This document shows positions 1-64,000 of a DNA stretch of 64,000 nt, piece after piece. Both the position numbers and the translations under genes were made by a program. Origin of the DNA: Myxococcus hansupus (GTDB lineage Bacteria > Myxococcota > Myxococcia > Myxococcales > Myxococcaceae); NCBI RefSeq assembly GCF_000280925.3, contig NZ_CP012109.1:7832501-7896500 (forward strand). Reading direction: 5' to 3'. Below the pieces are notes generated by a model. The model saw only the letters and a list, made by a program, of their open reading frames with translations, made no database searches and had not been told where the DNA came from. The first letter of the stretch is position 1, and each line of letters starts with the position of its first letter.

Positions 1-1538
1 CCGTCCAGGAAGCGGCGCAGCGCCGCGGCCACCGCGTTCTCCTTGCGGACCTCCCCCGGCGCGCGCTGCTTCGCCAGCCGCGCCGACATCATGGGGTCCA
101 GGGTGAAGGAGATGAACAGCGAGATGAGCACCGCCACGGAGATGGTGATGCCGAACTGGCGGAAGAACTGGCCGACGATGCCGGGCATGAAGGCCACCGG
201 CACGAACACCGCCACCAGGGACAGCGTGGTGGCGAGCACCGCCAGACCCACGTCCTTCGTGCCGTTGGACGCGGCGCTCACCGGGTCCTCGCCCTTCTCC
301 AGCCGGTGCGTGATGGCCTCGCGCACCACCACCGCGTCGTCGATGAGCAGACCGATGGCCAGCGACAGGCCCAGCAGCGTCATCTGGTTGAGCGTGTAGT
401 CCAGCACGTACATCACGAAGAACGTGCCAATGACGGAGGTGGGCAGCGCCAGCGAGGAGATGAAGGTGCCGCGCACGTCCAGCAGGAACACGAGGATGAT
501 GAGCACCGCCATGGCGCCGCCGAAGATGAGCGCCACCCAGACCTCGTGCGCGTTCTCCCGGATGAGGTCCGACTGGTCGATGAGGAGCGTGGCCTGGAAG
601 CCCTGCCCCACCGCCGGCGCCATCTCCGCCATCACCCGCTGCACCGCCTCGCTCACGGACACGGTGTTGGAGCCCGGCTGCTTGACGACCTCCAGGATGA
701 TGGCGTCCTGGCCGTTGAGGCGCGCCAGAGTGCGCCGCTCGGCCACGCCGTCGGTGACGCTGGCGATTTCCCCCAGGCGCACCTGCGCGCCCGTCGCGCT
801 GCGCGCCACCGGCAGGTTGCGAATCTCGTCCACGTTCTGGAACTGGCCCAGCGAGCGCACCGTCATCTCGGACGCGCCAAGCTGGAGCCGGCCCGCGGGC
901 AGGTCCAGGTTCTCCTGCGCCACGCGCTGCGCGATTCCCAGCGGCGACACGCCCGCGGCGCGCGCCTTGTCCAGCTCGATGTCGATTTGCACCTCGCGGG
1001 TGTCACCGCCGGTGACGCGCACCTCGGCGGCGCCCTCCAACTGCGAGAGCGCGGGCTTGATGCGGTCGTCGATGAGCCGGCGCAGCTCCTGCGAGGGCAG
1101 GTCCGCGGACACGGCGTAGGTGAGGATGGGCATCGCGCTCAGGTCCAGGCGGCCCACCACGGGCGCGTCCGCGTCCTGGGGCAGCTTGCTGGCGATGCCG
1201 GCCACCTTGTCGCGCACGTCCTGCACGGCCCTGTCCAACGGCGCGCTCAGCTTGAACTGCACGATGACGAGGCCCACGTTCTCCCGGCTGAAGGAGTGGA
1301 TCTTGTCCACGCCGCTGATGCCGGCGATGGCGTCCTCGATGGGCTTGACGACCTGGGTTTCGATTTCACCCGGGCCGGCGCCCTTGTAGACGGTGTTGAT
1401 GACCACCACCGGGAAGGACACGTCCGGGTAGAGGTCCGTGCCCAGCCGGCCCAGGCCCATGAGGCCCAGCACGACGAGGCACAGCGACAGCATGGCGGTG
1501 AAGACCGGCCGGCGGATGGAGACGTCGCTGAGAAGCAT
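1..1538 (-). CDS. RND-family efflux pump permease (AcrB/MdtB-like), N-terminal part
   Basis: This is an inner-membrane proton-driven exporter of the hydrophobe/amphiphile RND family, cut by the left window edge; about 512 N-terminal residues of a usual 1,000-1,100 are present. The start [17 protein letters not shown] leads into the first transmembrane helix, followed by the porter domain. A multi-helix block contains [10 protein letters not shown], whose acidic pair (about D400-D401) matches the proton-relay aspartates of the family. The start lies 13 nt after the adaptor stop and is preceded by GGGAG. It is third in an apparent unit of tetR, adaptor and pump. Substrate cannot be read from sequence; no TolC-like gene is visible in the window. 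Confidence 0.93.
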
Positions 1539-1551
1539 TGGAAGGGCTCCC

Positions 1552-2658
1552 CTACTTCACGGAGACGCGGGTCCCCTGCGACAGGGCCGGCGTGGGGTGG
1601 TCGACGACGGCATCCAGCGGCGAGGCGGCCAACACCACCACCTCCCCCAGTTCGCGCCGCTCCAGCACCTGCACGTCCACGCGGCGCACCTCGCCGGAGT
1701 TCACCACCCAGACGTGGTCTCCGTTGAGGGCCGACAGCGCGGTGCTCGGCAGCACCTGGGCATCCTGCGCCTCGCCCAACGAGAGGACGGCGCGCGCCAG
1801 GGTGTGCGCCACGAAGCGGCCATCCGCGTTGGGCACGGACAGCTCCACCGGGACGCGGCGCGTGGCCGGGTCCGCGGACGGAAGGATGGTGCGCACCTCC
1901 GCCTCGTCCGTGGAGACGCGCGCGCCCACCGACTCCACGCGCACGCGGGAGCCCGGCGTCAGCCGCGAGCGCAGGGCCTCCGACACCGTCGTCCGCAAGA
2001 GCAGCGTGTCCAGACGCTCCAGCTTGAACAGCGGCGTGCCCGGCGCCACCGTGGCGCCCACCTGGTCGGGCGCGTCGGTGAGGGTGCCGTCGAAGGGCGC
2101 GCGCAGGTCATGCCGGCGCCGGGCCGCCCGCGCCTGCGCGAGCTGCGCCTTGGCGGCCATCCACTGCGCCTGGGCCTGCGCGGCGTTGGCGCTGGAGGTG
2201 CGGTTCTGCAGGTCGCTCACGCCGCCCTGCTGCTGGAGCTTGTCGTTGCGAGCGGCCACGTCGGCGGCCATGGTGGAGGCGGCCTCGGCGGCGACCACCG
2301 CGGCCTCGGCCTGGGCCACCTGCGCGTCGGCGATCTCCGGGTCGAGCTGCGCGAGCACGTCCCCCTTCTTCACCACCTGCCCCCGGACCACCTTCACCGT
2401 CGCCAGCCGACCGCCCACCTCGAAGCCCACCATCAACCCCTGCGCGGGGAACAGCGTGCCCGTGACGGGCTCGCTCGGCGCGGCCTGCACGGTGCGCGCG
2501 GCGACGACCTTCACCGCGGGCGGGGCCACGGACGCCGGCTTCGCGGGCGGCGACGCGGAGGCATCCGCCTTCTGGCAGGCGCTCAGCGACAGCGCGGCGG
2601 TGGCGAAGCCTGCGGCGGCAATCACGCGGACAGCGGACGGCTTCCAGGTGGGTTTCAC
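1552..2658 (-). CDS. RND efflux periplasmic adaptor (membrane-fusion protein), lipoprotein
   Basis: This HlyD/AcrA-type adaptor should bridge the pump to an outer-membrane channel. The GTG start gives 368 residues. The N-terminus is a lipoprotein signal with lipobox LSAC (Cys28). A lipoyl/barrel-sandwich half follows (VGGRLATVKVVRGQVVKKGDVL), then an Ala-rich alpha-hairpin around residues 120-190 and a beta-barrel domain. The GTG start overlaps the stop of the upstream tetR gene (GTGA), which indicates translational coupling and fixes the start; an upstream in-frame extension would run through tetR and is rejected. The pump gene follows after 13 nt. Confidence 0.93.
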   Translation of the reverse strand: MKPTWKPSAVRVIAAAGFATAALSLSACQKADASASPPAKPASVAPPAVKVVAARTVQAAPSEPVTGTLFPAQGLMVGFEVGGRLATVKVVRGQVVKKGDVLAQLDPEIADAQVAQAEAAVVAAEAASTMAADVAARNDKLQQQGGVSDLQNRTSSANAAQAQAQWMAAKAQLAQARAARRRHDLRAPFDGTLTDAPDQVGATVAPGTPLFKLERLDTLLLRTTVSEALRSRLTPGSRVRVESVGARVSTDEAEVRTILPSADPATRRVPVELSVPNADGRFVAHTLARAVLSLGEAQDAQVLPSTALSALNGDHVWVVNSGEVRRVDVQVLERRELGEVVVLAASPLDAVVDHPTPALSQGTRVSVK

Positions 2659-3428
2659 GGGCGTTTCCTCGGGGTGTGGCGAGTCTTCGCGACGGCACGG
2701 GTCCGGCGCGGGGCGGGCTTCGGAAGGGTGCGCGGCTTGCGCGCGGGCGGGGACGGCGGCGGGGTGGCGGAGACCAGGTGCGCTGGCAACGTGCCGCCCT
2801 GGCACAGCCGCTGGAGCGTGTGCGCCCAGGCCGTCAGGTCCGGCTTCTCCTCGAGCCGCGCCATCTGCGTGGAGAGCAGCAGGAAGGAGCCCACGATGAT
2901 GGAGCCGAAAATCCGGGGGTCCATCAACGGGTCCACCACCCCCGCCTCCTGGAGCCGCCGGAAGTCGCGGGCGATGCGCTCCACCTGCACGTCCGTCACC
3001 CGCCACAGCAGGGATTCGAACTCCGTGCCCTGGCTGCCATTGGTGAGCACCAGGGACACGTCGCGGAACTGCCAGACCCACTCCAGCGCCTCCAGGTCAT
3101 GCGAGGCCTCCAGTTCGAGGAAGCGCCGGTAGCGCTCGCTGTTCTCGAGCCGGTCCTCCGCGCCAGGCACGCCCTGCGTCTGGAAGAAGCGCTCGAAGGT
3201 GGCCATGCGCCGCGCGTTCAGCGAGTCCAGGCCGGACTGGAAGTCCCCCACCACCTCCCCGAACAGCGCCTCCTTGGAGGGGAAGTGCAGGTAGAAGGCG
3301 CCCTTGGACAGCCCACACGCGGCGGTGATGTCCTCGATGCGCGCCCCCTTCAGCCCCCGGCGCACGAACTCCGCGCGGGCCGCGGACACCAAGGCACTGC
3401 GAGCGTGAGGGTCCGCGGGACGTGGCAT
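2655..3428 (-). CDS. TetR/AcrR-family repressor of the efflux operon
   Basis: A 257-residue one-component regulator. The helix-turn-helix is at about residues 29-60 (IEDITAACGLSKGAFYLHFP), typical of TetR. It is the first gene of the unit and overlaps the adaptor by 4 nt, and two similar 18-bp inverted repeats lie just upstream, so autoregulation and repression of the pump are inferred. TetR proteins are usually 190-220 residues. Here the last about 40 residues form an extra Pro/Lys/Arg-rich tail with runs such as PAPRRTRAVAKTR, which looks disordered and could bind DNA non-specifically. Confidence 0.92.
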   Translation of the reverse strand: MPRPADPHARSALVSAARAEFVRRGLKGARIEDITAACGLSKGAFYLHFPSKEALFGEVVGDFQSGLDSLNARRMATFERFFQTQGVPGAEDRLENSERYRRFLELEASHDLEALEWVWQFRDVSLVLTNGSQGTEFESLLWRVTDVQVERIARDFRRLQEAGVVDPLMDPRIFGSIIVGSFLLLSTQMARLEEKPDLTAWAHTLQRLCQGGTLPAHLVSATPPPSPPARKPRTLPKPAPRRTRAVAKTRHTPRKRP

Positions 3429-3440
3429 GAATGCCCGATA

Positions 3441-3458
3441 ACTAACCCGCCGGTCAGT
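3441..3458. promoter_or_regulatory. TetR-type operator 1
   Basis: ACTAACCCGCCGGTCAGT is an imperfect inverted repeat (ACTRACC-N4-GGTYAGT) beginning 12 bp upstream of the tetR start. A regulator bound here would block the promoter of the tetR-adaptor-pump unit. The palindrome is seen directly; the link to this TetR protein is inferred from position. Confidence 0.65.
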
Positions 3459-3472
3459 TACGAAGCAAGGTT

Positions 3473-3490
3473 TCTGAACGCCGGGTCAGT
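3473..3490. promoter_or_regulatory. TetR-type operator 2
   Basis: TCTGAACGCCGGGTCAGT has the same half-site spacing and nearly the same right arm as the site at 3441. The two sites are 32 bp apart start to start, about three helical turns, so both dimers would face the same side of the DNA. Confidence 0.6.
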
Positions 3491-3519
3491 AACCCCGGGG
3501 CCTCAGACGGGGCGGCGGC

Positions 3520-4197
3520 TCATGTGCGGGCGAGCGAGGTGCACAGCGGGCACGCGGCGGGCGCGTGCGGGGCATCCCGGCGATGCAGGTCCAGCACCGC
3601 GCGGGAGATGTCCGCGAGCTCGCGGCGCACCTCGCGGCGGGCGCCCTTCACCCGGGCGATGCGCATGTCGTCGTAGCGCGTGGTCTGATGTCGCATCCAG
3701 GCGATGACGGCCGCCTCGGCGCGGCGCTCCAGGGGGATGCGCTCCGTGCGCGCCACGGTGCCGCTGCCCACGGGCGTGGCGTGCGTGGCGACGAGCACGG
3801 CCATCCGCTTCGCGTGAGGCAGCCACGCCGGAGAGAAGGCGAGGAAGCGCAGCACGGCGTTGGCGAAGTCGACCTCGTAGGCCTCCTGCTCCCGGGCGCG
3901 GCGCTCGCGGCCCGCGGCCAGCTTCTTCTCGTAGGCGGGCGTGGCGCGCTCGGCCTCCAGGGCGGCCTTGGCGTGGACGATGTGGGCCTCGGGCGCCCAC
4001 ACCCCCCGGGAGAACAGTTTGCGCCCCACCTTCTCCGCCACCGTCCACGAGGGGCCCGCGGCCTTCACCCGGCGGGTGAGCCCGGCGTCGCCCGGCGGCA
4101 ACAGGGCCCAGCCGTCCGGCACGGTGAGGACGCGGCCGTCGGGCGCGCGTACGCGGCGAGGGTCCGAGGTCGGCGCGAAGGTCAGGGATTCAGGCAT
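3520..4197 (-). CDS. DUF2293-like hypothetical protein
   Basis: About 225 residues from an ATG reading MPESLTFAP; an in-frame ATG 42 nt further upstream is possible. The protein is soluble with no signal peptide. The middle is charged and helical. The C-terminal half (AVIAWMRHQTTRYDDMRIARVKGARR...) resembles DUF2293, a family of unknown function. It ends in a CPLC pair that could bind metal or be fortuitous. It is transcribed away from the divergent RNase Z gene and stops about 90 bp before the tetR start, where the operator pair lies. Confidence 0.75.
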   Translation of the reverse strand: MPESLTFAPTSDPRRVRAPDGRVLTVPDGWALLPPGDAGLTRRVKAAGPSWTVAEKVGRKLFSRGVWAPEAHIVHAKAALEAERATPAYEKKLAAGRERRAREQEAYEVDFANAVLRFLAFSPAWLPHAKRMAVLVATHATPVGSGTVARTERIPLERRAEAAVIAWMRHQTTRYDDMRIARVKGARREVRRELADISRAVLDLHRRDAPHAPAACPLCTSLART

Positions 4198-4341
4198 GGC
4201 GAGGTCCGATGTCGGGGGGCGGCCACATAGCGCAGCCAACGTCAGTCAGGGAAGCACGGGGGCGTCCAACCCTGGTAAATGGCGGCCTCGCGCCAGGTGT
4301 TCCAGGGTGCGGGAGGTTCTCTACGCGTGGGAAGTGCCGGC

Positions 4342-5265
4342 ATGTCCCTCCTCAAGCTCACCTTCCTCGGTACCTCCGCCGCGCAGCCCACGCTGCACCG
4401 GAACCTGTCCGGACTCGCGGTGAAGGCGCACGCCGACTTGCTGCTATTCGACTGTGGCGAGGGCAGCCAGCGACAGATGGTGCGCTATGGCACCGGCTTC
4501 ACCGTGGACGCCGTGTTCTTCACGCACTTCCACGCGGACCACTACCTGGGAATCATCGGCTTCCTCCGCACGCTGGGAATGACGGGCCGCTCCGAGCCCA
4601 TGCGCCTGTACGGCCCGCCCTCCGCGAAGCGGGTGCTCCAGCAGGCCGTCTACCTGGGCGTGGAGTCCATGTCCTTCCCCGTGGAGATTCACGAACTGAA
4701 GGACGGCGACGTGGTGCGGCGCAACGGCTACACCATCCACGCCATCGCCGCGGACCACCGCATCAACGCGCTGGCCTACGCGCTGGTGGAGGACGAGCGC
4801 CCCGGCCGCTTCAACCTGGAGGTGGCGCGCTCCCTGGGCGTGCCGGAGGGCCCGTCGTTCGGGAAGCTCCAGCGCGGTGAGGCGGTGACGCTGGAGGACG
4901 GGCGCACGGTGAAGCCCGAGGACGTGCTGGGCGCGGCGCGGCCCGGTCGCCGGCTGGTCATCTCCGGTGACACGCGCCCCTGCCCCGCGGTGGTGAAGGC
5001 CTCCAGGGACGCGGACCTGCTGGTCCACGAGTCCACCTTCTCCGACGACGAACAGGAGCGGGCCAAGGAGACGCACCACTCCACGGCGAGGGAAGCGGCG
5101 CGCGTGGCGAGGGAAGCGGGAGCGCGGCGACTGGTGCTCACGCACCTGTCCAGCCGGCATGACACCGACCCCTCGAAGCTGCTCGCGCAGGCGCGCGAGG
5201 AGTACGAGGGGCCGGTGGAGGTGGCCTTCGACGGGCTCACCGTCGAGCTGCCCCTGCGGGACTGA
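4342..5265 (+). CDS. rnz: Ribonuclease Z (metallo-beta-lactamase fold)
   Basis: A 307-residue metallo-beta-lactamase-fold nuclease matching RNase Z, which cleaves the 3' trailer of tRNA precursors. Visible signatures are FLGTSAAQPT near the N-terminus, FDCGEGSQRQ, the zinc motif HFHADH (H62, H64, D66, H67), the GDTRPC loop, and C-terminal VHESTF and HLSSRH. Length is normal for the short bacterial form. ATG 4342 was chosen because homology begins at once (MSLLKLTFLG); an in-frame ATG 63 nt upstream adds residues that do not look conserved. It converges with the next gene with only 3 nt between stops. Confidence 0.95.
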   Translation: MSLLKLTFLGTSAAQPTLHRNLSGLAVKAHADLLLFDCGEGSQRQMVRYGTGFTVDAVFFTHFHADHYLGIIGFLRTLGMTGRSEPMRLYGPPSAKRVLQQAVYLGVESMSFPVEIHELKDGDVVRRNGYTIHAIAADHRINALAYALVEDERPGRFNLEVARSLGVPEGPSFGKLQRGEAVTLEDGRTVKPEDVLGAARPGRRLVISGDTRPCPAVVKASRDADLLVHESTFSDDEQERAKETHHSTAREAARVAREAGARRLVLTHLSSRHDTDPSKLLAQAREEYEGPVEVAFDGLTVELPLRD

Positions 5266-5268
5266 GGC

Positions 5269-5793
5269 TTACTGAATCTTCTCGGACTCGGCGCGCAGGG
5301 CGGAGGCGGACTCGGCGTCGACGCGCTGGACCAGCTCCCACTCCAGCTCCTCGTCGCGGGTGATGTTGCCGCCGTCGGCGCGCACCGCGGGCTCGGAGAT
5401 GTCCTTCGCGCGGCCGGACGTGTTGGAGGCGCCCGCGGACTCGGTGACGAGCTGACGGGTGAGCTCCACCGAGCACTGGCCCGGGCCCTTCTCGATGCCA
5501 CGCACCAGGTAGCGCACCTGGGTGGTGCCCAGCGAGGACGGCGCGCCCTGCATCAACCACTCGGTGGTGGCCTCGAAGCCGCTCTGGCCCGCCTTGAAGG
5601 AGTAGCCCTTCTCCTTCAGCAGCGCGAGCGCCTGCGGGTACACCTCCGCCACGGGCTTGCGGTAGACGTGATTGCGGGCCTTCTCCAGCAGGAAGGCTTC
5701 GCGGCGGCGGCCGGCGCAACCAGTGGTGGTGAGGGACAGCGCGGCGACCACGAGGAGCGCGGCGGCGCCGCGCGACAGCATCGACAGGTTCAT
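5269..5793 (-). CDS. Hypothetical lipoprotein
   Basis: A 174-residue predicted lipoprotein: hydrophobic signal then lipobox TTGC (about Cys26). The mature part has a domain of about 100 residues, beginning near FLLEKARNHVYRKPVAEVYP, that could be a small alpha/beta fold, then an Asp/Glu-rich C-terminus. A GGAG lies about 11 nt before the ATG. I do not recognise the family. Confidence 0.82.
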   Translation of the reverse strand: MNLSMLSRGAAALLVVAALSLTTTGCAGRRREAFLLEKARNHVYRKPVAEVYPQALALLKEKGYSFKAGQSGFEATTEWLMQGAPSSLGTTQVRYLVRGIEKGPGQCSVELTRQLVTESAGASNTSGRAKDISEPAVRADGGNITRDEELEWELVQRVDAESASALRAESEKIQ

Positions 5794-5996
5794 GTTTCTC
5801 AAGACTCCATGGGAGTGTGAGGCGGCCAACCATCCCTCAACCGGCTTCCCGCAGCAAAGTCTCCCCGGGGGTGCTTGCCTGACGCAACCATCCCACCCGC
5901 TCCGCCCGTACGGGTGGGACTGCGTCCGGCGGCATACATCCGGCCTCGCCCGGACCCAGCGCATGCGGGGAGGGATGCACATGGTGGATCTCCACC

Positions 5997-6770
5997 ATGA
6001 TTCCCATCAGCGACGACAACCCCACCCTGCGCACGCCCGTCGTGACGTACGCGTTGCTCGGCATCATCGGCTTCGTCTGGGTCTTCATCCAGGGCGCCGG
6101 TTTCGACGCCTTCCGGCTGGCGGCCAGCGTCTGCAACCTGGGCATGGTGCCGGGCGAGCTGACGGGCAGGGCCCCGCTGGGGCTGCCGGTGCCCTTGGGA
6201 GATGGGCTCGCGTGCGTGGTGGACAACGAGCCCATCAACCTCCTCACCCCGCTCACGTCCATGTTCCTGCACGGCGGCTGGGGACACCTGCTGGGCAACT
6301 GCCTCTTCTTCTGGGTCTTCGGCAACAACGTCGAGGACAGCATGGGCCGCCTGCGCTTCGTGGTGTTCTACCTGCTGTGCGGCCTGGCCGCGGCGGCGGC
6401 CCACCTCGTGGTGGACCCGGGCTCGCCCGTGCCCACGGTGGGCGCGTCGGGCGCCATCTCCGGCGTCATGGGGGCCTATCTGCTGCTCTACCCCCGGGTG
6501 CGGGTGAACATGCTGTTCATCATCGTCATCTTCATCCGCGTCTTCCCCGTGCCGGCCTGGGCGGTGCTGCTGTGGTGGTTCGGCGTGCAGCTCGTCAGCG
6601 GCCTGCCCCAGCTCAACACCGTGAGCGCGGAGGCGACGGGCGGCGTCGCCTTCTGGGCCCACATCGGCGGCTTCGTGGCGGGCATGGCGCTCATCAAGCT
6701 GTTCCAGAACCCGCGCTACACGAAACAGCGCACGTCGATGCGCCACCGGCTCCACCCCAACCATCCCTGA
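5997..6770 (+). CDS. Rhomboid-family intramembrane serine protease
   Basis: A 257-residue polytopic membrane protease. The catalytic motifs are in the right order: HGGWGHLLGN (residues 92-101), GASG with the nucleophile Ser151, and AHIGGFVAG with the catalytic His222. About six or seven membrane segments are visible. Rhomboids cut transmembrane substrates within the bilayer; the substrate here is unknown. The loop between the first helix and HGGW is long (about residues 35-85), as in several rhomboids of soil bacteria. It stands alone on this strand. Confidence 0.94.
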   Translation: MIPISDDNPTLRTPVVTYALLGIIGFVWVFIQGAGFDAFRLAASVCNLGMVPGELTGRAPLGLPVPLGDGLACVVDNEPINLLTPLTSMFLHGGWGHLLGNCLFFWVFGNNVEDSMGRLRFVVFYLLCGLAAAAAHLVVDPGSPVPTVGASGAISGVMGAYLLLYPRVRVNMLFIIVIFIRVFPVPAWAVLLWWFGVQLVSGLPQLNTVSAEATGGVAFWAHIGGFVAGMALIKLFQNPRYTKQRTSMRHRLHPNHP

Positions 6771-6884
6771 CGGCGTCGGCCGCGCTCCCGGAACACGGCG
6801 CTGCTTTCGCATCCCTGAATTGCCAGACATCACGCACCGCTGCGTATCCAAGCCGTTGGGGCCAGACACCAAAGGATGACGCAG

Positions 6885-7586
6885 ATGCGCGGTGGAGCGA
6901 CGAAGCGAAAGGCATTGGGTTTGACGATGGGCGCGGTGCTCGTGCTCACGGGCTGCGGCACGGAGGGCGTGGAGCCCGTGCAGCCGCCCGTGGAGACGCA
7001 GGCCGTGGAGACCGCGGACGCACGGGTGGCGGACGGAAAGCCGGTGGACATCATCGCCATGGAGAAGCAGTTGCGGAAGGCCAGCCTGGCGCCGCCGGCC
7101 ACGTGCAATGACCCGTCCTGTGAGCCCGGTGGCGGCTGGGAGCCCAACCCCGACTGGCCCTACTACACGCTGTTCTGGCGGGCGAACCTGCTGTCCCTGC
7201 GCTGCATCAGCGTGTCGGACCTGGATGGCAAGGATGAGCTGTGGCTGGAGTCGGAAGTCACCGGCGACCACCAGTCGGACATCATCTGGAACAGCGACTA
7301 CGTGTATCCGGGCACGGTGTTCCACTGGGACCCGCTGAACCCGCATCCGCCGTCGCTGCAGTTCACGACGCAGACGGTGGGCGCGGGCGGCAAGCTGGTG
7401 GCGCTCTGGGACCGCAGCGAGCACATCTTCGACCTGGAGGAGCAGATTGGCTGGACCACGCTGCGTGGCCAGACGGGCACCTTCACCGCGACGCTCGAAG
7501 GCCACGGCGGCAAGTACGAGTTGACCTATCAGGTGCAGTCCACGGGCTGCGCGCCGCGCACGCAGCCGTGCCCCGTCAACTTGTAA
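6885..7586 (+). CDS. Hypothetical secreted lipoprotein
   Basis: About 233 residues. An AAAGGA sequence abuts an ATG at 6876 but is spaced properly for the second ATG at 6885, so the latter was chosen. The N-terminus is KRK, a hydrophobic stretch and lipobox LTGC. A Pro/Val/Glu-rich linker follows, then a Trp- and Cys-containing domain (CNDPSC, CISVSDLDG, CAPRTQPCP) that looks beta-rich. No recognised family. The Cys pairs suggest disulfides in the periplasm or on the cell surface. Confidence 0.82.
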   Translation: MRGGATKRKALGLTMGAVLVLTGCGTEGVEPVQPPVETQAVETADARVADGKPVDIIAMEKQLRKASLAPPATCNDPSCEPGGGWEPNPDWPYYTLFWRANLLSLRCISVSDLDGKDELWLESEVTGDHQSDIIWNSDYVYPGTVFHWDPLNPHPPSLQFTTQTVGAGGKLVALWDRSEHIFDLEEQIGWTTLRGQTGTFTATLEGHGGKYELTYQVQSTGCAPRTQPCPVNL

Positions 7587-7708
7587 CCGTGCGGTGACAT
7601 CCACGCGCCCGGAGGGGGACGCCACGCTTGACCTCCCCTTCCGGGTGCGCCAGAGTGTCGCGCCGGACGCGCCAGGGTTTGGCGCGGGCTCCCAGACAGG
7701 TGCCAGAC

Positions 7709-9427
7709 ATGACGCTGCGACGACTCAGTGGTGGACTCCTCGGGGCAGTACTCCTTCTGACCAGCCTGGCCGGATGTACCCGGCGCGTGCCGCCCGTGGA
7801 TGACGGACCGCGTCCCCCACCGGAGCCCACCGCCACCACCACGGTGTACGTGGCCCAGCGCATCCGGACGTTGGACCCGGCGAAGCCCCAGGTGCAGGCG
7901 CTCGCGGTGAAGGACGGCAAGGTGCTGGCCACCGGCACGAAGGACGAGGTGCTCGCCGCCGCGGGCCAGGACGCGCGCGTGGTGGACCTGGGCGCCGTCA
8001 CGGTGGTGCCCGGCCTCACCGACGCGCACGGCCACCTCGCGGGGCTGGGCCAGGGCCTGGTGACGGTGAACCTGGAGGGCGTGGACACCAAGGCGGAGGC
8101 CCTGGAGCGCATCTCCTCCGCGCCGGCCTCCGCGTTCCAGGGCGAGTGGCTGCTGGGCCGGGGCTGGGACCAGAACGACTGGCAGGACAAGGCCTTCCCC
8201 ACGCGCGCGGACCTGGACCCGCGCTTCCCCACGCGGCCGGTGGCGTTGAGCCGCGTGGACGGACACGCGCTGTGGGTCAACGGCGAGGCGCTGCGCCGCG
8301 CCGGCATCACCCGCGACACGAAGGACCCGGCGGGCGGCCGCATCCTGCGCGGCGAGAATGGAGAGCCCACGGGCATCCTGGTGGACAACGCCATGACGCT
8401 GGTGGAAGCCGTGTTGCCTCCGGCCACGGACGCGCAGCACGCGGCGCAGTTGACCGCGGCGCTCCAACGCGCCGCGCAGGTGGGCCTCACCGGCGTCCAC
8501 GACGCGGGCATGGACCTGCGCACCTTCCGGCTGCTCCAGCGGTGGGACAAGGAAGGCAAGCTGCCGCTGCGCGTCTACGCCATGGCGGATGGCCAGACGG
8601 GGGACCGGGAGACGTACCTGAAGGACGGCCCGTTCGAGGGCCGCATGCTCACGCTGCGCGCGGTGAAGCTCACCTTGGATGGCGCGCTCGGCAGCCGCGG
8701 CGCTGCGCTGCACCAGGACTACAGCGACGAGCCCGGCCACCGGGGCCTGCTGCTGCTGACGCCCGAGGAGTACGAGGCGCGCGTGCGCGCGTTCATGGCG
8801 CGGGGCTTCCAGGTGGGCACGCACGCGATTGGAGACCGGGCCAACACGGTGGTGCTGGACGTGCTGTCGCGCTCGGCCGAGGCCACGGGCACGCAGGACG
8901 GGCGGCACCGCGTGGAGCACGCGCAAATCATGCGCCCGGAGGACTTCGAGCGGCTGGGCCGGAGCAACTTCATCGCCAGCGTGCAGCCCACCCACGCCAC
9001 CAGTGACATGCCGTGGGCGGAGGCGCGCGTGGGAACGGAGCGCATCCGCGGCGCCTATGCCTGGCAGCGGCTGAAGGCGTCTGGCGCGGTGCTGGCGCTG
9101 GGCAGCGACTTCCCCGTGGAGCGTCCGGACGTGCTGGCGGGTCTCTACGCGGCGCGCACGCGGCAGGACTCACGAGGTCAGCCGGAAGGCGGCTGGTACG
9201 GGGGCCAGCGGCTGAGCGGTGAGGAAGCGCTGGAGGGCTTCACCGTGGGCGCCGCGTACGCGTCCTTCGCGGAGGGACGCCGTGGCCGGCTCAAGCCGGG
9301 CATGGACGCGGACTTCGTCGCGCTGTCGGTGGACCCGGTGGACGCGCCGGCCTCCGAGCTTCCCGGCGCGCAGGTGCGGCTGACGGTGGTCGCGGGTGTC
9401 GAGGTGTTCCGGGCATTCCAGCGTTGA
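7709..9427 (+). CDS. YtcJ-like metal-dependent amidohydrolase, lipoprotein
   Basis: A 572-residue member of the amidohydrolase_3 family, which hydrolyses amide or related C-N bonds at a metal site in a TIM barrel. Motifs: VVPGLTDAHGHLAG (metal-binding HxH), DGALGSRGAALHQDY, GTHAIGDRAN, RVEHAQIM and GSDFPVE (metal Asp). Unusually for this mainly cytoplasmic family, the N-terminus is a lipoprotein signal with lipobox LAGC, so export to the periplasm or outer membrane is inferred. The start at 7709 places this signal at the very N-terminus. Substrate unknown. Confidence 0.92.
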   Translation: MTLRRLSGGLLGAVLLLTSLAGCTRRVPPVDDGPRPPPEPTATTTVYVAQRIRTLDPAKPQVQALAVKDGKVLATGTKDEVLAAAGQDARVVDLGAVTVVPGLTDAHGHLAGLGQGLVTVNLEGVDTKAEALERISSAPASAFQGEWLLGRGWDQNDWQDKAFPTRADLDPRFPTRPVALSRVDGHALWVNGEALRRAGITRDTKDPAGGRILRGENGEPTGILVDNAMTLVEAVLPPATDAQHAAQLTAALQRAAQVGLTGVHDAGMDLRTFRLLQRWDKEGKLPLRVYAMADGQTGDRETYLKDGPFEGRMLTLRAVKLTLDGALGSRGAALHQDYSDEPGHRGLLLLTPEEYEARVRAFMARGFQVGTHAIGDRANTVVLDVLSRSAEATGTQDGRHRVEHAQIMRPEDFERLGRSNFIASVQPTHATSDMPWAEARVGTERIRGAYAWQRLKASGAVLALGSDFPVERPDVLAGLYAARTRQDSRGQPEGGWYGGQRLSGEEALEGFTVGAAYASFAEGRRGRLKPGMDADFVALSVDPVDAPASELPGAQVRLTVVAGVEVFRAFQR

Positions 9428-9556
9428 GTGACGCCAGCGGGAATTGGTTCACGCTGGTGTTTCCGCCGTGTCGTGGAGTGCTCTAGCATACGGCTTTGCC
9501 GCCACCCTCCTGTGGGCCAGACCGGCTCACAGGATGAAGCGGGGGGTATCGCGAGC

Positions 9557-10126
9557 GTGACAGCCTCATTGTCCGGAGTGCATTACAAGGGCTTCACCGT
9601 CCAGAACCTGCTGGCCTACGTCCACGAGCGCTTTGGCGAGGACACCGCCAGGACGGCCGTGGAGTCGTTGAGCGCCGAGCTGCAACCCCACGCGGACCCG
9701 CGCACGACGCTGGCGGTGGGCTGGGTGCCGGTGGAGACGTACTTCGGCATCATCCAGCACGTGGTGGACCGGCACTTCGACGGCAAGCCGGAAGGGGCCC
9801 ACATGGTGGGCTACGAAGTCACCCTGCGGGACATCCACTCCATCTTCAAGATGGTGCTGCGCTTCACCACGCCCACCATGGTGCTGGGAATGGCGCGGCG
9901 CATGTGGCGCTCCTACTGCGACCAGGGCGAGCTGCTGCACCAGGAGGAGAACGGCATGGGCATGCTGCTGCTGCGCCAGTTCACCTACCTGACGCCCGTC
10001 ACCGTCCATGAGATGGCGGGCGGCTTCAAGGCCTACCTGGAGTGCTCCAGCGCCAAGAATCCGCGCGTGGAGGTCATGGAGCCGGACAAGGACGGGACGC
10101 TGCGCTGGCGCATCGTCTCCGACTGA
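9557..10126 (+). CDS. Hypothetical protein, possibly distantly DUF2378/TIGR02265-like
   Basis: A 189-residue soluble protein from a GTG with a G-rich stretch (GCGGGGGG) upstream. It carries LAYVHERFG, VGWVPVETYFGIIQHVV and a C-terminal DGTLRWRI. The layout of N-terminal helices, a W-P-Y helix, a central GYE segment and a C-terminal strand ending in WRI recalls the TIGR02265/DUF2378 paralogues expanded in Myxococcus, but identity is too low for me to be sure by eye. Function unknown. Confidence 0.7.
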   Translation: MTASLSGVHYKGFTVQNLLAYVHERFGEDTARTAVESLSAELQPHADPRTTLAVGWVPVETYFGIIQHVVDRHFDGKPEGAHMVGYEVTLRDIHSIFKMVLRFTTPTMVLGMARRMWRSYCDQGELLHQEENGMGMLLLRQFTYLTPVTVHEMAGGFKAYLECSSAKNPRVEVMEPDKDGTLRWRIVSD

Positions 10127-10135
10127 CGCGGCCGC

Positions 10136-10579
10136 TCACGACAGGTTCACGCGAAGCGTCCTGTACATCCGTTGGATGAGCGGGGCCAGGTGCGCGGGGA
10201 TGACCTTCGGGTCCACTGACGACTGCCTCAACTCCTCCGTTCCGGCGAGCGTGAGGCCGTAACTCCCCTGGTCCACACAGTCCGGGCACCCATAAACAGG
10301 CTCCCACGCGTCGGCGCGCGCCCGCGTCACGTCCTTCAAGAGTCCGTTCAACTCGAACTGGCTCAGCAGGAACGCCTTTCGCGACTCGCGCATGCCCTTT
10401 CGCTCCGCGTAGGCCACATGGGAAGCGCCGTCCGAGGAGATCTCGAGGCGGAAGTAACACGACCCCTGGCATTCGCCGTAGCTCGCCTCGAAGCGAACCA
10501 CGAACACGTCCTCGTCCAGCTCCTCCCCACCACCACAAGCCATCAACAGCACTGCCACCAGCGCGGCCTGAATTCGCAT
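10136..10579 (-). CDS. Small lipoprotein, DUF6438-like pattern
   Basis: A 147-residue lipoprotein: short signal, lipobox LMAC (Cys15) and acidic linker GGGEELDED. The mature part reads FEASYGECQGSCYFRLEIS and then SSDGASHVAYAE. This C-x3-C plus strand arrangement recalls DUF6438-type proteins of unknown function. A second pair, YGCPDC, may form a disulfide with the first. GAGGAG sits 6 nt before the ATG. It converges with the upstream gene with a 9-nt gap. Confidence 0.8.
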   Translation of the reverse strand: MRIQAALVAVLLMACGGGEELDEDVFVVRFEASYGECQGSCYFRLEISSDGASHVAYAERKGMRESRKAFLLSQFELNGLLKDVTRARADAWEPVYGCPDCVDQGSYGLTLAGTEELRQSSVDPKVIPAHLAPLIQRMYRTLRVNLS

Positions 10580-10710
10580 GTTGTCTCCTCGGATGAAGAA
10601 TGCCGGGCGTCGACCTGCCAACGACGCACCGGAATCTCCATATCGAGGGACAGCCACGTTCACCCTCGACGCCCCGTCAAAACCCCGCCGTTCGCTCCGA
10701 ATTGCGCGGG

Positions 10711-12717
10711 TTACAGGTCCGCGCTGAAGCTGAGCCCCTGGATGCGGCGGTTGAGCGTCTTCTGCGCCTCCTGCCGCTGCTTCGCCAGCTTCTCCAACTC
10801 GGCGGCGATGGCCTCCAGGCGGTCCTCCTGCTCGTTGAGCTTCGCGACGAAGCGCTCGGCCAACTCGCGCTGCGACGCCCCGCTCTTCAGCGATTCGATG
10901 TTGGAGCGGATGCGCTCCTGGTCGCGGAAGAGCTGGTTGCGCTCGTCCTGCAAGCGCTGCTCGTCCTTCGCCAGCGCGTCCACCTGCTCGCGCTGCGCGA
11001 TGACCTCCTTCAGCGCGGCCGTCATCTTCTCGTCGATGAAGCGCTGCGAGACGAAGTAGGAGACTTGGTCCAGCCCCATGCTGGAGATGAGGTACTGGCG
11101 CTGCCCGCGCGTGCGCTCGGTGATGCTCAGCGTGTCCTGCGAGCCCGCCGCCAGCTCCCGCTTGAAACGCCAGAAGCCGTCCGTCGTCTCCGTGGGCTCC
11201 GGCGCGTCCTTCGCCAGCTCCCAGCCCGTGCGCGGGTGCTCCACGAACAGCACCTGCGGACGCGGCGCCTTGTTCCTCGCGATGTACGTCGTGCGCCGCA
11301 GATGGAAGTACTCCGCCACCAGCATCCCGGAGTTCACCACCACGCGGAACACCGGCCCGTCCTCGACGCGGTCCTCGATGGACATCACGCAGCCCAGCTC
11401 CACCGCGTAGGGCACGAAGCGCCGGTCGTTCGGCTTCATCGTGTCGAGCATCGCCTCGCCCACGTAGCGCTCGTCCTCGGACACCGTCACCGGGCCGCCC
11501 TCCAGCGTCAGGCCCGTGGTGTTCTTCAGCTCGATGCACGCCATGGGGTTCTTCTCACGCGTGGCCCGGTTGTAGAGGAGCACCCGCTTGCCCTCGAAGG
11601 GCTTGTGCAGAATCGGCACCAGCGCGCTCTGGTTGCGGTGCACCGTCACCGGCCGGTCCACGCCGTACTCGAAGAGGTCACCCACCTCCTTCGTGAGCGT
11701 CGTCACCGCGCTCTGCTCCATCACCTCGCGCAGCTTCGGCCCACCGCGGCCAGGACCGCCCGCCACGGCCACCGCATGGGCCTTCTCCGCCCGGGCGCGG
11801 CGCGGCGCGGGCATGGGGGCCGCCGCGGCGGGCATGACGGGCGCGGCCGCCTCCGCCATCATCATGTCCATGGAGCCGCCGAAGCTCTCCTCGGGAATCA
11901 CCGGCGCGGCGGCGGCCTCCGTCTTCACCTCCACCACCGGGCGCTGCATGTACCGGGGGTTGTAGAGGTCGTGCACGAAGGACACCGGCAGCCCGGCGAT
12001 GAGCGACAGCTTCACGTCCACCCAGTCTTCGTCCCCGGTGTTGTCCACCAACGCCCAGCCCTGGAGCAGCGGCGGCTCGCCCTCGTCCAGGAGGATGCGG
12101 TAGCTCGTCTTCCACACCGGCGACTCCACCACGTAGCTGACGAACAGCTCGCGCTCACCTTCGCCCGAGGTGAGGATGGCCATCCGCTTGGAGTCCTTCT
12201 TGTACGAGGACAGCACCGTCGCCAGGTAGAACTCCAAATCCTTGCGCACCGCCTCGTCCAGGAACTCCAGCTCGGACACGTCCAGGATGTCGAAGGTCCG
12301 CAGCGAGGCGCCCACCAGCAGTGATAGGAACGGGCGCATCAGGCTCGTCTCGCCCGCCGCCACCGCCAGCGAATCCAGGCCGATGATGGAGCCCTCCACC
12401 TGCGCGCCGCCCACGCGCACCCGCACGCGCGCGCCCTTGATTTGCCCCAGGAGCGCCGTGAGGCTGCCGTCCTCCGGGATGCGGATGGTGGCCTCCGCCA
12501 ACAACTGCTCCAGCGGCTTCGTGGAGTCGTAGCTCACCGCCGACACCGAGCCGCCCGACAGGTCCAACACCGTCAGCGACTTCAGCACGTCGTTCATGTC
12601 GCGCGCCTTGAAGTCCAGGTGGAGCGTGTCGTTGCCGCTCACCTTTCCCCGGCGCTCGAAGTAGCCGACGCCATGCTTGTAGAGAACGACGCGGCGAATG
12701 GACAGGTTCGTGGTCAT
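10711..12717 (-). CDS. DUF4139 domain-containing protein
   Basis: A 668-residue cytoplasmic protein without signal peptide. It begins RRVVLYKHGVGYFER, typical of the N-terminal domain found with DUF4139. The central beta-rich DUF4139 region includes WKTSYRI, WALVDNTGDEDW and a Pro/Ala linker (about residues 265-315). The last about 110 residues are a charged coiled coil (EVIAQREQVDALAKDEQRL...). Function unknown; the family is sometimes labelled mucoidy inhibitor A. The coiled coil suggests oligomerisation. Confidence 0.88.
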   Translation of the reverse strand: MTTNLSIRRVVLYKHGVGYFERRGKVSGNDTLHLDFKARDMNDVLKSLTVLDLSGGSVSAVSYDSTKPLEQLLAEATIRIPEDGSLTALLGQIKGARVRVRVGGAQVEGSIIGLDSLAVAAGETSLMRPFLSLLVGASLRTFDILDVSELEFLDEAVRKDLEFYLATVLSSYKKDSKRMAILTSGEGERELFVSYVVESPVWKTSYRILLDEGEPPLLQGWALVDNTGDEDWVDVKLSLIAGLPVSFVHDLYNPRYMQRPVVEVKTEAAAAPVIPEESFGGSMDMMMAEAAAPVMPAAAAPMPAPRRARAEKAHAVAVAGGPGRGGPKLREVMEQSAVTTLTKEVGDLFEYGVDRPVTVHRNQSALVPILHKPFEGKRVLLYNRATREKNPMACIELKNTTGLTLEGGPVTVSEDERYVGEAMLDTMKPNDRRFVPYAVELGCVMSIEDRVEDGPVFRVVVNSGMLVAEYFHLRRTTYIARNKAPRPQVLFVEHPRTGWELAKDAPEPTETTDGFWRFKRELAAGSQDTLSITERTRGQRQYLISSMGLDQVSYFVSQRFIDEKMTAALKEVIAQREQVDALAKDEQRLQDERNQLFRDQERIRSNIESLKSGASQRELAERFVAKLNEQEDRLEAIAAELEKLAKQRQEAQKTLNRRIQGLSFSADL

Positions 12718-12816
12718 GGGACGCGGAACTCCAGAAAGTTGAAGGCGGGCCAGCGCCCCGGTGTATCAAGGTCAGACAGGGGTGGCGCAATGCCCCTCAC
12801 CGCCGAGGTCGCCCGA

Positions 12817-14037
12817 ATGCGAAAGCCTGTCGCCTCCTCCATGTCCCGCCCCGTGGTGCTCTGCGCGTCCCTGGCCCTCGGCATCGCGTGCAAGAGCGTG
12901 GAGTCCCACACCACGCCCTCGGACAGCGCCACCGCGCCACCGGAAGTTTCCGCCCAGGAGCAGCCGCCCGTGACAGCGCCAGAGCCAGAGACGCCAACGC
13001 GGCGCGGCAACTCGCCATGGCTGAAGGCCCGCGTGGGGGACCGCGTGGCGTATTCCTTCTCCGCCAACCGCAAGGCCATGGGTCGGCAGCAGCCCGGCAC
13101 CATCCCCGAGGCCGCGGTGGCCGGCGTGGTGACGCTGGAGGTCTCCGCCGTGGAGCTGCCCTGGGTCTGGGTGACGCTCTACTTCACCGATGACAGCGGC
13201 GCGCCTTCGCGAAACCCCATGCTGTCCCGCCCGCTCGTGTTGCCCGTGCGCGCGGACGAGTCGCGAGCGCTCACCGTTTCGCATGAAGGCAAGCAGAGCA
13301 CCGAGCAGCTCAGCGCCGCGGGCCGCCAGTGGGAGGCGAAGCGGTACCTCCATGACAAGCGGGCGTTCGACGGCCCCTTGGAGAACAGGCTCTACGCGGC
13401 GACGCCGGGCCCGCTGTACCTCACCAACGGCTTGCTCGACGCGAGCACCACGCTGGCGGGCTTCGGCATGGGCGGCGGTTCACAGCTCACCGTGCTGGAG
13501 GCACGACAGGGACAGGAGGGCGCCACCGCCCGTCCGCAGCCGCTCACCCGCCCCTGGGGGCCGGGGACATGGCTCGACGTGCAGGTGGGCGGCGACACCG
13601 AGTCCGTGATGCGCACCTGCCAGGGCGCGGAGCGAGGCTTCCTCTTGCGGCAGCAGGCACCGCCACCTCGGACTGGCGCGGCCTGCCCGGACTTCGCCCA
13701 GGCGGACGCCGTGCCCTTGGAAGAGGCCGTGCTCGCGCGCATCTGGGAGTCCCTGGACCTCCGCCAGTGGCCACCGTCGCCCACGGGCCTCGCACCCGCC
13801 GGGAAGGAGACGCTGACCGTGGGCTCGCATCGCGTTCCGGCGCTCCGGTTCGAGACGCCTCGGCCCCACGTGAACAACGTCGTCACGCAGGTCTACGCCG
13901 CCGACCCGTGGGACGAGGCGCTCTCCGGAATGCCCCACGACGCCCGCTTCCAGCCGCTGTCCGACCAGCTCATGCCCAGCGGTGGCGGCATGCAGGTGCT
14001 GGACTGGGGCGTGTGGGTGCCGGGCGGTACGCCGTAG
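12817..14037 (+). CDS. Hypothetical lipoprotein
   Basis: About 406 residues. The start at 12817 (MRKPVASSM) has GAGGT at good spacing and gives a 25-residue lipoprotein signal ending ALGIAC; an ATG 27 nt earlier is the alternative. A Pro/Glu-rich linker follows. The mature protein is beta-rich with repeated WVTLYF- and GGG-type segments and a Cys pair. No recognised domain. It is divergent from the DUF4139 gene; the intergenic region is only about 100 bp. Confidence 0.8.
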   Translation: MRKPVASSMSRPVVLCASLALGIACKSVESHTTPSDSATAPPEVSAQEQPPVTAPEPETPTRRGNSPWLKARVGDRVAYSFSANRKAMGRQQPGTIPEAAVAGVVTLEVSAVELPWVWVTLYFTDDSGAPSRNPMLSRPLVLPVRADESRALTVSHEGKQSTEQLSAAGRQWEAKRYLHDKRAFDGPLENRLYAATPGPLYLTNGLLDASTTLAGFGMGGGSQLTVLEARQGQEGATARPQPLTRPWGPGTWLDVQVGGDTESVMRTCQGAERGFLLRQQAPPPRTGAACPDFAQADAVPLEEAVLARIWESLDLRQWPPSPTGLAPAGKETLTVGSHRVPALRFETPRPHVNNVVTQVYAADPWDEALSGMPHDARFQPLSDQLMPSGGGMQVLDWGVWVPGGTP

Positions 14038-14048
14038 GTCCCTCGAGG

Positions 14049-14805
14049 TCAGGCTCGCGCGCGAACGTCGAACAACGCGCGCAGGCCGTCCACGAGCGCG
14101 TTCGTTCCATAGGGCTTGCCCAGCGTGGCGAGCGCATCCCGGAGCGCACCGAACAGCACGCGTGCATGCTCCGGGTTCCTTTCGCTCCGGTCGATGGCGT
14201 GCCCCACCCGCTCAATCTGGTCCTTCCAGGTGGCCAGCACGCCTTCGTAGGACGCGGGGACGGGGACGGCGTTTTCGAGCAAGAGTCTCACCAGCGCGAT
14301 GACGTCGGTGAAGTCATACCGCCGCGTCTTCGCGTCGTAGAAGTCCGAGAGGTGCACGGTGTCGTGCGCGAACCAGGAGCCCCACCAGAGGCGACGGCGC
14401 GTCCTTCTCCGGCGCCAGCAGTCCGAACCCGTCATCGAGGATGAGGTCGTGCGGGATGACGAGGTCCCCGTCATGCACGAGGACGCGAGCGGTGGGCTCC
14501 GCGCTGCCAGCGACCTTCAGCTCGGCTTGCAGCGCCGCGAGCGGGACGGCGCGGAGCCCCAGCTCGACGGCGAAGGACCCCTTCTCCACCTTCGCGCGGA
14601 GGCTCTTCTCGCAAAAGGCGAGCGCCTCGGCCTCGGAGTCGAACGTCTTCTCGGTCTGCTTCGACTTCCCACCGAGCGCGCCCTCCCGCAGCGTCACGGC
14701 GGCGCCGCCGCGTTCGAAGGACCAGCTTCGCTCCGTCCCCTTCTCCCGGGCGATGAGAGTCAGGGAGGCACGAGGCACGGGAGCGGGGAGCGATGGCTTC
14801 GACAT
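14049..14805 (-). pseudogene. WGR-domain protein gene, frameshifted
   Basis: The first about 140 codons (from ATG at 14805) encode a WGR-like domain: RSWSFERGGAAVTLREGALG followed by KTFDSEAEALAFCEKSL and LRAKVEKGSFAVEL. The coherent frame then changes near 14385. Downstream the second frame reads WWGSWFAHDTVHLSDFYDAK and continues to a natural end at the TGA at 14049. At the junction the first frame has PSPLVG and the second WWGSW; one extra base near CTGGTGGGG would join them. It is therefore either a recent one-base deletion or a sequence error. WGR domains occur in PARPs and MolR-type proteins and bind nucleic acid ends; the C-terminal part is not recognised. Confidence 0.75.
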
Positions 14806-14874
14806 CGCCCCCCCCTATGCCAACGCCCATGCCATGCGCATGAGCGTTCGTTCTGAACGCCCTCCGCGCGACGA

Positions 14875-15312
14875 CTACCCGGCGACGGAGATCTTCACGT
14901 CGATATTGCCGCGCGTGGCCTTCGAGTACGGGCACACCTCGTGGGCCGCGTGCAGGAGCTTCTCGGCCTCGTCCTTCGGGATGCCCGGCAGGATGCCCTG
15001 GAGCTCCACCGCGAGCCCGAAGCCGCCGTCCGGCGTCTTGCCAATGGTGACGGTGGCGCGCACGCCCACGTCGCTGCCCAGGCTCTTCCCCTGCATGCGC
15101 GCCACCAGCCGCAGCGCGCTCTCGAAGCAGGCGGAGTAACCCGCGGCGAAGAGCTGCTCCGGGTTGGTGACCGCGCCACCCGGGCCACCCAACTGCTTGG
15201 GCATGGCCAGGGGCAGGTCCAGGACGCCGTCCTCGGACTTCACGCGGCCATCGCGGCCTCCGTGGGTGGTGGCGGCGGTGCTGTACAGCGGAGAGATAGA
15301 GACGGGAGCCAT
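14875..15312 (-). CDS. ohr: Organic hydroperoxide resistance protein Ohr
   Basis: A 145-residue OsmC/Ohr-family thiol peroxidase that reduces organic hydroperoxides with two cysteines and lipoyl-type electron donors. Both are visible: Cys62 in FAAGYSACFESAL and Cys127 in HEVCPYSKATRGN. TNPEQLFAAGYSACF is the Ohr signature, and length is exactly normal. AGGAG lies 6 nt before the ATG. It follows ohrR by 17 nt in the same direction, so the pair is one operon. Confidence 0.97.
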   Translation of the reverse strand: MAPVSISPLYSTAATTHGGRDGRVKSEDGVLDLPLAMPKQLGGPGGAVTNPEQLFAAGYSACFESALRLVARMQGKSLGSDVGVRATVTIGKTPDGGFGLAVELQGILPGIPKDEAEKLLHAAHEVCPYSKATRGNIDVKISVAG

Positions 15313-15329
15313 GGTGTTCTCCTGGGGCG

Positions 15330-15785
15330 TTACTTCGAGGAATCAACGTGGGACTGCGAAAGCACTTCGAACAGCCGCATGACGTCGCGGCGAAGACGGG
15401 TCGCCTCCTCCAGCGTCAGCCCCAGCTTGCAGGCCATCGCCTCGGGAATGGACGTGGCCTTGCGGCGCAGGGCCCGTCCCTCGGTCGTCAGGTAGATGCG
15501 CACCGAGCGCGCGTCCTCCGCGCTCCGCTCACGCCGGACCAGCCCCTGGGACTCCATCCGCTTGAGCAGCGGCGTGAGCGTCCCCGAGTCCAGATACAGC
15601 CGCTCCCCCATCCCCTTCACCGTCTCGCCGTCCGTCTCCCACAGCACCAAGAGCACCAGGTACTGCGGATACGTCAGGCCCAGCTTCGACAGCAGCGGCG
15701 CGTACGCCTGCGTCATCGCCCGGGCCGCCGCGTAGAGCGGGAAGCAGATTTGCCGGTCCAGGCTGAGCGGGTCATCCATCGACAT
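15330..15785 (-). CDS. ohrR: MarR-family peroxide sensor OhrR
   Basis: A 151-residue winged-helix repressor. The sensing cysteine is in QICFPLYAA (about Cys14), where OhrR oxidation by organic peroxide releases the DNA. Other hallmarks are YPQYLVLLVLWE, the recognition helix LDSGTLTPLLKRME and the wing RSAEDARSVRIYLT. ATG 15785 (MSMDDPL) gives the usual distance to the cysteine; longer in-frame starts would run through the operator. A perfect OhrR-type palindrome lies 15 bp upstream. Confidence 0.96.
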   Translation of the reverse strand: MSMDDPLSLDRQICFPLYAAARAMTQAYAPLLSKLGLTYPQYLVLLVLWETDGETVKGMGERLYLDSGTLTPLLKRMESQGLVRRERSAEDARSVRIYLTTEGRALRRKATSIPEAMACKLGLTLEEATRLRRDVMRLFEVLSQSHVDSSK

Positions 15786-15799
15786 GGGAGATGAATAGG

Positions 15800-15816
15800 G
15801 CACAATTAAATTGTGC
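15800..15816. promoter_or_regulatory. OhrR box (perfect palindrome)
   Basis: GCACAATTAAATTGTGC is a perfect 8-bp inverted repeat around a central A, close to the published OhrR operator core ACAATT-AATTGT. It stands out as an AT-rich island just upstream of ohrR and should control the ohrR-ohr unit. The further TTGTGCGCAA at 15811-15820 is a second, imperfect dyad. Confidence 0.88.
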
Positions 15817-15834
15817 GCAACCAATTCGGACACG

Positions 15835-15865
15835 AAAAAGCTCCCGGCGCCTGGGCACCGGGAGC
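15835..15865 (-). terminator. Rho-independent terminator of the S8 protease gene
   Basis: On the minus strand an 8-bp perfect GC stem (GCTCCCGG/CCGGGAGC) with a 10-nt loop is followed by TTTTT. It starts 27 bp after the protease stop and lies before the ohrR operator, separating the two transcripts. It is the clearest intrinsic terminator in the window. Confidence 0.85.
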
Positions 15866-15892
15866 GATTCGCTGCGTCAGCTCCGCCCCGGC

Positions 15893-17527
15893 TCAGCGGG
15901 TGGCGAAGGTGTCGTCCTCGAGCGTGGCCTTGGCGGCGGCCACGGCGGCCTCGATGTCCAGCTTGCCGCCGGTGATGACCTTGCCCTTGAGGTCGGGGTC
16001 CGCCTCGACCGTCTGGATGAGCAGCTCACGCACCTGCGCGGCCGTCAGGTTGGGGTTGGCGGCGAACATCAGCGCCGCGGTGCCCGCAACCGTCGGGGTG
16101 GCCATGGAGGTGCCGCTCATCTCCTCCCACTGGGGCTTCCCGTCGCGGCTGCTCGGCACGGTGCTGTAGACGTCCTCGCCCACCGCGGCCAGGTCCACGA
16201 CCTTGTCGCCGTAGGACGAGAAGTCCGCGAGCTTGTCGTTGTTCTTGTCCATGGCCGCCACGGTGATGACGTTGGGCAGCTCGATGTTGGCGGGCATGTC
16301 CGGCACGTCGTTCAGGTTGCTGCCGTAGCCGTTCGCCGTGGCCGCGACGAGGAGGATGTCCGCGTCGGCCAGCTTCTGCACCGCCTCCGTCCAGCGCTTC
16401 ACGTCCGCCGGGTTGCGGTACTCGTTGCCGAAGCTGGCGTTGACGGCGCGGATGTTCACGCCGTGCTCCATCTTCATCTTCACCATGTAGTCGACGCCGC
16501 GCTCGAAGTTCGTGAGCAGGTCCGCGCCGTTGTACAGGCCGCCCAGGCTCATGATCTTCGCCTTGCCCGCGGCGACGCCGGTGTTGCCCTCGCCGTTGTC
16601 CTCGGCGGCGATGATGCCGGCCACGTGCGTGCCGTGGTCGGTGCCGCTGCCGCGCATCACGTCGCCGCTGTTGTAGCCGACGTTGTAGCCGTAGATGTCG
16701 TCCTTGACGCCGTTGCCGTCGTTGTCGATGCCGTCACCCGCGATTTCGTTCGGGTTGACCCACATCGAGTCGTCCAGGTCGGTGTGCTTGAAGTCCACGC
16801 CGCCGTCGAACACGGCGATGACCGGCGGACCGGAGAGCGGCTTGTTCGGCTCCTGGATGGGGCCCGCGCCCGTGGCCTGACCGGCGGCGTCCAGGCTCCA
16901 GCTCTTCAGCGTGCCCGTGTCGCGGCGCGCCTTGTCCTCGACGGACAGCGTCCAGGTGCCCTTGGTGGACTCGCCCTTGAAGGCGCTCAGGTCGAAGGAG
17001 CCCTTGATGTCATCCGCGCTGCCGCCGGTGCGGTTGTGGATGGTCTCCGTCTTGCCGGAGGGGCTGGTCAGCTTGACGACCAGGTCACCCTTGAAGGTGT
17101 GCGCCAGGTCCAGGTTCAGCTTCAGCGAGTCCAGCTTCACGTCCTTGTCGAAGGACACGGTGGACGTCGTCGTCTGGAGGTCGTTCACCTTCGCGTTGGG
17201 CGTGGCGGACGCCGACAGCGTGGTGGGCGTGCGGGCCGCGCTTCCCGCGAAGGGGCGGACCGCGACGTGGTTGGAGCCGAACGTGAAGGCCGAGGCCGGC
17301 AGCGAAGACTGGGTGCCCGGCGGCATGCCCGTGGGGCGGTCCACGAAGTTGCCCTTGGGGCGGTCCACGAAGTTGGAACGCGCGCCGCCCGACGAGCCCG
17401 AGTCGAAGCCGTCCTTCGTCTGGACCGGCGCCTTCTCGGCGGGCTTGGCCGCGGCCGCCGGCTTCGCGGCGTCACCAGCACGGGTGGACTGCGACACGGG
17501 CGACTTCGGCTTGCGAGAGATTTCCAT
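15893..17527 (-). CDS. Subtilisin-like S8 serine protease with N-terminal P domain
   Basis: A 544-residue serine protease. Residues about 1-110 are low complexity (AKPAAAAKPAEK, two FVDRP repeats). Residues about 115-205 form a P/proprotein-convertase beta domain (LAHTFKGDLVVKLTSPSGK ... GTWTLSVEDKA). The S8 catalytic domain follows, with Asp241 in VFDGGVDFKHTD, His298 in DHGTHVAG and Ser474 in SGTSMATP. A calcium-like GDGIDNDGNGVKDD loop is visible. P domains normally follow the protease domain; here the order is reversed. There is no classical signal peptide after the ATG, so the export route is unclear. Confidence 0.93.
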   Translation of the reverse strand: MEISRKPKSPVSQSTRAGDAAKPAAAAKPAEKAPVQTKDGFDSGSSGGARSNFVDRPKGNFVDRPTGMPPGTQSSLPASAFTFGSNHVAVRPFAGSAARTPTTLSASATPNAKVNDLQTTTSTVSFDKDVKLDSLKLNLDLAHTFKGDLVVKLTSPSGKTETIHNRTGGSADDIKGSFDLSAFKGESTKGTWTLSVEDKARRDTGTLKSWSLDAAGQATGAGPIQEPNKPLSGPPVIAVFDGGVDFKHTDLDDSMWVNPNEIAGDGIDNDGNGVKDDIYGYNVGYNSGDVMRGSGTDHGTHVAGIIAAEDNGEGNTGVAAGKAKIMSLGGLYNGADLLTNFERGVDYMVKMKMEHGVNIRAVNASFGNEYRNPADVKRWTEAVQKLADADILLVAATANGYGSNLNDVPDMPANIELPNVITVAAMDKNNDKLADFSSYGDKVVDLAAVGEDVYSTVPSSRDGKPQWEEMSGTSMATPTVAGTAALMFAANPNLTAAQVRELLIQTVEADPDLKGKVITGGKLDIEAAVAAAKATLEDDTFATR

Positions 17528-17713
17528 GGTGGGGGTGCTCCGTGGGGGGCAGAAAAAACCGCCGATAAATGATTGTCGCACCGTGTCGGACAAAGTTTCC
17601 AACGGGCTCCTAGAAGCCACGCAACCCAGGAGATCCGCCCCTTTGCGACATGTTACATGCCGGGTCGCGGCGGACGCCGGGAGGGCGGGGCCGCGAGAGG
17701 ACGGGAGCACAGG

Positions 17714-18499
17714 ATGCCAAGGACGGTCACCGCCACGCGCTACGTGACGCCCCTGCGGGAAGGCGGCTCGCTGCCCGCCATCATCGAAGCGGACGACACG
17801 GGCCTCTACGTCGTGAAGTTCCGCGGAGCAGGCCAGGGCGCCAAGGCGCTCATCGCCGAGCTCATCGCCGGGGAGCTGGCCCGGGAGCTGGGACTGCGGG
17901 TGCCGGAGCTCGTACTGGTGGAGTTGGACCCGGCGCTGGGGCGCAACGAGCCGGACTCCGAGATTCGCGAGCTGCTCAAGGCCAGCGCGGGCCTCAACCT
18001 GGCCCTGGACTACCTCCCCGCGTCCGTCACGTTCGACCCGGTGGCGGACCCCGCGCCGTCGGCGGCGGAGGCGTCCGGCATCGTCGCCTTCGACGCGTAC
18101 ATCACCAACGTGGACCGCACCCCACGCAACCCCAACATGCTGACCTGGCACCGGAACCTGTGGCTCATCGACCACGGGGCGGCCATGTACTTCCACCATT
18201 CGTGGGATGACTGGGAGGCGCGCAGCCAGGGCCGCTTCGCGCCCATCAAGGACCATGTGCTGCTGCCCTGGGCCACCGCGCTGACGGAGGCCGGGAAGCA
18301 CCTGGGCGCGCGCGTCACCCGGGAGGTGGTGGAGCGCATCGTCGGGGCCATTCCGGAGGCGTGGCTCACCGGCACCGAGTCCCCCTTCCCCACCGCCGAG
18401 GCCCACCGCGCGGCGTATGCCACCTGGCTGCTGCGCCGGCTGGAAGCGGTGCCCGCGTTCATCGAGGAGGCGGACCGTGCCCGCGCCCAGCTCGTTTGA
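17714..18499 (+). CDS. HipA-like kinase-fold protein
   Basis: A 261-residue protein related to the HipA kinase family. FVVKF-like ATP-lysine segment: GLYVVKFRGAGQGAKALIAE. Catalytic loop: AYITNVDRTPRNPNML. Metal loop: LWLIDHGAAMYF. It lacks the N-terminal subdomain of full HipA (about 440 residues). GGAG precedes the ATG (MPRTVTATR). It overlaps the next gene by 23 nt. HipA-like/DUF3037 pairs recur in bacterial genomes; no antitoxin-like DNA-binding gene is next to it here, so a toxin role is not supported. Confidence 0.85.
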   Translation: MPRTVTATRYVTPLREGGSLPAIIEADDTGLYVVKFRGAGQGAKALIAELIAGELARELGLRVPELVLVELDPALGRNEPDSEIRELLKASAGLNLALDYLPASVTFDPVADPAPSAAEASGIVAFDAYITNVDRTPRNPNMLTWHRNLWLIDHGAAMYFHHSWDDWEARSQGRFAPIKDHVLLPWATALTEAGKHLGARVTREVVERIVGAIPEAWLTGTESPFPTAEAHRAAYATWLLRRLEAVPAFIEEADRARAQLV

Positions 18500-18893
18500 T
18501 TACGCCATCATTCGCGTCGTGCCGCGGGTGGAGCGCGAGGAGTTCATCAACGCGGGTGTCGTCCTCTTCTGCGCCACCCAGCGTTACCTGGGCGTGCGCG
18601 TGGAGCCGGATGAAGCCCGCTTGAAGGCGCTGTGGCCCGACGTGGACGTGGAGATGGTGCGCGGCCACCTGGAGAGCTTCCGCCGCGTGTGTGAGGGCGG
18701 GAAGGGCTCCGGCCCCATTGGCCGCCTGACGCAGAAGGAGCGGTGGCACTGGGTGGTGGCGCCGCGCAGCACCATCATCCAGACGGGGCCGGTGCACTCC
18801 GGCCTGTGCACGGAGCCGCAGCAGGCGCTGGAGCACCTGCTGGACTCCGTGGTGCGGTTGAAGCGCGTTACTCCCGTACCCGGCGGCCGGTGA
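18477..18893 (+). CDS. DUF3037 domain protein
   Basis: A 138-residue protein of the DUF3037 family: SFDYAIIRVVPRVEREEFIN followed by AGVVLFC at the N-terminus, GPIGRLTQKERWHWV in the middle. The GTG start has GAGGAGG 7 nt upstream and lies inside the end of the HipA-like gene, so the two are probably translationally coupled. Function unknown; the conserved pairing suggests the two proteins act together. Its 3' end overlaps the convergent lipoprotein relic by 26 nt. Confidence 0.85.
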   Translation: MPAPSSFDYAIIRVVPRVEREEFINAGVVLFCATQRYLGVRVEPDEARLKALWPDVDVEMVRGHLESFRRVCEGGKGSGPIGRLTQKERWHWVVAPRSTIIQTGPVHSGLCTEPQQALEHLLDSVVRLKRVTPVPGGR

Positions 18894-19424
18894 AGCGGAC
18901 GGACGACGCGCACCCGGTGGACAGGGTTCCCCCGAGACCTGGTCGCGTTCGACGAACTCGTTGCGGAGCCAGATGCCGCCCTGGATGGTGTCCTCCAGGC
19001 GCCTGTTGTGGATGGCGATGCGGAGGGCGTGCTCGTTGCCCAGCGGGGCCAGCTTGTGCTCCTCGTCCAGGCGCGACTGGATGTGCAGGAACTGGTAGCC
19101 GCCCGATGCGCCCTCCGAGCCGATGAGGACGTCCGGCTCGCCGTCGCCGTTGATGAAATAGGCGTTGTTCGGTGTCCGGAAGTCGATGTCGGGGAGCTCG
19201 AGCGTCATCGCGTCCATCTTCCCGCGGCGAATCGTCCAGCGCTGCTCCGCGGCGAGCCCCTCGGCGGGGCCCTCCAGGGCCTGGACCCCCTCGGAGCACT
19301 CCACCGACACGTTGGCCAGCGTCTCCGGGGCCAGCGTCACGTCGTAGAGGTACGTGTCATCCTCGCCGCAGCCTGTGAGCGCCACCACCACGGCGGCCAT
19401 GGCGCCCCATCGGTATTCACGCAT
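18868..19424 (-). pseudogene. Lipoprotein paralogue A, frameshifted near its end
   Basis: First of three tandem paralogues (with 19481-20047 and 20130-20672). It starts MREYRWGAMAAVVVALTGCG, with the lipobox and the shared CGEDDTYLYDV motif, and keeps LEDTIQGGIWLRNEF. After VERDQVSG the frame breaks at a run of five Gs on the coding strand (18929-18933). With six Gs it would read GTLSTGCASSVRFTGRRVRE and stop at 18868, exactly like the FTGKRVRE ends of its sisters. As written, the frame runs on through DUF3037 DNA. Sequence error, phase-variable tract or real decay are all possible. Confidence 0.8.
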
Positions 19425-19480
19425 CGCTCTCCGCTCCTTCCGTCACAGGGCTCGCGCCACAGCAGCGCGAGCGGAGGAGC

Positions 19481-20047
19481 CTACTCCTTCACGCGCTTGC
19501 CCGTGAAAGGGATGGTGATGGTGCATTCGGGGACGTCCCATTTGTCCGCAGGGGACTGCACGCGCTCACGCATGGTTCGAAACCACAGGACCCCATGAAT
19601 GGTGTCATCCAGGTTCTTGGTCTCCACGACGACGGAGAAGGCCTGGTGGTCGTAGTGCGTAAGGCTAAGCCCATTGGCGAAGACGTAGTTCGTCTGGAAG
19701 TGCAGGAACTGGAAGCCCCCTTCCACCGCGGCCGACCCATGAAGGACGTCGGGCTCACCCACGTTCCCGTTGATGACGTAGTACCCGGTCCCCGGCACGC
19801 GGACGCGGACGTCGGGAATCTCGAGCGACAACGAGTCCATCTCCCCTCGCTGGAAACGCCACTGCTGCCGCGCCTCCAGTCCGTCGACGGTCCGCTCCTC
19901 TGGGACGGGCCGCCTCCGGCATTCGATGGGGACGCTGCTCAGCGCCGCCTCATCCAGCGACACGTCGTACAGATACGTGTCCTCTTCGCCGCACGCCATG
20001 AGCCCCGCCGCCGCAACGGCCACCACGCTCCATCGATATCCACGCAT
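19481..20047 (-). CDS. Lipoprotein paralogue B
   Basis: About 188 residues from MRGYRWSVVAV, chosen to match its sisters; an ATG two codons upstream is equally well placed to AGAGG. Lipobox LMAC, then CGEEDTYLYDVSLDEAALS, a central beta-rich part (LSLEIPDV, GGFQFLHF), KNLDDTIHGVLW, and the terminal FTGKRVKE. A conserved Cys before the end (PEC) could pair with one near the N-terminus (IEC). Function unknown. The family appears as adjacent copies only here. Confidence 0.85.
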   Translation of the reverse strand: MRGYRWSVVAVAAAGLMACGEEDTYLYDVSLDEAALSSVPIECRRRPVPEERTVDGLEARQQWRFQRGEMDSLSLEIPDVRVRVPGTGYYVINGNVGEPDVLHGSAAVEGGFQFLHFQTNYVFANGLSLTHYDHQAFSVVVETKNLDDTIHGVLWFRTMRERVQSPADKWDVPECTITIPFTGKRVKE

Positions 20048-20129
20048 CGTCATTCACGCCTCTCAGAATGGGGCTTGTTCCGCCCATGCACTCACTTCCT
20101 CGCGGATGCATGGGTGCCACCGTCAACCG

Positions 20130-20672
20130 TTACTCTCGGACGCGCTTGCCCGTGAACGGGATGGTGATGGCGCACTGAGGACTCGTGTTCCACGCTCGAA
20201 ACTTGAGCATGCTTCGAACCCGCATGAATCCGTGAATGGTGTCATCCAGGGTCTTGGTCTCGATGACGATGGTGAACGCCTGATCCGACCTCGCGTGCCC
20301 CATCCTGTCCAAGCCTTCCGTGAGGTGGACGAATTGAAATCCCCCACCTGCCGCAGCCGCCCCGTCAATGACGTCTGGCGCGTCATCCCGACGATCGATG
20401 ACAAACGACCCGATACCCTCAGCGAAGAAGTCGACATCGGGCAGCTCAAGCGACAGCGAGTCCAGCTCCCCTCGCCGGATACGCCACCGCTGCTGTGCCG
20501 CCAGTCCTTCAACAGTCCGATCCTCTGGAACGTCCTGCCCGGAGCATTCGATGGGGACGTTGCTCAACGCCGCCTCATCCAGCGACACGTCATACAGATA
20601 CGTGTCGTCCTCGCCGCACCCCATGAGCCCCATCAGGGATGCGACGGCCACACCCCACGTGTATCCCCGCAT
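20130..20672 (-). CDS. Lipoprotein paralogue C
   Basis: A 180-residue lipoprotein, the best preserved of the three. Start MRGYTWGVAV with a strong GAGGGAGGG ahead; lipobox LMGC; CGEDDTYLYDVSLDEAALSN; LSLELPDVDF; GGGFQFVHL; KTLDDTIHGFM; PQCAITIPFTGKRVRE at the end. Its strong ribosome-binding site and position make it the first gene of a possible three-gene unit C-B-A. Function not recognised. Confidence 0.86.
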   Translation of the reverse strand: MRGYTWGVAVASLMGLMGCGEDDTYLYDVSLDEAALSNVPIECSGQDVPEDRTVEGLAAQQRWRIRRGELDSLSLELPDVDFFAEGIGSFVIDRRDDAPDVIDGAAAAGGGFQFVHLTEGLDRMGHARSDQAFTIVIETKTLDDTIHGFMRVRSMLKFRAWNTSPQCAITIPFTGKRVRE

Positions 20673-20912
20673 GAACAGCCCTCCCTCGGTTGCACCGGTC
20701 CAGCGCCGTCCCCCTCGCGGGCACGGAGCCTTCAGAAGAAAACCACAGGGTGGCTGGAACCCGGCACCACTCGTTGCGCTGTGAAGGGCTTCTCGGCACG
20801 GTGTCCTTGTCGTCCGTGACAAGGAGTGCGGCCAGGCAGGCAGGCCCACGGCGTGCCGAGCACCTGGCGTCATCCCAAGCCGGCACGCCGGGCGGTTAGT
20901 AGTTTCTTTCCG

Positions 20913-21902
20913 ATGAGTGCTTCCCCGCTGCGAATCGTCACCTACAACGTCCGCTACTTCGGCCACATGCTCCGCGGACTGGCGAGCACGGTGGGCCCGA
21001 AACGCCGGGTCGCCGCGGCCCTGGCGTCGCTCGACCCGCTGCCGGATGTCATCTGCCTGCAGGAGGTGGAGACGTCCTCGCTGCGCAGCAACATCGCCTA
21101 CCGGCCCAAGAGCCCGGGCGAGACGCAGCTCACCGCCTTCATGGGACGCATGGTGGAGACGTTCGGCCTGCTGGGGCGCGAGATGCCCTACGAGGCGTTC
21201 TACTTCCGCGCCCACCACTACAAGCTGGGCGAGGTGTCCCTCTACACCACCGGGCTGGCCGTGCTGGTGAACACGCGCAAGCTCGAGGTCGCCACGCACA
21301 ACGTGGCCGCGCCCCAAGCCATCACCCACCACCACGTCCAGCGGCTCAAGGACCGGAAGCAGAGCCGCATCTGCGCGCACATGCGCCTGCTGCGCCGCGA
21401 GGACGGGCACCCCTTCCACATCTTCAACACCCACCTCAGCCTGCCCACGCCCTTCGCCCGCGAGTTCTGGGCCACGCGCGACAAGATGGGCTGCGGCGTC
21501 AACCAACTCCACGAAGCGCGCAAGCTGACGGAGTTCATGCACACGCTCTCCGGCGACGAGCCCTACATCGTGTGCGGCGACTTCAACTCACCGCCCGCGT
21601 CGCCCGTGTACCGCTTCCTGACCACCGATGGCCGGCTCACGTGTGCCCAGGCCGCCGTGGGCCAGATTGACCCGAACGTGGCGCGCGGCTTTCCCACCGC
21701 CGGCTTCATGCACATGCGCATGCACCTGGACCACGTGTTCTCCGGCTCCGGCGTGCGCTGGTTGGACGCGCAGGAGACGTCGCCCTTCGGTGACCTCCGG
21801 AGCCGCTTCCACGGGCTGTCCGACCACATGCCCATCATCGCGCGCTTCGCGCTGGACGGCGGCAGGACGCTCGTCACCCCGCCGCCGGGACTGACGCACT
21901 AG
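20913..21902 (+). CDS. Endonuclease/exonuclease/phosphatase family protein
   Basis: A 329-residue metal-dependent phosphoesterase-fold protein. All family blocks are visible: IVTYNVRYFG, ICLQEVE (metal Glu), FNTHLSLP, IVCGDFNSPP (catalytic Asp/Asn), HLDHVFSGSG, and LSDHMPIIARF at the end (general-base His). It could act on DNA, phospholipid or inositol phosphates; sequence alone does not decide. No signal peptide. It ends 4 nt inside the convergent J-domain gene. Confidence 0.92.
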   Translation: MSASPLRIVTYNVRYFGHMLRGLASTVGPKRRVAAALASLDPLPDVICLQEVETSSLRSNIAYRPKSPGETQLTAFMGRMVETFGLLGREMPYEAFYFRAHHYKLGEVSLYTTGLAVLVNTRKLEVATHNVAAPQAITHHHVQRLKDRKQSRICAHMRLLRREDGHPFHIFNTHLSLPTPFAREFWATRDKMGCGVNQLHEARKLTEFMHTLSGDEPYIVCGDFNSPPASPVYRFLTTDGRLTCAQAAVGQIDPNVARGFPTAGFMHMRMHLDHVFSGSGVRWLDAQETSPFGDLRSRFHGLSDHMPIIARFALDGGRTLVTPPPGLTH

Positions 21903-22678
21903 CTCCCGGAGAGTTCCCGCTCCACCGCTTCCCAGGCGTCGAGGATTTCACGCGTGCGCAGCTCCGCGAGCGCGTGAAATTCGGGCGCCAGGTGCGCCAC
22001 CTTGTCCGGGTGGTACTGCGAGATGAGCGTCCGGAACGTCCGGCGCGCCTCATCCACGGGCGTGCCCGGGGCGATGCCCAGCACCGTCCACGGGTCCTTC
22101 TTGGGAGGCTCCGGCGGAGGGGGTGGGGCCCGCGTCCCCCGGGGCGGCGTCGCCTCGTCGTCCCAGGAAGGCCGGGCCCGAGCGCCGGGGCCACTGCTGG
22201 CGGGCCGGGGTGGCGAACGGGGCGCGGGCTCCGCGCGGCGCCGGCCAGGGCGCTGCGCCGGGTCCGGCGCGGGGATGCGCGGCGTCAACCGGCTGAGGGC
22301 CTCTTGGAGAAACCAGAGGTCCTCGAACGGTGTCCCCTGCTTGCGCACCACCCCGCAGGGACGCCCATCCCGGAGCAGCAGGTAGCCCGTGGCCGCCGCG
22401 TAGGCGTCATCCCGGCTGTCGGGGTGGAGCCGGTCGGCCAGGTCCCCCAGCGGGTCTCTCCACATGCCGTCGGCGCCGCCCTCGTCGGCCACCAGCACCT
22501 GTGACACCACGTCCCCGTGGAGCCGCTCCAGCGAAACGAAGGGCTCGCGCGCCTCTGGGGGACGCATGGACGCCCCGTGACGGACGCCCGTCACGAGCAA
22601 CAACCCCCGCGTTGAATCCACCCGGGCGAAGAGCTGCTCACGCACCTGTCTGTCGGAGAAGAAGAGGACCCACTGCAC
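21899..22678 (-). CDS. DnaJ-domain (J-domain) protein
   Basis: A 259-residue protein. The N-terminal about 130 residues are unrecognised and include YLLLRDGRPCGVVRK. A Pro/Arg-rich linker follows (about 135-195). The C-terminus is a J domain: DPWTVLGIAPGTPVDEARRT, then LISQYHPDKVAHLAPEF with the HPD motif that stimulates Hsp70 ATPase. It has no zinc-finger or client-binding domain of DnaJ, so it is a specialised Hsp70 partner. The closest myxobacterial J proteins have varied roles; none can be assigned here. Confidence 0.88.
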   Translation of the reverse strand: MQWVLFFSDRQVREQLFARVDSTRGLLLVTGVRHGASMRPPEAREPFVSLERLHGDVVSQVLVADEGGADGMWRDPLGDLADRLHPDSRDDAYAAATGYLLLRDGRPCGVVRKQGTPFEDLWFLQEALSRLTPRIPAPDPAQRPGRRRAEPAPRSPPRPASSGPGARARPSWDDEATPPRGTRAPPPPPEPPKKDPWTVLGIAPGTPVDEARRTFRTLISQYHPDKVAHLAPEFHALAELRTREILDAWEAVERELSGS

Positions 22679-22866
22679 GGTGGTCAGAGCCTACCCGGTC
22701 AACGCCGCCCCGCGTGTGGTCCAAAACCATGTCACGCGCACCCCAGCAGGGAGGGCCGTGACACCGGCGTCGTCTTTAGGACTTCGTCGATACAGGACGC
22801 TCGTTGGCCCCCCGGTGCACTCCTTCTCGACGGTGGAGCGAGCTTGCGGAAGAGTCCTGGCCGCAC

Positions 22867-25503
22867 ATGCGCTGCTGCCACCGTCACGCCTCCGAGTCCA
22901 TCCCCTCCGGCCCCCATTCCTTTTCGCTGCCCGGCGCCACGGAACACTATGCCGCCGAGCGGCCGGTCCGCGCCGAACACGTCCGCATCGAAGTGGACCT
23001 CGACTTCGACACACGGAGCATCAACGGCCTCTGCACCACGCGCGTCTCCGCCGTCCGTCCCGTCCACACCCTCACCTTCGATGCCGTGGACCTCGACGTC
23101 TCGGAGGTCCATGTCGATGGGCGCCCCGCGCGCTACACCAACTCCGGCGCCCACGTGCGCGTGGAGCTGGGCTCGCCGCTGGAGGCGGGACGCGCGTGCG
23201 ACGTCGCCATCCGCTACACGGCCCGGCCCCGGCGGGGCCTCTACTTCTGGGGCCCGGACTCAGCCTATCCCCAGCGGCCCCGGCAGGCCTGGACGCAGGG
23301 CCAGGACATCGACTCGCGCGCGTGGTTCCCGTGCCTGGACACCCCCGCGCAGAAGGCCACCTCGGAGGTCATCGCCACCTTCCCCGAGGCGATGACGTCC
23401 CTGTCCAACGGCAAGCTCGACAGCGACCGCGTCCACGACGGGCGCCGCACGCAGCACTACCGGATGGAGCAGCCTCACGCCCCGTACCTCATCACGCTGG
23501 TGGTGGGCGAGTTCGAGGAGGCCACCGACACCGCGGGCACCGTGCCCCTGCGATACCTGTTCCCCAAGGGCCGCCAGGAAGACGCCCTGCGCTGCGTGCG
23601 CCGCACCCCGGAGATGGTGCGCGTCTTCCAGGAGGTCACCGGCGAGCCCTATCCCTGGAGCAGCTACGCCCAGATTTTCGTCACCGAGTTCATCCTCGGC
23701 GGCATGGAGAACACGTCCGCCACCAGCCTCACGGACACCGTCCTCCACGACGCGCGCGCCCAGCCGGACTACAACGCCGAGCCGCTCATCTCCCACGAGC
23801 TGGCCCACCAGTGGTTCGGTGATTTGCTCACCTGCCGCGACTGGCCCCACGGCTGGCTCAACGAGGGCTTCGCCACGTGGTTCGAGATGCTCTGGAAGGA
23901 GCGCGCCGACGGCCAGGATGAAGCCGACCAGCACCGGCTCGTCGACCTGGAGGCCTACCTGGGCGAGGTGCGCGAACGCTACGCCCGCCCCATCGTCGCG
24001 CGCCGCTTCCACGCGCCCATGGATGTCTTCGACCGGCATCTGTACGAGAAGGGCGGGCTGGTCCTCCACGAGCTGCGCCGCAGGCTGGGTGACGACCTCT
24101 TCTTCAAGGGCCTGCGGCACTACGTCGCGCGCCACCGCCACGGGTCCGTGGAGACGGTGGACCTCGCGCGCGCCTTCGAGGAGGCCACCGGCCACAACCT
24201 GGATGCCTTCTTCGACCAGTACGTCTTCGCGCCCGGCCACCCCGAGCTGAAGGTCGAGGTCCGCTACGACGCCGAGGAAGCACGGCTCCGCGTCCAGGTG
24301 CGGCAGACGCAGTCCACGGGCAACGGCGTGCCCCTGTTCCGCCTGCCCCTGGACATCGTGCTCACCGTGGACGGCCGCGACGCCGTGCACCGCCTGGAGG
24401 TGACGGACGCGGAACACGCGTTCCATCTGGCCTGCGCCAGCGCGCCCTCGCAGGTGCGCGTGGACCCTCGGCGCGGCGTGCTCGGCACGGTGACGGTCGA
24501 CAAGTCCACCGGGCTGTGGATGGAGGAGCTTCGCGCGGCGCCCGAGATGCGCGCGCGCACCGAGGCCGCCACCGCCCTGGGACGAGACGGCGGGTACCGC
24601 GCCGTGGAGGCCCTGGGCGTGGCGCTCGACGACCCGCGCCTGTTCTGGGGAACGCGCGCCGCCTGCGCGAAGTCCCTGGGCCGCATCCGCACCCCGGAGG
24701 CCCGCGCACGGCTGCTCGCCGCGCTCGGCACCGCGCACCCTCGCGTGCGCCGCGCCGTGGTGGCCGCGCTGGGCGAGTTCCGCCGGGACACGGAAGTGAC
24801 CTCGCGCCTGCGCGCCCTGGTGACGGGCGGAGACGCCAGCTACTTCGTGGAGGCGGAGGCCGCGCGCAGCTACGGCAAGGTGCGCGCCCCCGACGCGCTG
24901 GCCGTGCTGGAAGCCGTCACCACCCGGCCCTCGTACCAGGACGTCGTCGCCGTGGGCGCGGTGGACGGGCTCGCCGAGGCGCAGGACCCGGCCGCCTTCT
25001 CCGTCGTCCTGGCGCGCACCGCCCTGGGACACGCCGCGCCCTTGCGCCGCGCCGCCACGCTCGCGGCGGCGAAGCTGGCGGAGACCGCTGGCCGCAAGCG
25101 CGAGGCGGTGGACCTGCTCACCGAGCTTCTTCGGGATCCACTCTTCCGCGTGCGCATGGGGGTCTTCGAGGCGGCGCGCGCCTTGGGCGACCGGCGGCTC
25201 ATCGCGCCACTGGAGCAGACGCCGCTGTCGGACGCGGTCGCACGGCGCGCGGCCCGCGAGACGGTGCGCTTCCTGCGCGAAGGCGAGCCGCAGGCCCACG
25301 AGGTGACGGCGCTGCGTGAAGAGGTGGACCGACTGAAGGAGGAGACCCGCGCCTTGCGGGAGCGCATGGAGGCGTTCACGCTCAAGGCGCCCGAGCCCGG
25401 CGTGAAGAAGCCCACGCCCTCGCCGCGAAAGCAGCCCCCGCCGCGCGCGAAGCCCGGGGCGCGCAAGCCCGCGTCCCGTGGGCGGCAGGACAAGCGCCGT
25501 TAG
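22867..25503 (+). CDS. M1-family zinc aminopeptidase with C-terminal HEAT-like region
   Basis: An 878-residue gluzincin. The exopeptidase motif GGMEN is at 278-282 and the zinc site HELAH (H310, H314) with Glu333 in NEGFATW completes HExxH-x18-E. The beta-sandwich N-domain and catalytic domain fill residues about 20-450. A linker domain of about 100 residues and then Ala/Arg-rich helical repeats (about 555-820, HEAT-like: ARLLAALGTAHPRVRRAVVA) follow, then a short coiled coil and a Pro/Lys/Arg tail. GGAAGAG upstream supports the ATG at 22867, though a start further upstream cannot be excluded. Released N-terminal residues are not predictable. Confidence 0.93.
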   Translation: MRCCHRHASESIPSGPHSFSLPGATEHYAAERPVRAEHVRIEVDLDFDTRSINGLCTTRVSAVRPVHTLTFDAVDLDVSEVHVDGRPARYTNSGAHVRVELGSPLEAGRACDVAIRYTARPRRGLYFWGPDSAYPQRPRQAWTQGQDIDSRAWFPCLDTPAQKATSEVIATFPEAMTSLSNGKLDSDRVHDGRRTQHYRMEQPHAPYLITLVVGEFEEATDTAGTVPLRYLFPKGRQEDALRCVRRTPEMVRVFQEVTGEPYPWSSYAQIFVTEFILGGMENTSATSLTDTVLHDARAQPDYNAEPLISHELAHQWFGDLLTCRDWPHGWLNEGFATWFEMLWKERADGQDEADQHRLVDLEAYLGEVRERYARPIVARRFHAPMDVFDRHLYEKGGLVLHELRRRLGDDLFFKGLRHYVARHRHGSVETVDLARAFEEATGHNLDAFFDQYVFAPGHPELKVEVRYDAEEARLRVQVRQTQSTGNGVPLFRLPLDIVLTVDGRDAVHRLEVTDAEHAFHLACASAPSQVRVDPRRGVLGTVTVDKSTGLWMEELRAAPEMRARTEAATALGRDGGYRAVEALGVALDDPRLFWGTRAACAKSLGRIRTPEARARLLAALGTAHPRVRRAVVAALGEFRRDTEVTSRLRALVTGGDASYFVEAEAARSYGKVRAPDALAVLEAVTTRPSYQDVVAVGAVDGLAEAQDPAAFSVVLARTALGHAAPLRRAATLAAAKLAETAGRKREAVDLLTELLRDPLFRVRMGVFEAARALGDRRLIAPLEQTPLSDAVARRAARETVRFLREGEPQAHEVTALREEVDRLKEETRALRERMEAFTLKAPEPGVKKPTPSPRKQPPPRAKPGARKPASRGRQDKRR

Positions 25504-25702
25504 CCGGGCGCCTGAGTGGCTGCCCGCCTGTCGAACCTGGCGTCCATGAAGGCGACACGGGCCTGGGAGGCGCGGCCTGTGCCTCCAATGCCTACTTGTA
25601 TGGAAAGGGACACGCCCTCCGCATGGTGCGTCGAGGCGTTTCGAGCCCACCCATTCCAAGGCGCCGGCCGGCCGTGCGAGCCCGCGCCATTCCGAGGACA
25701 AC

Positions 25703-27280
25703 ATGCCTGGCGCCACAGACGAGCTCAGTGCGTGGCTGGACGCCGCCGTGGACCCGTTCATCGCCTGCGACGCGAGCGAGCGCGTCCGTGTCTTCAACAG
25801 CGCGGCGGAACGTTTGTTGGGCTGGAAACGCGAGGAGCTCATGGGCCGGCCCGCCTCGCGCCTCTTTCCCCAGCGGCTGCGGCGGCACGAAGGGAAGAGC
25901 CTGCTGCGCCACCTGCTCTCCCGCCGCCCCGCGCTGGGAGGGCGGGCCACCCGGGTGCTCGCGCGCCGGAAGGACGGCGCGGAAATCCTGGTGGAGCTGA
26001 CGGTGGGTGCCTCTGGCCAGGGCGAAGGCGAGCGCATCGTCCTCAACTTCCGTCGGCTGCACGAGGTCATCGACACGCTGGATGAGCCCGTGGAGCGCGC
26101 CCTGCCCCGGCGTGAGTCCGCGAGCCTGGCGGGTGACGCGCTCTTCCGCACCGTCGTGGAGAACGCGCCACTGGGCATCCTCTACTTCGACCCGCGCGCC
26201 ATCGTCATCGCGTGCAACGAGCTGTTCGTGCACATCATCGGCTCGCCCAAGCGCGTGCTGGTGGGCCTCAACCTGCTGTCGCTGCGAGACGAGAACATCC
26301 TCCACTGCGTCCGCGAGACGCTGGCGGGCCACACCTGCGACTACGAAGGGGAATACCGCACCGTCACCTCTGGCAAGCAGACCCCGGTCCACGTGCACTT
26401 CGCGCCCTGCTTCAACACCTCGGGACAGGTCGAGGGCGGCATCGGCATCGTCGAGGACATCTCCGAGCGCCGCCGCGCCGAAAGCGAACGCGAGCGCCTG
26501 TACCATGAAGCCCAGGAAGCCATCCGCGTGCGCGATGACTTCCTCTCCATCGCCTCGCATGAGCTGAAGACGCCCCTGACGCCGCTGAGCCTGCGGCTGG
26601 CCACGCTGGAGCGGAGGCTGGAGCGCGGCGAACACGTGGAGCCCGCCACGCTGCGCCACGCGCGCCTGCACCTGCTGCGCATCACCAGCCTCATCAATGA
26701 CTTGCTGGACGCCTCGCGCATCGAAGCGGGACGGCTCGCGTTGCGCCCGGAGGCCACCCACCTGGAAGGCCTGGTGGAGCGCGTCCTGCGCGGCCTGGAG
26801 CCCCAGCGCGGCAACCACACCGTGCACTTCGACGCGCCCGAGCAGTCCGTGCAGGTGAACGTGGACCCGTTCCGCATGGAGCAGGTGCTGGCCAACCTGG
26901 TGGAGAACGCGTTCAAGTACAGCCCGCATGGCGGCTCCGTCCGGGTGAGCCTGCTCCAACGCGGCGGCGTGGCGTTGCTGTCGGTGTCGGACGAAGGCAT
27001 CGGCATCCCTCCGGACCAGCAACGGCTGCTCTTCGACCGCTACTTCCGCGCGCGCAACGTGTCCGCCCGCTCGTTCGGTGGACTGGGCCTGGGGCTCTAC
27101 ATCAGCCGGGACATCGTCGAGCGCCATGGCGGCCGCATCTGGGTGGAGAGCGAGCCCGGCCACGGCTCCACCTTCCACGTCGCCCTGCCCTTGATGACGG
27201 GCGTGCCCGCTCAGCCCCCCTGGAGGCGCCGGGGCAGGTCGTCCACTGAAACTCCGCCACCCACCCTTCCGCAAAAATGA
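25703..27280 (+). CDS. PAS-domain sensor histidine kinase
   Basis: A 525-residue cytoplasmic histidine kinase. PAS 1 at about 10-115 (ERVRVFNSAAERLLGWKREE) and PAS 2 at about 145-260 (FRTVVENAPLGILYFDPRA). A linker coiled coil leads to HisKA with the phospho-acceptor His286 in SIASHELKTPLTP. HATPase_c has the N box NLVENAFKYS, G1 DEGIGIP and G2 GGLGLGLYIS. No transmembrane segment, so it senses a cytoplasmic signal; no response regulator is adjacent. The about 200 bp before it shows no clear promoter to me. Confidence 0.95.
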   Translation: MPGATDELSAWLDAAVDPFIACDASERVRVFNSAAERLLGWKREELMGRPASRLFPQRLRRHEGKSLLRHLLSRRPALGGRATRVLARRKDGAEILVELTVGASGQGEGERIVLNFRRLHEVIDTLDEPVERALPRRESASLAGDALFRTVVENAPLGILYFDPRAIVIACNELFVHIIGSPKRVLVGLNLLSLRDENILHCVRETLAGHTCDYEGEYRTVTSGKQTPVHVHFAPCFNTSGQVEGGIGIVEDISERRRAESERERLYHEAQEAIRVRDDFLSIASHELKTPLTPLSLRLATLERRLERGEHVEPATLRHARLHLLRITSLINDLLDASRIEAGRLALRPEATHLEGLVERVLRGLEPQRGNHTVHFDAPEQSVQVNVDPFRMEQVLANLVENAFKYSPHGGSVRVSLLQRGGVALLSVSDEGIGIPPDQQRLLFDRYFRARNVSARSFGGLGLGLYISRDIVERHGGRIWVESEPGHGSTFHVALPLMTGVPAQPPWRRRGRSSTETPPPTLPQK

Positions 27281-27402
27281 CAGGGCGCGGTGTCTTCCAT
27301 CGGCCAGCAGACCGGGTGAAGCGCCTGGATTCGCACGCTTCCAACGCTGGCATGGCGGCTGCTCTAGCGAAGGGCAGAGGATGGACTCACAGGGGGATGA
27401 CG

Positions 27403-27576
27403 ATGACCACGACAACCGACACGCCTGCTTGGACCCGTGACAACGAAGGCTGGCTCGTCCGCGTGAAGGTGGGCGGACGCATCCAGGAAGTGCGCTGCAC
27501 CACCGAGAGCCAGGCGCGGTACTTCGCCACGGTGCTGGCGATGAACCCGCCCAAGCCCTCGAAGCTGCGCAACTAG
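27403..27576 (+). CDS. Small hypothetical protein
   Basis: A 57-residue protein starting MTTTTDTPAW, preceded by AGGGGG at a good distance; an ATG two codons upstream sits too close to that site. Composition is protein-like: WLVRVKVGGR, ARYFATVLAMNPPKPSKL. It converges with the TspO gene with 13 nt between stops. No family recognised. Confidence 0.62.
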   Translation: MTTTTDTPAWTRDNEGWLVRVKVGGRIQEVRCTTESQARYFATVLAMNPPKPSKLRN

Positions 27577-27589
27577 GTGGCGGAGGGGC

Positions 27590-28135
27590 TCACGGGTTGC
27601 GGCGAACGATTTCGGCGTTGAGCACGTTCGCGAACCCGACCCATCCCAGATACGGCGTCACCATCCAGGCCGCGGGGCGATCCACGTCCTTGGTGGTGGC
27701 GATGTAGGCCGTCACACTGCCGAGCAGGGCGAGGTTGTCCACCAACGCCTTGCGCGGCTCGTGGCGGCCGAAGAACAGCCAGGACCAGGCGGCGTTGAAG
27801 CCCAACTGGACGCCCCACCACGCCAGGGCCTGCGAGCGCGCCGCGCCCGCGGGCGCCGTCCAAACGCGCCAGCCGGAAATCGCGATGAGGCCATACAGCA
27901 CCGTCCACACCGGACCGAACACCTTCGGCGGCGGCTGGAACGGTGGCTTGCGCAGGCGCCGGTACCACCGGGTGTCTCCGGAGCTGACACGGGCGCCCAG
28001 GGCCGCCGCGCCGAACGTCAGCGCGCCGAAGATGCCCAGCGCCACCGCGGATTCCTTGCGCAGCGTGGGGTTGAGGGCCGTGCGCATTACCGGGCCCGGA
28101 ATGTTCCGCGTCGTCGGCTCCACTGTCCAATCCAT
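27590..28135 (-). CDS. TspO/MBR-family membrane protein
   Basis: A 181-residue tryptophan-rich five-helix membrane protein of the TspO family, which binds tetrapyrroles and related ligands. Typical segments: WYRRLRKPPFQPPPKVFGPV (the PxFxPP motif after helix 1), WTVLYGLIAISGW, WWGVQLGFNAAWSWLFFG. Bacterial TspO is usually about 150-160 residues; this one has about 25 extra at the N-terminus. The ATG (MDWTVEP) has GGGAGGA upstream. Confidence 0.93.
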   Translation of the reverse strand: MDWTVEPTTRNIPGPVMRTALNPTLRKESAVALGIFGALTFGAAALGARVSSGDTRWYRRLRKPPFQPPPKVFGPVWTVLYGLIAISGWRVWTAPAGAARSQALAWWGVQLGFNAAWSWLFFGRHEPRKALVDNLALLGSVTAYIATTKDVDRPAAWMVTPYLGWVGFANVLNAEIVRRNP

Positions 28136-28263
28136 CCGAGTCCTCCCATGGGGGCGTGCCCGCCAGTGTCGGGTGGAAGGTGGTACTGGAGTCCCTTGGC
28201 CGCCACCCCGGCTGGCGCCGGTGTACAAGGTGACTTTCCCCTCCATGGATTGAGAGGCGTCTC

Positions 28264-28818
28264 ATGGCGAGCGCAGAGGAAATCCTCGGCTTCTGGTTCG
28301 ACCAGCCGCGCGAGCGGTGGTTCCTACGGAGCGAAGCGTTCGACGACGAATGCAGACGCCGCTTCCTCCCCGCCGTCGAGCGCGCCGCCGCCGGTGAGTT
28401 GGACGCCTGGCGGGATGAGGCCCGAAGCTGCGTGGCCCTGCTCCTGCTGCTCGACCAGTTCCCGCGCAACCTCTTCCGCGGGACGCCCCAGGCCTTCGCC
28501 TCGGATGAAAGGGCGCGCGAGGTGGCCCGGCATGCGCTCGTCCGGGGCCTGGACATGTCCCTGCCGCCCCTGTGGCGGTGGTTCATGTATTTGCCCTTCG
28601 AACACAGCGAGTCCGTCAACGACCAGCGGCTGTCCGTGGCCTTGTTCGAGGTGCTCGCGCTGTACCACGCGGACAGCCGGGAGGCGCTCGACTACGCCCG
28701 GCAACACCGCGACGTCATCCAGCGCTTCGGCCGTTTCCCACACCGCAACGTGACGCTGGGACGTCCAACGACTCCAGAAGAAACCGACTTTCTCCAAGAA
28801 CCGGGCTCGTCGTTCTGA
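28264..28818 (+). CDS. DUF924 family protein
   Basis: A 184-residue all-helical protein of the DUF924 family: EEILGFWFDQP at the start, LLLLLDQFPRNLFRGTPQAF, WRWFMYLPFEHSES, and HRNVTLGRPTTPEETDFLQE at the end. Length is normal. Distantly TPR-like; function unknown. The start sits about 10 nt after a purine-rich site (GAGAGG). Confidence 0.92.
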   Translation: MASAEEILGFWFDQPRERWFLRSEAFDDECRRRFLPAVERAAAGELDAWRDEARSCVALLLLLDQFPRNLFRGTPQAFASDERAREVARHALVRGLDMSLPPLWRWFMYLPFEHSESVNDQRLSVALFEVLALYHADSREALDYARQHRDVIQRFGRFPHRNVTLGRPTTPEETDFLQEPGSSF

Positions 28819-28916
28819 GGAATTCACCGGGAGCGGGCCCCACGCGCCCCGGGTAGCTGCCGCCGCGCTTCCCCCTGCGCTAGTGTGCACTTTCGCACGC
28901 TTCGCAAGAGGGGGAC

Positions 28917-31307
28917 GTGACAGGCGAGCGCTGGAAGACGGTCCGTTCACGGTGGCAGGACCACTGGCGGCTGATGGTGGGCGTGGCGGCGCTGGCCACC
29001 ACGCTGGCCGCGCTGTGCCATGGGTTTGACGCGAAGCTGGGAGGACTGCTCGCGGAGGCCGAGCGCTCCGCGTACGACGCCGCCGTCACCCGCTTCACCG
29101 AGCGTCCCGACAGGTCCTCGCAGGTGGTGCTGGTCACCATCGACCAGCCGAGCCTGGAGCGCATCCGCGACAACCCCCAGTACACCCTCAACTTCGGGAG
29201 CTGGCCCTACAGCCGCAACCTCTGGGCCCGCGTGGTGGAGCAGCTCGAGGCCGAAGGGGCGCGGGCCGTCGTCTTCGACGCGGTCATGGACGAGCGCGGC
29301 TCCGACGAGTCCATGGACCTGGCCTTCGCCCAGGTGCTTCGGACCACGGCCATCCCGTTCTTCCTGGGCGTCTCCACCCACCCGGACGCGTCGCCGCTGC
29401 CTCCGGTGGACTTCCAGGCGGAGCCCACCGCCCGGCAGGCCCCCGCGGGGGTGGAGGAGCCCCCACCTGGGGACGAGACCTTCCCCGAGGAGGCCTTCCC
29501 GGAGGAGACCGGAGCGGAGACCTTCCAGGACGCGCCCGCCAAGACGCTCCTCCCAGACGTCCCCCCCGAGCAGATGGCCCGCGCCGTGGCGTTTCCAGCG
29601 CGTGCGGAGGGCAGGTCGCTGCCCGCGCTCGACTACGAATCCTCTTCGCGAGAACGAGCGCCCAGCCACCCGGTGCACCCCATCCCCGTGCTGGTGGGCG
29701 CCGTGGAGGGCTTCGGGCTGGTGGAGCCCGAAGCGGATGCAGACGGGTTCATGCGGCGCACGCGCTTCGCGTACTCGGACGGTCACAACACCTTCGCCAC
29801 GTTGCCGGTGCGCGTGGCCGCGAGCCTGCTGGGCGCCAGCGCCGTGGAGTTCTCTGGACGCACGCTGCGCCTGGGCTCACGCACCTACGCCGTGGATGCG
29901 GATGGCAGCGCGGGCATCGACTTCGGCGGACAGATGCACGACCGCTTCCACAGCGTGTCGCTCTTCGCCGTGCTCAACGCCTGGGTGCTGCGCGGACAGG
30001 GCCAGCCCACGAAGCTGCCGCCGGAGATGTTCCGGGACAAGGTGGTCGTCATCGGCGGCAACGCGGTGGGGCTCAATGACGTCAAGGCCACGTCCTTCTC
30101 GTCCCATGAGCCGGGCGTCGTGAAGCAGGCGGCCGTGCTGGACACCTTGCTGGGGGATGGACGCTTCATCACCCAGGCGCCGCTCCCGGTGAGCCTGGCG
30201 CTGGTCTTCGTGGTGGCGTTCGCGTCGGTGGTGCTGCTGATGACCACGCGCTGGACGCCGTTGGAAATCGCGTGGCCCCTGGGGCTCTACTTCGGCCTGG
30301 GCTGGGTGACGGGCCCCTTCCTGGGGCTGACGAACACCTACGTGCTCACCGCCCTGCCCGCGTTGGCGGGCGTGGTGGCCAGCGTCAGCGCGGTGGCCTT
30401 CAACCACCTGGTGGCCAACGAAGAGACGGCGTTCATCCGTCAGGCTTTCAGCCGCTTCATGGAGCCCAAGCTCGTGGAGCAGATGATTGCCCAACGCGAG
30501 CTGCCCCGGCTGGACGGAGAGAACGTCGAAATCACCGCCTTCTTCAGCGACATCCGCGGCTTCTCCACCTTCAGCGAACGCTTCAAGGACGACCCGCGCA
30601 ACCTGGTTCGCATCCTCAACACGTATCTGACGCGGGTGAGCGCGGCGCTGTTGAAGGAAGGCGGGTGCCTGGACAAGTACATTGGCGACGCCGTGGTGTG
30701 CCTCTTCGGCGCGCCCATGCGGCAGGCGGACCACGCGCTTCGCGCCTGCAAGGGCGCGCTCGCGGCGAAGACCGCGGTGGACCGGCTGCGCGAGGAGTTC
30801 CGCGCCCAGGGCCTGCCGGACATGTTCACGCGCATCGGCCTCAACAGCGCGGTGAACTTCGTGGGCAACTTCGGCAGCGAGCAGCTCTTCAGCTACACGG
30901 CCATCGGGGACGGGATGAACCTGGCCGCGCGGCTGGAGGGCGCCAACAAGGCCTACGGCACCGTCATCATGATTGGGGCGCGCACGTACGAGCTGGCGCG
31001 CGAGCACATCGAGGTCCGCGAGCTGGACCGGGTGCGTGTGGCGGGCAAGACGGAGGCCGTCACGGTGTACGAGCTGCTCGCGCTCAAGGGCGGCGTGGAC
31101 GCGCGCACGCGGGAGACGGTGGCGCGCTACCACGCGGCGCTGGCGCTCTACCGCGAGGCGCGGTTCACGGAGGCCGCGGCGGTGCTGGACGCGCGGCGCG
31201 CCGAGGCCCCGGAGGACGGGCCCACCCAGGCGTTGCTCGCGCGCTGCCAACGGTATGCGGAGGCGCCACCGCCTGACTTCGACGGCGTGGCGAACCTGGA
31301 CAAGTGA
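28917..31307 (+). CDS. CHASE2-domain adenylate/guanylate cyclase
   Basis: A 796-residue membrane class III cyclase making a cyclic nucleotide, probably cAMP. Layout: N-terminal helix (about 18-35), an extracytoplasmic CHASE2 domain (to about 395) interrupted by an acidic Pro/Glu-rich insert (about 165-220), two or three membrane helices (about 420-490), then the cyclase domain. Metal aspartates are D545 in FFSDIRGF and D591 in YIGDAVV; the C-terminal half has AIGDGMNLAARLEG. A short TPR-like tail follows. GTG start with GAGGGGG before it. First gene of a likely three-gene unit with the SH3-like and M48 genes. Confidence 0.94.
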   Translation: MTGERWKTVRSRWQDHWRLMVGVAALATTLAALCHGFDAKLGGLLAEAERSAYDAAVTRFTERPDRSSQVVLVTIDQPSLERIRDNPQYTLNFGSWPYSRNLWARVVEQLEAEGARAVVFDAVMDERGSDESMDLAFAQVLRTTAIPFFLGVSTHPDASPLPPVDFQAEPTARQAPAGVEEPPPGDETFPEEAFPEETGAETFQDAPAKTLLPDVPPEQMARAVAFPARAEGRSLPALDYESSSRERAPSHPVHPIPVLVGAVEGFGLVEPEADADGFMRRTRFAYSDGHNTFATLPVRVAASLLGASAVEFSGRTLRLGSRTYAVDADGSAGIDFGGQMHDRFHSVSLFAVLNAWVLRGQGQPTKLPPEMFRDKVVVIGGNAVGLNDVKATSFSSHEPGVVKQAAVLDTLLGDGRFITQAPLPVSLALVFVVAFASVVLLMTTRWTPLEIAWPLGLYFGLGWVTGPFLGLTNTYVLTALPALAGVVASVSAVAFNHLVANEETAFIRQAFSRFMEPKLVEQMIAQRELPRLDGENVEITAFFSDIRGFSTFSERFKDDPRNLVRILNTYLTRVSAALLKEGGCLDKYIGDAVVCLFGAPMRQADHALRACKGALAAKTAVDRLREEFRAQGLPDMFTRIGLNSAVNFVGNFGSEQLFSYTAIGDGMNLAARLEGANKAYGTVIMIGARTYELAREHIEVRELDRVRVAGKTEAVTVYELLALKGGVDARTRETVARYHAALALYREARFTEAAAVLDARRAEAPEDGPTQALLARCQRYAEAPPPDFDGVANLDK

Positions 31308-31333
31308 GTGGTGTGGAAAGGAGTTGGGGAGAC

Positions 31334-31924
31334 ATGGGGATGAAGACACGGGTGGCATGGGCCGCCGCCCTGCTGACGCTGGGGGTGCCGGCCGTGGCCT
31401 CGGCCGTGAAGGTGGGCGAGCCGCTGTACGTGAAGGCGAAGAACACGCGCGTGCTGGCCACGCCGTCGGGCTCGGACAACGCCGTGGCGGTGCTCCAGCC
31501 GGGTGAGCAGGTGACGTGGGGCGGCGCGGACGCGAAACAGAAACAGTGGCACCGGGTGACCACCGCCACCGGGAAGAAGGGCTTCGTGTTCCAGACGAAC
31601 CTGTCCACGACGCCGCCCAACATGGAGCTGGTGACGGACGGCGGCGGCAAGCAGCAGGTGGACCCGAAGAAGTTCGTCGCCAGCGGGGCCGCGGTGAAGG
31701 CGCTCAGCCCCGGCGCGGAGCGCTACGGCAAGGACAAGGGCGGTGACCACCAGAAGGCCGTCGCGAACATCCAGGCCCTGGAGAAGCTGGCGAAGAAGGT
31801 CTCCACGGAGGACATCGCCGCGCACGTGACGGCGGCGGGCCTGTTTCCGGTGGTGGGCCCTCGCGACGCCCAGGCCAAAGCCCCGCAGCAACCGGCGGCG
31901 AAGAAGCGGAGTGGCAAACAATGA
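31334..31924 (+). CDS. Secreted SH3-like domain protein
   Basis: About 196 residues. Sec signal (MKTRVAWAAALLTLGVPAVASA), then an SH3-type domain of about 70 residues (EPLYVKAKNTRVLATPSGSD ... KKGFVFQTNL) and a C-terminal Ala/Lys-rich helical part. ATG 31334 has AAGGAG ahead; ATG 31340 with GGGGAG is an alternative. Bacterial SH3 domains bind peptidoglycan or proteins. It starts 26 nt after the cyclase and overlaps the M48 gene (ATGA), so coupled translation is likely. Confidence 0.88.
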   Translation: MGMKTRVAWAAALLTLGVPAVASAVKVGEPLYVKAKNTRVLATPSGSDNAVAVLQPGEQVTWGGADAKQKQWHRVTTATGKKGFVFQTNLSTTPPNMELVTDGGGKQQVDPKKFVASGAAVKALSPGAERYGKDKGGDHQKAVANIQALEKLAKKVSTEDIAAHVTAAGLFPVVGPRDAQAKAPQQPAAKKRSGKQ

Positions 31925-32907
31925 TGCGCACGGGTTGGAAGGTCCTCGCGCTGGTGGGCCTGGGCGCGCTGTCCGCGTCCTGCAAGGGCTTCAACGCCGC
32001 CGGGCTCACGAAGGGCGACAACATCCTGGGGAAGCTGAGCACCGCGAACACCGAGGCGAAGCAGTGCACGAAGCTCCACGCCGACCCCAGCGTGAAGGAG
32101 GAGTACGCCCTGGGGGGCGCGCTGGCCATCCACTACGTGCAGCGGGGCCACGGCTTGATGCTGGATGGCGCCGACGACGCGCTCCACCGGTACCTCAACG
32201 TCGTGGGGAAGAACCTCGCGGCCCAGTCCGCCCGGCCCACGCTCGAGTGGACCTTCGGCGTGCTCGACGACACGTCCCAGTTCAACGCGATGTCCGCGCC
32301 CGGTGGCTACATCTTCGTCACGCGCAAGCTGCTCCAGGGACTGGAGAACGAAGGGGAGCTGGCGGGGGTGCTGGCGCATGAAATCGCGCACGTGACGCTC
32401 AAGCACGCCATCCGCCAGTACGGCGCGACGAAGGTGAAGACGTGCGAGCTCGTCACCTATGGCGAGGCCATGCTCGCCCCCGCCTGGGTGAAGGCGCTCT
32501 CCGCGGGACGCAATGGTGATGGAACGCTGGACCTGGACAACGAGCCGGGCCTGCTCGGCTACCTGAGCGAGAAAACCATCGAGCTCATGGAGAAGGGCAA
32601 CTCCCGGGAGCAGGAGTTCGAAGCGGACCGCATCGCCGTCGAGCTCATGCTGTCCGCGGGGTACGACCCGCAGGCCTACCAGGCCCTGCTCGCCAAGACG
32701 GAGGACGGCGGCGGCACCTTCGCCAACCACCCGAAGAAGAAGGAGCGACAGGACCACATCCGGGCCCACGTCCAGTCGCTGAAGCAGCCCGACGGCGACT
32801 TCAACGGGCTGGCCACCACCGGGCTCCGCTCGCCGCCGCTGAGCCCCGCCTTCGCCGCGGTGCGCGGCGGAAGCAGCACCCGCGGCGTGGCGAAGGACCG
32901 GAAGTAG
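31921..32907 (+). CDS. M48-family zinc metalloprotease, lipoprotein
   Basis: A 328-residue peptidase with lipobox LSASC (Cys21). The zinc site is H153-E-x-x-H157 in LAHEIAHVTLKHA, and the third ligand is in SREQEFEADRIAVELM. The family includes BepA/YfgC- and LoiP-type envelope proteases that act on outer-membrane proteins. The lipobox suggests the periplasmic face of a membrane. It lacks the TPR tail of BepA. Start overlaps the SH3 gene stop. Confidence 0.93.
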   Translation: MMRTGWKVLALVGLGALSASCKGFNAAGLTKGDNILGKLSTANTEAKQCTKLHADPSVKEEYALGGALAIHYVQRGHGLMLDGADDALHRYLNVVGKNLAAQSARPTLEWTFGVLDDTSQFNAMSAPGGYIFVTRKLLQGLENEGELAGVLAHEIAHVTLKHAIRQYGATKVKTCELVTYGEAMLAPAWVKALSAGRNGDGTLDLDNEPGLLGYLSEKTIELMEKGNSREQEFEADRIAVELMLSAGYDPQAYQALLAKTEDGGGTFANHPKKKERQDHIRAHVQSLKQPDGDFNGLATTGLRSPPLSPAFAAVRGGSSTRGVAKDRK

Positions 32908-32913
32908 CGCGGC

Positions 32914-34221
32914 TCAGCGCACCGTGGCCTGACTCAGGGCCCGGTGCACCGACTCCAGGGCCTTGCGCGCCTCCAGCAGCTCGGCGCGCTCGGCGGTGAG
33001 CGAGGCCACCTGCTGGGCCAGCACGTCGCGCTCGCCCTGGAGCGCCTCCACGGCGCGGCGCAGGGACGTGGACTCGTCCTGGGCCGTCTCCAGTTCGCCG
33101 GCGAGCCGCTCTTCCTCGGCCAGGCTGTCCACCAGGGACTGCTTGCCGCGAGCGACCTCTTCTTCCAGGGCCTCGTGCTCCTTGGCCGCGGCGTGCAGCG
33201 CCTGACGCGTCTCCTGGAGCGACAGCAGCGCCTCGTCACGCTCGCCCTCCAGCGCGGCCAGCTCCCGCTCCAGGTCGGCCAGCAGCTTCACGCGGCCTTC
33301 CATCTCCGCGGACAGGCGGCGCGCCTCGTCCATGCGCAGCCGGGCCTCCTCGGTGGCCTTCTCCGCCTGACGGCGCGACACCTCGAGGTCCTGCGTGAGG
33401 GACAGGTTGAGCGCCTTCACCTTCACCAGCTCCGCCTGGAGCGTGGTGATGCGCTCCACCGCGCGCTGGCCCGCCTCCGCCACGGTGGCGGGCAGGGGCT
33501 CCGGACGCGGATTCTCACGCACCGCCTTGAGCCGGGCCTTCAGCCGCTCGCGGCGGGACGCGGCGTCCTGCGATTCGTCGCGCGGCGGGGCCGGACGCTG
33601 CACCTCCACCTGGGTGGGCGGCGCTTCGACACGGGCCACCGGCTCCGCCACGGTGGCGGTGACATGCGGCATGGAGACAGGGGCCGACGCCTGCGTCATG
33701 GGGTGCGCCTCCGGAGGAGGACTGACGGCGGCCATGGGGCCGTCGAAGTGCAGCGCCTGGGGCGGCGCGGCGAACGTCATGGGTTCCGCGGGCGGCTCGG
33801 CGTCGAGCAGCGCCTCCACGTCCGGCGGCGGCGAGCCGAACGTGACGGGCGCGTCGGCGTAGGCCTCGGGCTCATCGGCGTAGGCCTCGGGCTCCTGCAC
33901 GGCGGGCGCGTCGATGGGCGCCTCGTCCTCCAGGGACGCGGCGTAGGCGGACTCTTCCGGCGCGGGCTCGTGCGAGCGCAGGGCGACGTCCATGGCCTGG
34001 GCGGCGGAGGGACGCGGAGCGCGGGAGCGCTCGATGCGGGCGCGCACCTCGGCGGAGAGGTCGGGGGCCTCGGCGGTCGCCTCGGGCGCGGCGGCGGAGG
34101 CCTCTTCGGGCTCCTGCTCGGCGGAAGGCGTGGGCTCGACGGGGTCGACGAGCCCGGTCAGCGCGCCCAGGCGGAGGCGCGGCTTGGCGCGGGACACGTT
34201 CTGTTCAAAGGCTTTCTTCAT
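32914..34221 (-). CDS. pomX: Cell-division positioning protein PomX
   Basis: A 435-residue scaffold. The first 22 residues (MKKAFEQNVSRAKPRLRLGA...) match the PomX peptide known to activate the PomZ ATPase, including K13 and R15. An Ala/Pro/Glu-rich disordered stretch follows to about 215. The rest is a long coiled coil from SRRERLKARLKAVREN to the end. This is the described PomX plan (N-terminal activating peptide, disordered domain, C-terminal coiled coil that polymerises); M. xanthus PomX is about 404 residues. In that organism the PomXYZ cluster rides the nucleoid to midcell and promotes FtsZ assembly. The ATG is 5 nt after the pomZ stop. Confidence 0.93.
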   Translation of the reverse strand: MKKAFEQNVSRAKPRLRLGALTGLVDPVEPTPSAEQEPEEASAAAPEATAEAPDLSAEVRARIERSRAPRPSAAQAMDVALRSHEPAPEESAYAASLEDEAPIDAPAVQEPEAYADEPEAYADAPVTFGSPPPDVEALLDAEPPAEPMTFAAPPQALHFDGPMAAVSPPPEAHPMTQASAPVSMPHVTATVAEPVARVEAPPTQVEVQRPAPPRDESQDAASRRERLKARLKAVRENPRPEPLPATVAEAGQRAVERITTLQAELVKVKALNLSLTQDLEVSRRQAEKATEEARLRMDEARRLSAEMEGRVKLLADLERELAALEGERDEALLSLQETRQALHAAAKEHEALEEEVARGKQSLVDSLAEEERLAGELETAQDESTSLRRAVEALQGERDVLAQQVASLTAERAELLEARKALESVHRALSQATVR

Positions 34222-34226
34222 GGTTC

Positions 34227-35186
34227 TCAGCCGGCCTGCTGGGTGCCCTTCTTCTGGGCAGCGGCTGCCGCGGCCACCAGCCGGGGCAGGATGTTGTCAA
34301 TCATGGCCTGGATGTCGTTGGCACCCTTGGACGACGGGTCCGCGACGAACACCGGCCGGCCCTCACTGGAGGCCTGCGCGAACTTGGTGCACTGCCGGAT
34401 GATGGTGGGCAGCAGGAACTCCGGATAGTGCGTCTGGAGCGCCTCCAGGGCCTCCTTCGCCAGCTTGAAGGTGGCGTTGAAGGAGTTGACCACGATGAAG
34501 ACGTGGTCGAGCACGTGGTTCAGGTCCTCCTCCAGGCTCTGCACCGTTTCGAACAGCAGCTTGAGGCCGTGGAAGGACAGGAAGTCCGCGAGCACGGGGA
34601 CGAACAGGTCGTTCGCCGCCATCAGCGCGTTGAGGTTGAGCAGGCCGAAGGACGGAGGCGCGTCGAAGACGACGACGTCGTACTGGGCCTCCACGTCCTT
34701 GAGGGCGTTGCGCAGCTTGAACTCGCGGCCGGCCATGGGCATCAGCGCGAGGTCCACCGTGGACATGGTCAGGTTGGACGGGACGAAGTCCAGGTTGGGC
34801 AGCGAGGACTTCTGGATGACCTTGGCCAGGGGCGTCTTGCGGACGAGGACGTCCAGGAGGGTCTTCTCGAAGTCCTCACCCTCGTAGCCCAGGCACTTGG
34901 TGGCGTGGCCCTGGCTGTCGAGGTCGATGAGGAGCACCGCGTAGCCCAGCTCCGCGAGGCGCCACGCGTAGGACGTGGACAGCGACGTCTTGCCGGTGCC
35001 GCCCTTGAAGTTGAGAAAGAGCTGACGCCGGTGGCCCAGGCGCGCCGGGAACCGGTCGAGCGTGGTGCGCAGTTCCCAGATGTCGTCCGGCGTGTAGGCG
35101 TCCTTCCGCGATTCCTCCGGAATCTGCTTCGGGGACACGCCGAGCATCTCGGCGACCTGCTTGGAGCTGTACGTCGGCGCTTCCAT
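34227..35186 (-). CDS. pomZ: ParA/MinD-family ATPase PomZ
   Basis: A 319-residue ParA-type ATPase that binds the nucleoid as an ATP dimer and moves the PomXY cluster to midcell. Deviant Walker A KGGTGKTS has K61 and K66, switch I VLLIDLDSQG has D90, and Walker B VVVFDAPPS is present; the K66 and D90 numbers equal those of the M. xanthus protein. The N-terminal about 45 residues contain a MerR-like helix (SSKQVAEMLGVSPKQI). The gene lies between pomY (40-nt gap) and pomX (5-nt gap), the order known from M. xanthus. Confidence 0.96.
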   Translation of the reverse strand: MEAPTYSSKQVAEMLGVSPKQIPEESRKDAYTPDDIWELRTTLDRFPARLGHRRQLFLNFKGGTGKTSLSTSYAWRLAELGYAVLLIDLDSQGHATKCLGYEGEDFEKTLLDVLVRKTPLAKVIQKSSLPNLDFVPSNLTMSTVDLALMPMAGREFKLRNALKDVEAQYDVVVFDAPPSFGLLNLNALMAANDLFVPVLADFLSFHGLKLLFETVQSLEEDLNHVLDHVFIVVNSFNATFKLAKEALEALQTHYPEFLLPTIIRQCTKFAQASSEGRPVFVADPSSKGANDIQAMIDNILPRLVAAAAAAQKKGTQQAG

Positions 35187-35226
35187 GGACGACCCTTCAA
35201 AAGACGTGCGGGACGGCTACCTTGCC

Positions 35227-37809
35227 TCAAGCGGCGAAGTATTTGTGCCCCCTTCGAATCACCGCTCCCCGTGCGGACAACAGGGTGAGCGCCTCCTGGG
35301 CGAGCTCCGAGGGGGCCGAGAGCGCGACTGCCAGCTCGACGAGCGAGCGGCCACGCACGGCCATGCGGACCTCGGTCAGCATCTGGGTGCAGAGTGCTTC
35401 CACGGGGGACACGCTGGAGCGCGCGGGTGCCGGACGGGCGGGCTCGGGGGCGCGGGGCGCGGGGGTGGACTGGCCCGGCACGGCGCCCATGGCGACGAGG
35501 GCCGCCTGGACGGGAGACAGTCGAGCAGAAGGCGCGGGCGCCGGGGCTCGAGGTGCCGGCGTGGGGCCTGGAGCCTTGGCGGCGACCTGGGCCTGGGGCG
35601 GATTCCCCGGGGTGGCCGGGCGCTGCGCGGGTGCGGGGGCGCCGGCAGTGCGCGCCGGTGCACCGGGCCCAGCGACAGAGGGGCCACCCTGGGCCGAGCC
35701 CGGCGTGGACGCGGGGGCGCCGCGAGCGGAACTCGCGTTGGCGGGTGCCACGGCTCCAGGTACGGGGGTCCCGCCGGAGCCGGTCCGCGCAGGCGTCGAG
35801 GACGGCCCGCCCGTAACCTGCGGCGGGGAGGCAGCGCCCTGCGTGGCCGCGGCAGCACCAGCGCCGTGAGGCACGTTGCTCGGAGCAGCCCGAGCCTGCG
35901 TCACAGCGCCTGCGCCGTTCTGGGGGGCACGCGCCTGCGACATAGGCGCCGCGCCTTGCACCCCACCAGCCTGAGCGACGTGACCGTGAGATGCGGGCAC
36001 AGCGCCGTTCTGAGGGGCACGTGCCTGCGACATAGGCGCCGCGCCTTGCACCCCACCAGCCTGAGCGACGTGACCGTGAGATGCGGGCACAGCGCCTTGC
36101 ACAGCGCCGTTCTGAGGGGCACGCGCCTGAGCCACGGGCGCCGCGCCTTGCACTCCACCAGTCTGAGCAACATGCCCGTGCGACGTGGCCACCGCGCCTT
36201 GAATTCCACCGGCCTGAAGCGCACGTGCCTGAGGCGCCGTCACCGCGCCAGGAACCACACCGCCGGGCGCGTTCAGCGCCTGCGCGGACACCGGCGCACC
36301 AATCGCCGCCTGGCGGACCCCTGCGCCCACGGCCGCGACGGCATACGCGGGCTGTTCCACCACCGCCTGGACGTGAACCGCCTCCGGCGCCACGGCAACC
36401 ACCGGTGCCACGGCCTGCGTCACCGCTCGGGGCTCCTCCAGCCGCGCTCGCACGGGCTTCACGGGCAGCGTCGCCAGCCGGCGAATCTCCCGGCGGCGGT
36501 GCGTGTCGTCCAGGGACACCACGGCGGAGACATCCTGCCCCAGGATGCGCGACAGGCTCTGCGCCGCGGCCTTGCGCACGCGCACCTCCCGGTCACCCAG
36601 CGCCCCCAGCAGCAACGTGCGCGCGCTCTCTCCACTGCCCGCGCCCAGCGCCAGCGCCGCGAGGGCGCGCGCTTCCGGGTCCGCGTCGTGGATGGCCTCT
36701 TCACCCAGCCGCCGCGCCGTCTCGCCTTCCAGCCCCAGCGCCAGCAGCGACGCCCGGCGCCGCACCGAACGGTCCGAGTCCTTCATCGCCTGCGCCAGAT
36801 GCGGCGCCGCGTCCTTCGGCGCCAGCGTCAGCAGCGCCTTGAGCGCCGCGATGCGAACCTCGGGCACCGGCGACGCCAGCAGCGGCGACACCACCGAAGC
36901 GCCCTCTTCCTGGCACAGCGACGCGAACGCCTGGAGCAGCGCCACCTGCGCCGTCGGGTCCGTCTCCGCGTGCAGCGCCGACGCCAGCGCGGGCGCCGCG
37001 GCTGACTGCGACAACGCCTTCAGCCGCTCCGCCGCGCGCACCCGGGCCGCCGAGTCCTGCGCCGACAGCTCGCGGATGGAGAACCCGAAGAGCGTCTCAT
37101 CGGTCCCCCCGCCAAACCCCGCGTGCGAGGACAGCTCCGCATGCTGCGCCGCGCTCACGCCCAGCCGGCCCGCCTGGAGGAACCGCTGCGCCTCGCGCGC
37201 CACCGGCGACAGGCCGTCCCCGTCGACAGTCGGCGCCACGGGCGGCTCGCTCACCGGCGCGGGCGTCATCAGCGTCGCCGGGGCGACCGTCTCCCGCAGC
37301 GCCACCGACGAGCCGCGCGTGGGGACCACGAGCCCGCGCGCGACCGGCCCGTTCTCACCGCGCAGGATGACCTCGCTGCGGAGCTGCGAGATGAACGAAG
37401 CCAGGTCCAACCCCAGGTCGTCGTCCTCGTCGTCCCGCTCCTGGGCGGTCGCACGGATGCGGCCGACGTCCAGGAGCTTGTCCATCATCTGGTTCCGCTC
37501 GGCGCGCATGACCTGGTTGAGCCGGTTGAGCTCCTCGCGCTCCGCCTGGAGGCGGCCCACGCGGACTTCCAGCTCCGCCACCTCACGGCGTAGGCCCAGC
37601 TCGCGCTGATGCGTCTCCGCCACCTCGCGCTTGAGGTGCTCCATCTCCTCGCGTGTCGAAGCCAGCTCGCTGTGGAGCTGTTGGGCACGCGCCTCGAAGT
37701 AGACGATCTTTTCGAGTGCGCTCTTGAGCAGCGCGTCCGGACGCTCGTCGCTCACGACCTCAACAGCCTCCCCGCGAGGCACGCGGCGCGGCCTGCGGAT
37801 CCGAGTCAC
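35227..37809 (-). CDS. pomY: Cell-division positioning protein PomY, repeat-expanded
   Basis: An 860-residue protein from a GTG. N-terminal coiled coil (about 25-125: EKIVYFEARAQQLHSELAS ...), a HEAT-repeat block (about 260-450: AAAPALASALHAETDPTAQV, EVRIAALKALLTLAPKDAAP), then a long Ala/Pro/Gly/Gln-rich region (about 460-790) and a helical C-terminus ending RGAVIRRGHKYFAA. This is the coiled coil-HEAT-Pro-rich plan of PomY, which activates PomZ and bridges to FtsZ. M. xanthus PomY is about 680 residues; the excess lies in the low-complexity part, which holds tandem repeats of 30-34 residues. Confidence 0.92.
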   Translation of the reverse strand: MTRIRRPRRVPRGEAVEVVSDERPDALLKSALEKIVYFEARAQQLHSELASTREEMEHLKREVAETHQRELGLRREVAELEVRVGRLQAEREELNRLNQVMRAERNQMMDKLLDVGRIRATAQERDDEDDDLGLDLASFISQLRSEVILRGENGPVARGLVVPTRGSSVALRETVAPATLMTPAPVSEPPVAPTVDGDGLSPVAREAQRFLQAGRLGVSAAQHAELSSHAGFGGGTDETLFGFSIRELSAQDSAARVRAAERLKALSQSAAAPALASALHAETDPTAQVALLQAFASLCQEEGASVVSPLLASPVPEVRIAALKALLTLAPKDAAPHLAQAMKDSDRSVRRRASLLALGLEGETARRLGEEAIHDADPEARALAALALGAGSGESARTLLLGALGDREVRVRKAAAQSLSRILGQDVSAVVSLDDTHRRREIRRLATLPVKPVRARLEEPRAVTQAVAPVVAVAPEAVHVQAVVEQPAYAVAAVGAGVRQAAIGAPVSAQALNAPGGVVPGAVTAPQARALQAGGIQGAVATSHGHVAQTGGVQGAAPVAQARAPQNGAVQGAVPASHGHVAQAGGVQGAAPMSQARAPQNGAVPASHGHVAQAGGVQGAAPMSQARAPQNGAGAVTQARAAPSNVPHGAGAAAATQGAASPPQVTGGPSSTPARTGSGGTPVPGAVAPANASSARGAPASTPGSAQGGPSVAGPGAPARTAGAPAPAQRPATPGNPPQAQVAAKAPGPTPAPRAPAPAPSARLSPVQAALVAMGAVPGQSTPAPRAPEPARPAPARSSVSPVEALCTQMLTEVRMAVRGRSLVELAVALSAPSELAQEALTLLSARGAVIRRGHKYFAA
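35910..36231 (-). repeat. Tandem repeats inside pomY (90-102 bp units)
   Basis: Three full units and a fragment. Encoded units follow QARAxQNGA-(VQGA)-V, then PASHGHVAQAGGVQGAAP. The two copies starting near 35915 and 36004 are almost identical at DNA level (90-bp period). The next, at 36106, carries 12 extra bp (VQGA), and a fourth is more diverged. The periods are multiples of three, so the reading frame is kept. Near-identity implies recent duplication or homogenisation. Confidence 0.85.
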
Positions 37810-37828
37810 CGGGGGTTTGTTCCGGATT

Positions 37829-37844
37829 CCCGGTACCTACCGGG
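37829..37844. promoter_or_regulatory. Inverted repeat just upstream of pomY
   Basis: CCCGGTACCTACCGGG is a 7-bp perfect inverted repeat around CC, 20 bp upstream of the pomY GTG. It may be an operator or a 5' leader hairpin close to the ribosome-binding site. Its role is inferred from position only. Confidence 0.45.
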
Positions 37845-37982
37845 GCGCCCACCCTACGTCAGACGTCCTCATTTCGTAAACCACGGAAACACCAAGGCTT
37901 TTTCCAACCCGTCCCGGCCCGCCATTGACAACGTCGCCCGGGCCGAATTTTCGGCTTCCGCGCGATTCCGAGGCGGCTCGCG

Positions 37983-37994
37983 GACACATGTGTC
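37983..37994. promoter_or_regulatory. Perfect 12-bp palindrome
   Basis: GACACATGTGTC in the pomY/XRE intergenic region. Short perfect palindromes of this kind often bind dimeric regulators; the divergent XRE-family protein is the nearest candidate. No further support. Confidence 0.35.
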
Positions 37995-38176
37995 GCGGGG
38001 GGTTGAAGCGCACGATTCCGGACGCTCCAACAGGCCCTCCCGGAAGCCCCGGAATGTCAGACCCCGCTCGTAATCTGTGTTCCACGAGGCACCCAACGGA
38101 CGTCACTTCTCCCCGGAGCCTCTCCGCCTCGATGCGGGGGGACGAAGCCCTCTTTTCGACAGGTTTCCCGCACGCC

Positions 38177-38542
38177 ATGGAACAACGACTGGCAACCCTC
38201 ATTGGAAACGCGGTCCGCGCGGCGCGACAACGGTTGGAGCTGACACAGGCCGACGTGGCCGAGCGCGTTGGCATCGCCACCGAGGTGTATGGCCGCCTGG
38301 AGCGTGGTCACATGCTCCCCAGCGTCCGCACGCTGCGCAAGCTCTGCCTGGTGCTCAACTGCTCGTCCGACGTGCTGCTCGGCATGGCCGGCGCGGGCAT
38401 CGAAGGCGCGCCTTCGCTCGCGGAGGACCCCCCGGAATACCGCGAGCGCCCTGAAGTCCGCCGCCTGCTGCGCACGGTGCGAAAGCTCGACGCACCGCGC
38501 CTGCGCCTGCTCGGACAGGTAGCGCACGCGCTCGAGACGTAG
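38177..38542 (+). CDS. XRE-family helix-turn-helix regulator
   Basis: A 121-residue protein. The Cro/C1-type HTH spans about 10-65: VRAARQRLELTQADVAERVG, then IATEVYGRLERGHMLPSVRTLR. A helical tail follows (about 80-121). ATG 38177 (MEQRLATLIG) gives the normal distance to the HTH. It is divergent from the pomYZX unit and shares its upstream region, so local regulation is possible but unproven. Confidence 0.88.
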   Translation: MEQRLATLIGNAVRAARQRLELTQADVAERVGIATEVYGRLERGHMLPSVRTLRKLCLVLNCSSDVLLGMAGAGIEGAPSLAEDPPEYRERPEVRRLLRTVRKLDAPRLRLLGQVAHALET

Positions 38543-38687
38543 CGAGCCGAAGCGGACCCGGTCAGGGGCCGTAGACACCCTGGCCGGGACGTGAGGGGTG
38601 GGGAGGGACGGACGGATTGCGCCCTGGCGCAAGCGCTTGGCGCGTGGAGTGAAGCAGCCGCGACGAGGGGGGCGTACTGAATGCTTC

Positions 38688-39587
38688 ATGACCCCCGTCC
38701 GCCCCTCCCCCCCTTCCGCCGACCTGCCGCAGCTCGCGGTGCATGCGCTGTGGTGGTGCTGGTTCCCGGCGTTCATCCTGAGCTGGGACGCGCTGCCCAC
38801 CGAGGGGCGGTGGGGCATGTGCGTGCTGGGTTGGGCGATTGGCTTCTGGAACTACGCCGTCCTGCACAACCACATGCATCTGGCCATCGTCCGGCCCCGG
38901 CTGGGGAACTGGGTGGTGTCCCGGACGCTGGGCATGGCGTGTGGGTTCCCCTTCCGCGGCTATTACATCCACCACCTCAACCACCACCGCTTCGACGACG
39001 GACCCGGGGATTGGGGCCGCCGCCGCCCCGGTGAGCGGGTGTTCCGCTACTGCCTGCGCTCGGCGCTGACGCCGTGGCTGTGGCCGTACGAGACGCTGGG
39101 CCATGTCTGGCGCTGGGCCAAGAAGAAGAACCAGCGGCTGGAGCTGGCGGTGGACTTCCTGCTGGTGGACGGCCTGCTGCTGGCGATGGTGGTGTGGAAG
39201 CCCGCGCTGGGACTGGCCTGGTGGGCGGTTTTGCTGGTGACGCAATTCTGCATCCACTGGCTCAACCTGGCGGCCCACTTCGAAACCAACTCGGAGAAGA
39301 AGGACTCCCTGGGGACCACGTCCTACTCGGCCTTCTACAACCGTTGGTTCTTCAACGCGGGCTATCATCAGGCCCACCACCTGAAGCCCCAGGTGCCCTG
39401 GTACGAGCTCCCGGCCCTCACGGAGAAGCTCGCCGGCACGGCCAGGGTGCGTCCGGAGCTGACAACCGAGCTTTCTCCCATCAATCCGTTGTGGGTCGCC
39501 CGGGTGGCGAAGCGCTATTCTGCCAAGCCGTGCGATCGGCAGACGGAGTCGAAGATTACCTCCGGGACCCCTACGGCCGTTATCTAG
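38688..39587 (+). CDS. Fatty acid desaturase-family membrane enzyme
   Basis: A 299-residue integral membrane di-iron enzyme. Three histidine boxes are present: HNHMH (60-64), HHLNHH (95-100) and YHQAHH (about 224-229), separated by membrane helices. They bind the two irons that oxidise C-H bonds of a lipid chain or related compound. The exact substrate (acyl chain, carotenoid or other) cannot be read. The 3' end overlaps the next gene by 58 nt in another frame. Confidence 0.9.
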   Translation: MTPVRPSPPSADLPQLAVHALWWCWFPAFILSWDALPTEGRWGMCVLGWAIGFWNYAVLHNHMHLAIVRPRLGNWVVSRTLGMACGFPFRGYYIHHLNHHRFDDGPGDWGRRRPGERVFRYCLRSALTPWLWPYETLGHVWRWAKKKNQRLELAVDFLLVDGLLLAMVVWKPALGLAWWAVLLVTQFCIHWLNLAAHFETNSEKKDSLGTTSYSAFYNRWFFNAGYHQAHHLKPQVPWYELPALTEKLAGTARVRPELTTELSPINPLWVARVAKRYSAKPCDRQTESKITSGTPTAVI

Positions 39588-40441
39588 CCGGGGAGAGCTT
39601 CCTCCACTGGTACGCCTCGGCGGACCTGTGCGGCTTCGTCATCTGGGGCCGCCCCGGAGAGGCCCAGGTGCGCCGGCTCGTCCAGGTGCTGGACGTGGAG
39701 CTCGCTCCCGCCAGGCCCCATGCCTCGCTGGTGGACGCGCGCAGGCTGGAGGCCGCCGACCCCATGGCCTTCGCGGCCCTGGTCAAATACATGCAGCCCC
39801 GGGAGAAGGCCTTCAGCACGTCGGTGCTGAAACAGGCGCTGGTGCGTCCCGAAGGCGTGGTGGGCGCGGTGGTGGGCGGCTTCTACACGCTGCTGTCCGG
39901 GGCCTACCCCAGCCGCGCCTTCACCGGGCCTGACGCGGCGTTGCAGTGGCTGGGGCAACCGGAGGCGGAGGCCGCGGCGCTGCTGGCGGAGCTCAACGGC
40001 CTGGTCGCGGAGGCCACCGGGCAGTCGCCGCTGCTGCGCGAGCTGCACCAGGTGATGCGCGCGAAGCTGCCGGAGGTGAACCTGTCGGACGTGGCCCGCG
40101 AGATGGGCATGTCCGAGCGGACGTTGCAGCGGCGCCTCAAAGAGGCCGACACGTCCTTCCAGGCGGAGCTGAACTCGGTGCAGGTGCGCATGGCGCAGAC
40201 GCTGCTCCGCGAGTCGAACATGAAGCTCACCGCGGTGGCGGTGGAGGTGGGCTGCGCGTCGCTCCAGCACTTCAGCAGCCTCTTCCGCAAGCTGGTGGGA
40301 GAGTCCCCCAGCGCCTGGCGCGACCGGCAGCAGCAGGGCGGTGGCGCCCCCGCGTCACGCGCCGCCTCCGAGGAAGAGGTGGCCGCCCCGCCCGCGGAGG
40401 CCACCGCGCCGGTGAGCCGCCCGCCCGAGGTGCCCGAATAA
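39530..40441 (+). CDS. AraC-family transcriptional regulator
   Basis: About 303 residues from a GTG inside the desaturase gene. No ATG lies near, and protein-like sequence (VRSADGVEDYLRDPYGRY) begins at this GTG, which supports it despite a weak ribosome-binding site. The N-terminal about 180 residues are a sensor part of unknown fold. The AraC DNA-binding domain is at about 185-265: VNLSDVAREMGMSERTLQRR and VAVEVGCASLQHFSSLFRKL. A Pro/Glu/Ala-rich tail ends the protein. Overlap with the desaturase suggests co-expression. Confidence 0.87.
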   Translation: MRSADGVEDYLRDPYGRYLAGESFLHWYASADLCGFVIWGRPGEAQVRRLVQVLDVELAPARPHASLVDARRLEAADPMAFAALVKYMQPREKAFSTSVLKQALVRPEGVVGAVVGGFYTLLSGAYPSRAFTGPDAALQWLGQPEAEAAALLAELNGLVAEATGQSPLLRELHQVMRAKLPEVNLSDVAREMGMSERTLQRRLKEADTSFQAELNSVQVRMAQTLLRESNMKLTAVAVEVGCASLQHFSSLFRKLVGESPSAWRDRQQQGGGAPASRAASEEEVAAPPAEATAPVSRPPEVPE

Positions 40442-40465
40442 CCTACCCACACCGACGTGGGCAGG
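40442..40465 (+). terminator. Hairpin after the AraC gene
   Basis: CCTACCCAC-ACCGAC-GTGGGCAGG, a 9-bp stem with one mismatch and a 6-nt loop, begins right after the stop codon. There is no T-run, so it is either an incomplete terminator or a 3'-end stabiliser. Confidence 0.4.
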
Positions 40466-40661
40466 GAGCGAGGAAGCCGTTGGCATCCAGAAATCCGAGC
40501 CAGCCACCACAGGCACTCAACATTCCCATACAGCGCCTAGCCCGAGGCGCGTCGCCTGGGGGTGCCGTACAAGTGTTTGACGGACCGGTAACGTCCCCCC
40601 ACGTCGCTGAGAAGTCCCAGGATTTCTGTTCTCAGGGAGATTCCTCACAGGCCTCCCTGGT

Positions 40662-40691
40662 TTGACAATAATTATCTCACGACACTACAAA
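40662..40691 (+). promoter_or_regulatory. Sigma70-like promoter upstream of 40727
   Basis: TTGACA (perfect -35), an 18-bp AT-rich spacer, then TACAAA (4 of 6 for the -10). The -10 ends 35 bp before the GTG of the next gene. AT-rich sequence here is exceptional for the window. The preceding stretch from 40607 also holds two short inverted repeats (CTGAGAA/TTCTCAG; CAGGGAG/CTCCCTG). Confidence 0.55.
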
Positions 40692-40726
40692 CTCTCATCA
40701 CGACGCCCACCGCAACGGCCCTTCCG

Positions 40727-41755
40727 GTGGCCTCGGAGCCGCCTCCCTTGACGCCCGGTCAATTACAGACAGCGCTGACGGACGCCATTCACCTGGCGCG
40801 ACAGGTGGACCTGCGCCGGTGCGAGGAGCAGGAGACGCCGCACCTGCTCCAGGAGACAGTCCCCGCGCTGCGGCAGGTGCTCCAGACGGGGGCCCAGGCG
40901 CTGGGCGCGGTCTGCGCCCACTACGAGTCGGAGGAGAACACCGACGCTGGCGCTGGCGAGGCGAGGCAGCGCATCGCGGACCTGGCCTTCGTCGCGCGGC
41001 TGGACCTGGGCGAGCGGCTGGAGCGCCTGAGCGCGATGACGGCGGCCGAGGCCCCGTGGAGCGTCATCGCCACGTGTGGGAGCGCGCGGCGGCGGCTGTT
41101 CAAGTGCGCGGCGGCGGTGGAGCGCGCCCTGTGCGAGCTGGAGGGCCTGTCCCCGAAGCTGGAGGGACTGCTCACCCAGGAGCTGAAGCGCTCGCTGAAG
41201 GTCCGGCAGGCCTACGTGCTGTTCCGCCGGGGGCTGCTGACGCGCACGGAGCCGACGGCCGCGTTTATGGCGCCCGTGCTGCGCCGCGCCGCGATGTGCT
41301 TCTCCGAGCTGACGGGCAAGGACGTCTACGAGGACCTGCGAATCGAGGACCGCACCGAGCTGCGGCGGCTGCAGGCGGCGGTGCTCGCGTGGCTGCGGGG
41401 CCAGGACGGCCATGCCTTCGATTCCGGCCGGCGGCTGTGGCAGGACATCGCGGTGTTCGCCGAGCTGCTGACGCAGGTGAACCTCCGCCCCGAGCTGCGT
41501 GAACACGACGGCGCGCTGCTGGAAGCGCTGCTGCGGCGGATGGAACGCGACGCCACGCTGAGCCCCGAAACACTGGCAGAGCTCGCGCGTCCGCTGCTGG
41601 GCGTGGATGACATGCTCGATGACTGCATCGAGAACCCCACCGCCGTGGAGCGCACGGAGTGGCGGGAGACGCTGGAGCGACTGGCTCCGAATCTCCTGGG
41701 AGGACACGCCAGCCCGCCTCCGCCCGGCTCCGACACGCTGTTCGCCGACCGCTGA
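40727..41755 (+). CDS. Hypothetical helical protein
   Basis: A 342-residue protein from a GTG behind the promoter-like TTGACA site. It looks all-helical and charged, with no signal peptide or membrane segment: LTDAIHLARQVDLRRCEEQE, LDLGERLERLSAM, LLEALLRRMERDATLSPETL. The C-terminus is Pro-rich. A small ABC ATPase gene follows after 36 nt, so the two may be co-transcribed. No family recognised. Confidence 0.8.
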   Translation: MASEPPPLTPGQLQTALTDAIHLARQVDLRRCEEQETPHLLQETVPALRQVLQTGAQALGAVCAHYESEENTDAGAGEARQRIADLAFVARLDLGERLERLSAMTAAEAPWSVIATCGSARRRLFKCAAAVERALCELEGLSPKLEGLLTQELKRSLKVRQAYVLFRRGLLTRTEPTAAFMAPVLRRAAMCFSELTGKDVYEDLRIEDRTELRRLQAAVLAWLRGQDGHAFDSGRRLWQDIAVFAELLTQVNLRPELREHDGALLEALLRRMERDATLSPETLAELARPLLGVDDMLDDCIENPTAVERTEWRETLERLAPNLLGGHASPPPPGSDTLFADR

Positions 41756-41791
41756 ACGCCGTCCCCCTGGCCTCGAAAGGAGCGCCGCGCC

Positions 41792-42448
41792 GTGATTCAA
41801 GCCAGGAATCTGGGCGCCGGCTATGGGCCCCGGGCGGTGTTGGCGAAGCTCTCCTTCGGCCTGCCCTGGCGAAGAACCAGCGTGGTGCTGGGCCCGGGTG
41901 GCAGTGGCAAGAGCACCCTGCTGCGCGCGCTGGTCAACGGCCGCAGTGGTGACGGCGCGGACTTCTGGGTGCGAGGGGAGCTGGCCCTCCCCGTCTCGGC
42001 GCAAGCGGTGGTGCCACAATCGCGGCCCTCGGAGCACCGCTGTCTGGGCGAGCTGCTCGGCGACGACGCGCGGCGAACGCTGGAGTCCGTCTGGGCCTGC
42101 GCGCCCGCGGCGGCGGCACGGCTGGACCGGCTGCGCGAGCGGCCCGTGACGCTGCTGCCCGAAGGCCTGTGGCGACTGGCCCTGCTCACGGTCGCCGTCG
42201 CCAGCCGGGCGCCGCTGGTGCTGCTGGACGAACCCGAGGTGGGACTCACGGGAGATGGGGTCCGGTGGCTCGCGCGCCGGCTGCTGATGCTGCGCGCCGA
42301 GCGCACCGTGGTGCTCGTCACCCAGCACCTCCCCCTGGCGCGCATGGTGGCGGACCACGTGTTGCTCATCGACGACGGTGTCCTCGTGGAAGAGGCCTCG
42401 CCCCGGGACTTCTTCGACGAGCCCGCCACCTCCCGCCGCGCGGGGTGA
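41792..42448 (+). CDS. Single-domain ABC-type ATPase lacking a canonical signature
   Basis: A 218-residue nucleotide-binding subunit. Walker A GPGGSGKST with K40, Q-loop near Q76, Walker B LVLLDEPEVG with D146/E147, and H-loop H179 are present. Where LSGGQ is expected (about 121-127) the sequence reads LLPEGLW, so the signature is degenerate. No permease gene is adjacent; the upstream partner is the helical protein at 40727. It may act in trans with another transporter, or as a non-transport ATPase. GTG start; 2 nt from the convergent kinase stop. Confidence 0.86.
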   Translation: MIQARNLGAGYGPRAVLAKLSFGLPWRRTSVVLGPGGSGKSTLLRALVNGRSGDGADFWVRGELALPVSAQAVVPQSRPSEHRCLGELLGDDARRTLESVWACAPAAAARLDRLRERPVTLLPEGLWRLALLTVAVASRAPLVLLDEPEVGLTGDGVRWLARRLLMLRAERTVVLVTQHLPLARMVADHVLLIDDGVLVEEASPRDFFDEPATSRRAG

Positions 42449-42450
42449 CG

Positions 42451-43779
42451 TCAGGCGGCGGGGAGGGGCGCCGGCCGCAGGTTGAGCACGAAGCGGACGC
42501 CGCCCTCGGGAGGGTTCTCCGCCGACAGGGTGCCGCCCACGCGCTCCACCTGGTCGCGGCACACCGACAGCGCCAGCCCGGCGGCCTTGGCGCGGGAGAA
42601 CGTGAAGAAGGGCTCGAAGAGGCGCGGCAGCACGGCCTCGGGGAAGCCCGGACCGTTGTCCTCCACCTCCAGCCGCACGCCGTCCTGGGACGCGTGCGCG
42701 CGAAGGACGATGCGGCCCGGGCGGCGGGGCTGCGCGGCATCCACCGCCTGCGCCGCGTTGACGAGCAGCTTCACCAGCACCTCCACCAGCCGCCCCAGGC
42801 CCATGCGCACGCGCGGCAGGTCCGGCGCCACGTCCTCCACCAGCTCGCTCAGGCCTCGCAGCTCCGCGGACGCCAGCCAGCGCGCCTTCGCCAGCGCCTC
42901 CGCCACCGCGCAGGCATCGTCGTCCTGCGCGTTGGTGCGCGAGAAGTGGCGAAGCTCCGTGACGATGTGCTGGATGCGCAGCACGCCCTGCTGCGTCTCG
43001 TCCACCACACGCCGCAAGTCCTCCAGGTCCGGCGTGGGCTCGCGCAGCTCCTCCTCGATGTAGCCCAGGTTGGCCTTCACGTAGGACAGCGGGTTGTTCA
43101 CCTGATGCGCCACGCCCGCCGCGAGCTGCCCCACCAGGGCCAGCCGCGCCATCTCCGCGCGGTGGAGGTCCGCCTGGGCGCGCAGGCGCTCGCTCTCCGC
43201 CAGCCGCTCCAGCGCCACCAGCCGCTCCTGGTCCGCCGCGCGCTCCGCGTCTCGCAGCCGGCGGAACGTCTGCGAGCCGAGCACGGACACCCACGCGACG
43301 AACACGAAGGACAGGCCCTGCGACACCGTCGCCTGCCACGTCGCGCCCGACGCCCAGCTCACCCACAACAGACACACCAGCGTCAGGACACACGCCACCT
43401 GCGTCGGCCGCCGATGCCCCGGGGTGAAGACACAGATGATGAGCGGCACCGCGTACAGCGAGGGGAAGAAGGGGCTGACGATTCCGCCGGTGAACTGGAT
43501 GTCCAGCGTGAGCCCGGCGAGGCTGACGACGGCCGCCGCCATGCCGATGTTCCGGGGCGACCACCAGCCCGCCCCCACCGCGATGCCGAGGAAGATGAAC
43601 GCGGCGCACCAGCCCAGGTGAACCCAGTACATCTCCGGGACGACGCGGCCGAGCGTCAGCGGCTGCATGACGAGCGACAGCGCGAGCACCACCGCACACA
43701 GGATGAAGTTGCGGCGCCGCAGTTGGAGTTGCGACTCCAGCTCGGGAGGCGAGGTGGCGGAGAGCGTGGCCGGGCGCAC
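42451..43779 (-). CDS. Membrane sensor histidine kinase
   Basis: A 442-residue kinase. GTG start with AGGA upstream. Four to six membrane helices (about 22-175: ILCAVVLALSLVM, LGWCAAFIFLGIAVG, LTLVCLLWVSWASG). A coiled-coil linker follows, then the phospho-acceptor His225 in GVAHQVNNPLSYVKANL; Q replaces the common E after His. HATPase motifs are LLVNAAQAV (N box) and EDNGPGFP. The helix-only sensor lacks a periplasmic domain, so it may sense within the membrane or an associated protein. No response regulator adjacent. Confidence 0.92.
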   Translation of the reverse strand: MRPATLSATSPPELESQLQLRRRNFILCAVVLALSLVMQPLTLGRVVPEMYWVHLGWCAAFIFLGIAVGAGWWSPRNIGMAAAVVSLAGLTLDIQFTGGIVSPFFPSLYAVPLIICVFTPGHRRPTQVACVLTLVCLLWVSWASGATWQATVSQGLSFVFVAWVSVLGSQTFRRLRDAERAADQERLVALERLAESERLRAQADLHRAEMARLALVGQLAAGVAHQVNNPLSYVKANLGYIEEELREPTPDLEDLRRVVDETQQGVLRIQHIVTELRHFSRTNAQDDDACAVAEALAKARWLASAELRGLSELVEDVAPDLPRVRMGLGRLVEVLVKLLVNAAQAVDAAQPRRPGRIVLRAHASQDGVRLEVEDNGPGFPEAVLPRLFEPFFTFSRAKAAGLALSVCRDQVERVGGTLSAENPPEGGVRFVLNLRPAPLPAA

Positions 43780-43899
43780 GAGGGGCTTCCTGTGACGAGA
43801 AGTGAGGCGCGCGTGAGACAGCCCGACGGTACAGCGGTCCGGCGGTGATTTCAGCCCACGTGCCGTGTGGCCGCGCACGCACCCTCGCCCCACGGCAGG

Positions 43900-44532
43900 T
43901 CAGCGACTTGGGCGGCTGGCGCCACGCTGAAGTCGGCGGGCCTTGCCCAACCGCGCGGTCCCCGCTCGCGAGCGTCGTGGCTCCGGCGCCCGCTTGCCCG
44001 CGGGGAGAATCGGGTCGGGGCAGACCCCACGCAGCTTGCAGGCCTTGCACTCCGCGCCGCTCCACACCGCCTCGTAGAGCGCCGTCACCCGGTCGATGAC
44101 GTCGAAGTCCTCGGTGACGAAGCCCAGCTCGAAGTTGCGCGCGGAGTCCCCCTTCGCGCCCAGCCCCGCGCCCGTGAGATTCGCGCTGCCCAGGTAGGCC
44201 CAGGCCCCGTCCACCACCACCGCCTTGAAGTGCACGCGCGGGCAGACCTTGAGCGACAGGCCGCCCTCCACCAGCCGCGAGCGGGCATCGAAGGCCGCGC
44301 GGAAGGGACGGCTCGGCAGCTCCGCGTGCAACAGCCGCAGCGACACGCCCCGCGCCGCCAGCGTGTCCAACACGTCCACCAGCGGCACGAAGCGACCACC
44401 GTGCTCCACGAACATCGCCTTCACGTTGGCGGTGGCCATCCACACCGACTCACGGGCGTGGAGCAGCTTCTCCAGCACCACCTCCCGGTACAGCGCGCTG
44501 CCCGACAGGAGCTCCGCCTCGATGGGACGCAT
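43900..44532 (-). CDS. Phospholipase D-like (HKD) protein
   Basis: A 210-residue single-domain PLD-superfamily protein. The catalytic motif is H101-x-K103-x4-D108 in VHFKAVVVDGAWAYLGSAN, with the GSxN extension at 115-118. One HKD copy implies dimerisation, as in Nuc-type nucleases and cardiolipin-synthase relatives. The C-terminal part has a Cys cluster (AECKACKLRGVCPDP) that could bind zinc, then an Arg/Lys-rich tail. GGAG precedes the ATG (MRPIEAELL). Substrate (DNA or lipid) unknown. Confidence 0.87.
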   Translation of the reverse strand: MRPIEAELLSGSALYREVVLEKLLHARESVWMATANVKAMFVEHGGRFVPLVDVLDTLAARGVSLRLLHAELPSRPFRAAFDARSRLVEGGLSLKVCPRVHFKAVVVDGAWAYLGSANLTGAGLGAKGDSARNFELGFVTEDFDVIDRVTALYEAVWSGAECKACKLRGVCPDPILPAGKRAPEPRRSRAGTARLGKARRLQRGASRPSR

Positions 44533-44581
44533 GGTACACACTCCATCACACACATCCCCACCCAGCCATCTATTCAACAAA

Positions 44582-44594
44582 TGACCTTGAGTCA
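44582..44594. promoter_or_regulatory. TetR-type operator, upstream copy
   Basis: TGAC-CTTGA-GTCA, the same TGAC-N5-GTCA dyad as the site 22 bp downstream. Weaker central symmetry. Lies in the divergent region between the PLD-like and TetR genes. Confidence 0.5.
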
Positions 44595-44601
44595 CTTGAC
44601 G

Positions 44602-44618
44602 GATGACCCGGGGTCATC
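44602..44618. promoter_or_regulatory. TetR-type operator, perfect palindrome
   Basis: GATGACCCGGGGTCATC is a perfect 8-bp inverted repeat around a single G, ending 12 bp before the tetR ATG at 44631. With the 44582 site its centre is 22 bp away (two helical turns). Autoregulation by the adjacent TetR protein is the simplest reading. Confidence 0.7.
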
Positions 44619-44630
44619 TACCTCTGCGTC

Positions 44631-45314
44631 ATGGTCAGCAACCCGGCGGAGAAGGCAAAGCGGGCCCTGCCCCAGCGGGCACGGAAGGACGAGGACAAGG
44701 AAGCGCGGCGGCGGCTCATCCTGGATGAGGCGCTGGCCCTGTATCAGGCGACGTCCTACGCCGACGTGAAGATGGCGGACGTGGCCGGCCGGGCGCTCCT
44801 GGCCAAGGGGACGGTGTTCCTCTACTTCCCCACGAAGGAAGCCCTGTTCCTGGCGTTGCTGGAGGACCTGCTCTTCGCGTGGTTCGACCGCCTGGAGTCG
44901 ATGCTGGAGCCAGTCGAGTCCCCGTGGACGGGCCCCCGGCTGGCGCGCACCGTGGCCGAGTCGCTCGAGGGAGAGGAAACCCTGACGCGGTTGCTGGCGC
45001 TGCTGCAGACGGTGCTGGAGCAGAACGTGACGGCCGAGCAGCTCCGCCCCTTCAAGGAGCGGCTGATGGCCGCCCTGCTCCGCGGCGGCACGTTGGTGGA
45101 ACAGCGGCTGCCCTTCATGAAGGAGGGCGACGGTCCGCGCTTCCTCCTCCACGTGCACGCGCTGGTGACGGGCCTGCGGCAGATGGCGGACCTGGCCCCG
45201 GTGGCGCGCGAGGTGCTGGAGCAGGTGCCCCACCTGGCCCTGCTGCGCGTGGACTTCACGGCCGAGCTGACCACCGCCCTCACCACCCTTCTTCGCGGGA
45301 TGGAATCCCGCTGA
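44631..45314 (+). CDS. TetR/AcrR-family regulator
   Basis: A 227-residue regulator. HTH at about 38-70: YADVKMADVAGRALLAKGTV then FLYFPTKEALF. The C-terminal ligand domain is of ordinary length (LEQNVTAEQLRPF, HVHALVTGLRQMADL). It is 32 nt upstream of two aldehyde dehydrogenase genes on the same strand and has a perfect palindrome before its start. It therefore probably controls this unit and senses an aldehyde or related ligand (inference). Confidence 0.93.
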   Translation: MVSNPAEKAKRALPQRARKDEDKEARRRLILDEALALYQATSYADVKMADVAGRALLAKGTVFLYFPTKEALFLALLEDLLFAWFDRLESMLEPVESPWTGPRLARTVAESLEGEETLTRLLALLQTVLEQNVTAEQLRPFKERLMAALLRGGTLVEQRLPFMKEGDGPRFLLHVHALVTGLRQMADLAPVAREVLEQVPHLALLRVDFTAELTTALTTLLRGMESR

Positions 45315-45346
45315 ATCCCTGCCCTGCCACACCCCAGGAGAACCCG

Positions 45347-46798
45347 ATGCTCGAAGCCACCGCCGCCGTCGAGTCGCAGCCCTCCTCCGACCCCGCTCAC
45401 ATCCGCGCCGTGTTCGAAGCCCAGCGCGCGCACCGCTGGACGATGTCCCGCACCACCGCCGCCGAGCGCATCGCCCGGCTCAAGCGCCTGCGCGAGGCCA
45501 TCATCACCCGCCGCAATGAGCTGGCGGACGCCATCCACGCGGACTTCCGCAAGCCCGCGGTGGAGGTGGAGCTGACGGAGCTGCACCCCACGCTGGAGGA
45601 GCTGAACCACACGGTGAAGCACCTCAAGGGGTGGATGAAGCCCTCGCGCGTGGGCACGCCGATGCTGCTGGCGGGCTCGTCCAGCTACGTGCGTTATGAG
45701 GCGCGCGGCACCGTGCTGCTGCTGGCGCCGTGGAACTACCCGTTCAACCTGGTGGTGTCGCCGCTCATCGCCGCCATCGCCGCGGGAAACACCGTGATGT
45801 GCAAGCCCAGCGAGAAGACGCCGAACACCTCGCGCTTCCTCGCGCGGCTGGTGAAGGACGTGTTCCCGGAGAACGAGGTGGCGCTGTTCGAGGGCGGCGC
45901 GGAGACGGCGGAGGCGCTGCTGGACCTGCCCTTCGACCACATCTTCTTCACCGGCAACACGCGCATTGGCCGCATCGTGATGGAGGCCGCGGCGAAGCAC
46001 CTGGCCAGCGTGACGCTGGAGCTGGGTGGCAAGTCGCCCGTCATCATCGACGAGACGGCGGACATCGACGCCGCGGCGGAGCGCCTGTGCTGGGGCAAGT
46101 TCATCAACGGCGGCCAGACGTGCGTGGCGCCGGACCACGTGTTCGTGCACGCGTCGAAGGAGCGAGCGTTCCTGGACGCGATGAAGGCGGCCATCACCCG
46201 CTTCTACGGCGGCACGGAGCAGGAGCGGCAGGCGAGCCCTGACTTCACGCGGCTGGTGGACCCGGCGGCATGGCGGCGGGTGAAGGACCTGCTCGACCGC
46301 TCGGTGGCCGCGGGCGCGAAGGTGGAGGTGGGCGGGGAGGCGGACGGGCCCTCGCGCTACATCGCGCCCACCGTGCTCTCGGGCGTGACGACGGACAACC
46401 CGGTGATGGAGTCCGAAATCTTCGGGCCGCTGATGCCGGTGCTGACCTACCAGTCGCGGGAAGAGGTCTACGCGCACATCCGCTCGGGTGGGAAGCCGCT
46501 GGCCCTCTACGTCTTCAGCCAGGACAAGCGGACCGTGGACGACATCCTCCAGAACACCACCTCCGGCGGGACGCTGGTGAACAACGTCCTGGTGCACCTG
46601 GCCAATCCCAACCTGCCCTTCGGCGGCGTCGGCACGAGCGGCCTGGGGAATTACCACGGCCATTTCGGCTTCAAGACCTTCAGTCACGAGCGGGCGGTGA
46701 TGGTCCAGTGGATGAAGTCGCTGGCTTCAGTGTTCTTCCCGCCGTACCGCGGGAAGATGCAGGAAATGGCCTCCCGCGCGACCCGGATGATGGAGTAG
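45347..46798 (+). CDS. Aldehyde dehydrogenase (class 3-like), copy 1
   Basis: A 483-residue NAD(P)-dependent aldehyde dehydrogenase oxidising aldehydes to acids. LLAPWNYPFNL begins the cofactor domain, CKPSEKTPN is the cofactor lysine segment, Glu225 is in LELGGKSP and the catalytic Cys259 in NGGQTCVAPDHV. NPNLPFGGVGTSGLGNYHG marks the oligomerisation end. The C-terminal FPPYRGKM is typical of class 3/YwdH types that act on long-chain or aromatic aldehydes. AGGAG precedes the ATG. Nearly 60% similar by eye to the next gene. Confidence 0.95.
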   Translation: MLEATAAVESQPSSDPAHIRAVFEAQRAHRWTMSRTTAAERIARLKRLREAIITRRNELADAIHADFRKPAVEVELTELHPTLEELNHTVKHLKGWMKPSRVGTPMLLAGSSSYVRYEARGTVLLLAPWNYPFNLVVSPLIAAIAAGNTVMCKPSEKTPNTSRFLARLVKDVFPENEVALFEGGAETAEALLDLPFDHIFFTGNTRIGRIVMEAAAKHLASVTLELGGKSPVIIDETADIDAAAERLCWGKFINGGQTCVAPDHVFVHASKERAFLDAMKAAITRFYGGTEQERQASPDFTRLVDPAAWRRVKDLLDRSVAAGAKVEVGGEADGPSRYIAPTVLSGVTTDNPVMESEIFGPLMPVLTYQSREEVYAHIRSGGKPLALYVFSQDKRTVDDILQNTTSGGTLVNNVLVHLANPNLPFGGVGTSGLGNYHGHFGFKTFSHERAVMVQWMKSLASVFFPPYRGKMQEMASRATRMME

Positions 46799-46816
46799 GC
46801 AACGAAAGCCGGGGCA

Positions 46817-46845
46817 GGCGGTGTTCTCATGAGGAGGACACCGCC
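46817..46845 (+). other. Intercistronic hairpin between the two aldehyde dehydrogenases
   Basis: GGCGGTGT-(13 nt)-ACACCGCC, a perfect 8-bp stem whose loop contains the palindrome CTCATGAG. It ends just before the AAGGAG of copy 2. There is no T-run, so it more likely tunes mRNA stability or translation, or binds protein, than terminates. Confidence 0.5.
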
Positions 46846-46860
46846 AGAAGGAGCCAGGCG

Positions 46861-48300
46861 ATGCGCGTGGTACGGCTGGAAGAAGAGCGGATGCCGGCGG
46901 GCTTGCAGGAGGCATTCGACCGCCTCCGGGCGAACCGCTGGGAGATGGCGCGTCGCGGCGTGAAGGAGCGCCTGGCCCGGCTGGAGACGCTCAAGGAGCA
47001 ACTGGTCGCTCGCCGCGAGGCCCTGGCGGACGCGCTCTACGCCGACTTCCGCAAGCCGCGCGCCGAGGTGGAGGCCACCGAGGTCCTCCCCGTGCTGATG
47101 GAGCTGGCCTACATCCAGAAGCACCTCAAGTCGTGGATGAAGCCCCGCAAGGCCTCCACGCCGCTGCTCCTCACGGGCACCTCCAGCCACGTGCAGTACG
47201 AGCCCCGGGGCGTGGTGCTGGTACTGGCGCCGTGGAACTACCCGTTCCACCTGCTGATGTCGCCGCTGGTGGCCGCCGTCGCCGCGGGCAACACCGTGAT
47301 GTGCAAGCCCAGCGAGAAGACGCCGAACACGGCGCGCTTCATCGCGGAGCTGCTGAAGGACGTGTTTCCGCCCGAGGAGGTCGCGCTGGTGGAGGGTGGC
47401 CCGGAGGTGGGCGAGGCGCTCTTGCGGCTGCCCTTCGACCACTTCTTCTTCACCGGCGGCTCCCGCGTGGGCCGGCGGGTGATGGAGGCCGCGGCGAAGC
47501 ACCTGGCCAGCGTGACGTTGGAGCTGGGCGGCAAGTCGCCCGTCATCGTCGACGAGACGGCGGACGTGGACACCGCCGCCGAGCGCGTGGTGTGGGGCAA
47601 GTTCCTCAACGGCGGACAGACGTGCATCGCCCCGGACCACGTCTGGGTCCACGCGTCCAAGGAAGAGGCCCTGCTGGAGGCGATGAAGGCCGCCCTGGAG
47701 CGCTTCTACGGACGCACCGAGGAGGCCCGCCGCGCGAGCACGGACCTGTGCCGCATGGTGGATGACAGCGCCTTCATGCGGGTGCGCCGGTTGATGGACC
47801 GCACCGTAGAGGCCGGAGCGCGCGTGGTGACCGGCGGCGGGCTGGACGCGGATTCGCGCTACATCGCGCCCACGATTCTCGCGGACGTGACGCCGGACGC
47901 GCCCATCATGGACGAGGAGATTTTCGGACCGGTGCTTCCGGTGCTGCGCTTCGAGTCCCTCGACGACGTGCTGACGCAGCTTCGCGAGGGTGGCAAGCCC
48001 CTGGCGCTCTATGTGTTCAGCCAGCACGAGGCCACGGTGGAGCGGCTGCTGCGGGAGACACGCTCCGGCGGCGCGTGCGTCAACACGGTGGTGCTGCACA
48101 ACGTGAATCCCAACCTGCCCTTCGGCGGCGTGGGCCAGAGCGGCGTGGGCGCCTACCACGGCGAGACAGGGTTTCGGACCTTCAGCCATGAGCGCGCGGT
48201 CCTGCGCCAGGGGCGCACGTCGCTGGTCCACCTGTTCTTCCCCCCGTACACGGGTAAAGCGCAGAAGCTGGCGCGGCTGGCGAGCCGCCTGTTCGAGTAA
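46861..48300 (+). CDS. Aldehyde dehydrogenase (class 3-like), copy 2
   Basis: A 479-residue paralogue of the preceding enzyme with the same blocks: APWNYPFHL, CKPSEKTPN, Glu221 in LELGGKSP, Cys255 in NGGQTCIAPDHV, and a C-terminal FPPYTGKAQKLARL. ATG with AAGGAG 9 nt before. The pair appears to be an old tandem duplication: long blocks such as MEAAAKHLASVTLELGGKSP are identical in both. Differences concentrate in the N-terminal 40 residues and the C-terminal entrance loop, so substrate range may differ. Confidence 0.95.
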   Translation: MRVVRLEEERMPAGLQEAFDRLRANRWEMARRGVKERLARLETLKEQLVARREALADALYADFRKPRAEVEATEVLPVLMELAYIQKHLKSWMKPRKASTPLLLTGTSSHVQYEPRGVVLVLAPWNYPFHLLMSPLVAAVAAGNTVMCKPSEKTPNTARFIAELLKDVFPPEEVALVEGGPEVGEALLRLPFDHFFFTGGSRVGRRVMEAAAKHLASVTLELGGKSPVIVDETADVDTAAERVVWGKFLNGGQTCIAPDHVWVHASKEEALLEAMKAALERFYGRTEEARRASTDLCRMVDDSAFMRVRRLMDRTVEAGARVVTGGGLDADSRYIAPTILADVTPDAPIMDEEIFGPVLPVLRFESLDDVLTQLREGGKPLALYVFSQHEATVERLLRETRSGGACVNTVVLHNVNPNLPFGGVGQSGVGAYHGETGFRTFSHERAVLRQGRTSLVHLFFPPYTGKAQKLARLASRLFE

Positions 48301-48384
48301 GGCGCCCGCGCTGTTCGGGCAGCGCCACTCTTTGAGAGCCTCGCTGTCTGGCGCCCGCCCCTGTTTCTCAGGATAACGGGGGCC

Positions 48385-49794
48385 ATGGGAACGAACGGAC
48401 GATGGCTCGTGGCACTGTGGCTGGGATTGGGGCTCGGCTTGGGGGCGTGCGACTCCGACGACCCGCCGGGCGAGGACGCCGGCGTGCCGGACGCGGGCAA
48501 TGGTGACGCAGGAACGCCGGATGGCGGCGGCGAAGTGGAGCCAGACGCCGGGACGGAGCCCACCTCCGAGCAAGGTGACGGCGTCTCCCGCGAGACGACG
48601 ACGGTCGAAGGCATCGCCGTGGACCGGTACACCTGGACGGACTCCCAGGGGCGTCCTCGCACGGTCTCACTCAAGCGTCAGTCTTCCGCGGGCAATGGCG
48701 GCTACGCCATCCACATGACCTACGACGTGCCCGAAGGCGCGGCGTGGCGCACGGTGTCGGTGACGGGCACGGCCGGCGGCGAGACGGGCTTCGGTTACTT
48801 CGTCGCGCATGAGCTGTACCGCACCTTCGACAACGGCACCTCGGGCACCATCGCGGGGAAGCATGGCGAGGATGACTCGCCGCTGGGGCTCGGCTTCCCG
48901 GTGGAGGCCACGCGCTCGGAGCTGACGGCGGCGTCCACCTCCGCCAGCCACACCTTCACGCTGCGCTATCCGAAGTGGGGCACGCGTGCGGCCATGGCGG
49001 ATGTGACGGCGGCGACGGCGGCCGCGTCCTCAGCGCACCAGAAGTTCATGGTGCCGGTCAGCATCCGCTGGGTCTTCGAGAAGGGCACCGACTTCCCTCG
49101 CATCGACACCCGCATGGACCTGGGCGAGGCCACCGCGGGACAGCTCTCCTTCGACATGCGCGGACCCTACGGCGTCGTCGAGTTCGCGGACGCCAACGCC
49201 GGCGCGACGCTCAACAACGTGCAGTGGGGTGACTCGCGCCACCACTTCACCACGGGGGTGCAGGCCGCGGGCGCGCTGACGACCCAGGCGAACTGGACGT
49301 GGAACGAGCCCATCGGGAACACGCGCAAGTACCACGCGCTGCTCGCACGGCATCCCGCCACGGGCGTGCTGTACGAGCTGGGGCTCGTGGAGCTGAAGCT
49401 CGGCCAGGACACGGGGCTGGTGTATGGCGGCTACAGCCTCAACAACGGGACGACGCGGGCCGCCTCTGGCAATGCCCTGCTGGGCCCGGGCTTCGGCGCT
49501 GGGGAGTGGCCCTTCCAGTCCGCGCAGTACAGCGGGGTTTCGGCCGCGTCGCCGGTGACGGGGAAGAAGTTCGCCTGGGGCAGCAGCCCGTTCTACGGCT
49601 CCGCGATCGCGTCGGTGTACTTCAACAACGGCGTCTCCCTGCCCATCACCGCGTTCCCCGCGAGCCGCGCGCTCGTGTACCGCACCTGCCTGGTGCTCGG
49701 GGTGTCGACCTACACGGACGCGAATCCGAAGTCGCTCGCGCGGGTGACGGCGGAGAGCGGCGCGCCGAGCTGCGCGACGGCCTCCCCGCTCTGA
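48385..49794 (+). CDS. Large hypothetical lipoprotein
   Basis: A 469-residue lipoprotein: hydrophobic signal rich in LGLG, lipobox LGAC (about Cys22), then an Asp/Ala/Gly-rich linker (DAGVPDAGNGDAGTPDGGG) like those of many myxobacterial surface lipoproteins. The mature part is beta-rich with Gly/Asn/Thr segments, e.g. FDNGTSGTIAGK, YGGYSLNNGTTRA. Two late cysteines may form a disulfide. No recognised domain; surface location inferred. Confidence 0.85.
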   Translation: MGTNGRWLVALWLGLGLGLGACDSDDPPGEDAGVPDAGNGDAGTPDGGGEVEPDAGTEPTSEQGDGVSRETTTVEGIAVDRYTWTDSQGRPRTVSLKRQSSAGNGGYAIHMTYDVPEGAAWRTVSVTGTAGGETGFGYFVAHELYRTFDNGTSGTIAGKHGEDDSPLGLGFPVEATRSELTAASTSASHTFTLRYPKWGTRAAMADVTAATAAASSAHQKFMVPVSIRWVFEKGTDFPRIDTRMDLGEATAGQLSFDMRGPYGVVEFADANAGATLNNVQWGDSRHHFTTGVQAAGALTTQANWTWNEPIGNTRKYHALLARHPATGVLYELGLVELKLGQDTGLVYGGYSLNNGTTRAASGNALLGPGFGAGEWPFQSAQYSGVSAASPVTGKKFAWGSSPFYGSAIASVYFNNGVSLPITAFPASRALVYRTCLVLGVSTYTDANPKSLARVTAESGAPSCATASPL

Positions 49795-49937
49795 TTCACC
49801 CCGGGTGGATATGCATGGGAGGGGGTGGCCGTTCCCCTCCCTCCACGCGCAGAATCACGGAGGGCCGGCGCAATCACGCCGGCGCCCGTGCGTAGCTCTC
49901 TTGCTCGCCGCTTCCCGGTAGACCCTGTACGGCCGCC

Positions 49938-50507
49938 ATGACCGACTCGTCTCACGCCCTCACAGCCGCGACCCGCGACGGGGGCTTCCTGTCGCGACTG
50001 CCCACGGTGCTGCAACCGCACCGGAGCCTGCTCACCTACTACTTGGTCAGCGCGCTGCTGGCCGGGCCCGGCTTCCCCATCCTGGGGCTCATCCGCTACT
50101 TCAAATACCAGACGCTGCGCTACACGCTGGACGCCGAGGGCATCACCGTCCGCTGGGGCATCTTCTTCCGGCGCGAGGTGTCCCTGACGTACGCACGCAT
50201 CCAGGACATCCACCTGTCCAGCAACGTGGTGGAGCGCTGGCTCGGGCTCGCGCGGATTCAAATCCAGACGGCCAGCGGCAACGCGCAGGCGGAAATCACC
50301 ATCGAGGGCATCCCCGACTACGGCGCCCTGCGGGACTTCCTCTATTCGAAGATGCGGGGGAGCCGGGAGCGCCACGCGCCCGCGAGCGACGCCGCGCAGG
50401 TCGCGGCCGCGGGTTCGGATGAGCTGGCGGCGACGCTCCGGGAGATTGCCTCGGAGGTGCGGGCGCTGCGGTTGAGCCTGGGCAGCGGGGAGAAGCAGGA
50501 TGTCTGA
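49938..50507 (+). CDS. Membrane-associated PH-domain (bPH2/DUF304-like) protein 1
   Basis: A 189-residue protein. Helical segment about 28-50 (YYLVSALLAGPGFPILGLI), then a bacterial PH domain: YTLDAEGITVRWGIFFRREV, SLTYARIQDIHLSSNVVERW, LGLARIQIQTASG. The C-terminal tail is a short helix (ELAATLREIASEVRALRLSL). It overlaps the next gene by 8 nt. Pairs of YdbS/YdbT-type PH proteins form envelope complexes of unknown function. Confidence 0.88.
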   Translation: MTDSSHALTAATRDGGFLSRLPTVLQPHRSLLTYYLVSALLAGPGFPILGLIRYFKYQTLRYTLDAEGITVRWGIFFRREVSLTYARIQDIHLSSNVVERWLGLARIQIQTASGNAQAEITIEGIPDYGALRDFLYSKMRGSRERHAPASDAAQVAAAGSDELAATLREIASEVRALRLSLGSGEKQDV

Positions 50508-51267
50508 CGCCTCGCACGGCTGGCTCCTGCGCCTGTTGAAGGTGCCCCCCGCGCCCCACATCCCCGAGGGGGCGGCGGTTCGCGTCTTCCGCTCCGCGCC
50601 GTCCCACCGCCACCTCCAACTGCTCCGCTGGGGCCTGCGGCAGTTCGGCGTCATCGTGGGTCTGCTCTTCACGTGGATCGCGGTGAAGAACCGGTTCGTC
50701 CCGCACATCCCCTACCAATACGCGGACACGGTCTTCTTCGTCGTCGAGCTGTTTGCGTGGCTCGCGTTCGCGGTGCAGGTCCCCATCACCTTCCTGGTGG
50801 CGTGGCTCGACTACGAGTACCGCTGGTACATCCTCTCCGACCGGAGCCTGCGCATCCGGGAAGGGCTCGTCTCGCTTCAGGAGAAGACGATGACCTTCGC
50901 GAACATCCAGCAGGTCTCCATCCGGCAGAACCCGCTCCAGCGGCTGTTCGGCATCTCCGACGTGAAGGTGGAGACGGCGGGTGGCGGCGGAAGCAGCGGC
51001 CCCAAGGACGTGGACGCAGCGGCCCACGAAGGGCTGCACGAGGCCCACTTCCGGGGCGTGGACAATCCGGAGGAGATTCGCGACGTCATCATGGCGCGGG
51101 TGCGCATGCACCGGGACGCCGGACTGGGCGAGCCGCTGCATCCCGAGCCGGCCCTGCCGCTCTCCACGGCGCCCTCGGCCGAGACGCTCGGCGCGGCGAA
51201 GGAGCTGCTGGGGGAGATGCGGGCGCTCCGGAGCGCCCTGGCGGCGAAGGGCCGCGTGGAGCCCTGA
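50500..51267 (+). CDS. Membrane-associated PH-domain (bPH2/DUF304-like) protein 2
   Basis: A 255-residue partner of the preceding gene. Two membrane helices (about 48-62 and 78-105), then the PH domain: YRWYILSDRSLRIREGLVSL, MTFANIQQVSIRQNPLQRLF, GISDVKVETAGG. A variable tail ends with a helix LLGEMRALRSAL similar to that of its partner, perhaps for pairing. The 8-nt overlap indicates coupled translation. Confidence 0.88.
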   Translation: MSDASHGWLLRLLKVPPAPHIPEGAAVRVFRSAPSHRHLQLLRWGLRQFGVIVGLLFTWIAVKNRFVPHIPYQYADTVFFVVELFAWLAFAVQVPITFLVAWLDYEYRWYILSDRSLRIREGLVSLQEKTMTFANIQQVSIRQNPLQRLFGISDVKVETAGGGGSSGPKDVDAAAHEGLHEAHFRGVDNPEEIRDVIMARVRMHRDAGLGEPLHPEPALPLSTAPSAETLGAAKELLGEMRALRSALAAKGRVEP

Positions 51268-51273
51268 GCACAC

Positions 51274-51417
51274 GCGGCGCCGACGCCCCGCATCGACGTT
51301 CCCGCAGAGACACCGCTCGGCGGGACACGCGCGGCGCCAACGCCCTGCATCGACATTCCCGCGGAGACACCGCTCGGCGGGGCACGCGCGGCGCCAACGC
51401 CCTGCATCGACGTACCC
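51274..51417. repeat. 57-bp intergenic tandem repeat, about 2.5 copies
   Basis: GCGGCGCC recurs at 51274, 51331 and 51388, exactly 57 bp apart, with the units between over 90% identical by eye (e.g. CCCTGCATCGAC, GAGACACCGCTCGGCGGG). It fills the gap between convergent PH-domain and ABC-F genes. Each unit contains CCGCTCGGCGGG, a short dyad (CCGC/GCGG). No gene is supported across it. Confidence 0.85.
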
Positions 51418-51517
51418 ACTGGGCGGCCTCCCGCCCGGCGGGCACAGGCGGCGGGCCGATGCGGGGCCAGCACCGCCACGAAGCGTACCGTGCCCGGCAT
51501 ACACCGGGCGCGGCGTC

Positions 51518-53140
51518 TCAGCTCCGCAGACCCGGCGCTTCCTGGCCGGTGCGCGCGACGTATTCGGTGTAGCCGCCGCCGTACTGGTGGATGCCCTCGG
51601 GCGTCAGCTCCAGCACGCGGTTGGACAGCGCGGCCAGGAAGTGACGGTCGTGCGAGACGAAGAGCATGGTCCCCTCGTAGCGGGACAGCGCCGTGATGAG
51701 CATCTCCTTCGTCGCCATGTCCAGGTGGTTGGTGGGCTCGTCCAGCACCAGGAAGTTCGGCGGGTCGAAGAGCATCTTCGCCATCACCAGACGGGCCTTC
51801 TCACCACCGGACAGCACGCGGCACTTCTTCTCCACCTCGTCACCGGAGAAGCCGAAGCAGCCGGCCAGCGCGCGCAGCGAGCCCTGTCCGGCGCGGGGGA
51901 ACGCGTCCTCCAGCGCCTGGAACACCGTGCGCTCACCGTCCAGCAGGTCCATGGCGTGCTGCGCGAAGTAACCCATCTTCACGCTGCCACCCAGGGCCAC
52001 GTTGCCCGTGTCCGGCTGCGTGGAGCCCGTCACCAACTTGAGCAGCGTGGACTTGCCGGCGCCGTTGACGCCCATGACGGCCCAGCGCTCCATGCGGCGC
52101 ACCAGGAAGTCCAGCCCCTCGTAGATGGTCCGCGAGCCGTAGGCCTTGTGAACGCCCTTCAGGCTCACCACGTCGTCGCCCGACCGGGGCGCCGGCTGGA
52201 ACTCGAAGAGCACCGTCTGGCGGCGCTTGGGCGGCTCCACGCGTTCAATCTTCTCCAGCTTCTTCACCCGGCTCTGCACCTGGGCGGCGTGCGAGGCGCG
52301 CGCCTTGAAGCGCTCGATGAACTTCAGCTCCTTGGCGAGCATGGCCTGCTGGCGCTCGAACTGCGCCTGCTGCTGCTTCTCGTTCATCGCCCGCTGCTGC
52401 TCGTAGAACTCGTAGTTGCCCGTGTACGTGGACAGCGAGCCGCCGTCGATTTCGACGACCTTGTTCACGATGCGGTTCATGAACTCGCGGTCGTGAGACG
52501 TCATCAGGAGCGCGCCGTCGTAGTTCTTGAGGAACTCCTCCAGCCAGATGAGGCTCTCGATGTCCAAGTGGTTGCTGGGCTCGTCGAGCAGCATCGAATC
52601 CGGGCGCATCAGGAGGATGCGGGCCAGGGCCACGCGCATCTTCCAACCGCCCGACAGCGCGCCCACGTCGCCGTCCATCATCTCCTGGGTGAAGCCCAGG
52701 CCCGCGAGAATCTCCCGCGCGCGGCCCTCCAGGGCGTAACCACCCAGCTCCTCGAAGCGACCCTGGACCAGGCCGTAGCGCTCCACGAGCTTGTCCATGT
52801 TGTCCGCCTGGTCCGGGTCGGCCATGGCGGCCTCCAGGTCCTTCAGCTCGGCGGCCACCACGCTCACGGGGCCCGCGCCATCCATGACCTCGGCGGCGGC
52901 GCTGCGGCCCTCCATCTCACCCACGTCCTGGCTGAAGTAGCCAATGGTGACGCCCCGGTCGACCGCGACCTGGCCTTCGTCGGGGTGCTCCTGGCCGGTG
53001 ATCATCCGGAACAGCGTCGTCTTGCCGGCGCCGTTGGGACCGACGAGCCCGACCTTCTCCCCCTTGTGGAGTGCCGCGGAGGCCTCGATGAAGAGAATCT
53101 GCTGGCCGTTCTGCTTGCTGATGTTGTCGAGACGAATCAT
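51518..53140 (-). CDS. ABC-F family ATPase (ribosome-associated type)
   Basis: A 540-residue soluble protein with two ABC domains and no membrane part, i.e. an ABC-F translation factor that binds the ribosomal E site. First domain: GPNGAGKTT, ALSGGWKMRV, LLDEPSNHLD. The linker between them (about 250-310) is the helical PtIM: EKQQQAQFERQQAMLAKELK. Second domain: GVNGAGKST, LSGGEKARLV, LDEPTNHLD. Closest in layout to YbiT-type members; a resistance role is possible but not indicated. Confidence 0.95.
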   Translation of the reverse strand: MIRLDNISKQNGQQILFIEASAALHKGEKVGLVGPNGAGKTTLFRMITGQEHPDEGQVAVDRGVTIGYFSQDVGEMEGRSAAAEVMDGAGPVSVVAAELKDLEAAMADPDQADNMDKLVERYGLVQGRFEELGGYALEGRAREILAGLGFTQEMMDGDVGALSGGWKMRVALARILLMRPDSMLLDEPSNHLDIESLIWLEEFLKNYDGALLMTSHDREFMNRIVNKVVEIDGGSLSTYTGNYEFYEQQRAMNEKQQQAQFERQQAMLAKELKFIERFKARASHAAQVQSRVKKLEKIERVEPPKRRQTVLFEFQPAPRSGDDVVSLKGVHKAYGSRTIYEGLDFLVRRMERWAVMGVNGAGKSTLLKLVTGSTQPDTGNVALGGSVKMGYFAQHAMDLLDGERTVFQALEDAFPRAGQGSLRALAGCFGFSGDEVEKKCRVLSGGEKARLVMAKMLFDPPNFLVLDEPTNHLDMATKEMLITALSRYEGTMLFVSHDRHFLAALSNRVLELTPEGIHQYGGGYTEYVARTGQEAPGLRS

Positions 53141-53323
53141 GTGCGTGCGGGGGGCCCGGAAGCGGGTGCGGCGCCCTTATGCCACGTAGCGCGCCCCGGG
53201 AAGAATGTTCCGAACCCCTGGAAAGTGACTTCTCTTGCACGGAAGCGGGCAGGCGGCGGGGCCCCCGGCCCCAGGCTGGAAGTGGGACCTGCCCCCACTC
53301 GGGCCGTGGCGTAGAGTCCGCCC

Positions 53324-53950
53324 GTGCTGACCGTCGACGCCCACCCCTCCCTGGACACCCTGGCCTTCACCACCACCTTCCCCGGTCCCCTGGGCACCCT
53401 GCCCTCCCCGGAGTGGCTGGTGGCCCTGCTGAAGCCCGGCGCCACGGCGCCCCTGTCCAGCGACGACACGGTGCGCGGCGCCATCCGGGACATGCTCCGC
53501 CACGGCGGCTACAAGCCCACCGGGCGCGGCAAGCCCGCGTCGGAGTACCTGGTGCGCGCGTCGGGGGACGGCTCGCTGGGCGCCATCAACCTCGCCGTGG
53601 ATGTGTGCAACGCGGTGTCGCTGCACAGCGGCCTGCCCATCAGCGTGGTGGACCTGGACCGCGCCGCGGCGCCCTTCCGCGTCGGCGTGGCCTCCGAGGG
53701 CGCGCAGTACGTCTTCAACGCGTCCGGGCAGAGCATCGACCTGGCGGGCCTGCTGTGCCTCTTCGACGCGGAGGGGCCGTGCGCCAACGCCGTGAAGGAC
53801 GCGCAGCGCACCAAGACGAACGCGGACACCCGCCGCACCCTCACGGTGCTCTGGGGGGCCAAGGCCCTGGGGGACCGCACCGCGCGCGCCTTCGGCTGGT
53901 ACCGCGAGCTGCTGGAGCGGGCGGGGGCCACGGTGGAGCCCCTGCACTGA
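53324..53950 (+). CDS. B3/B4 tRNA-binding domain protein
   Basis: A 208-residue stand-alone B3/B4 domain, the editing-type domain of phenylalanyl-tRNA synthetase beta. Segments: GRGKPASEYLVRASGDG, SLGAINLAVDVCNAVSLHSG, LPISVVDLDRA. The stand-alone family is thought to act on mischarged tRNA or amino-acid derivatives. GTG start. It is divergent from the ABC-F gene, with about 180 bp between. Confidence 0.85.
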   Translation: MLTVDAHPSLDTLAFTTTFPGPLGTLPSPEWLVALLKPGATAPLSSDDTVRGAIRDMLRHGGYKPTGRGKPASEYLVRASGDGSLGAINLAVDVCNAVSLHSGLPISVVDLDRAAAPFRVGVASEGAQYVFNASGQSIDLAGLLCLFDAEGPCANAVKDAQRTKTNADTRRTLTVLWGAKALGDRTARAFGWYRELLERAGATVEPLH

Positions 53951-53983
53951 CACGCTGAGCCCCTTGAAACCCGGCGCCCGACC

Positions 53984-54775
53984 ATGCAGACGGAGGGCAT
54001 GGTCGGACCGGGATTCAGCAGAGGGCTGCTGCTGCTCGCATGGCTTTACGCGGCGAGCGCGGCGGCACAAATCGTCAACGTCCAGGCGCTGTTCGACGAG
54101 AACACGGGCCCCGGCCGCTCGGCCGCGGTGGACCTGGGCATGGACTGGCGCACGGGCAGCATCCAGCTCTTCAGCCTGCGCGGCGCCTTGCTGGGCCAGT
54201 GGCGGACGGAGAACCACACCTGGCTGGGCGTCGTCCGAGGCGAATACGCCTTCGCCGCCGAGGAGCGCATCGTCTCCAAGGTGATGGAACACCTGCGCTA
54301 CCGCTACCGGCTCACGGAGCGGCTCTCCGGCGAGGCCTTCGTCCAACACGAATTCGACGAGTTCCGCCGCATCCAGTTCCGGGCCCTGCTGGGCGCCGGT
54401 CCCCGGCTGAAGGTGCTGACCGACAAGAAGGCGACGCTCGTGGTGGGGCTCGCGCTGATGCTGGAGCACGAGCGCATCCGCCGCGACAGCGAGCCGGACG
54501 CGGGCCAGTTCCGCACCGACCCGCGGCTTTCCAGCTACATCCTGGGCCGGCTGGAGTTCATGGAGAACGTCGCCCTGGTGGAGACTCTCTATGTGCAGCC
54601 CCGCGTGACGAACCCCACGGACATCCGGCTGCTCAACGACACGATTTTCGAGGTGAAGCCCAACGCGCGGCTGTCCGTGGGCATCGGCTTCAACCTCACC
54701 TTCGATAACGACCCGCCGCTGGCCGTCCCCAAGCTCGACACCCAGCTCCGCACCACCGTGGGCATCCGCCTGTAG
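53984..54775 (+). CDS. DUF481-like outer-membrane beta-barrel protein
   Basis: A 263-residue protein with a Sec signal (GLLLLAWLYAASAAAQ) then alternating amphipathic strands typical of a small outer-membrane barrel: SAAVDLGMDWRTGSI, HLRYRYRLTERLSGEAFVQH, RLSVGIGFNLTFD; it ends TTVGIRL with a strand-type terminus. Matches the DUF481 pattern (YRYRLTERL, EFDEFRRIQFRALLGAG). Start may be 53984 or 53999. Follows the B3/B4 gene by 33 nt. Confidence 0.84.
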   Translation: MQTEGMVGPGFSRGLLLLAWLYAASAAAQIVNVQALFDENTGPGRSAAVDLGMDWRTGSIQLFSLRGALLGQWRTENHTWLGVVRGEYAFAAEERIVSKVMEHLRYRYRLTERLSGEAFVQHEFDEFRRIQFRALLGAGPRLKVLTDKKATLVVGLALMLEHERIRRDSEPDAGQFRTDPRLSSYILGRLEFMENVALVETLYVQPRVTNPTDIRLLNDTIFEVKPNARLSVGIGFNLTFDNDPPLAVPKLDTQLRTTVGIRL

Positions 54776-54933
54776 CGAGCAGCCAGGCGCGCTTCACCTC
54801 CAGGGAGTGTCGCCCCGCCGACGCCAGCCGACCCTCGCTTGCTTCCCCGCCCCCGTCAGGTGGAGCGTGTGGGTGTTGGCAACTGTCTTGCTACTGCGTC
54901 CCGCAGGTCAGCAATCGGGTGGCGAGGTGGGTG

Positions 54934-55272
54934 ATGACGGAGCAGCAGGTGGAGCAGACGGATGTGGTGGCCAAGGCAGTGACCCTCTTCCCGAAGGACA
55001 CGGTGGTGAGGGCACTGTCACTGATGCAGCGCTATGGCCTGGGCCGGCTTCCGGTGGTGGACGAAACGCACGGTGAGCTTCTTGGCGACGTGACGGCCGA
55101 TGACCTCACGCGCGTGTGGGAACACGCCCCGCTGGCCTGTATGTCGGAAATTCTTTCACTGAAATCCCTGCAGGGCGAAGGCCTGGACGAAACCCTCCAG
55201 TGGGGACCGCGCATCACGCTGGTCTCCCCCCTGGTCGAGGTGTACCAGACCAGCAAACGCTGGGTGCAGTAA
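54934..55272 (+). CDS. CBS-domain protein
   Basis: A 112-residue protein with one clear CBS motif: AVTLFPKDTVVRALSLMQRY, GLGRLPVVDETHGELLGDVT. CBS modules usually pair to bind adenosine nucleotides; the second half here is diverged, so it may dimerise. GAGG 7 nt before ATG 54934 sets the start; a GTG 15 nt upstream is less likely. Converges with the LysR gene with 8 nt between stops. Confidence 0.82.
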   Translation: MTEQQVEQTDVVAKAVTLFPKDTVVRALSLMQRYGLGRLPVVDETHGELLGDVTADDLTRVWEHAPLACMSEILSLKSLQGEGLDETLQWGPRITLVSPLVEVYQTSKRWVQ

Positions 55273-55280
55273 CCAGTCGC

Positions 55281-56168
55281 TCAGGCCTTCGCGCGGACGA
55301 AGTCGACGAAGGCCTTGAGCACGGGGGGCAGGTGCCTGCGGCTCGGGTAGTAGAGGAAGAACCCTGGGTAGACCGGGCACCAGCCCTCCAACACACGAAC
55401 GAGCCGCTTCTGGCGGACCAGGGACTCCACCTGGGACTCGAAGACATAGGCCAGCCCCATTCCGGCGAGCGCCGCTTCGAGAATCTCCACCTGGTCGCTC
55501 AGCGCCAACCGGCCGCGCGTCTCCACTTCCAGCTCCTTGCCGTTGCGCTCCAGCTCCCACGCGTAGCAACCGCCGTGGGTGAAGCGGAGCTGGATGCAGT
55601 CGTGCGCGGCCAGGTCCTTCGGCGTCTTCGGCGGCGGATGCCTCGCGAAGTACGCGGGCGTCGCGACGATGGCCGAGCGCAGCGGCGGCCCCAGGGGAAT
55701 GGCCACCATGTCCGCGGCCACGCGCTCGCGAAAGCGCACCCCGGCGTCGAAGCCCTCCTTCACGATGTCCACGAACGAGGCGCCGTCCACGACGTCCACA
55801 TCGATGCCTGGATGTTTTTCCAGGAAGGGCTCCAGCACCGGTAACAATGCCAGCCGCGTCGCAACCCGGGCGGCGGTGATGCGCAGCTTGCCCACGGGGG
55901 CATCCCGGAACGTGTTCAGGTCATCGAGCGCGTCATCGATGTCCCGGAACGCCGGCCGCAGCCGCTGGGCGAGCCGCTCGCCCGCCGCCGTGAGCCCCAC
56001 GCTCCGGGTCGTCCGGTGGACCAGCCGCAGGCCCAGCTTCTCCTCCAGCCCTCGCAGGCTGTGGCTCAGCGCGGAGGGCGTCACGCCCAGGGCGCTGGCG
56101 GCGCGGCGGAAGTTCAAGCACCGGGCAATCTCCAGGAACACCGTCAGCTCACGGACGTCGGCCTGCAT
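55281..56168 (-). CDS. LysR-family transcriptional regulator
   Basis: A 295-residue regulator. N-terminal winged HTH at about 1-62: ELTVFLEIARCLNFRRAASA, LGVTPSALSHSLRGLEEKLG. The effector domain follows (KLRITAARVATRLALLPVLE). Divergent from the SDR gene with 118 bp between and a dyad at 56174; LysR proteins commonly activate their divergent neighbour, so the SDR is the likely target. Confidence 0.93.
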   Translation of the reverse strand: MQADVRELTVFLEIARCLNFRRAASALGVTPSALSHSLRGLEEKLGLRLVHRTTRSVGLTAAGERLAQRLRPAFRDIDDALDDLNTFRDAPVGKLRITAARVATRLALLPVLEPFLEKHPGIDVDVVDGASFVDIVKEGFDAGVRFRERVAADMVAIPLGPPLRSAIVATPAYFARHPPPKTPKDLAAHDCIQLRFTHGGCYAWELERNGKELEVETRGRLALSDQVEILEAALAGMGLAYVFESQVESLVRQKRLVRVLEGWCPVYPGFFLYYPSRRHLPPVLKAFVDFVRAKA

Positions 56169-56173
56169 GGGCG

Positions 56174-56190
56174 CTCACTTTACTGGTGAG
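56174..56190. promoter_or_regulatory. Inverted repeat in the LysR/SDR intergenic region
   Basis: CTCAC-TTTACTG-GTGAG, a perfect 5-bp inverted repeat, just upstream of the lysR ATG. Position fits an autoregulatory LysR site; the classical T-N11-A core is not exact. Confidence 0.45.
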
Positions 56191-56286
56191 TGGGGCTCAA
56201 CAGTCTTGTGCATTCCATGCGCATTCTCTCATGAGCGTCCAGGGCGTAGTTCTTCTCGTGTCACCCGCTGAAGAGGAACACACCCC

Positions 56287-57099
56287 ATGAAGACCTGGCT
56301 CATCACTGGTGCATCCCGTGGTTTCGGCGTTCTCATCGCGCAGGCGGCGCTCGACGCGGGTGACCGTGTCATCGCCACGGCGCGCAATCCCCGGAGCATC
56401 CCCCTGGCGGACCACCCGAGGCTGACGTTGGCGAAGCTGGACGTCACCGACGAGGCGGAGGCCCGCGGCATCGTGGCCAGCGCCGGCCGCATCGACGTGC
56501 TCGTGAACAACGCGGGCATCGGACTGCTCGGCGGCGTCGAGGAGGCGAGCGCCGACGAAGTCGAGAAGGTGTACCGCACGAACGTCTTCGGGCTGCTCGC
56601 CGTCACGCGCGCGGTGCTTCCCGTCATGCGTCAGCAACGCTCCGGGCACATCATCAACCTGTCGTCCATCGGCGGCTACCAGTCCGGCGCGGGCTGGGGC
56701 GTGTACTGCTCCACGAAGTTCGCCGTGGAGGGACTGAGCGAGGCGCTGCACCAGGAGCTGGCGCCGCTGGGCATCCACGTCACCGTCGTGGAGCCCGGCT
56801 ACTTCCGCACGGACTTCCTGGACGCGGCGTCGCTCACCCGCGCCGCGAACAGCATCCCCGACTACGCGGACACCGTCGGCGTCACGCGGGCACGCGCCAC
56901 CGAGCTCAATCACCAGCAGCCCGGCGACCCGTCGAAGCTCGCGACCGCCCTGCTCGAGCTGGCGAAGATGGAGCGCCCGCCGCTGCGCCTGGCCCTGGGC
57001 AGCGACACGGTGAAGAGCATCGAGGACAAGAACGCCTTCGTCGCCCGTGAGCTGGCCGCCCACCGCGCGATGTCCCTGTCCACGGACTTTGTCTCCTGA
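56287..57099 (+). CDS. Short-chain dehydrogenase/reductase (classical SDR)
   Basis: A 270-residue NAD(P)-dependent oxidoreductase. TGASRGFG (7-14) binds the cofactor; VLVNNAGIG (71-79), catalytic Ser126, Tyr140 and Lys144 (YCSTK) complete the site. The Arg at 11 favours NADPH. It belongs to the oxidoreductase group that often pairs with LysR or TetR regulators; substrate not predictable. GAGGAA precedes the ATG. Confidence 0.94.
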   Translation: MKTWLITGASRGFGVLIAQAALDAGDRVIATARNPRSIPLADHPRLTLAKLDVTDEAEARGIVASAGRIDVLVNNAGIGLLGGVEEASADEVEKVYRTNVFGLLAVTRAVLPVMRQQRSGHIINLSSIGGYQSGAGWGVYCSTKFAVEGLSEALHQELAPLGIHVTVVEPGYFRTDFLDAASLTRAANSIPDYADTVGVTRARATELNHQQPGDPSKLATALLELAKMERPPLRLALGSDTVKSIEDKNAFVARELAAHRAMSLSTDFVS

Positions 57100-57254
57100 G
57101 TCCGCCGACCAGCTCGGCACGGAGGCACGGAGGCACAGCCACCGAGCCGCGATGATTCGCCGAGCACACCAGCAAGGCAGCGGCAGCGTCCCATCAGACA
57201 CTGCCGCACCTCTGCCTGACGGAGCCGGTGTCCCTCTCCCCTACCCAGCGAGGC

Positions 57255-58958
57255 TCAGCCGAGCGCGGGGGTCAGCGCCTTCATCCAGATGACCACGGCG
57301 GCGGCACCCGCGTCCGGCACACCGACGGCCCGCGCGCCCAGGTAGCTGGCACGGCCCAGGCGCGGCTGCATCTGGGACGTCGCCTCCGCGCCCGCCTCGG
57401 CCGCTTGGACCGCGGCCCCCCAGGCCTCGCGCGGTGACTTCCCTTCCCGCACCGCCTTCGCGAAGGCATCCGCGGCGGGCCGCAGCGCGTCCAGCATGGT
57501 GCGATCTCCCGGCCGTGCCCCACCCAGCTCCGACACGGCGCTGACGGCCACGTCGAACGCCTCCGCCCACGCAGAGGCATCCACGGGGCCCTCCGCCAAC
57601 CGGCGCGCGGCACGCAGCAGCGCCGTCGCGTAGAAGGGCCCCGAGCTGCCACCAATGCTGCGCCGCAAGGCATTGCCCAGCGCCGTCAGCGCACGAGAAG
57701 GGTTTGTCCACGAGGCGTCCGGCAGGGCGCGAATCGCCTCGGCGCCACGCACCAAGCTGAGGCCCAGGTCACCATCCCCCGCCGCGCTGTCGAGCGCCGT
57801 CAGCCGAGACTCCGACACCTCGAACGCCTCGGCCACCCGCAGCGCCGCCTGTCGGACGCGGTCCATCCCTGGCAGCGGTGTCTCCACCGCGGATGCCTCT
57901 GCCGATTCAGGCGACTCGGGCCGTTTCTGCACACGAGGCGCTTGCGGCAACCTCCCTGCCCCAGGCCACGCCGGTGCCTCCGCCGCCGCGTCCAGCCGAG
58001 CCAGCCGCGCGTCATCCACCTTCAGCAACGACAACGAACACCCGGGCATCTCCAGCGCGGAGAGGAACGTCCCGCTCCAGGCGCGCTCCACGCGGATGCC
58101 CCCCTGGCGGAGCACGGTCAGCGCATGCCGCGCGACGATGGCCAGCTCCATGGGCGGCGTGCCCCCCAGGCCATTGACGAGCAACACCACGCGGTCTCCA
58201 GCGCTGATGCGCCGGTCCTCGACGATGGTGGTGAGCAACGTATCCACCAGACTGTCCGCGGACCGCATCGGCACGCGCCGCACGCCCTGCTCACCGTGGA
58301 TGCCCAGGCCCAGCTCGATTTCGTCCTCGCCCAGCGTGAAGCCGGGCTTGCCCGCCGCGGGCACGGTGCAAGGCCCCAGGGCCACGCCCATGGTGCCCAG
58401 CGCCTCCGCCGCCTCGCGGGCCTCGCGGGCCACATCCTGAAGGGATGCCCCCGCCGCGGCCGCCGCGCCCGCGACCTTGTGCACCAACACCGTGCCCGCG
58501 ATGCCCCGGCGCCGCGCGGGCTCCACCGTGTCGTGCAGGGACACATCGTCCGCCACCACCACGGTCTCCACCGGGATGCCCTCGGCCCGCGCCAGTTCGG
58601 CGGCGAGCCCGAAGTTCAGCCGGTCCCCCGTGTAGTTCTTCACGACGAGCAACGCCCCCGCGGGCCCCGCGACGGCGCGGAGGGCGGCCAACACGGCGTC
58701 GGCGCTGGGAGAGGTGAAGACATCGCCAGCCACCGCCGCGTCCAACATGCCCGCGCCCACGTAGCCCGCGTGCGCGGGCTCATGGCCACTGCCACCGCCG
58801 GAGAGGACCGCCACCTTGCGCGCGGCGGCGTCCACCGGCGTGTCGGCGCGGAGCACCACCGACTCACCGTCCAGCAGCGCCTGCCCGGGCGCGAGCGCGA
58901 CGAGCCCTTCGAGCATCTCCCGCACCACCGCTCGCGGGGCGTTGACCAGCTTCTTCAT
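57255..58958 (-). CDS. Dihydroxyacetone kinase (DhaK-DhaL fusion)
   Basis: A 567-residue ATP-dependent single-chain kinase. The DhaK part (1-330) has GGGSGHEPAHAGYVG and the substrate-binding His in LGLGIHGEQGV. A Pro-rich linker (about 335-370) leads to DhaL with DSAAGDGDLGLSL (metal-binding Asp) and RSIGGSSGPFY. The order is that of Citrobacter-type enzymes, which use ATP rather than PEP-phosphotransferase. GAGGAA upstream. Follows the carbonic anhydrase gene by 13 nt. Confidence 0.95.
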   Translation of the reverse strand: MKKLVNAPRAVVREMLEGLVALAPGQALLDGESVVLRADTPVDAAARKVAVLSGGGSGHEPAHAGYVGAGMLDAAVAGDVFTSPSADAVLAALRAVAGPAGALLVVKNYTGDRLNFGLAAELARAEGIPVETVVVADDVSLHDTVEPARRRGIAGTVLVHKVAGAAAAAGASLQDVAREAREAAEALGTMGVALGPCTVPAAGKPGFTLGEDEIELGLGIHGEQGVRRVPMRSADSLVDTLLTTIVEDRRISAGDRVVLLVNGLGGTPPMELAIVARHALTVLRQGGIRVERAWSGTFLSALEMPGCSLSLLKVDDARLARLDAAAEAPAWPGAGRLPQAPRVQKRPESPESAEASAVETPLPGMDRVRQAALRVAEAFEVSESRLTALDSAAGDGDLGLSLVRGAEAIRALPDASWTNPSRALTALGNALRRSIGGSSGPFYATALLRAARRLAEGPVDASAWAEAFDVAVSAVSELGGARPGDRTMLDALRPAADAFAKAVREGKSPREAWGAAVQAAEAGAEATSQMQPRLGRASYLGARAVGVPDAGAAAVVIWMKALTPALG

Positions 58959-58971
58959 GGGGGTTCCTCGT

Positions 58972-59607
58972 TCAGACGCCGTCGAAGAAGTCGACCGCTC
59001 CGGTCTCCAGCGAGTACTCGGCGCCGACGATGCGCATGCCTTCGTTCTGGCAAAGCTGCTCCAGCAGGCGGCTGCCGTGCCGGAGGTGGTCGCAGGAGTT
59101 GCGGATGTTGGCGCGCACGGCTTCCTTCATCAGGAACTCGGCGTCCGCCTTGGGCCCGGCGGCGCTCACCACCGTCGTCACCGGCTCACGGCAGCGCTCC
59201 ACGATGTCGCGGATGTTGTCGGAGGGCGCGCCCTTGCCGTCACGCACGAAGTCCAGCGTGGCCTGCACGGCGCCGCAGTGCGAGTGCCCCATCACCACCG
59301 CCAGGCGCGTGCCGAACTTCGCCGCCGCGAACTCCACGCTGCCCACCAGCGACGGCGCCACGACGTTGCCCGCCACGCGGATGACGAACAGGTCCCCCAG
59401 CCCCTGGTCGAAGATGTACTCGGCGGGCGCCCGTGAGTCCGAGCACGCGAGGATGATGGCGAACGGACTCTGCCCCGCCACCAGCGCCTGCCGGGCGGAC
59501 CGGCCGAGCGGGTTCTCCACGCTGCGCACGTTGAGGACGAAGCGTTGGTTGCCCTCTCGGAGTTGCGCGAGGGCGTCCTGGGCGGTCATCGGGGGCGTTG
59601 TCGTCAT
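58972..59607 (-). CDS. Beta-carbonic anhydrase
   Basis: A 211-residue zinc enzyme interconverting CO2 and bicarbonate. Zinc ligands and the Asp-Arg dyad are in place: C55-x-D57-x-R59 in ILACSDSRAP, and H108-x2-C111 in GHSHCGAV. FVIRVAGNV and the C-terminal IVGAEYSLETGAVDFF are typical. No signal peptide. Sits between a gluconokinase and the dihydroxyacetone kinase on the same strand. Confidence 0.95.
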   Translation of the reverse strand: MTTTPPMTAQDALAQLREGNQRFVLNVRSVENPLGRSARQALVAGQSPFAIILACSDSRAPAEYIFDQGLGDLFVIRVAGNVVAPSLVGSVEFAAAKFGTRLAVVMGHSHCGAVQATLDFVRDGKGAPSDNIRDIVERCREPVTTVVSAAGPKADAEFLMKEAVRANIRNSCDHLRHGSRLLEQLCQNEGMRIVGAEYSLETGAVDFFDGV

Positions 59608-59733
59608 GTCGCGAGTCCTCGATTGGTGTGGAGCAAGAGAGAGGGAAAAGGTGGCAACCCGACGGACTGCTATACACCAGCCAGCCAGCCGAGGGGTGCC
59701 CCGGCAGCTCGCGCCGGGAGGAAGTCGCGGGCG

Positions 59734-60222
59734 TCAAACGCCCAGTTCGTCACGAATGCGCCTCACGATGTCCCCTGGCGGCGGCGTGACGTCGACGCTC
59801 ACCGCGCGGGACGGAATCTCCATGGTCGCCATCTGACTCTTCAGAAGGGACGCCGGCATGAAGTGCCCCTGGCGCTGTGAAATCCGCCGGGCGAGCACCT
59901 CGTGCGGTGCGTGCAGGAAGATCCACTTCACGTGCGCCGGGTCCAGCTCCTCCAGCAGCGTGCGGTAGGCCTGCTTGAGGCCGGAGAACGCCATCACCAC
60001 GTCCTCGTCCTGCGACAGCGACCGGGCCACCTCGTCGCGCAGCTTGCGCAGCCAGGGTGCCCGGTCCTCGTCCGTCAGCGGCGCGCCCGCGGCCATCTTC
60101 ATCACGTTGGAGCGAGGGTGCAGGTCGTCCGCGTCCACGAAGCGCCAGCCCAGCTCGGCCGCCAGGGTGCGGCCCACCGTCGTCTTCCCCGCTCCGGACA
60201 CCCCCATGACGATGACGACCAT
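59734..60222 (-). CDS. Gluconokinase
   Basis: A 162-residue P-loop kinase of the GntK/GntV type, phosphorylating gluconate to 6-phosphogluconate. P-loop GVSGAGKTT (7-15), DADDLHPRSNVMKMAAGAPL (substrate region), DEDRAPWL, FSGLKQAYR, RQGHFMPASLLKSQ. The start (MVVIVMG) has GGAGGAAG ahead. Length is normal. It may feed the pentose phosphate/Entner-Doudoroff route; no gluconate transporter is nearby. Confidence 0.94.
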   Translation of the reverse strand: MVVIVMGVSGAGKTTVGRTLAAELGWRFVDADDLHPRSNVMKMAAGAPLTDEDRAPWLRKLRDEVARSLSQDEDVVMAFSGLKQAYRTLLEELDPAHVKWIFLHAPHEVLARRISQRQGHFMPASLLKSQMATMEIPSRAVSVDVTPPPGDIVRRIRDELGV

Positions 60223-60392
60223 TGCGGCGCTTCCTCCTGGTTCAGGGGTCTCCTCCTCATCGTGGGGCGCCCGAGGCCCCCGCGCCACCCCTCCGTCGGC
60301 GGAATGACCACCGCATCACGCCCTGGGAACGTCGGACCTCGGGGGTATGCTGCACCTCATTCGCCGCGGGGATGCGGCACGGAGGGTCGGTC

Positions 60393-61445
60393 ATGGCGGA
60401 CATCGCGGATGGGGAACAACTCTCGGTCCAGGGCTCGGGCTCCAAGCCCTACATCCTCAAGAACACCGGCGGCGTGTACTCGTGCTCATGTCCCGCCTGG
60501 CGCAACCAGTCGGTGGGCATCGAGCGGCGCACCTGCAAGCACCTGCGCCGCGTGCGCGGTGACGCGGCGGAGAACGCGCGCATCGGCGCGGACGCGGCCG
60601 GTGGCGCCACGCCGCCCCCTCGCGCGGCGAAGAGCGCCTCGGCCAGCGACGACACGAAGGCCCCGCCCCTCCTGCTGGCCCAGTCGTGGGAGAACGACGT
60701 GGACCTCACGGACTGGTGGATGAGCGAGAAGCTCGACGGCGTGCGCGCGTACTGGGACGGCAAGCAGTTCTGGTCCCGGTTGGGCAACCCGTTCCTCGCG
60801 CCGGAGTGGTTCACCGCGGGGCTGCCGGACTTCCCGCTCGACGGGGAGTTGTTCGGTGGACGCAAGCGCTTCCAGCGCACGGTGAGCGTCGTCCGCCGGC
60901 AGGACCGGAGTGACGACTGGAAGGAGCTGTCCTTCGTCGCGTTCGACGCGCCCGGCGTCGAGGGCACCTTCGAAGCGCGGCTGGAGCGCTGCCGCCAGTG
61001 GATGGAGGACACCCGTCCCGCGTACGCGAAGTGGCACGAGCACGCGCGCTGCGGCGGCACGGCGCACCTGCGCGAGGAGCTGGCGCGGGTGGAGGCCCTG
61101 GGTGGAGAGGGCCTCATGCTGCGCCAGCCGGGCTCACGTTACGAGGCGGGCCGCTCGCACACCCTGCTCAAGGTGAAGAGCTTCAAGGACGACGAGGCGC
61201 GCGTGGTGGGCCACGTGGCCGGCGCGGGCCGCCACAAGGGACGGCTGGGCGCGCTGGAGGTGGAATTGCGCAATGGCAAGCGCTTCAGCGTGGGCACGGG
61301 CCTGTCGGACGCGGAGCGCGCGGCGCCGCCCCCCGTGGGTGCCATCATCACCTTCCGCTACCAGGAGCTGTCGAACGACGGCATCCCGCGCTTCCCGTCG
61401 TACGTGGGTGTGCGCGTCGACGCCGCGCCTTTCACCGCGAGCTGA
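60393..61445 (+). CDS. SWIM zinc finger-ATP-dependent DNA ligase fusion
   Basis: A 350-residue protein. N-terminal SWIM finger: C31-x-C33 (YSCSCPAW) with C48-x-H50 (RTCKH). An Ala-rich linker (55-95) precedes a minimal ATP-dependent ligase: catalytic Lys113 in SEKLDGVRA, DGELFGGR (motif III), GEGLMLRQPG (motif IV), LLKVKSF (motif V), and an OB fold (VGAIITFRYQEL). It is like short LigB/LigC-type ligases with an extra DNA-binding finger in place of a usual domain. GGAGG 7 nt before the ATG. Probably seals nicks in repair rather than replication. Confidence 0.9.
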   Translation: MADIADGEQLSVQGSGSKPYILKNTGGVYSCSCPAWRNQSVGIERRTCKHLRRVRGDAAENARIGADAAGGATPPPRAAKSASASDDTKAPPLLLAQSWENDVDLTDWWMSEKLDGVRAYWDGKQFWSRLGNPFLAPEWFTAGLPDFPLDGELFGGRKRFQRTVSVVRRQDRSDDWKELSFVAFDAPGVEGTFEARLERCRQWMEDTRPAYAKWHEHARCGGTAHLREELARVEALGGEGLMLRQPGSRYEAGRSHTLLKVKSFKDDEARVVGHVAGAGRHKGRLGALEVELRNGKRFSVGTGLSDAERAAPPPVGAIITFRYQELSNDGIPRFPSYVGVRVDAAPFTAS

Positions 61446-61577
61446 GGCCAGCCGTCCCACGGCAGGAGTCGCGGGTCCGCTGGTCGACGGAGCGGCGGCG
61501 CATTGCCACCTGACAGACGGTGCATGGCGGGGGTGATGCGCGCGGAAGGCGCGCCCTGGTGTCTGCTTCCAGGAACC

Positions 61578-62987
61578 ATGCACTGCGAGCTCTGTCTGAC
61601 CGAGCATCCCTGCGATGTAGCGTGTGGCGGCGAGCCCTGGACGCAGGTGTACCTGTCCACCGGCGACCTGGAAGCGCCTCCCGTGGACCTCACGGGCCAG
61701 ACGCTGGGGCATTACCGGCTGGTCCGCCGGTTGGGCACTGGCGGGATGGGCACCGTCTACCTGGGCGAGCAGACGCGCATTGGCGCGCGGGTGGCGGTGA
61801 AGGTGCTGCACCCCCACCTGGGACGGGATGAAAGCCTGCGCGCGCGCTTCTACGCGGAAGCACGCACCGTCAACGTGGTGGGCCATCCGAACATCGTCCA
61901 CATCTTCGACATCAACGAGGCCCCGGGCGGCATCCACTACTTCGTCATGGAGTACCTGGAGGGCGTGCCCATGTCGCACCTGCCCCGGCCCATGGCGCCC
62001 GCGCCGCTGGTGACGCTGCTGGCGCAGGCGTGTGACGCGCTGGAGGCGGCGCACCGGTGCGGCGTGGTGCACCGGGACTTGAAGCCGGACAACCTCTTCG
62101 TGGTGCGGCACGCGGGGGAGCCGCCGTCGCTGCGCGTGCTGGACTTCGGCGTGGCGAAGGCGCGCCGGCCCCATCCCGGGGACGACGAGACGGCGGCGGG
62201 CATCATCCTGGGTACGCCCGCGTACATGGCCCCGGAGCAGTCCGCGGGGCAGCCGGTGGACGGGCGCGCGGACATCTACGCGCTGTCGGTGACAGCCTAT
62301 TACCTGGCGACGGGGCAACTGCCTTTCGAGCGAGGGCAGATGGTTGAGCTGGCCCTGGGCACGGGGCCCGTGGGCGCGCCGCCGCCGCACCTGCTGGTGC
62401 CGGGGGTGCCGCCCGCGCTCTCCGAGGTGCTGCTGCGCGCGCTGGCCCGCCGCTGCGAGGACCGCTACGCCACCGCGTTGGAGTTCAAGGAGGCCCTGCT
62501 GTTGGCCGTCGCCCAGCCGCTCGCGGCCACGCCGCCGGCGGATACGCCTCCGCCGATGAGCCACACACCGATTCCGTCCCTGGCATGGCTGGACACGGAG
62601 AGTCCCGTGACTGAATCCAACATCCTCACGCCGCCCCTGACGTGGGTGGCCCGGGTGCGTCGCCGCTCGGGCGCGGGCGACGTGGAGGTGCTGTGCACGG
62701 AGCTGAGCCGCGGCGGCCTGTTCATGTGCTGCGCGGACCCCTTCCCGCGCCTGTTCAACCGGCTGGAGTTCACGCTGCTGCTGGCCGGCGAGCTGGTGGA
62801 GTGCGCGGGCGAGGTGGTGCGCCACGTGGACGCCGCGCAGGCGCAGACGTGGGGCATGTTGTCCACGGGCGTGGGGGTGCAGTTCATCAACCCCTCCGCG
62901 CGCCTGTGCGACCTCATCCGCCGCGTGCAGCCGCACCGGCTGACCACGCCCGCCTCCACGCTGATGCGCGCGGAAGTGGTGCTCTGA
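61578..62987 (+). CDS. Ser/Thr protein kinase with N-terminal Cys cluster and C-terminal PilZ domain
   Basis: A 469-residue Hanks-type kinase. N-terminus CELCLTEHPCDVACGG has four cysteines (3, 6, 12, 16), likely a zinc knuckle. Kinase domain about 45-310: GTGGMGTVYLG (Gly loop), AVKVLHPHL (Lys), HRDLKPDN (Asp167), DFGVAK, APEQSAG. No membrane helix. The C-terminal about 110 residues are PilZ-like (RRRSGAGDVEVLCTELSRGG, GEVVRHVDAA), so c-di-GMP control is possible although the usual RxxxR is only partly visible. AGGA is just ahead of ATG 61578. Confidence 0.9.
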   Translation: MHCELCLTEHPCDVACGGEPWTQVYLSTGDLEAPPVDLTGQTLGHYRLVRRLGTGGMGTVYLGEQTRIGARVAVKVLHPHLGRDESLRARFYAEARTVNVVGHPNIVHIFDINEAPGGIHYFVMEYLEGVPMSHLPRPMAPAPLVTLLAQACDALEAAHRCGVVHRDLKPDNLFVVRHAGEPPSLRVLDFGVAKARRPHPGDDETAAGIILGTPAYMAPEQSAGQPVDGRADIYALSVTAYYLATGQLPFERGQMVELALGTGPVGAPPPHLLVPGVPPALSEVLLRALARRCEDRYATALEFKEALLLAVAQPLAATPPADTPPPMSHTPIPSLAWLDTESPVTESNILTPPLTWVARVRRRSGAGDVEVLCTELSRGGLFMCCADPFPRLFNRLEFTLLLAGELVECAGEVVRHVDAAQAQTWGMLSTGVGVQFINPSARLCDLIRRVQPHRLTTPASTLMRAEVVL

Positions 62988-63164
62988 CCCGCCTTTCGCC
63001 ATTTTGAGCGAGGGGCCGCGATTCAAGCGGCCTTCGCCGCATCAACCCGCGATTTCGATTCGGCGGATGCTGCCCCCGCCTTCGGATTCGACACACAGGT
63101 CGGCCGTGCCGAAGCCCGGAACACGCTACGCCACTCCCCCCTCATTCCACGCGGGGAGAGCCAC

Positions 63165-63680
63165 TCATTTTCCAGGGTAGCCGTTCGCGTCCAGCGCCTC
63201 GTAGTACTGGTCAATCCAGGCCCGAGTGGGCCCCTGTGGATCTTCCTCCAAGCAAAACTGATTCAGCACCTTCCGCGTCATGGCCAGCGCGGAAAGGGAC
63301 ATGTCCGTGGAGATTACTACCGAGGGATATGCCGTCGTACCCGTGGAGTCGCGGACCTCATCCAGCCACAGGTCGAGGGGCAGAAAGTACTCTCCATGCA
63401 TCTGCGGAGCCCCAGGGGGAAAGAGCGGCTTGTCGCCAGCGTTGAGGCGTAGGTGGATGCGCACAGCCCGGTTGCGACTGGCATTGGCCACGACGAGGAT
63501 GGGCACACCATCTCGCTCGGCGGGGAACAGCGACTCCCAGTCCTTCACATGCTCGGGCTTCTCAAGACAGTCCCTAAAGAACTCGGCCCAAAACATCTCC
63601 AGCAGGAGGAACTCCAGGTCGTTTTCTCTGAAAGCCAGGAAGGGGAAGAACGGATGCTCTCGCAGTTGCTCAAGGTTCAT
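63165..63680 (-). CDS. Hypothetical protein in a less GC-rich segment
   Basis: A 171-residue soluble protein starting MNLEQLREHPFFPFLAF. It is rich in aromatics and acidic residues (EFLLLEMFWAEFFRDCLEK), with a middle beta part (VPILVVANASRNRAVRIHLR). The surrounding 0.8 kb looks less GC-rich than the rest. Such acidic small proteins in compositionally different spots can be immunity proteins, but no toxin is in view, so this is only a suggestion. Confidence 0.72.
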   Translation of the reverse strand: MNLEQLREHPFFPFLAFRENDLEFLLLEMFWAEFFRDCLEKPEHVKDWESLFPAERDGVPILVVANASRNRAVRIHLRLNAGDKPLFPPGAPQMHGEYFLPLDLWLDEVRDSTGTTAYPSVVISTDMSLSALAMTRKVLNQFCLEEDPQGPTRAWIDQYYEALDANGYPGK

Positions 63681-63890
63681 GGCGCCTCAAGTAACGCCGT
63701 TATTGGAAGCTCCGCAGGAGTCGATATCGTGCAGAATGTCTCTTTGAGTTCCACTGACTCCGAAGGACTTTTGCCCTAAGCCCCGATCATCCATGTTGTC
63801 CACCTACACGAACGCAGCGTAGGTCTTTTCAGCGACGACGTGCGGCAACCGCGTTCAGTGGGAATCAGGGCGACGCAACCAACGTGCTGC

Positions 63891-64000
63891 TTATCTCAGG
63901 ATAGCCATGACGAACTGAAGGAGAGAGAGTTCAAGGTGGGTGCGAACGGCAAAGGACCGTTCGAAATCGCCCAGAATTTGCGTCCAGACATCATCAGCTA
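63891..64000 (-). CDS. Possible C-terminal end of a gene running off the window
   Basis: On the minus strand the last 36 codons before a TAA at 63891 read as plausible protein: DVWTQILGDFERSFAVRTHL and ELSLLQFVMAILR at the end. It would lie upstream of the 63165 gene on the same strand. The plus strand across the same bases is also open (63780-64000, with KEREFKVGANGKGPFEIAQN), so orientation is uncertain. Confidence 0.35.
   Translation of the reverse strand, partial: ADDVWTQILGDFERSFAVRTHLELSLLQFVMAILR

What the first reader, a model, noticed from the sequence alone, without database searches (positions are those of the whole stretch)
35910..36231. Recently duplicated repeats enlarge the disordered part of PomY
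Units of 30-34 residues (QARAPQNGA..., PASHGHVAQAGGVQGAAP) occur three to four times, two nearly identical at DNA level, and PomY is about 180 residues longer than in M. xanthus. PomY condensation with PomX is known to matter for FtsZ recruitment, so copy-number change in this region may tune cluster properties.
Basis: partly seen in the sequence, partly recalled or inferred. Interest (0 to 1): 0.6.

Follow-up and report, generated by a model that had tools for sequence, protein, structure and literature searches.

The report
Repeat-built spacer in PomY division protein
A floppy stretch of a protein that helps myxobacteria divide at mid-cell keeps being rebuilt from short repeats that differ from lineage to lineage, so its length changes quickly while its chemical character largely stays the same.

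Summary
The repeats are real. In pomY (window 37755-35227, minus strand, 842 aa from the conserved GTG start) eight 17-residue (51-bp) units lie head to tail at 36264-35878. The sister genome (G080) has the same unit family in other order and number and is 26 aa shorter. So copy number varies, but the newest copies explain at most about 64 of the 160 aa excess over M. xanthus.

[quoted passage not shown] Periods run from 15 to 90 bp, and units fall into 18 dissimilar families. In the clade with the alpha5 helix, 30 arrays hold 7 acidic residues in 1,618. The window's segment is the longest of the 85.

Published work says this C-terminal region is not needed for cluster formation but for PomZ activation and mid-cell positioning. 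I read the array as a length-tolerant, composition-constrained disordered tether rather than chiefly a condensate tuner. Length variability was already published; the repeat mechanism I did not find in print.

The parts
35227..37755 (-). pomY coding sequence, GTG start, 842 aa plus stop
   Evidence: Start fixed by V-SDERPDALL, present in 22 of 22 loci, with the upstream text diverging between clades; stop.
37435..37740 (-). N-terminal coiled-coil helix (residues 6-107)
   Evidence: AlphaFold2 model helix 6-107; residues 11-90 have block pLDDT 92-94; named PomY-CC in PMC10307791.
36463..37092 (-). HEAT-repeat array (about residues 222-431)
   Evidence: Helical repeats in the model; RRLATLP anchor at 425-431.
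35515..36462 (-). disordered linker between HEAT and alpha5 (residues 432-747), 316 aa; longest of 22 rows; HEAT-to-gD segment longest of 85
   Evidence: pLDDT under 50 over 435-643 and 645-746, no secondary structure.
36211..36264 (-). repeat unit W1 (18 aa, QAR kind)
36160..36210 (-). repeat unit W2 (17 aa, SHGHV kind)
36109..36159 (-). repeat unit W3 (17 aa, QAR kind)
36058..36108 (-). repeat unit W4 (17 aa, SHGHV kind)
36007..36057 (-). repeat unit W5 (17 aa, QAR kind)
   Evidence: 96% identical DNA to W7
35968..36006 (-). repeat unit W6 (13 aa, SHGHV kind, 4 residues shorter)
   Evidence: 39 of 39 shared bases identical to W4
35917..35967 (-). repeat unit W7 (17 aa, QAR kind)
35878..35916 (-). 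partial repeat unit W8 (13 aa)
   Evidence: the similar partial unit in G080 is S6
35491..35514 (-). alpha5 helix (PVQAALVA, residues 748-755), predicted PomZ-binding element in M. xanthus
   Evidence: Helix 748-755; same text as residues 584-592 of the 682-aa form (PMC13170346).
35230..35409 (-). C-terminal globular domain (residues 783-842; gD, wHTH in PMC13170346)
   Evidence: 60 aa from the SPVE anchor in 20 of 22 rows; the other two rows end before it.
34227..35186 (-). pomZ (ParA/MinD-type ATPase)
   Evidence: ORF; identified by gene context and recalled family features, no separate search run.
32914..34221 (-). pomX (435 aa, acidic N-terminal IDR)
   Evidence: ORF; N-terminal peptide MKKAFEQNVSRAKPR shared with related loci.

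Best explanation
The feature is an in-frame minisatellite inside the disordered tether that joins PomY's scaffold half (coiled coil plus HEAT, which binds PomX and condenses) to its C-terminal PomZ-activating half (alpha5 plus gD). Units are gained and lost by slippage or unequal recombination (inferred). The protein tolerates this as long as the frame stays open and, in this clade, the insert stays disordered, almost free of acidic residues and weakly basic. The array acts as a spacer: its length sets how far, and at what effective concentration, the PomZ-activating element can reach from the PomX/PomY cluster to DNA-bound PomZ. Because the function rests more on composition than on sequence, lineages have rebuilt the spacer from units of their own. 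Shown here: the array, its unit structure, copy-number change, dissimilar units in different lineages, composition, predicted disorder, partial constraint. Shown in print for M. xanthus: which parts condense and which activate PomZ. Inferred: the mutational mechanism and the reach/effective-concentration role.
For: Arrays at the same place with different units: 30 of 85 PomY loci (the window included) have a TRF array with score 100 or more that none of 200 codon shuffles reaches; periods 15-90 bp, all 30 multiples of 3. The 30 arrays fall into 18 sequence families at z>5 against residue shuffles; each family of two or more is confined to one clade of the PomY core tree. Length turnover sits in this segment: among 66 (overlapping) pairs under 8% core divergence the median difference is 26 aa in the HEAT-to-gD segment against 1 aa in the CC-HEAT core, and alpha5-to-gD spacing stays 29-40 aa. 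Composition: 30 arrays of the alpha5 clade, 1,618 aa, 7 D/E, 62 K/R, 44 H, 79% A/V/P/Q/G; window residues 498-746 hold 0 D/E in 249, while the window's PomX IDR (23-222) holds 38 D/E in 200. Constraint between copies is weak but present: omega 0.69 (0.56 with a nucleotide-identity filter) against 0.80-1.15 (0.79-1.25) in 200 neutral simulations. Disorder. By position after the shared AVAAVGA..RQA text, the array begins about where the M. xanthus region 496-682 begins, which is required and sufficient for PomZ activation.
Against: No measurement of length versus PomZ activation exists here or in the passages read. M. xanthus PomY lacking 438-488 activates PomZ fully, so part of the tether is dispensable in vitro. 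In the 18 tree rows outside the alpha5 clade the segment is only 45-118 aa; 1 passes the shuffle test and 0 score 100 or more, so a long repeat-built spacer is not needed for PomY function as such. Of the 43 rows of the alpha5 clade 13 do not pass the shuffle test. Low acidity is not universal: the array of G102, outside the tree, has 4 D/E in 60, and the 24 loci outside the tree have 6.2% D/E in the segment against 1.7% and 1.8% in the two tree groups. New units are copied from existing acid-poor text, so the shared composition is partly inherited. The omega deficit could be partly codon bias or gene conversion.
Confidence: 0.55

Rival explanations
1. One reading: the repeats are stickers or spacers that change PomY condensation with PomX and so FtsZ recruitment; copy number is an evolved tuner of cluster properties.
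For: In vitro the IDR changes the PEG dependence and separation factor of PomY, the IDR binds PomX in pull-downs, and no truncation complements the deletion (PMC10307791, passages). In PopZ, halving or doubling the IDR changes saturation concentration and mobility (PMC9512792, passages).
Against: The coiled coil alone is sufficient for condensation in vitro, CC-HEAT clusters mostly co-localise with constrictions, and loss of 496-682 leaves cluster formation intact. PopZ's tuned IDR has a narrow length distribution in Caulobacterales (93 +/- 1 aa), whereas the PomY segment spans 127-351 aa within one clade.
Confidence: 0.17
2. Near-neutral filler: a repeat-prone, GC-rich, disordered stretch where in-frame copies come and go with no consequence; only frame and solubility are selected.
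For: Neither sequence nor length is highly conserved (PMC13170346). Closely related pairs gain or lose a whole array (G004 166 aa against G076 245 aa at 4.6% core divergence). No PomX-length correlation across the family (contrasts r=0.19, p=0.16). Distant loci do not keep the low acidity.
Against: Copies differ less in amino acids than neutral simulation predicts. Acidic residues are nearly absent in the 30 arrays of the alpha5 clade, which span 16 of the 18 unit families plus two weaker arrays. Arrays concentrate in the clade that has alpha5 (30 of 43 rows against 1 of 18), which may still be one historical event.
Confidence: 0.28
3. Assembly or consensus artefact in the window's genome: collapsed or expanded copies.
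For: No reads were available. The longest exact repeat in the segment is 74 bp, which short-read graphs can mishandle. The same assembly shows a frame break inside the IF-2 gene's N-terminal part, so local errors are possible.
Against: The genome is one contig of 9,490,432 bases. The 90-bp copies carry two distinguishing sites and the frame stays open through the array. A different assembly, the sister genome's, has the same unit family, and 29 further strong arrays occur in other assemblies.
Confidence: 0.04

Closest known systems
PomY of Myxococcus xanthus (MXAN_0634; PMC13170346, PMC10307791)
   Same: Same gene, followed by pomZ and pomX, coiled coil, HEAT, disordered segment, same alpha5 motif, 60-aa C-terminal domain. 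M. xanthus-like genomes also carry an array, of 14-aa units at residues 514-559 of the 682-aa form in G007.
   Different: Unit sequence and period differ (17 against 14 aa); the linker is 316 aa here against 151 and 167 in L003 and L002.
PopZ disordered linker, Caulobacter (PMC9512792, passages)
   Same: Disordered spacer in a condensate-forming organiser of the bacterial cell, with composition conserved and sequence not.
   Different: PopZ linker is acidic and of narrow length, not described as repeat-built in the passages seen; the PomY linker of this clade is acid-poor and hypervariable.
Periscope proteins, variable-length bacterial surface adhesins (PMC8201768, search listing only)
   Same: Gene length variation through repeated domains changes how far a binding part projects.
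   Different: Folded domains as units, at the cell surface; here short disordered units in a cytoplasmic protein.
FtsZ C-terminal linker (recalled, no call)
   Same: Disordered, sequence- and length-variable tether in a division protein.
   Different: FtsZ open frames are 424 aa in 8 of 8 genomes of the window's clade, so its linker length does not vary there.

Membership tests
PomY orthologue | N-terminal coiled coil plus HEAT repeats, high identity to PomY of named Myxococcus genomes | tested here: met
   96, 93 and 92% identity (best segment) over 443-449 residues to L001, M. xanthus AM003 and Myxococcus sp. CA023; model.
PomY orthologue | alpha5 motif and 60-aa C-terminal globular domain | tested here: met
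   PVQAALVAMG at 748 and the last 60 residues from SPVE.
PomY orthologue | Neighbours pomZ and pomX | tested here: met
   ORFs at 34227-35186 and 32914-34221; a PomX with the N-terminal motif found for 73 of 85 loci. PomZ was not searched for in the other loci.
Coding minisatellite (in-frame tandem repeat) | Head-to-tail copies beyond chance, period a multiple of 3, open frame | tested here: met
   Score 382, 0 of 300 shuffles; unit table.
Coding minisatellite (in-frame tandem repeat) | Copy number differs between close relatives | tested here: met
   Window 8 units against 6 in G080, last one partial in each; G001, G007, G086, G085 have 3.1 to 5.2 copies of 42 bp.
Coding minisatellite (in-frame tandem repeat) | Copy number differs between strains of the same species | not tested
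   The genome search holds one genome per species; no second strain of the window's species was obtained.
Condensate-tuning IDR (PopZ-like) | Narrow length distribution within the clade | tested here: not met
   127-351 aa in the alpha5 clade against 93 +/- 1 in PopZ of Caulobacterales.
Condensate-tuning IDR (PopZ-like) | Changing IDR length changes condensate properties | not testable with these tools
   Needs purified or in vivo variants.

The most novel reading that the evidence does not exclude
In the window's clade the disordered arms of the two PomZ activators change length together. PomX (activating peptide at the tip of its N-terminal IDR) and PomY (alpha5 at the end of its linker) reach the same PomZ dimer, so a longer arm in one partner may select for a longer arm in the other; repeat turnover in PomY would be the fast side of a matched two-arm system. 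Eight genomes: PomX 404-440 aa, PomY segment 191-351 aa, contrasts r=0.91, p=0.0017, while FtsZ and DnaX open frames do not change there. Against it: no relation in the other 17 Myxococcus genomes (r=0.001), r=-0.41 (p=0.19) in genus g14, r=0.19 (p=0.16) over 55; the genus-wide r=0.57 (p=0.003, 25 tips) rests on this clade. The extra PomX text of G006, G079 and G000/G080 looks alike, so it may be old and lost in the other four, and the number of independent joint changes is unknown. The clade was singled out after seeing the data.
Probability: 0.1. Interest if true: 0.65.

Novelty: new member of a known kind. Interest (0 to 1): 0.42.

Why it matters
PomY is one of two ATPase activators in a division-positioning system that also condenses, and how its disordered part works is open. 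The family provides a natural series of spacers: 18 dissimilar unit families by my clustering, and segment lengths from 45 to 351 aa among the 61 tree rows, attached to conserved ends. That makes 'does tether length, composition or sequence matter?' testable by swapping natural linkers into M. xanthus PomY. It also shows how quickly a disordered region of a division protein can be rebuilt by repeats while its conserved ends stay in place.

Tried and rejected
Mobile or regulatory DNA repeat: a 192-bp piece of the array (35917-36108) gives 32 matches in its own genome; 2 lie in pomY and the other 30 have E of 0.24 or more. Rejected.

Repeats caused by a general lengthening of disordered proteins in this clade: FtsZ open frames are 424 aa and DnaX 406 aa in 8 of 8 genomes; IF-2 open frames give no consistent increase (1010 in the window's genome, 888-1102 elsewhere), but that control is spoiled by a frame break in G000 and a shorter locus without the start motif in G001. 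These are three genes only.

Family-wide co-evolution of PomX and PomY length: raw Spearman 0.75 over 55 genomes shrinks to r=0.19, p=0.16 with contrasts. Not claimed.

A first omega estimate (0.44) used an amino-acid identity filter, which biases it downward; replaced.

Overlapping antisense ORFs listed over the repeat: taken as GC-rich shadows, not followed.

Counts: the family search hit 88 of 96 genomes at E<=1e-30; I analysed 85 and did not fetch G066, G091 and G094. Of the 85, five are flawed (G054 and G058 with broken or shifted frames; G043, G041, G096 at contig ends) and stay in the 85; G043 is one of the 30 with an array. The tree holds 61 after dropping G054 and 23 loci with a core score of 1200 or less (G058 and G096 among them). 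Array calls rest on TRF thresholds: loci with faint repeats count as misses, and short related units may have been split into separate families. Named loci L001-L022 share contig lengths with G-handle loci in most cases and were not added to the 85.
Full report
WHAT IS THERE. The window lies in a single-contig genome of 9,490,432 bases. pomY is on the minus strand, followed by pomZ and pomX. The N-terminus V-SDERPDALL is present in 22 of 22 related loci while text upstream of it diverges between clades, so the start is the GTG at 37755 and the protein has 842 residues. The linker between the HEAT repeats and alpha5 holds eight units of 17 residues (the last partial, one shortened), two kinds alternating, at 36264-35878. 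TRF scores the array 382 on the coding sequence against a maximum of 83 in 300 codon shuffles. No other place in its own genome matches the array at E under 0.24.

HISTORY OF THE ARRAY. W4-W5 and W6-W7 share 88 of 90 bases once a 12-base loss in W6 is allowed for, and both differences are synonymous. W2-W3 and W4-W5 differ at 20 of 102 bases. The sister genome G080 (L001, L043), at core dS 0.15, has the same unit family as QAR-QAR-SHGHV-QAR-QAR plus a partial unit, so the alternating expansion in the window is most simply later than the split or has been homogenised since; two substitutions are too few to date it. Outside the arrays the HEAT-to-gD segments of both are equally long (222 and 223 aa), so the 26-aa difference between the two proteins is array content.

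THE FAMILY VIEW. A search of 96 genomes of the family found PomY in 88; I extracted 85 loci. The segment from the end of HEAT to the last 60 residues is 20-351 aa; the window has the longest. Thirty of 85 have an array with score 100 or more and 0 of 200 codon shuffles reaching it; all 30 periods, from 15 to 90 bp, are multiples of three. On a tree of 61 PomY cores, 43 rows form the clade with alpha5 (PVQAALVAMG; two truncated rows and one with a variant last residue are placed by the tree). Of these 43, 30 pass the shuffle test and 28 also score 100 or more; of the other 18 rows, 1 and 0; of the 24 loci left out of the tree, 4 and 2. Alignment of array peptides against residue shuffles splits the 30 strong arrays into 18 families (19 at a stricter threshold); each family with two or more members stays within one clade: 17-aa units in window and sister, 13-14-aa units in the M. 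xanthus group and G079, 16-aa units in G003/G005, 18-aa in G076/G078, 15-aa in G034/G035, a family within genus g14, and singletons. The number of families is not a count of independent origins, since old relatives may have diverged beyond recognition.

WHAT IS CONSTRAINED. The ends are fixed: alpha5-to-gD spacing 29-40 aa, gD 60 aa in 20 of 22 rows, the other two being cut by contig ends. Among 66 overlapping pairs with under 8% core divergence, median length difference is 26 aa in the segment, 1 in the core, 14 in PomX. In the alpha5 clade composition is shared: 7 acidic residues in 1,618 array residues, 79% A/V/P/Q/G, and 158 acidic against 579 basic residues in 9,194 residues of the whole segment. 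The other 18 tree rows are as acid-poor (1.8%), but the 24 distant loci are not (6.2%), and the array of G102 there holds 4 acidic residues in 60. Of the five other reading frames of the array DNA, four give 3.0-7.7% acidic residues and one gives 0.4% like the true frame, so the low acidity is not simply forced by the DNA, though that control is weak. Between copies of a unit, amino-acid change is rarer than under neutral simulation: omega 0.69 against a simulated range of 0.80-1.15, or 0.56 against 0.79-1.25 with a nucleotide filter. For comparison, the core gives dN 0.018 and dS 0.152 between window and sister. AlphaFold2 with 20 sequences in the alignment leaves 435-746 below pLDDT 50 apart from residue 644, with no secondary structure there, and finds a helix at 748-755 (mean pLDDT 53.9).

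WHAT IT PROBABLY DOES. Published work on M. xanthus assigns condensation to the coiled coil with modulation by the other parts, all three of which are needed for full function (PMC10307791, passages). It assigns PomZ activation to residues 496-682, which are not needed for cluster formation but for mid-cell localisation and PomZ recruitment (PMC13170346, sections 5, 9, 10, 11). G007 has a 682-aa PomY with VQAALVAMG at 584-592, the published numbers, so the numbering can be carried over: its array is at 514-559, inside 496-623, and the window's array begins at about the corresponding place. The array therefore lies in the tether that delivers alpha5 and gD. I favour a spacer whose length and chemistry matter more than its sequence. 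The acid-free tether stands against an acidic PomX IDR (38 D/E and 9 K/R in 200); an electrostatic reason is inference.

RIVALS. Condensate tuning is possible but less supported (see rivals). Neutral filler is the strongest rival and only weakly opposed by the omega and composition results. Assembly error is unlikely for the array as a whole, though exact unit number is unproven without reads; a frame break in IF-2 of the same assembly shows that local errors may exist.

CO-VARIATION WITH PomX. In the eight-genome clade of window and M. xanthus, PomX and PomY segment lengths vary together (contrasts r=0.91, p=0.0017, 7 contrasts). Over the 25 Myxococcus tips r=0.57, p=0.003, but without that clade (17 tips) r=0.001; in genus g14 r=-0.41, p=0.19; over all 55 r=0.19, p=0.16. 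The extra PomX text of G006, G079 and G000/G080 looks alike, so direction and number of changes are open. I report it as a lead found after the fact.

WHAT WAS KNOWN. PMC13170346 already states that neither length nor sequence of this segment is highly conserved among orthologues. I found no report that tandem repeats cause this. Searches: PomY with 'tandem repeat' (28 papers, 10 listed, none of the listed about this protein), papers with PomY and PomZ (13 papers, 12 listed), and 'tandem' in the main texts of PMC13170346, PMC10307791 and PMC7993993 (0 each). Supplements were not looked at; most subscription papers and all bioRxiv preprints are missing from that library.

VERDICT. A correct observation of an ordinary kind of event (coding minisatellite in a disordered linker) in an interesting protein; the added value is the recurrent rebuilding of the same tether, clade by clade, with composition largely kept.

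Noticed in passing
L144 (G000:C1, IF-2 gene region, about 6151189-6152937): In the window's genome the N-terminal start motif of IF-2 and its G domain lie in different frames, whereas they share one frame in 6 of 7 relatives (the seventh locus is shorter and lacks the motif). For an essential gene this suggests a sequence error or an unusual start.
   Followed up: partly
window 51269-51411: A second strong tandem array (57 bp, 2.5 copies, 93%, score 244) between convergent ORFs 50476-51264 (+) and 51521-53176 (-); apparently intergenic.
   Followed up: no
   Followed up: partly
L086 (G054) and L116 (G058): PomY open frames are broken or end in another frame in two single-contig genomes of the family; sequence error or real change not decided.
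   Followed up: no
PomY rows outside the Myxococcus/Corallococcus/Citreicoccus clade (18 tree rows): The alpha5 motif is absent or degenerate (such as AALAVMG, TALAIMG) and the segment is 45-118 aa, so on the 61-row tree the proposed PomZ-binding helix and the long linker go together. Among the 24 more distant loci some have long segments without the motif (G097 239 aa, G102 204 aa), so the link is not general.
   Followed up: partly
L010, about 3.0-3.2 kb upstream of the pomY start: A 76-bp tandem array of 3.5 copies (score 438), stronger than the pomY array of that locus.
   Followed up: no
window 45739-46203 and 47241-47705: Two minus-strand frames with similar beginnings, 1.5 kb apart, perhaps shadows of a pair of paralogous genes on the other strand.
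   Followed up: no
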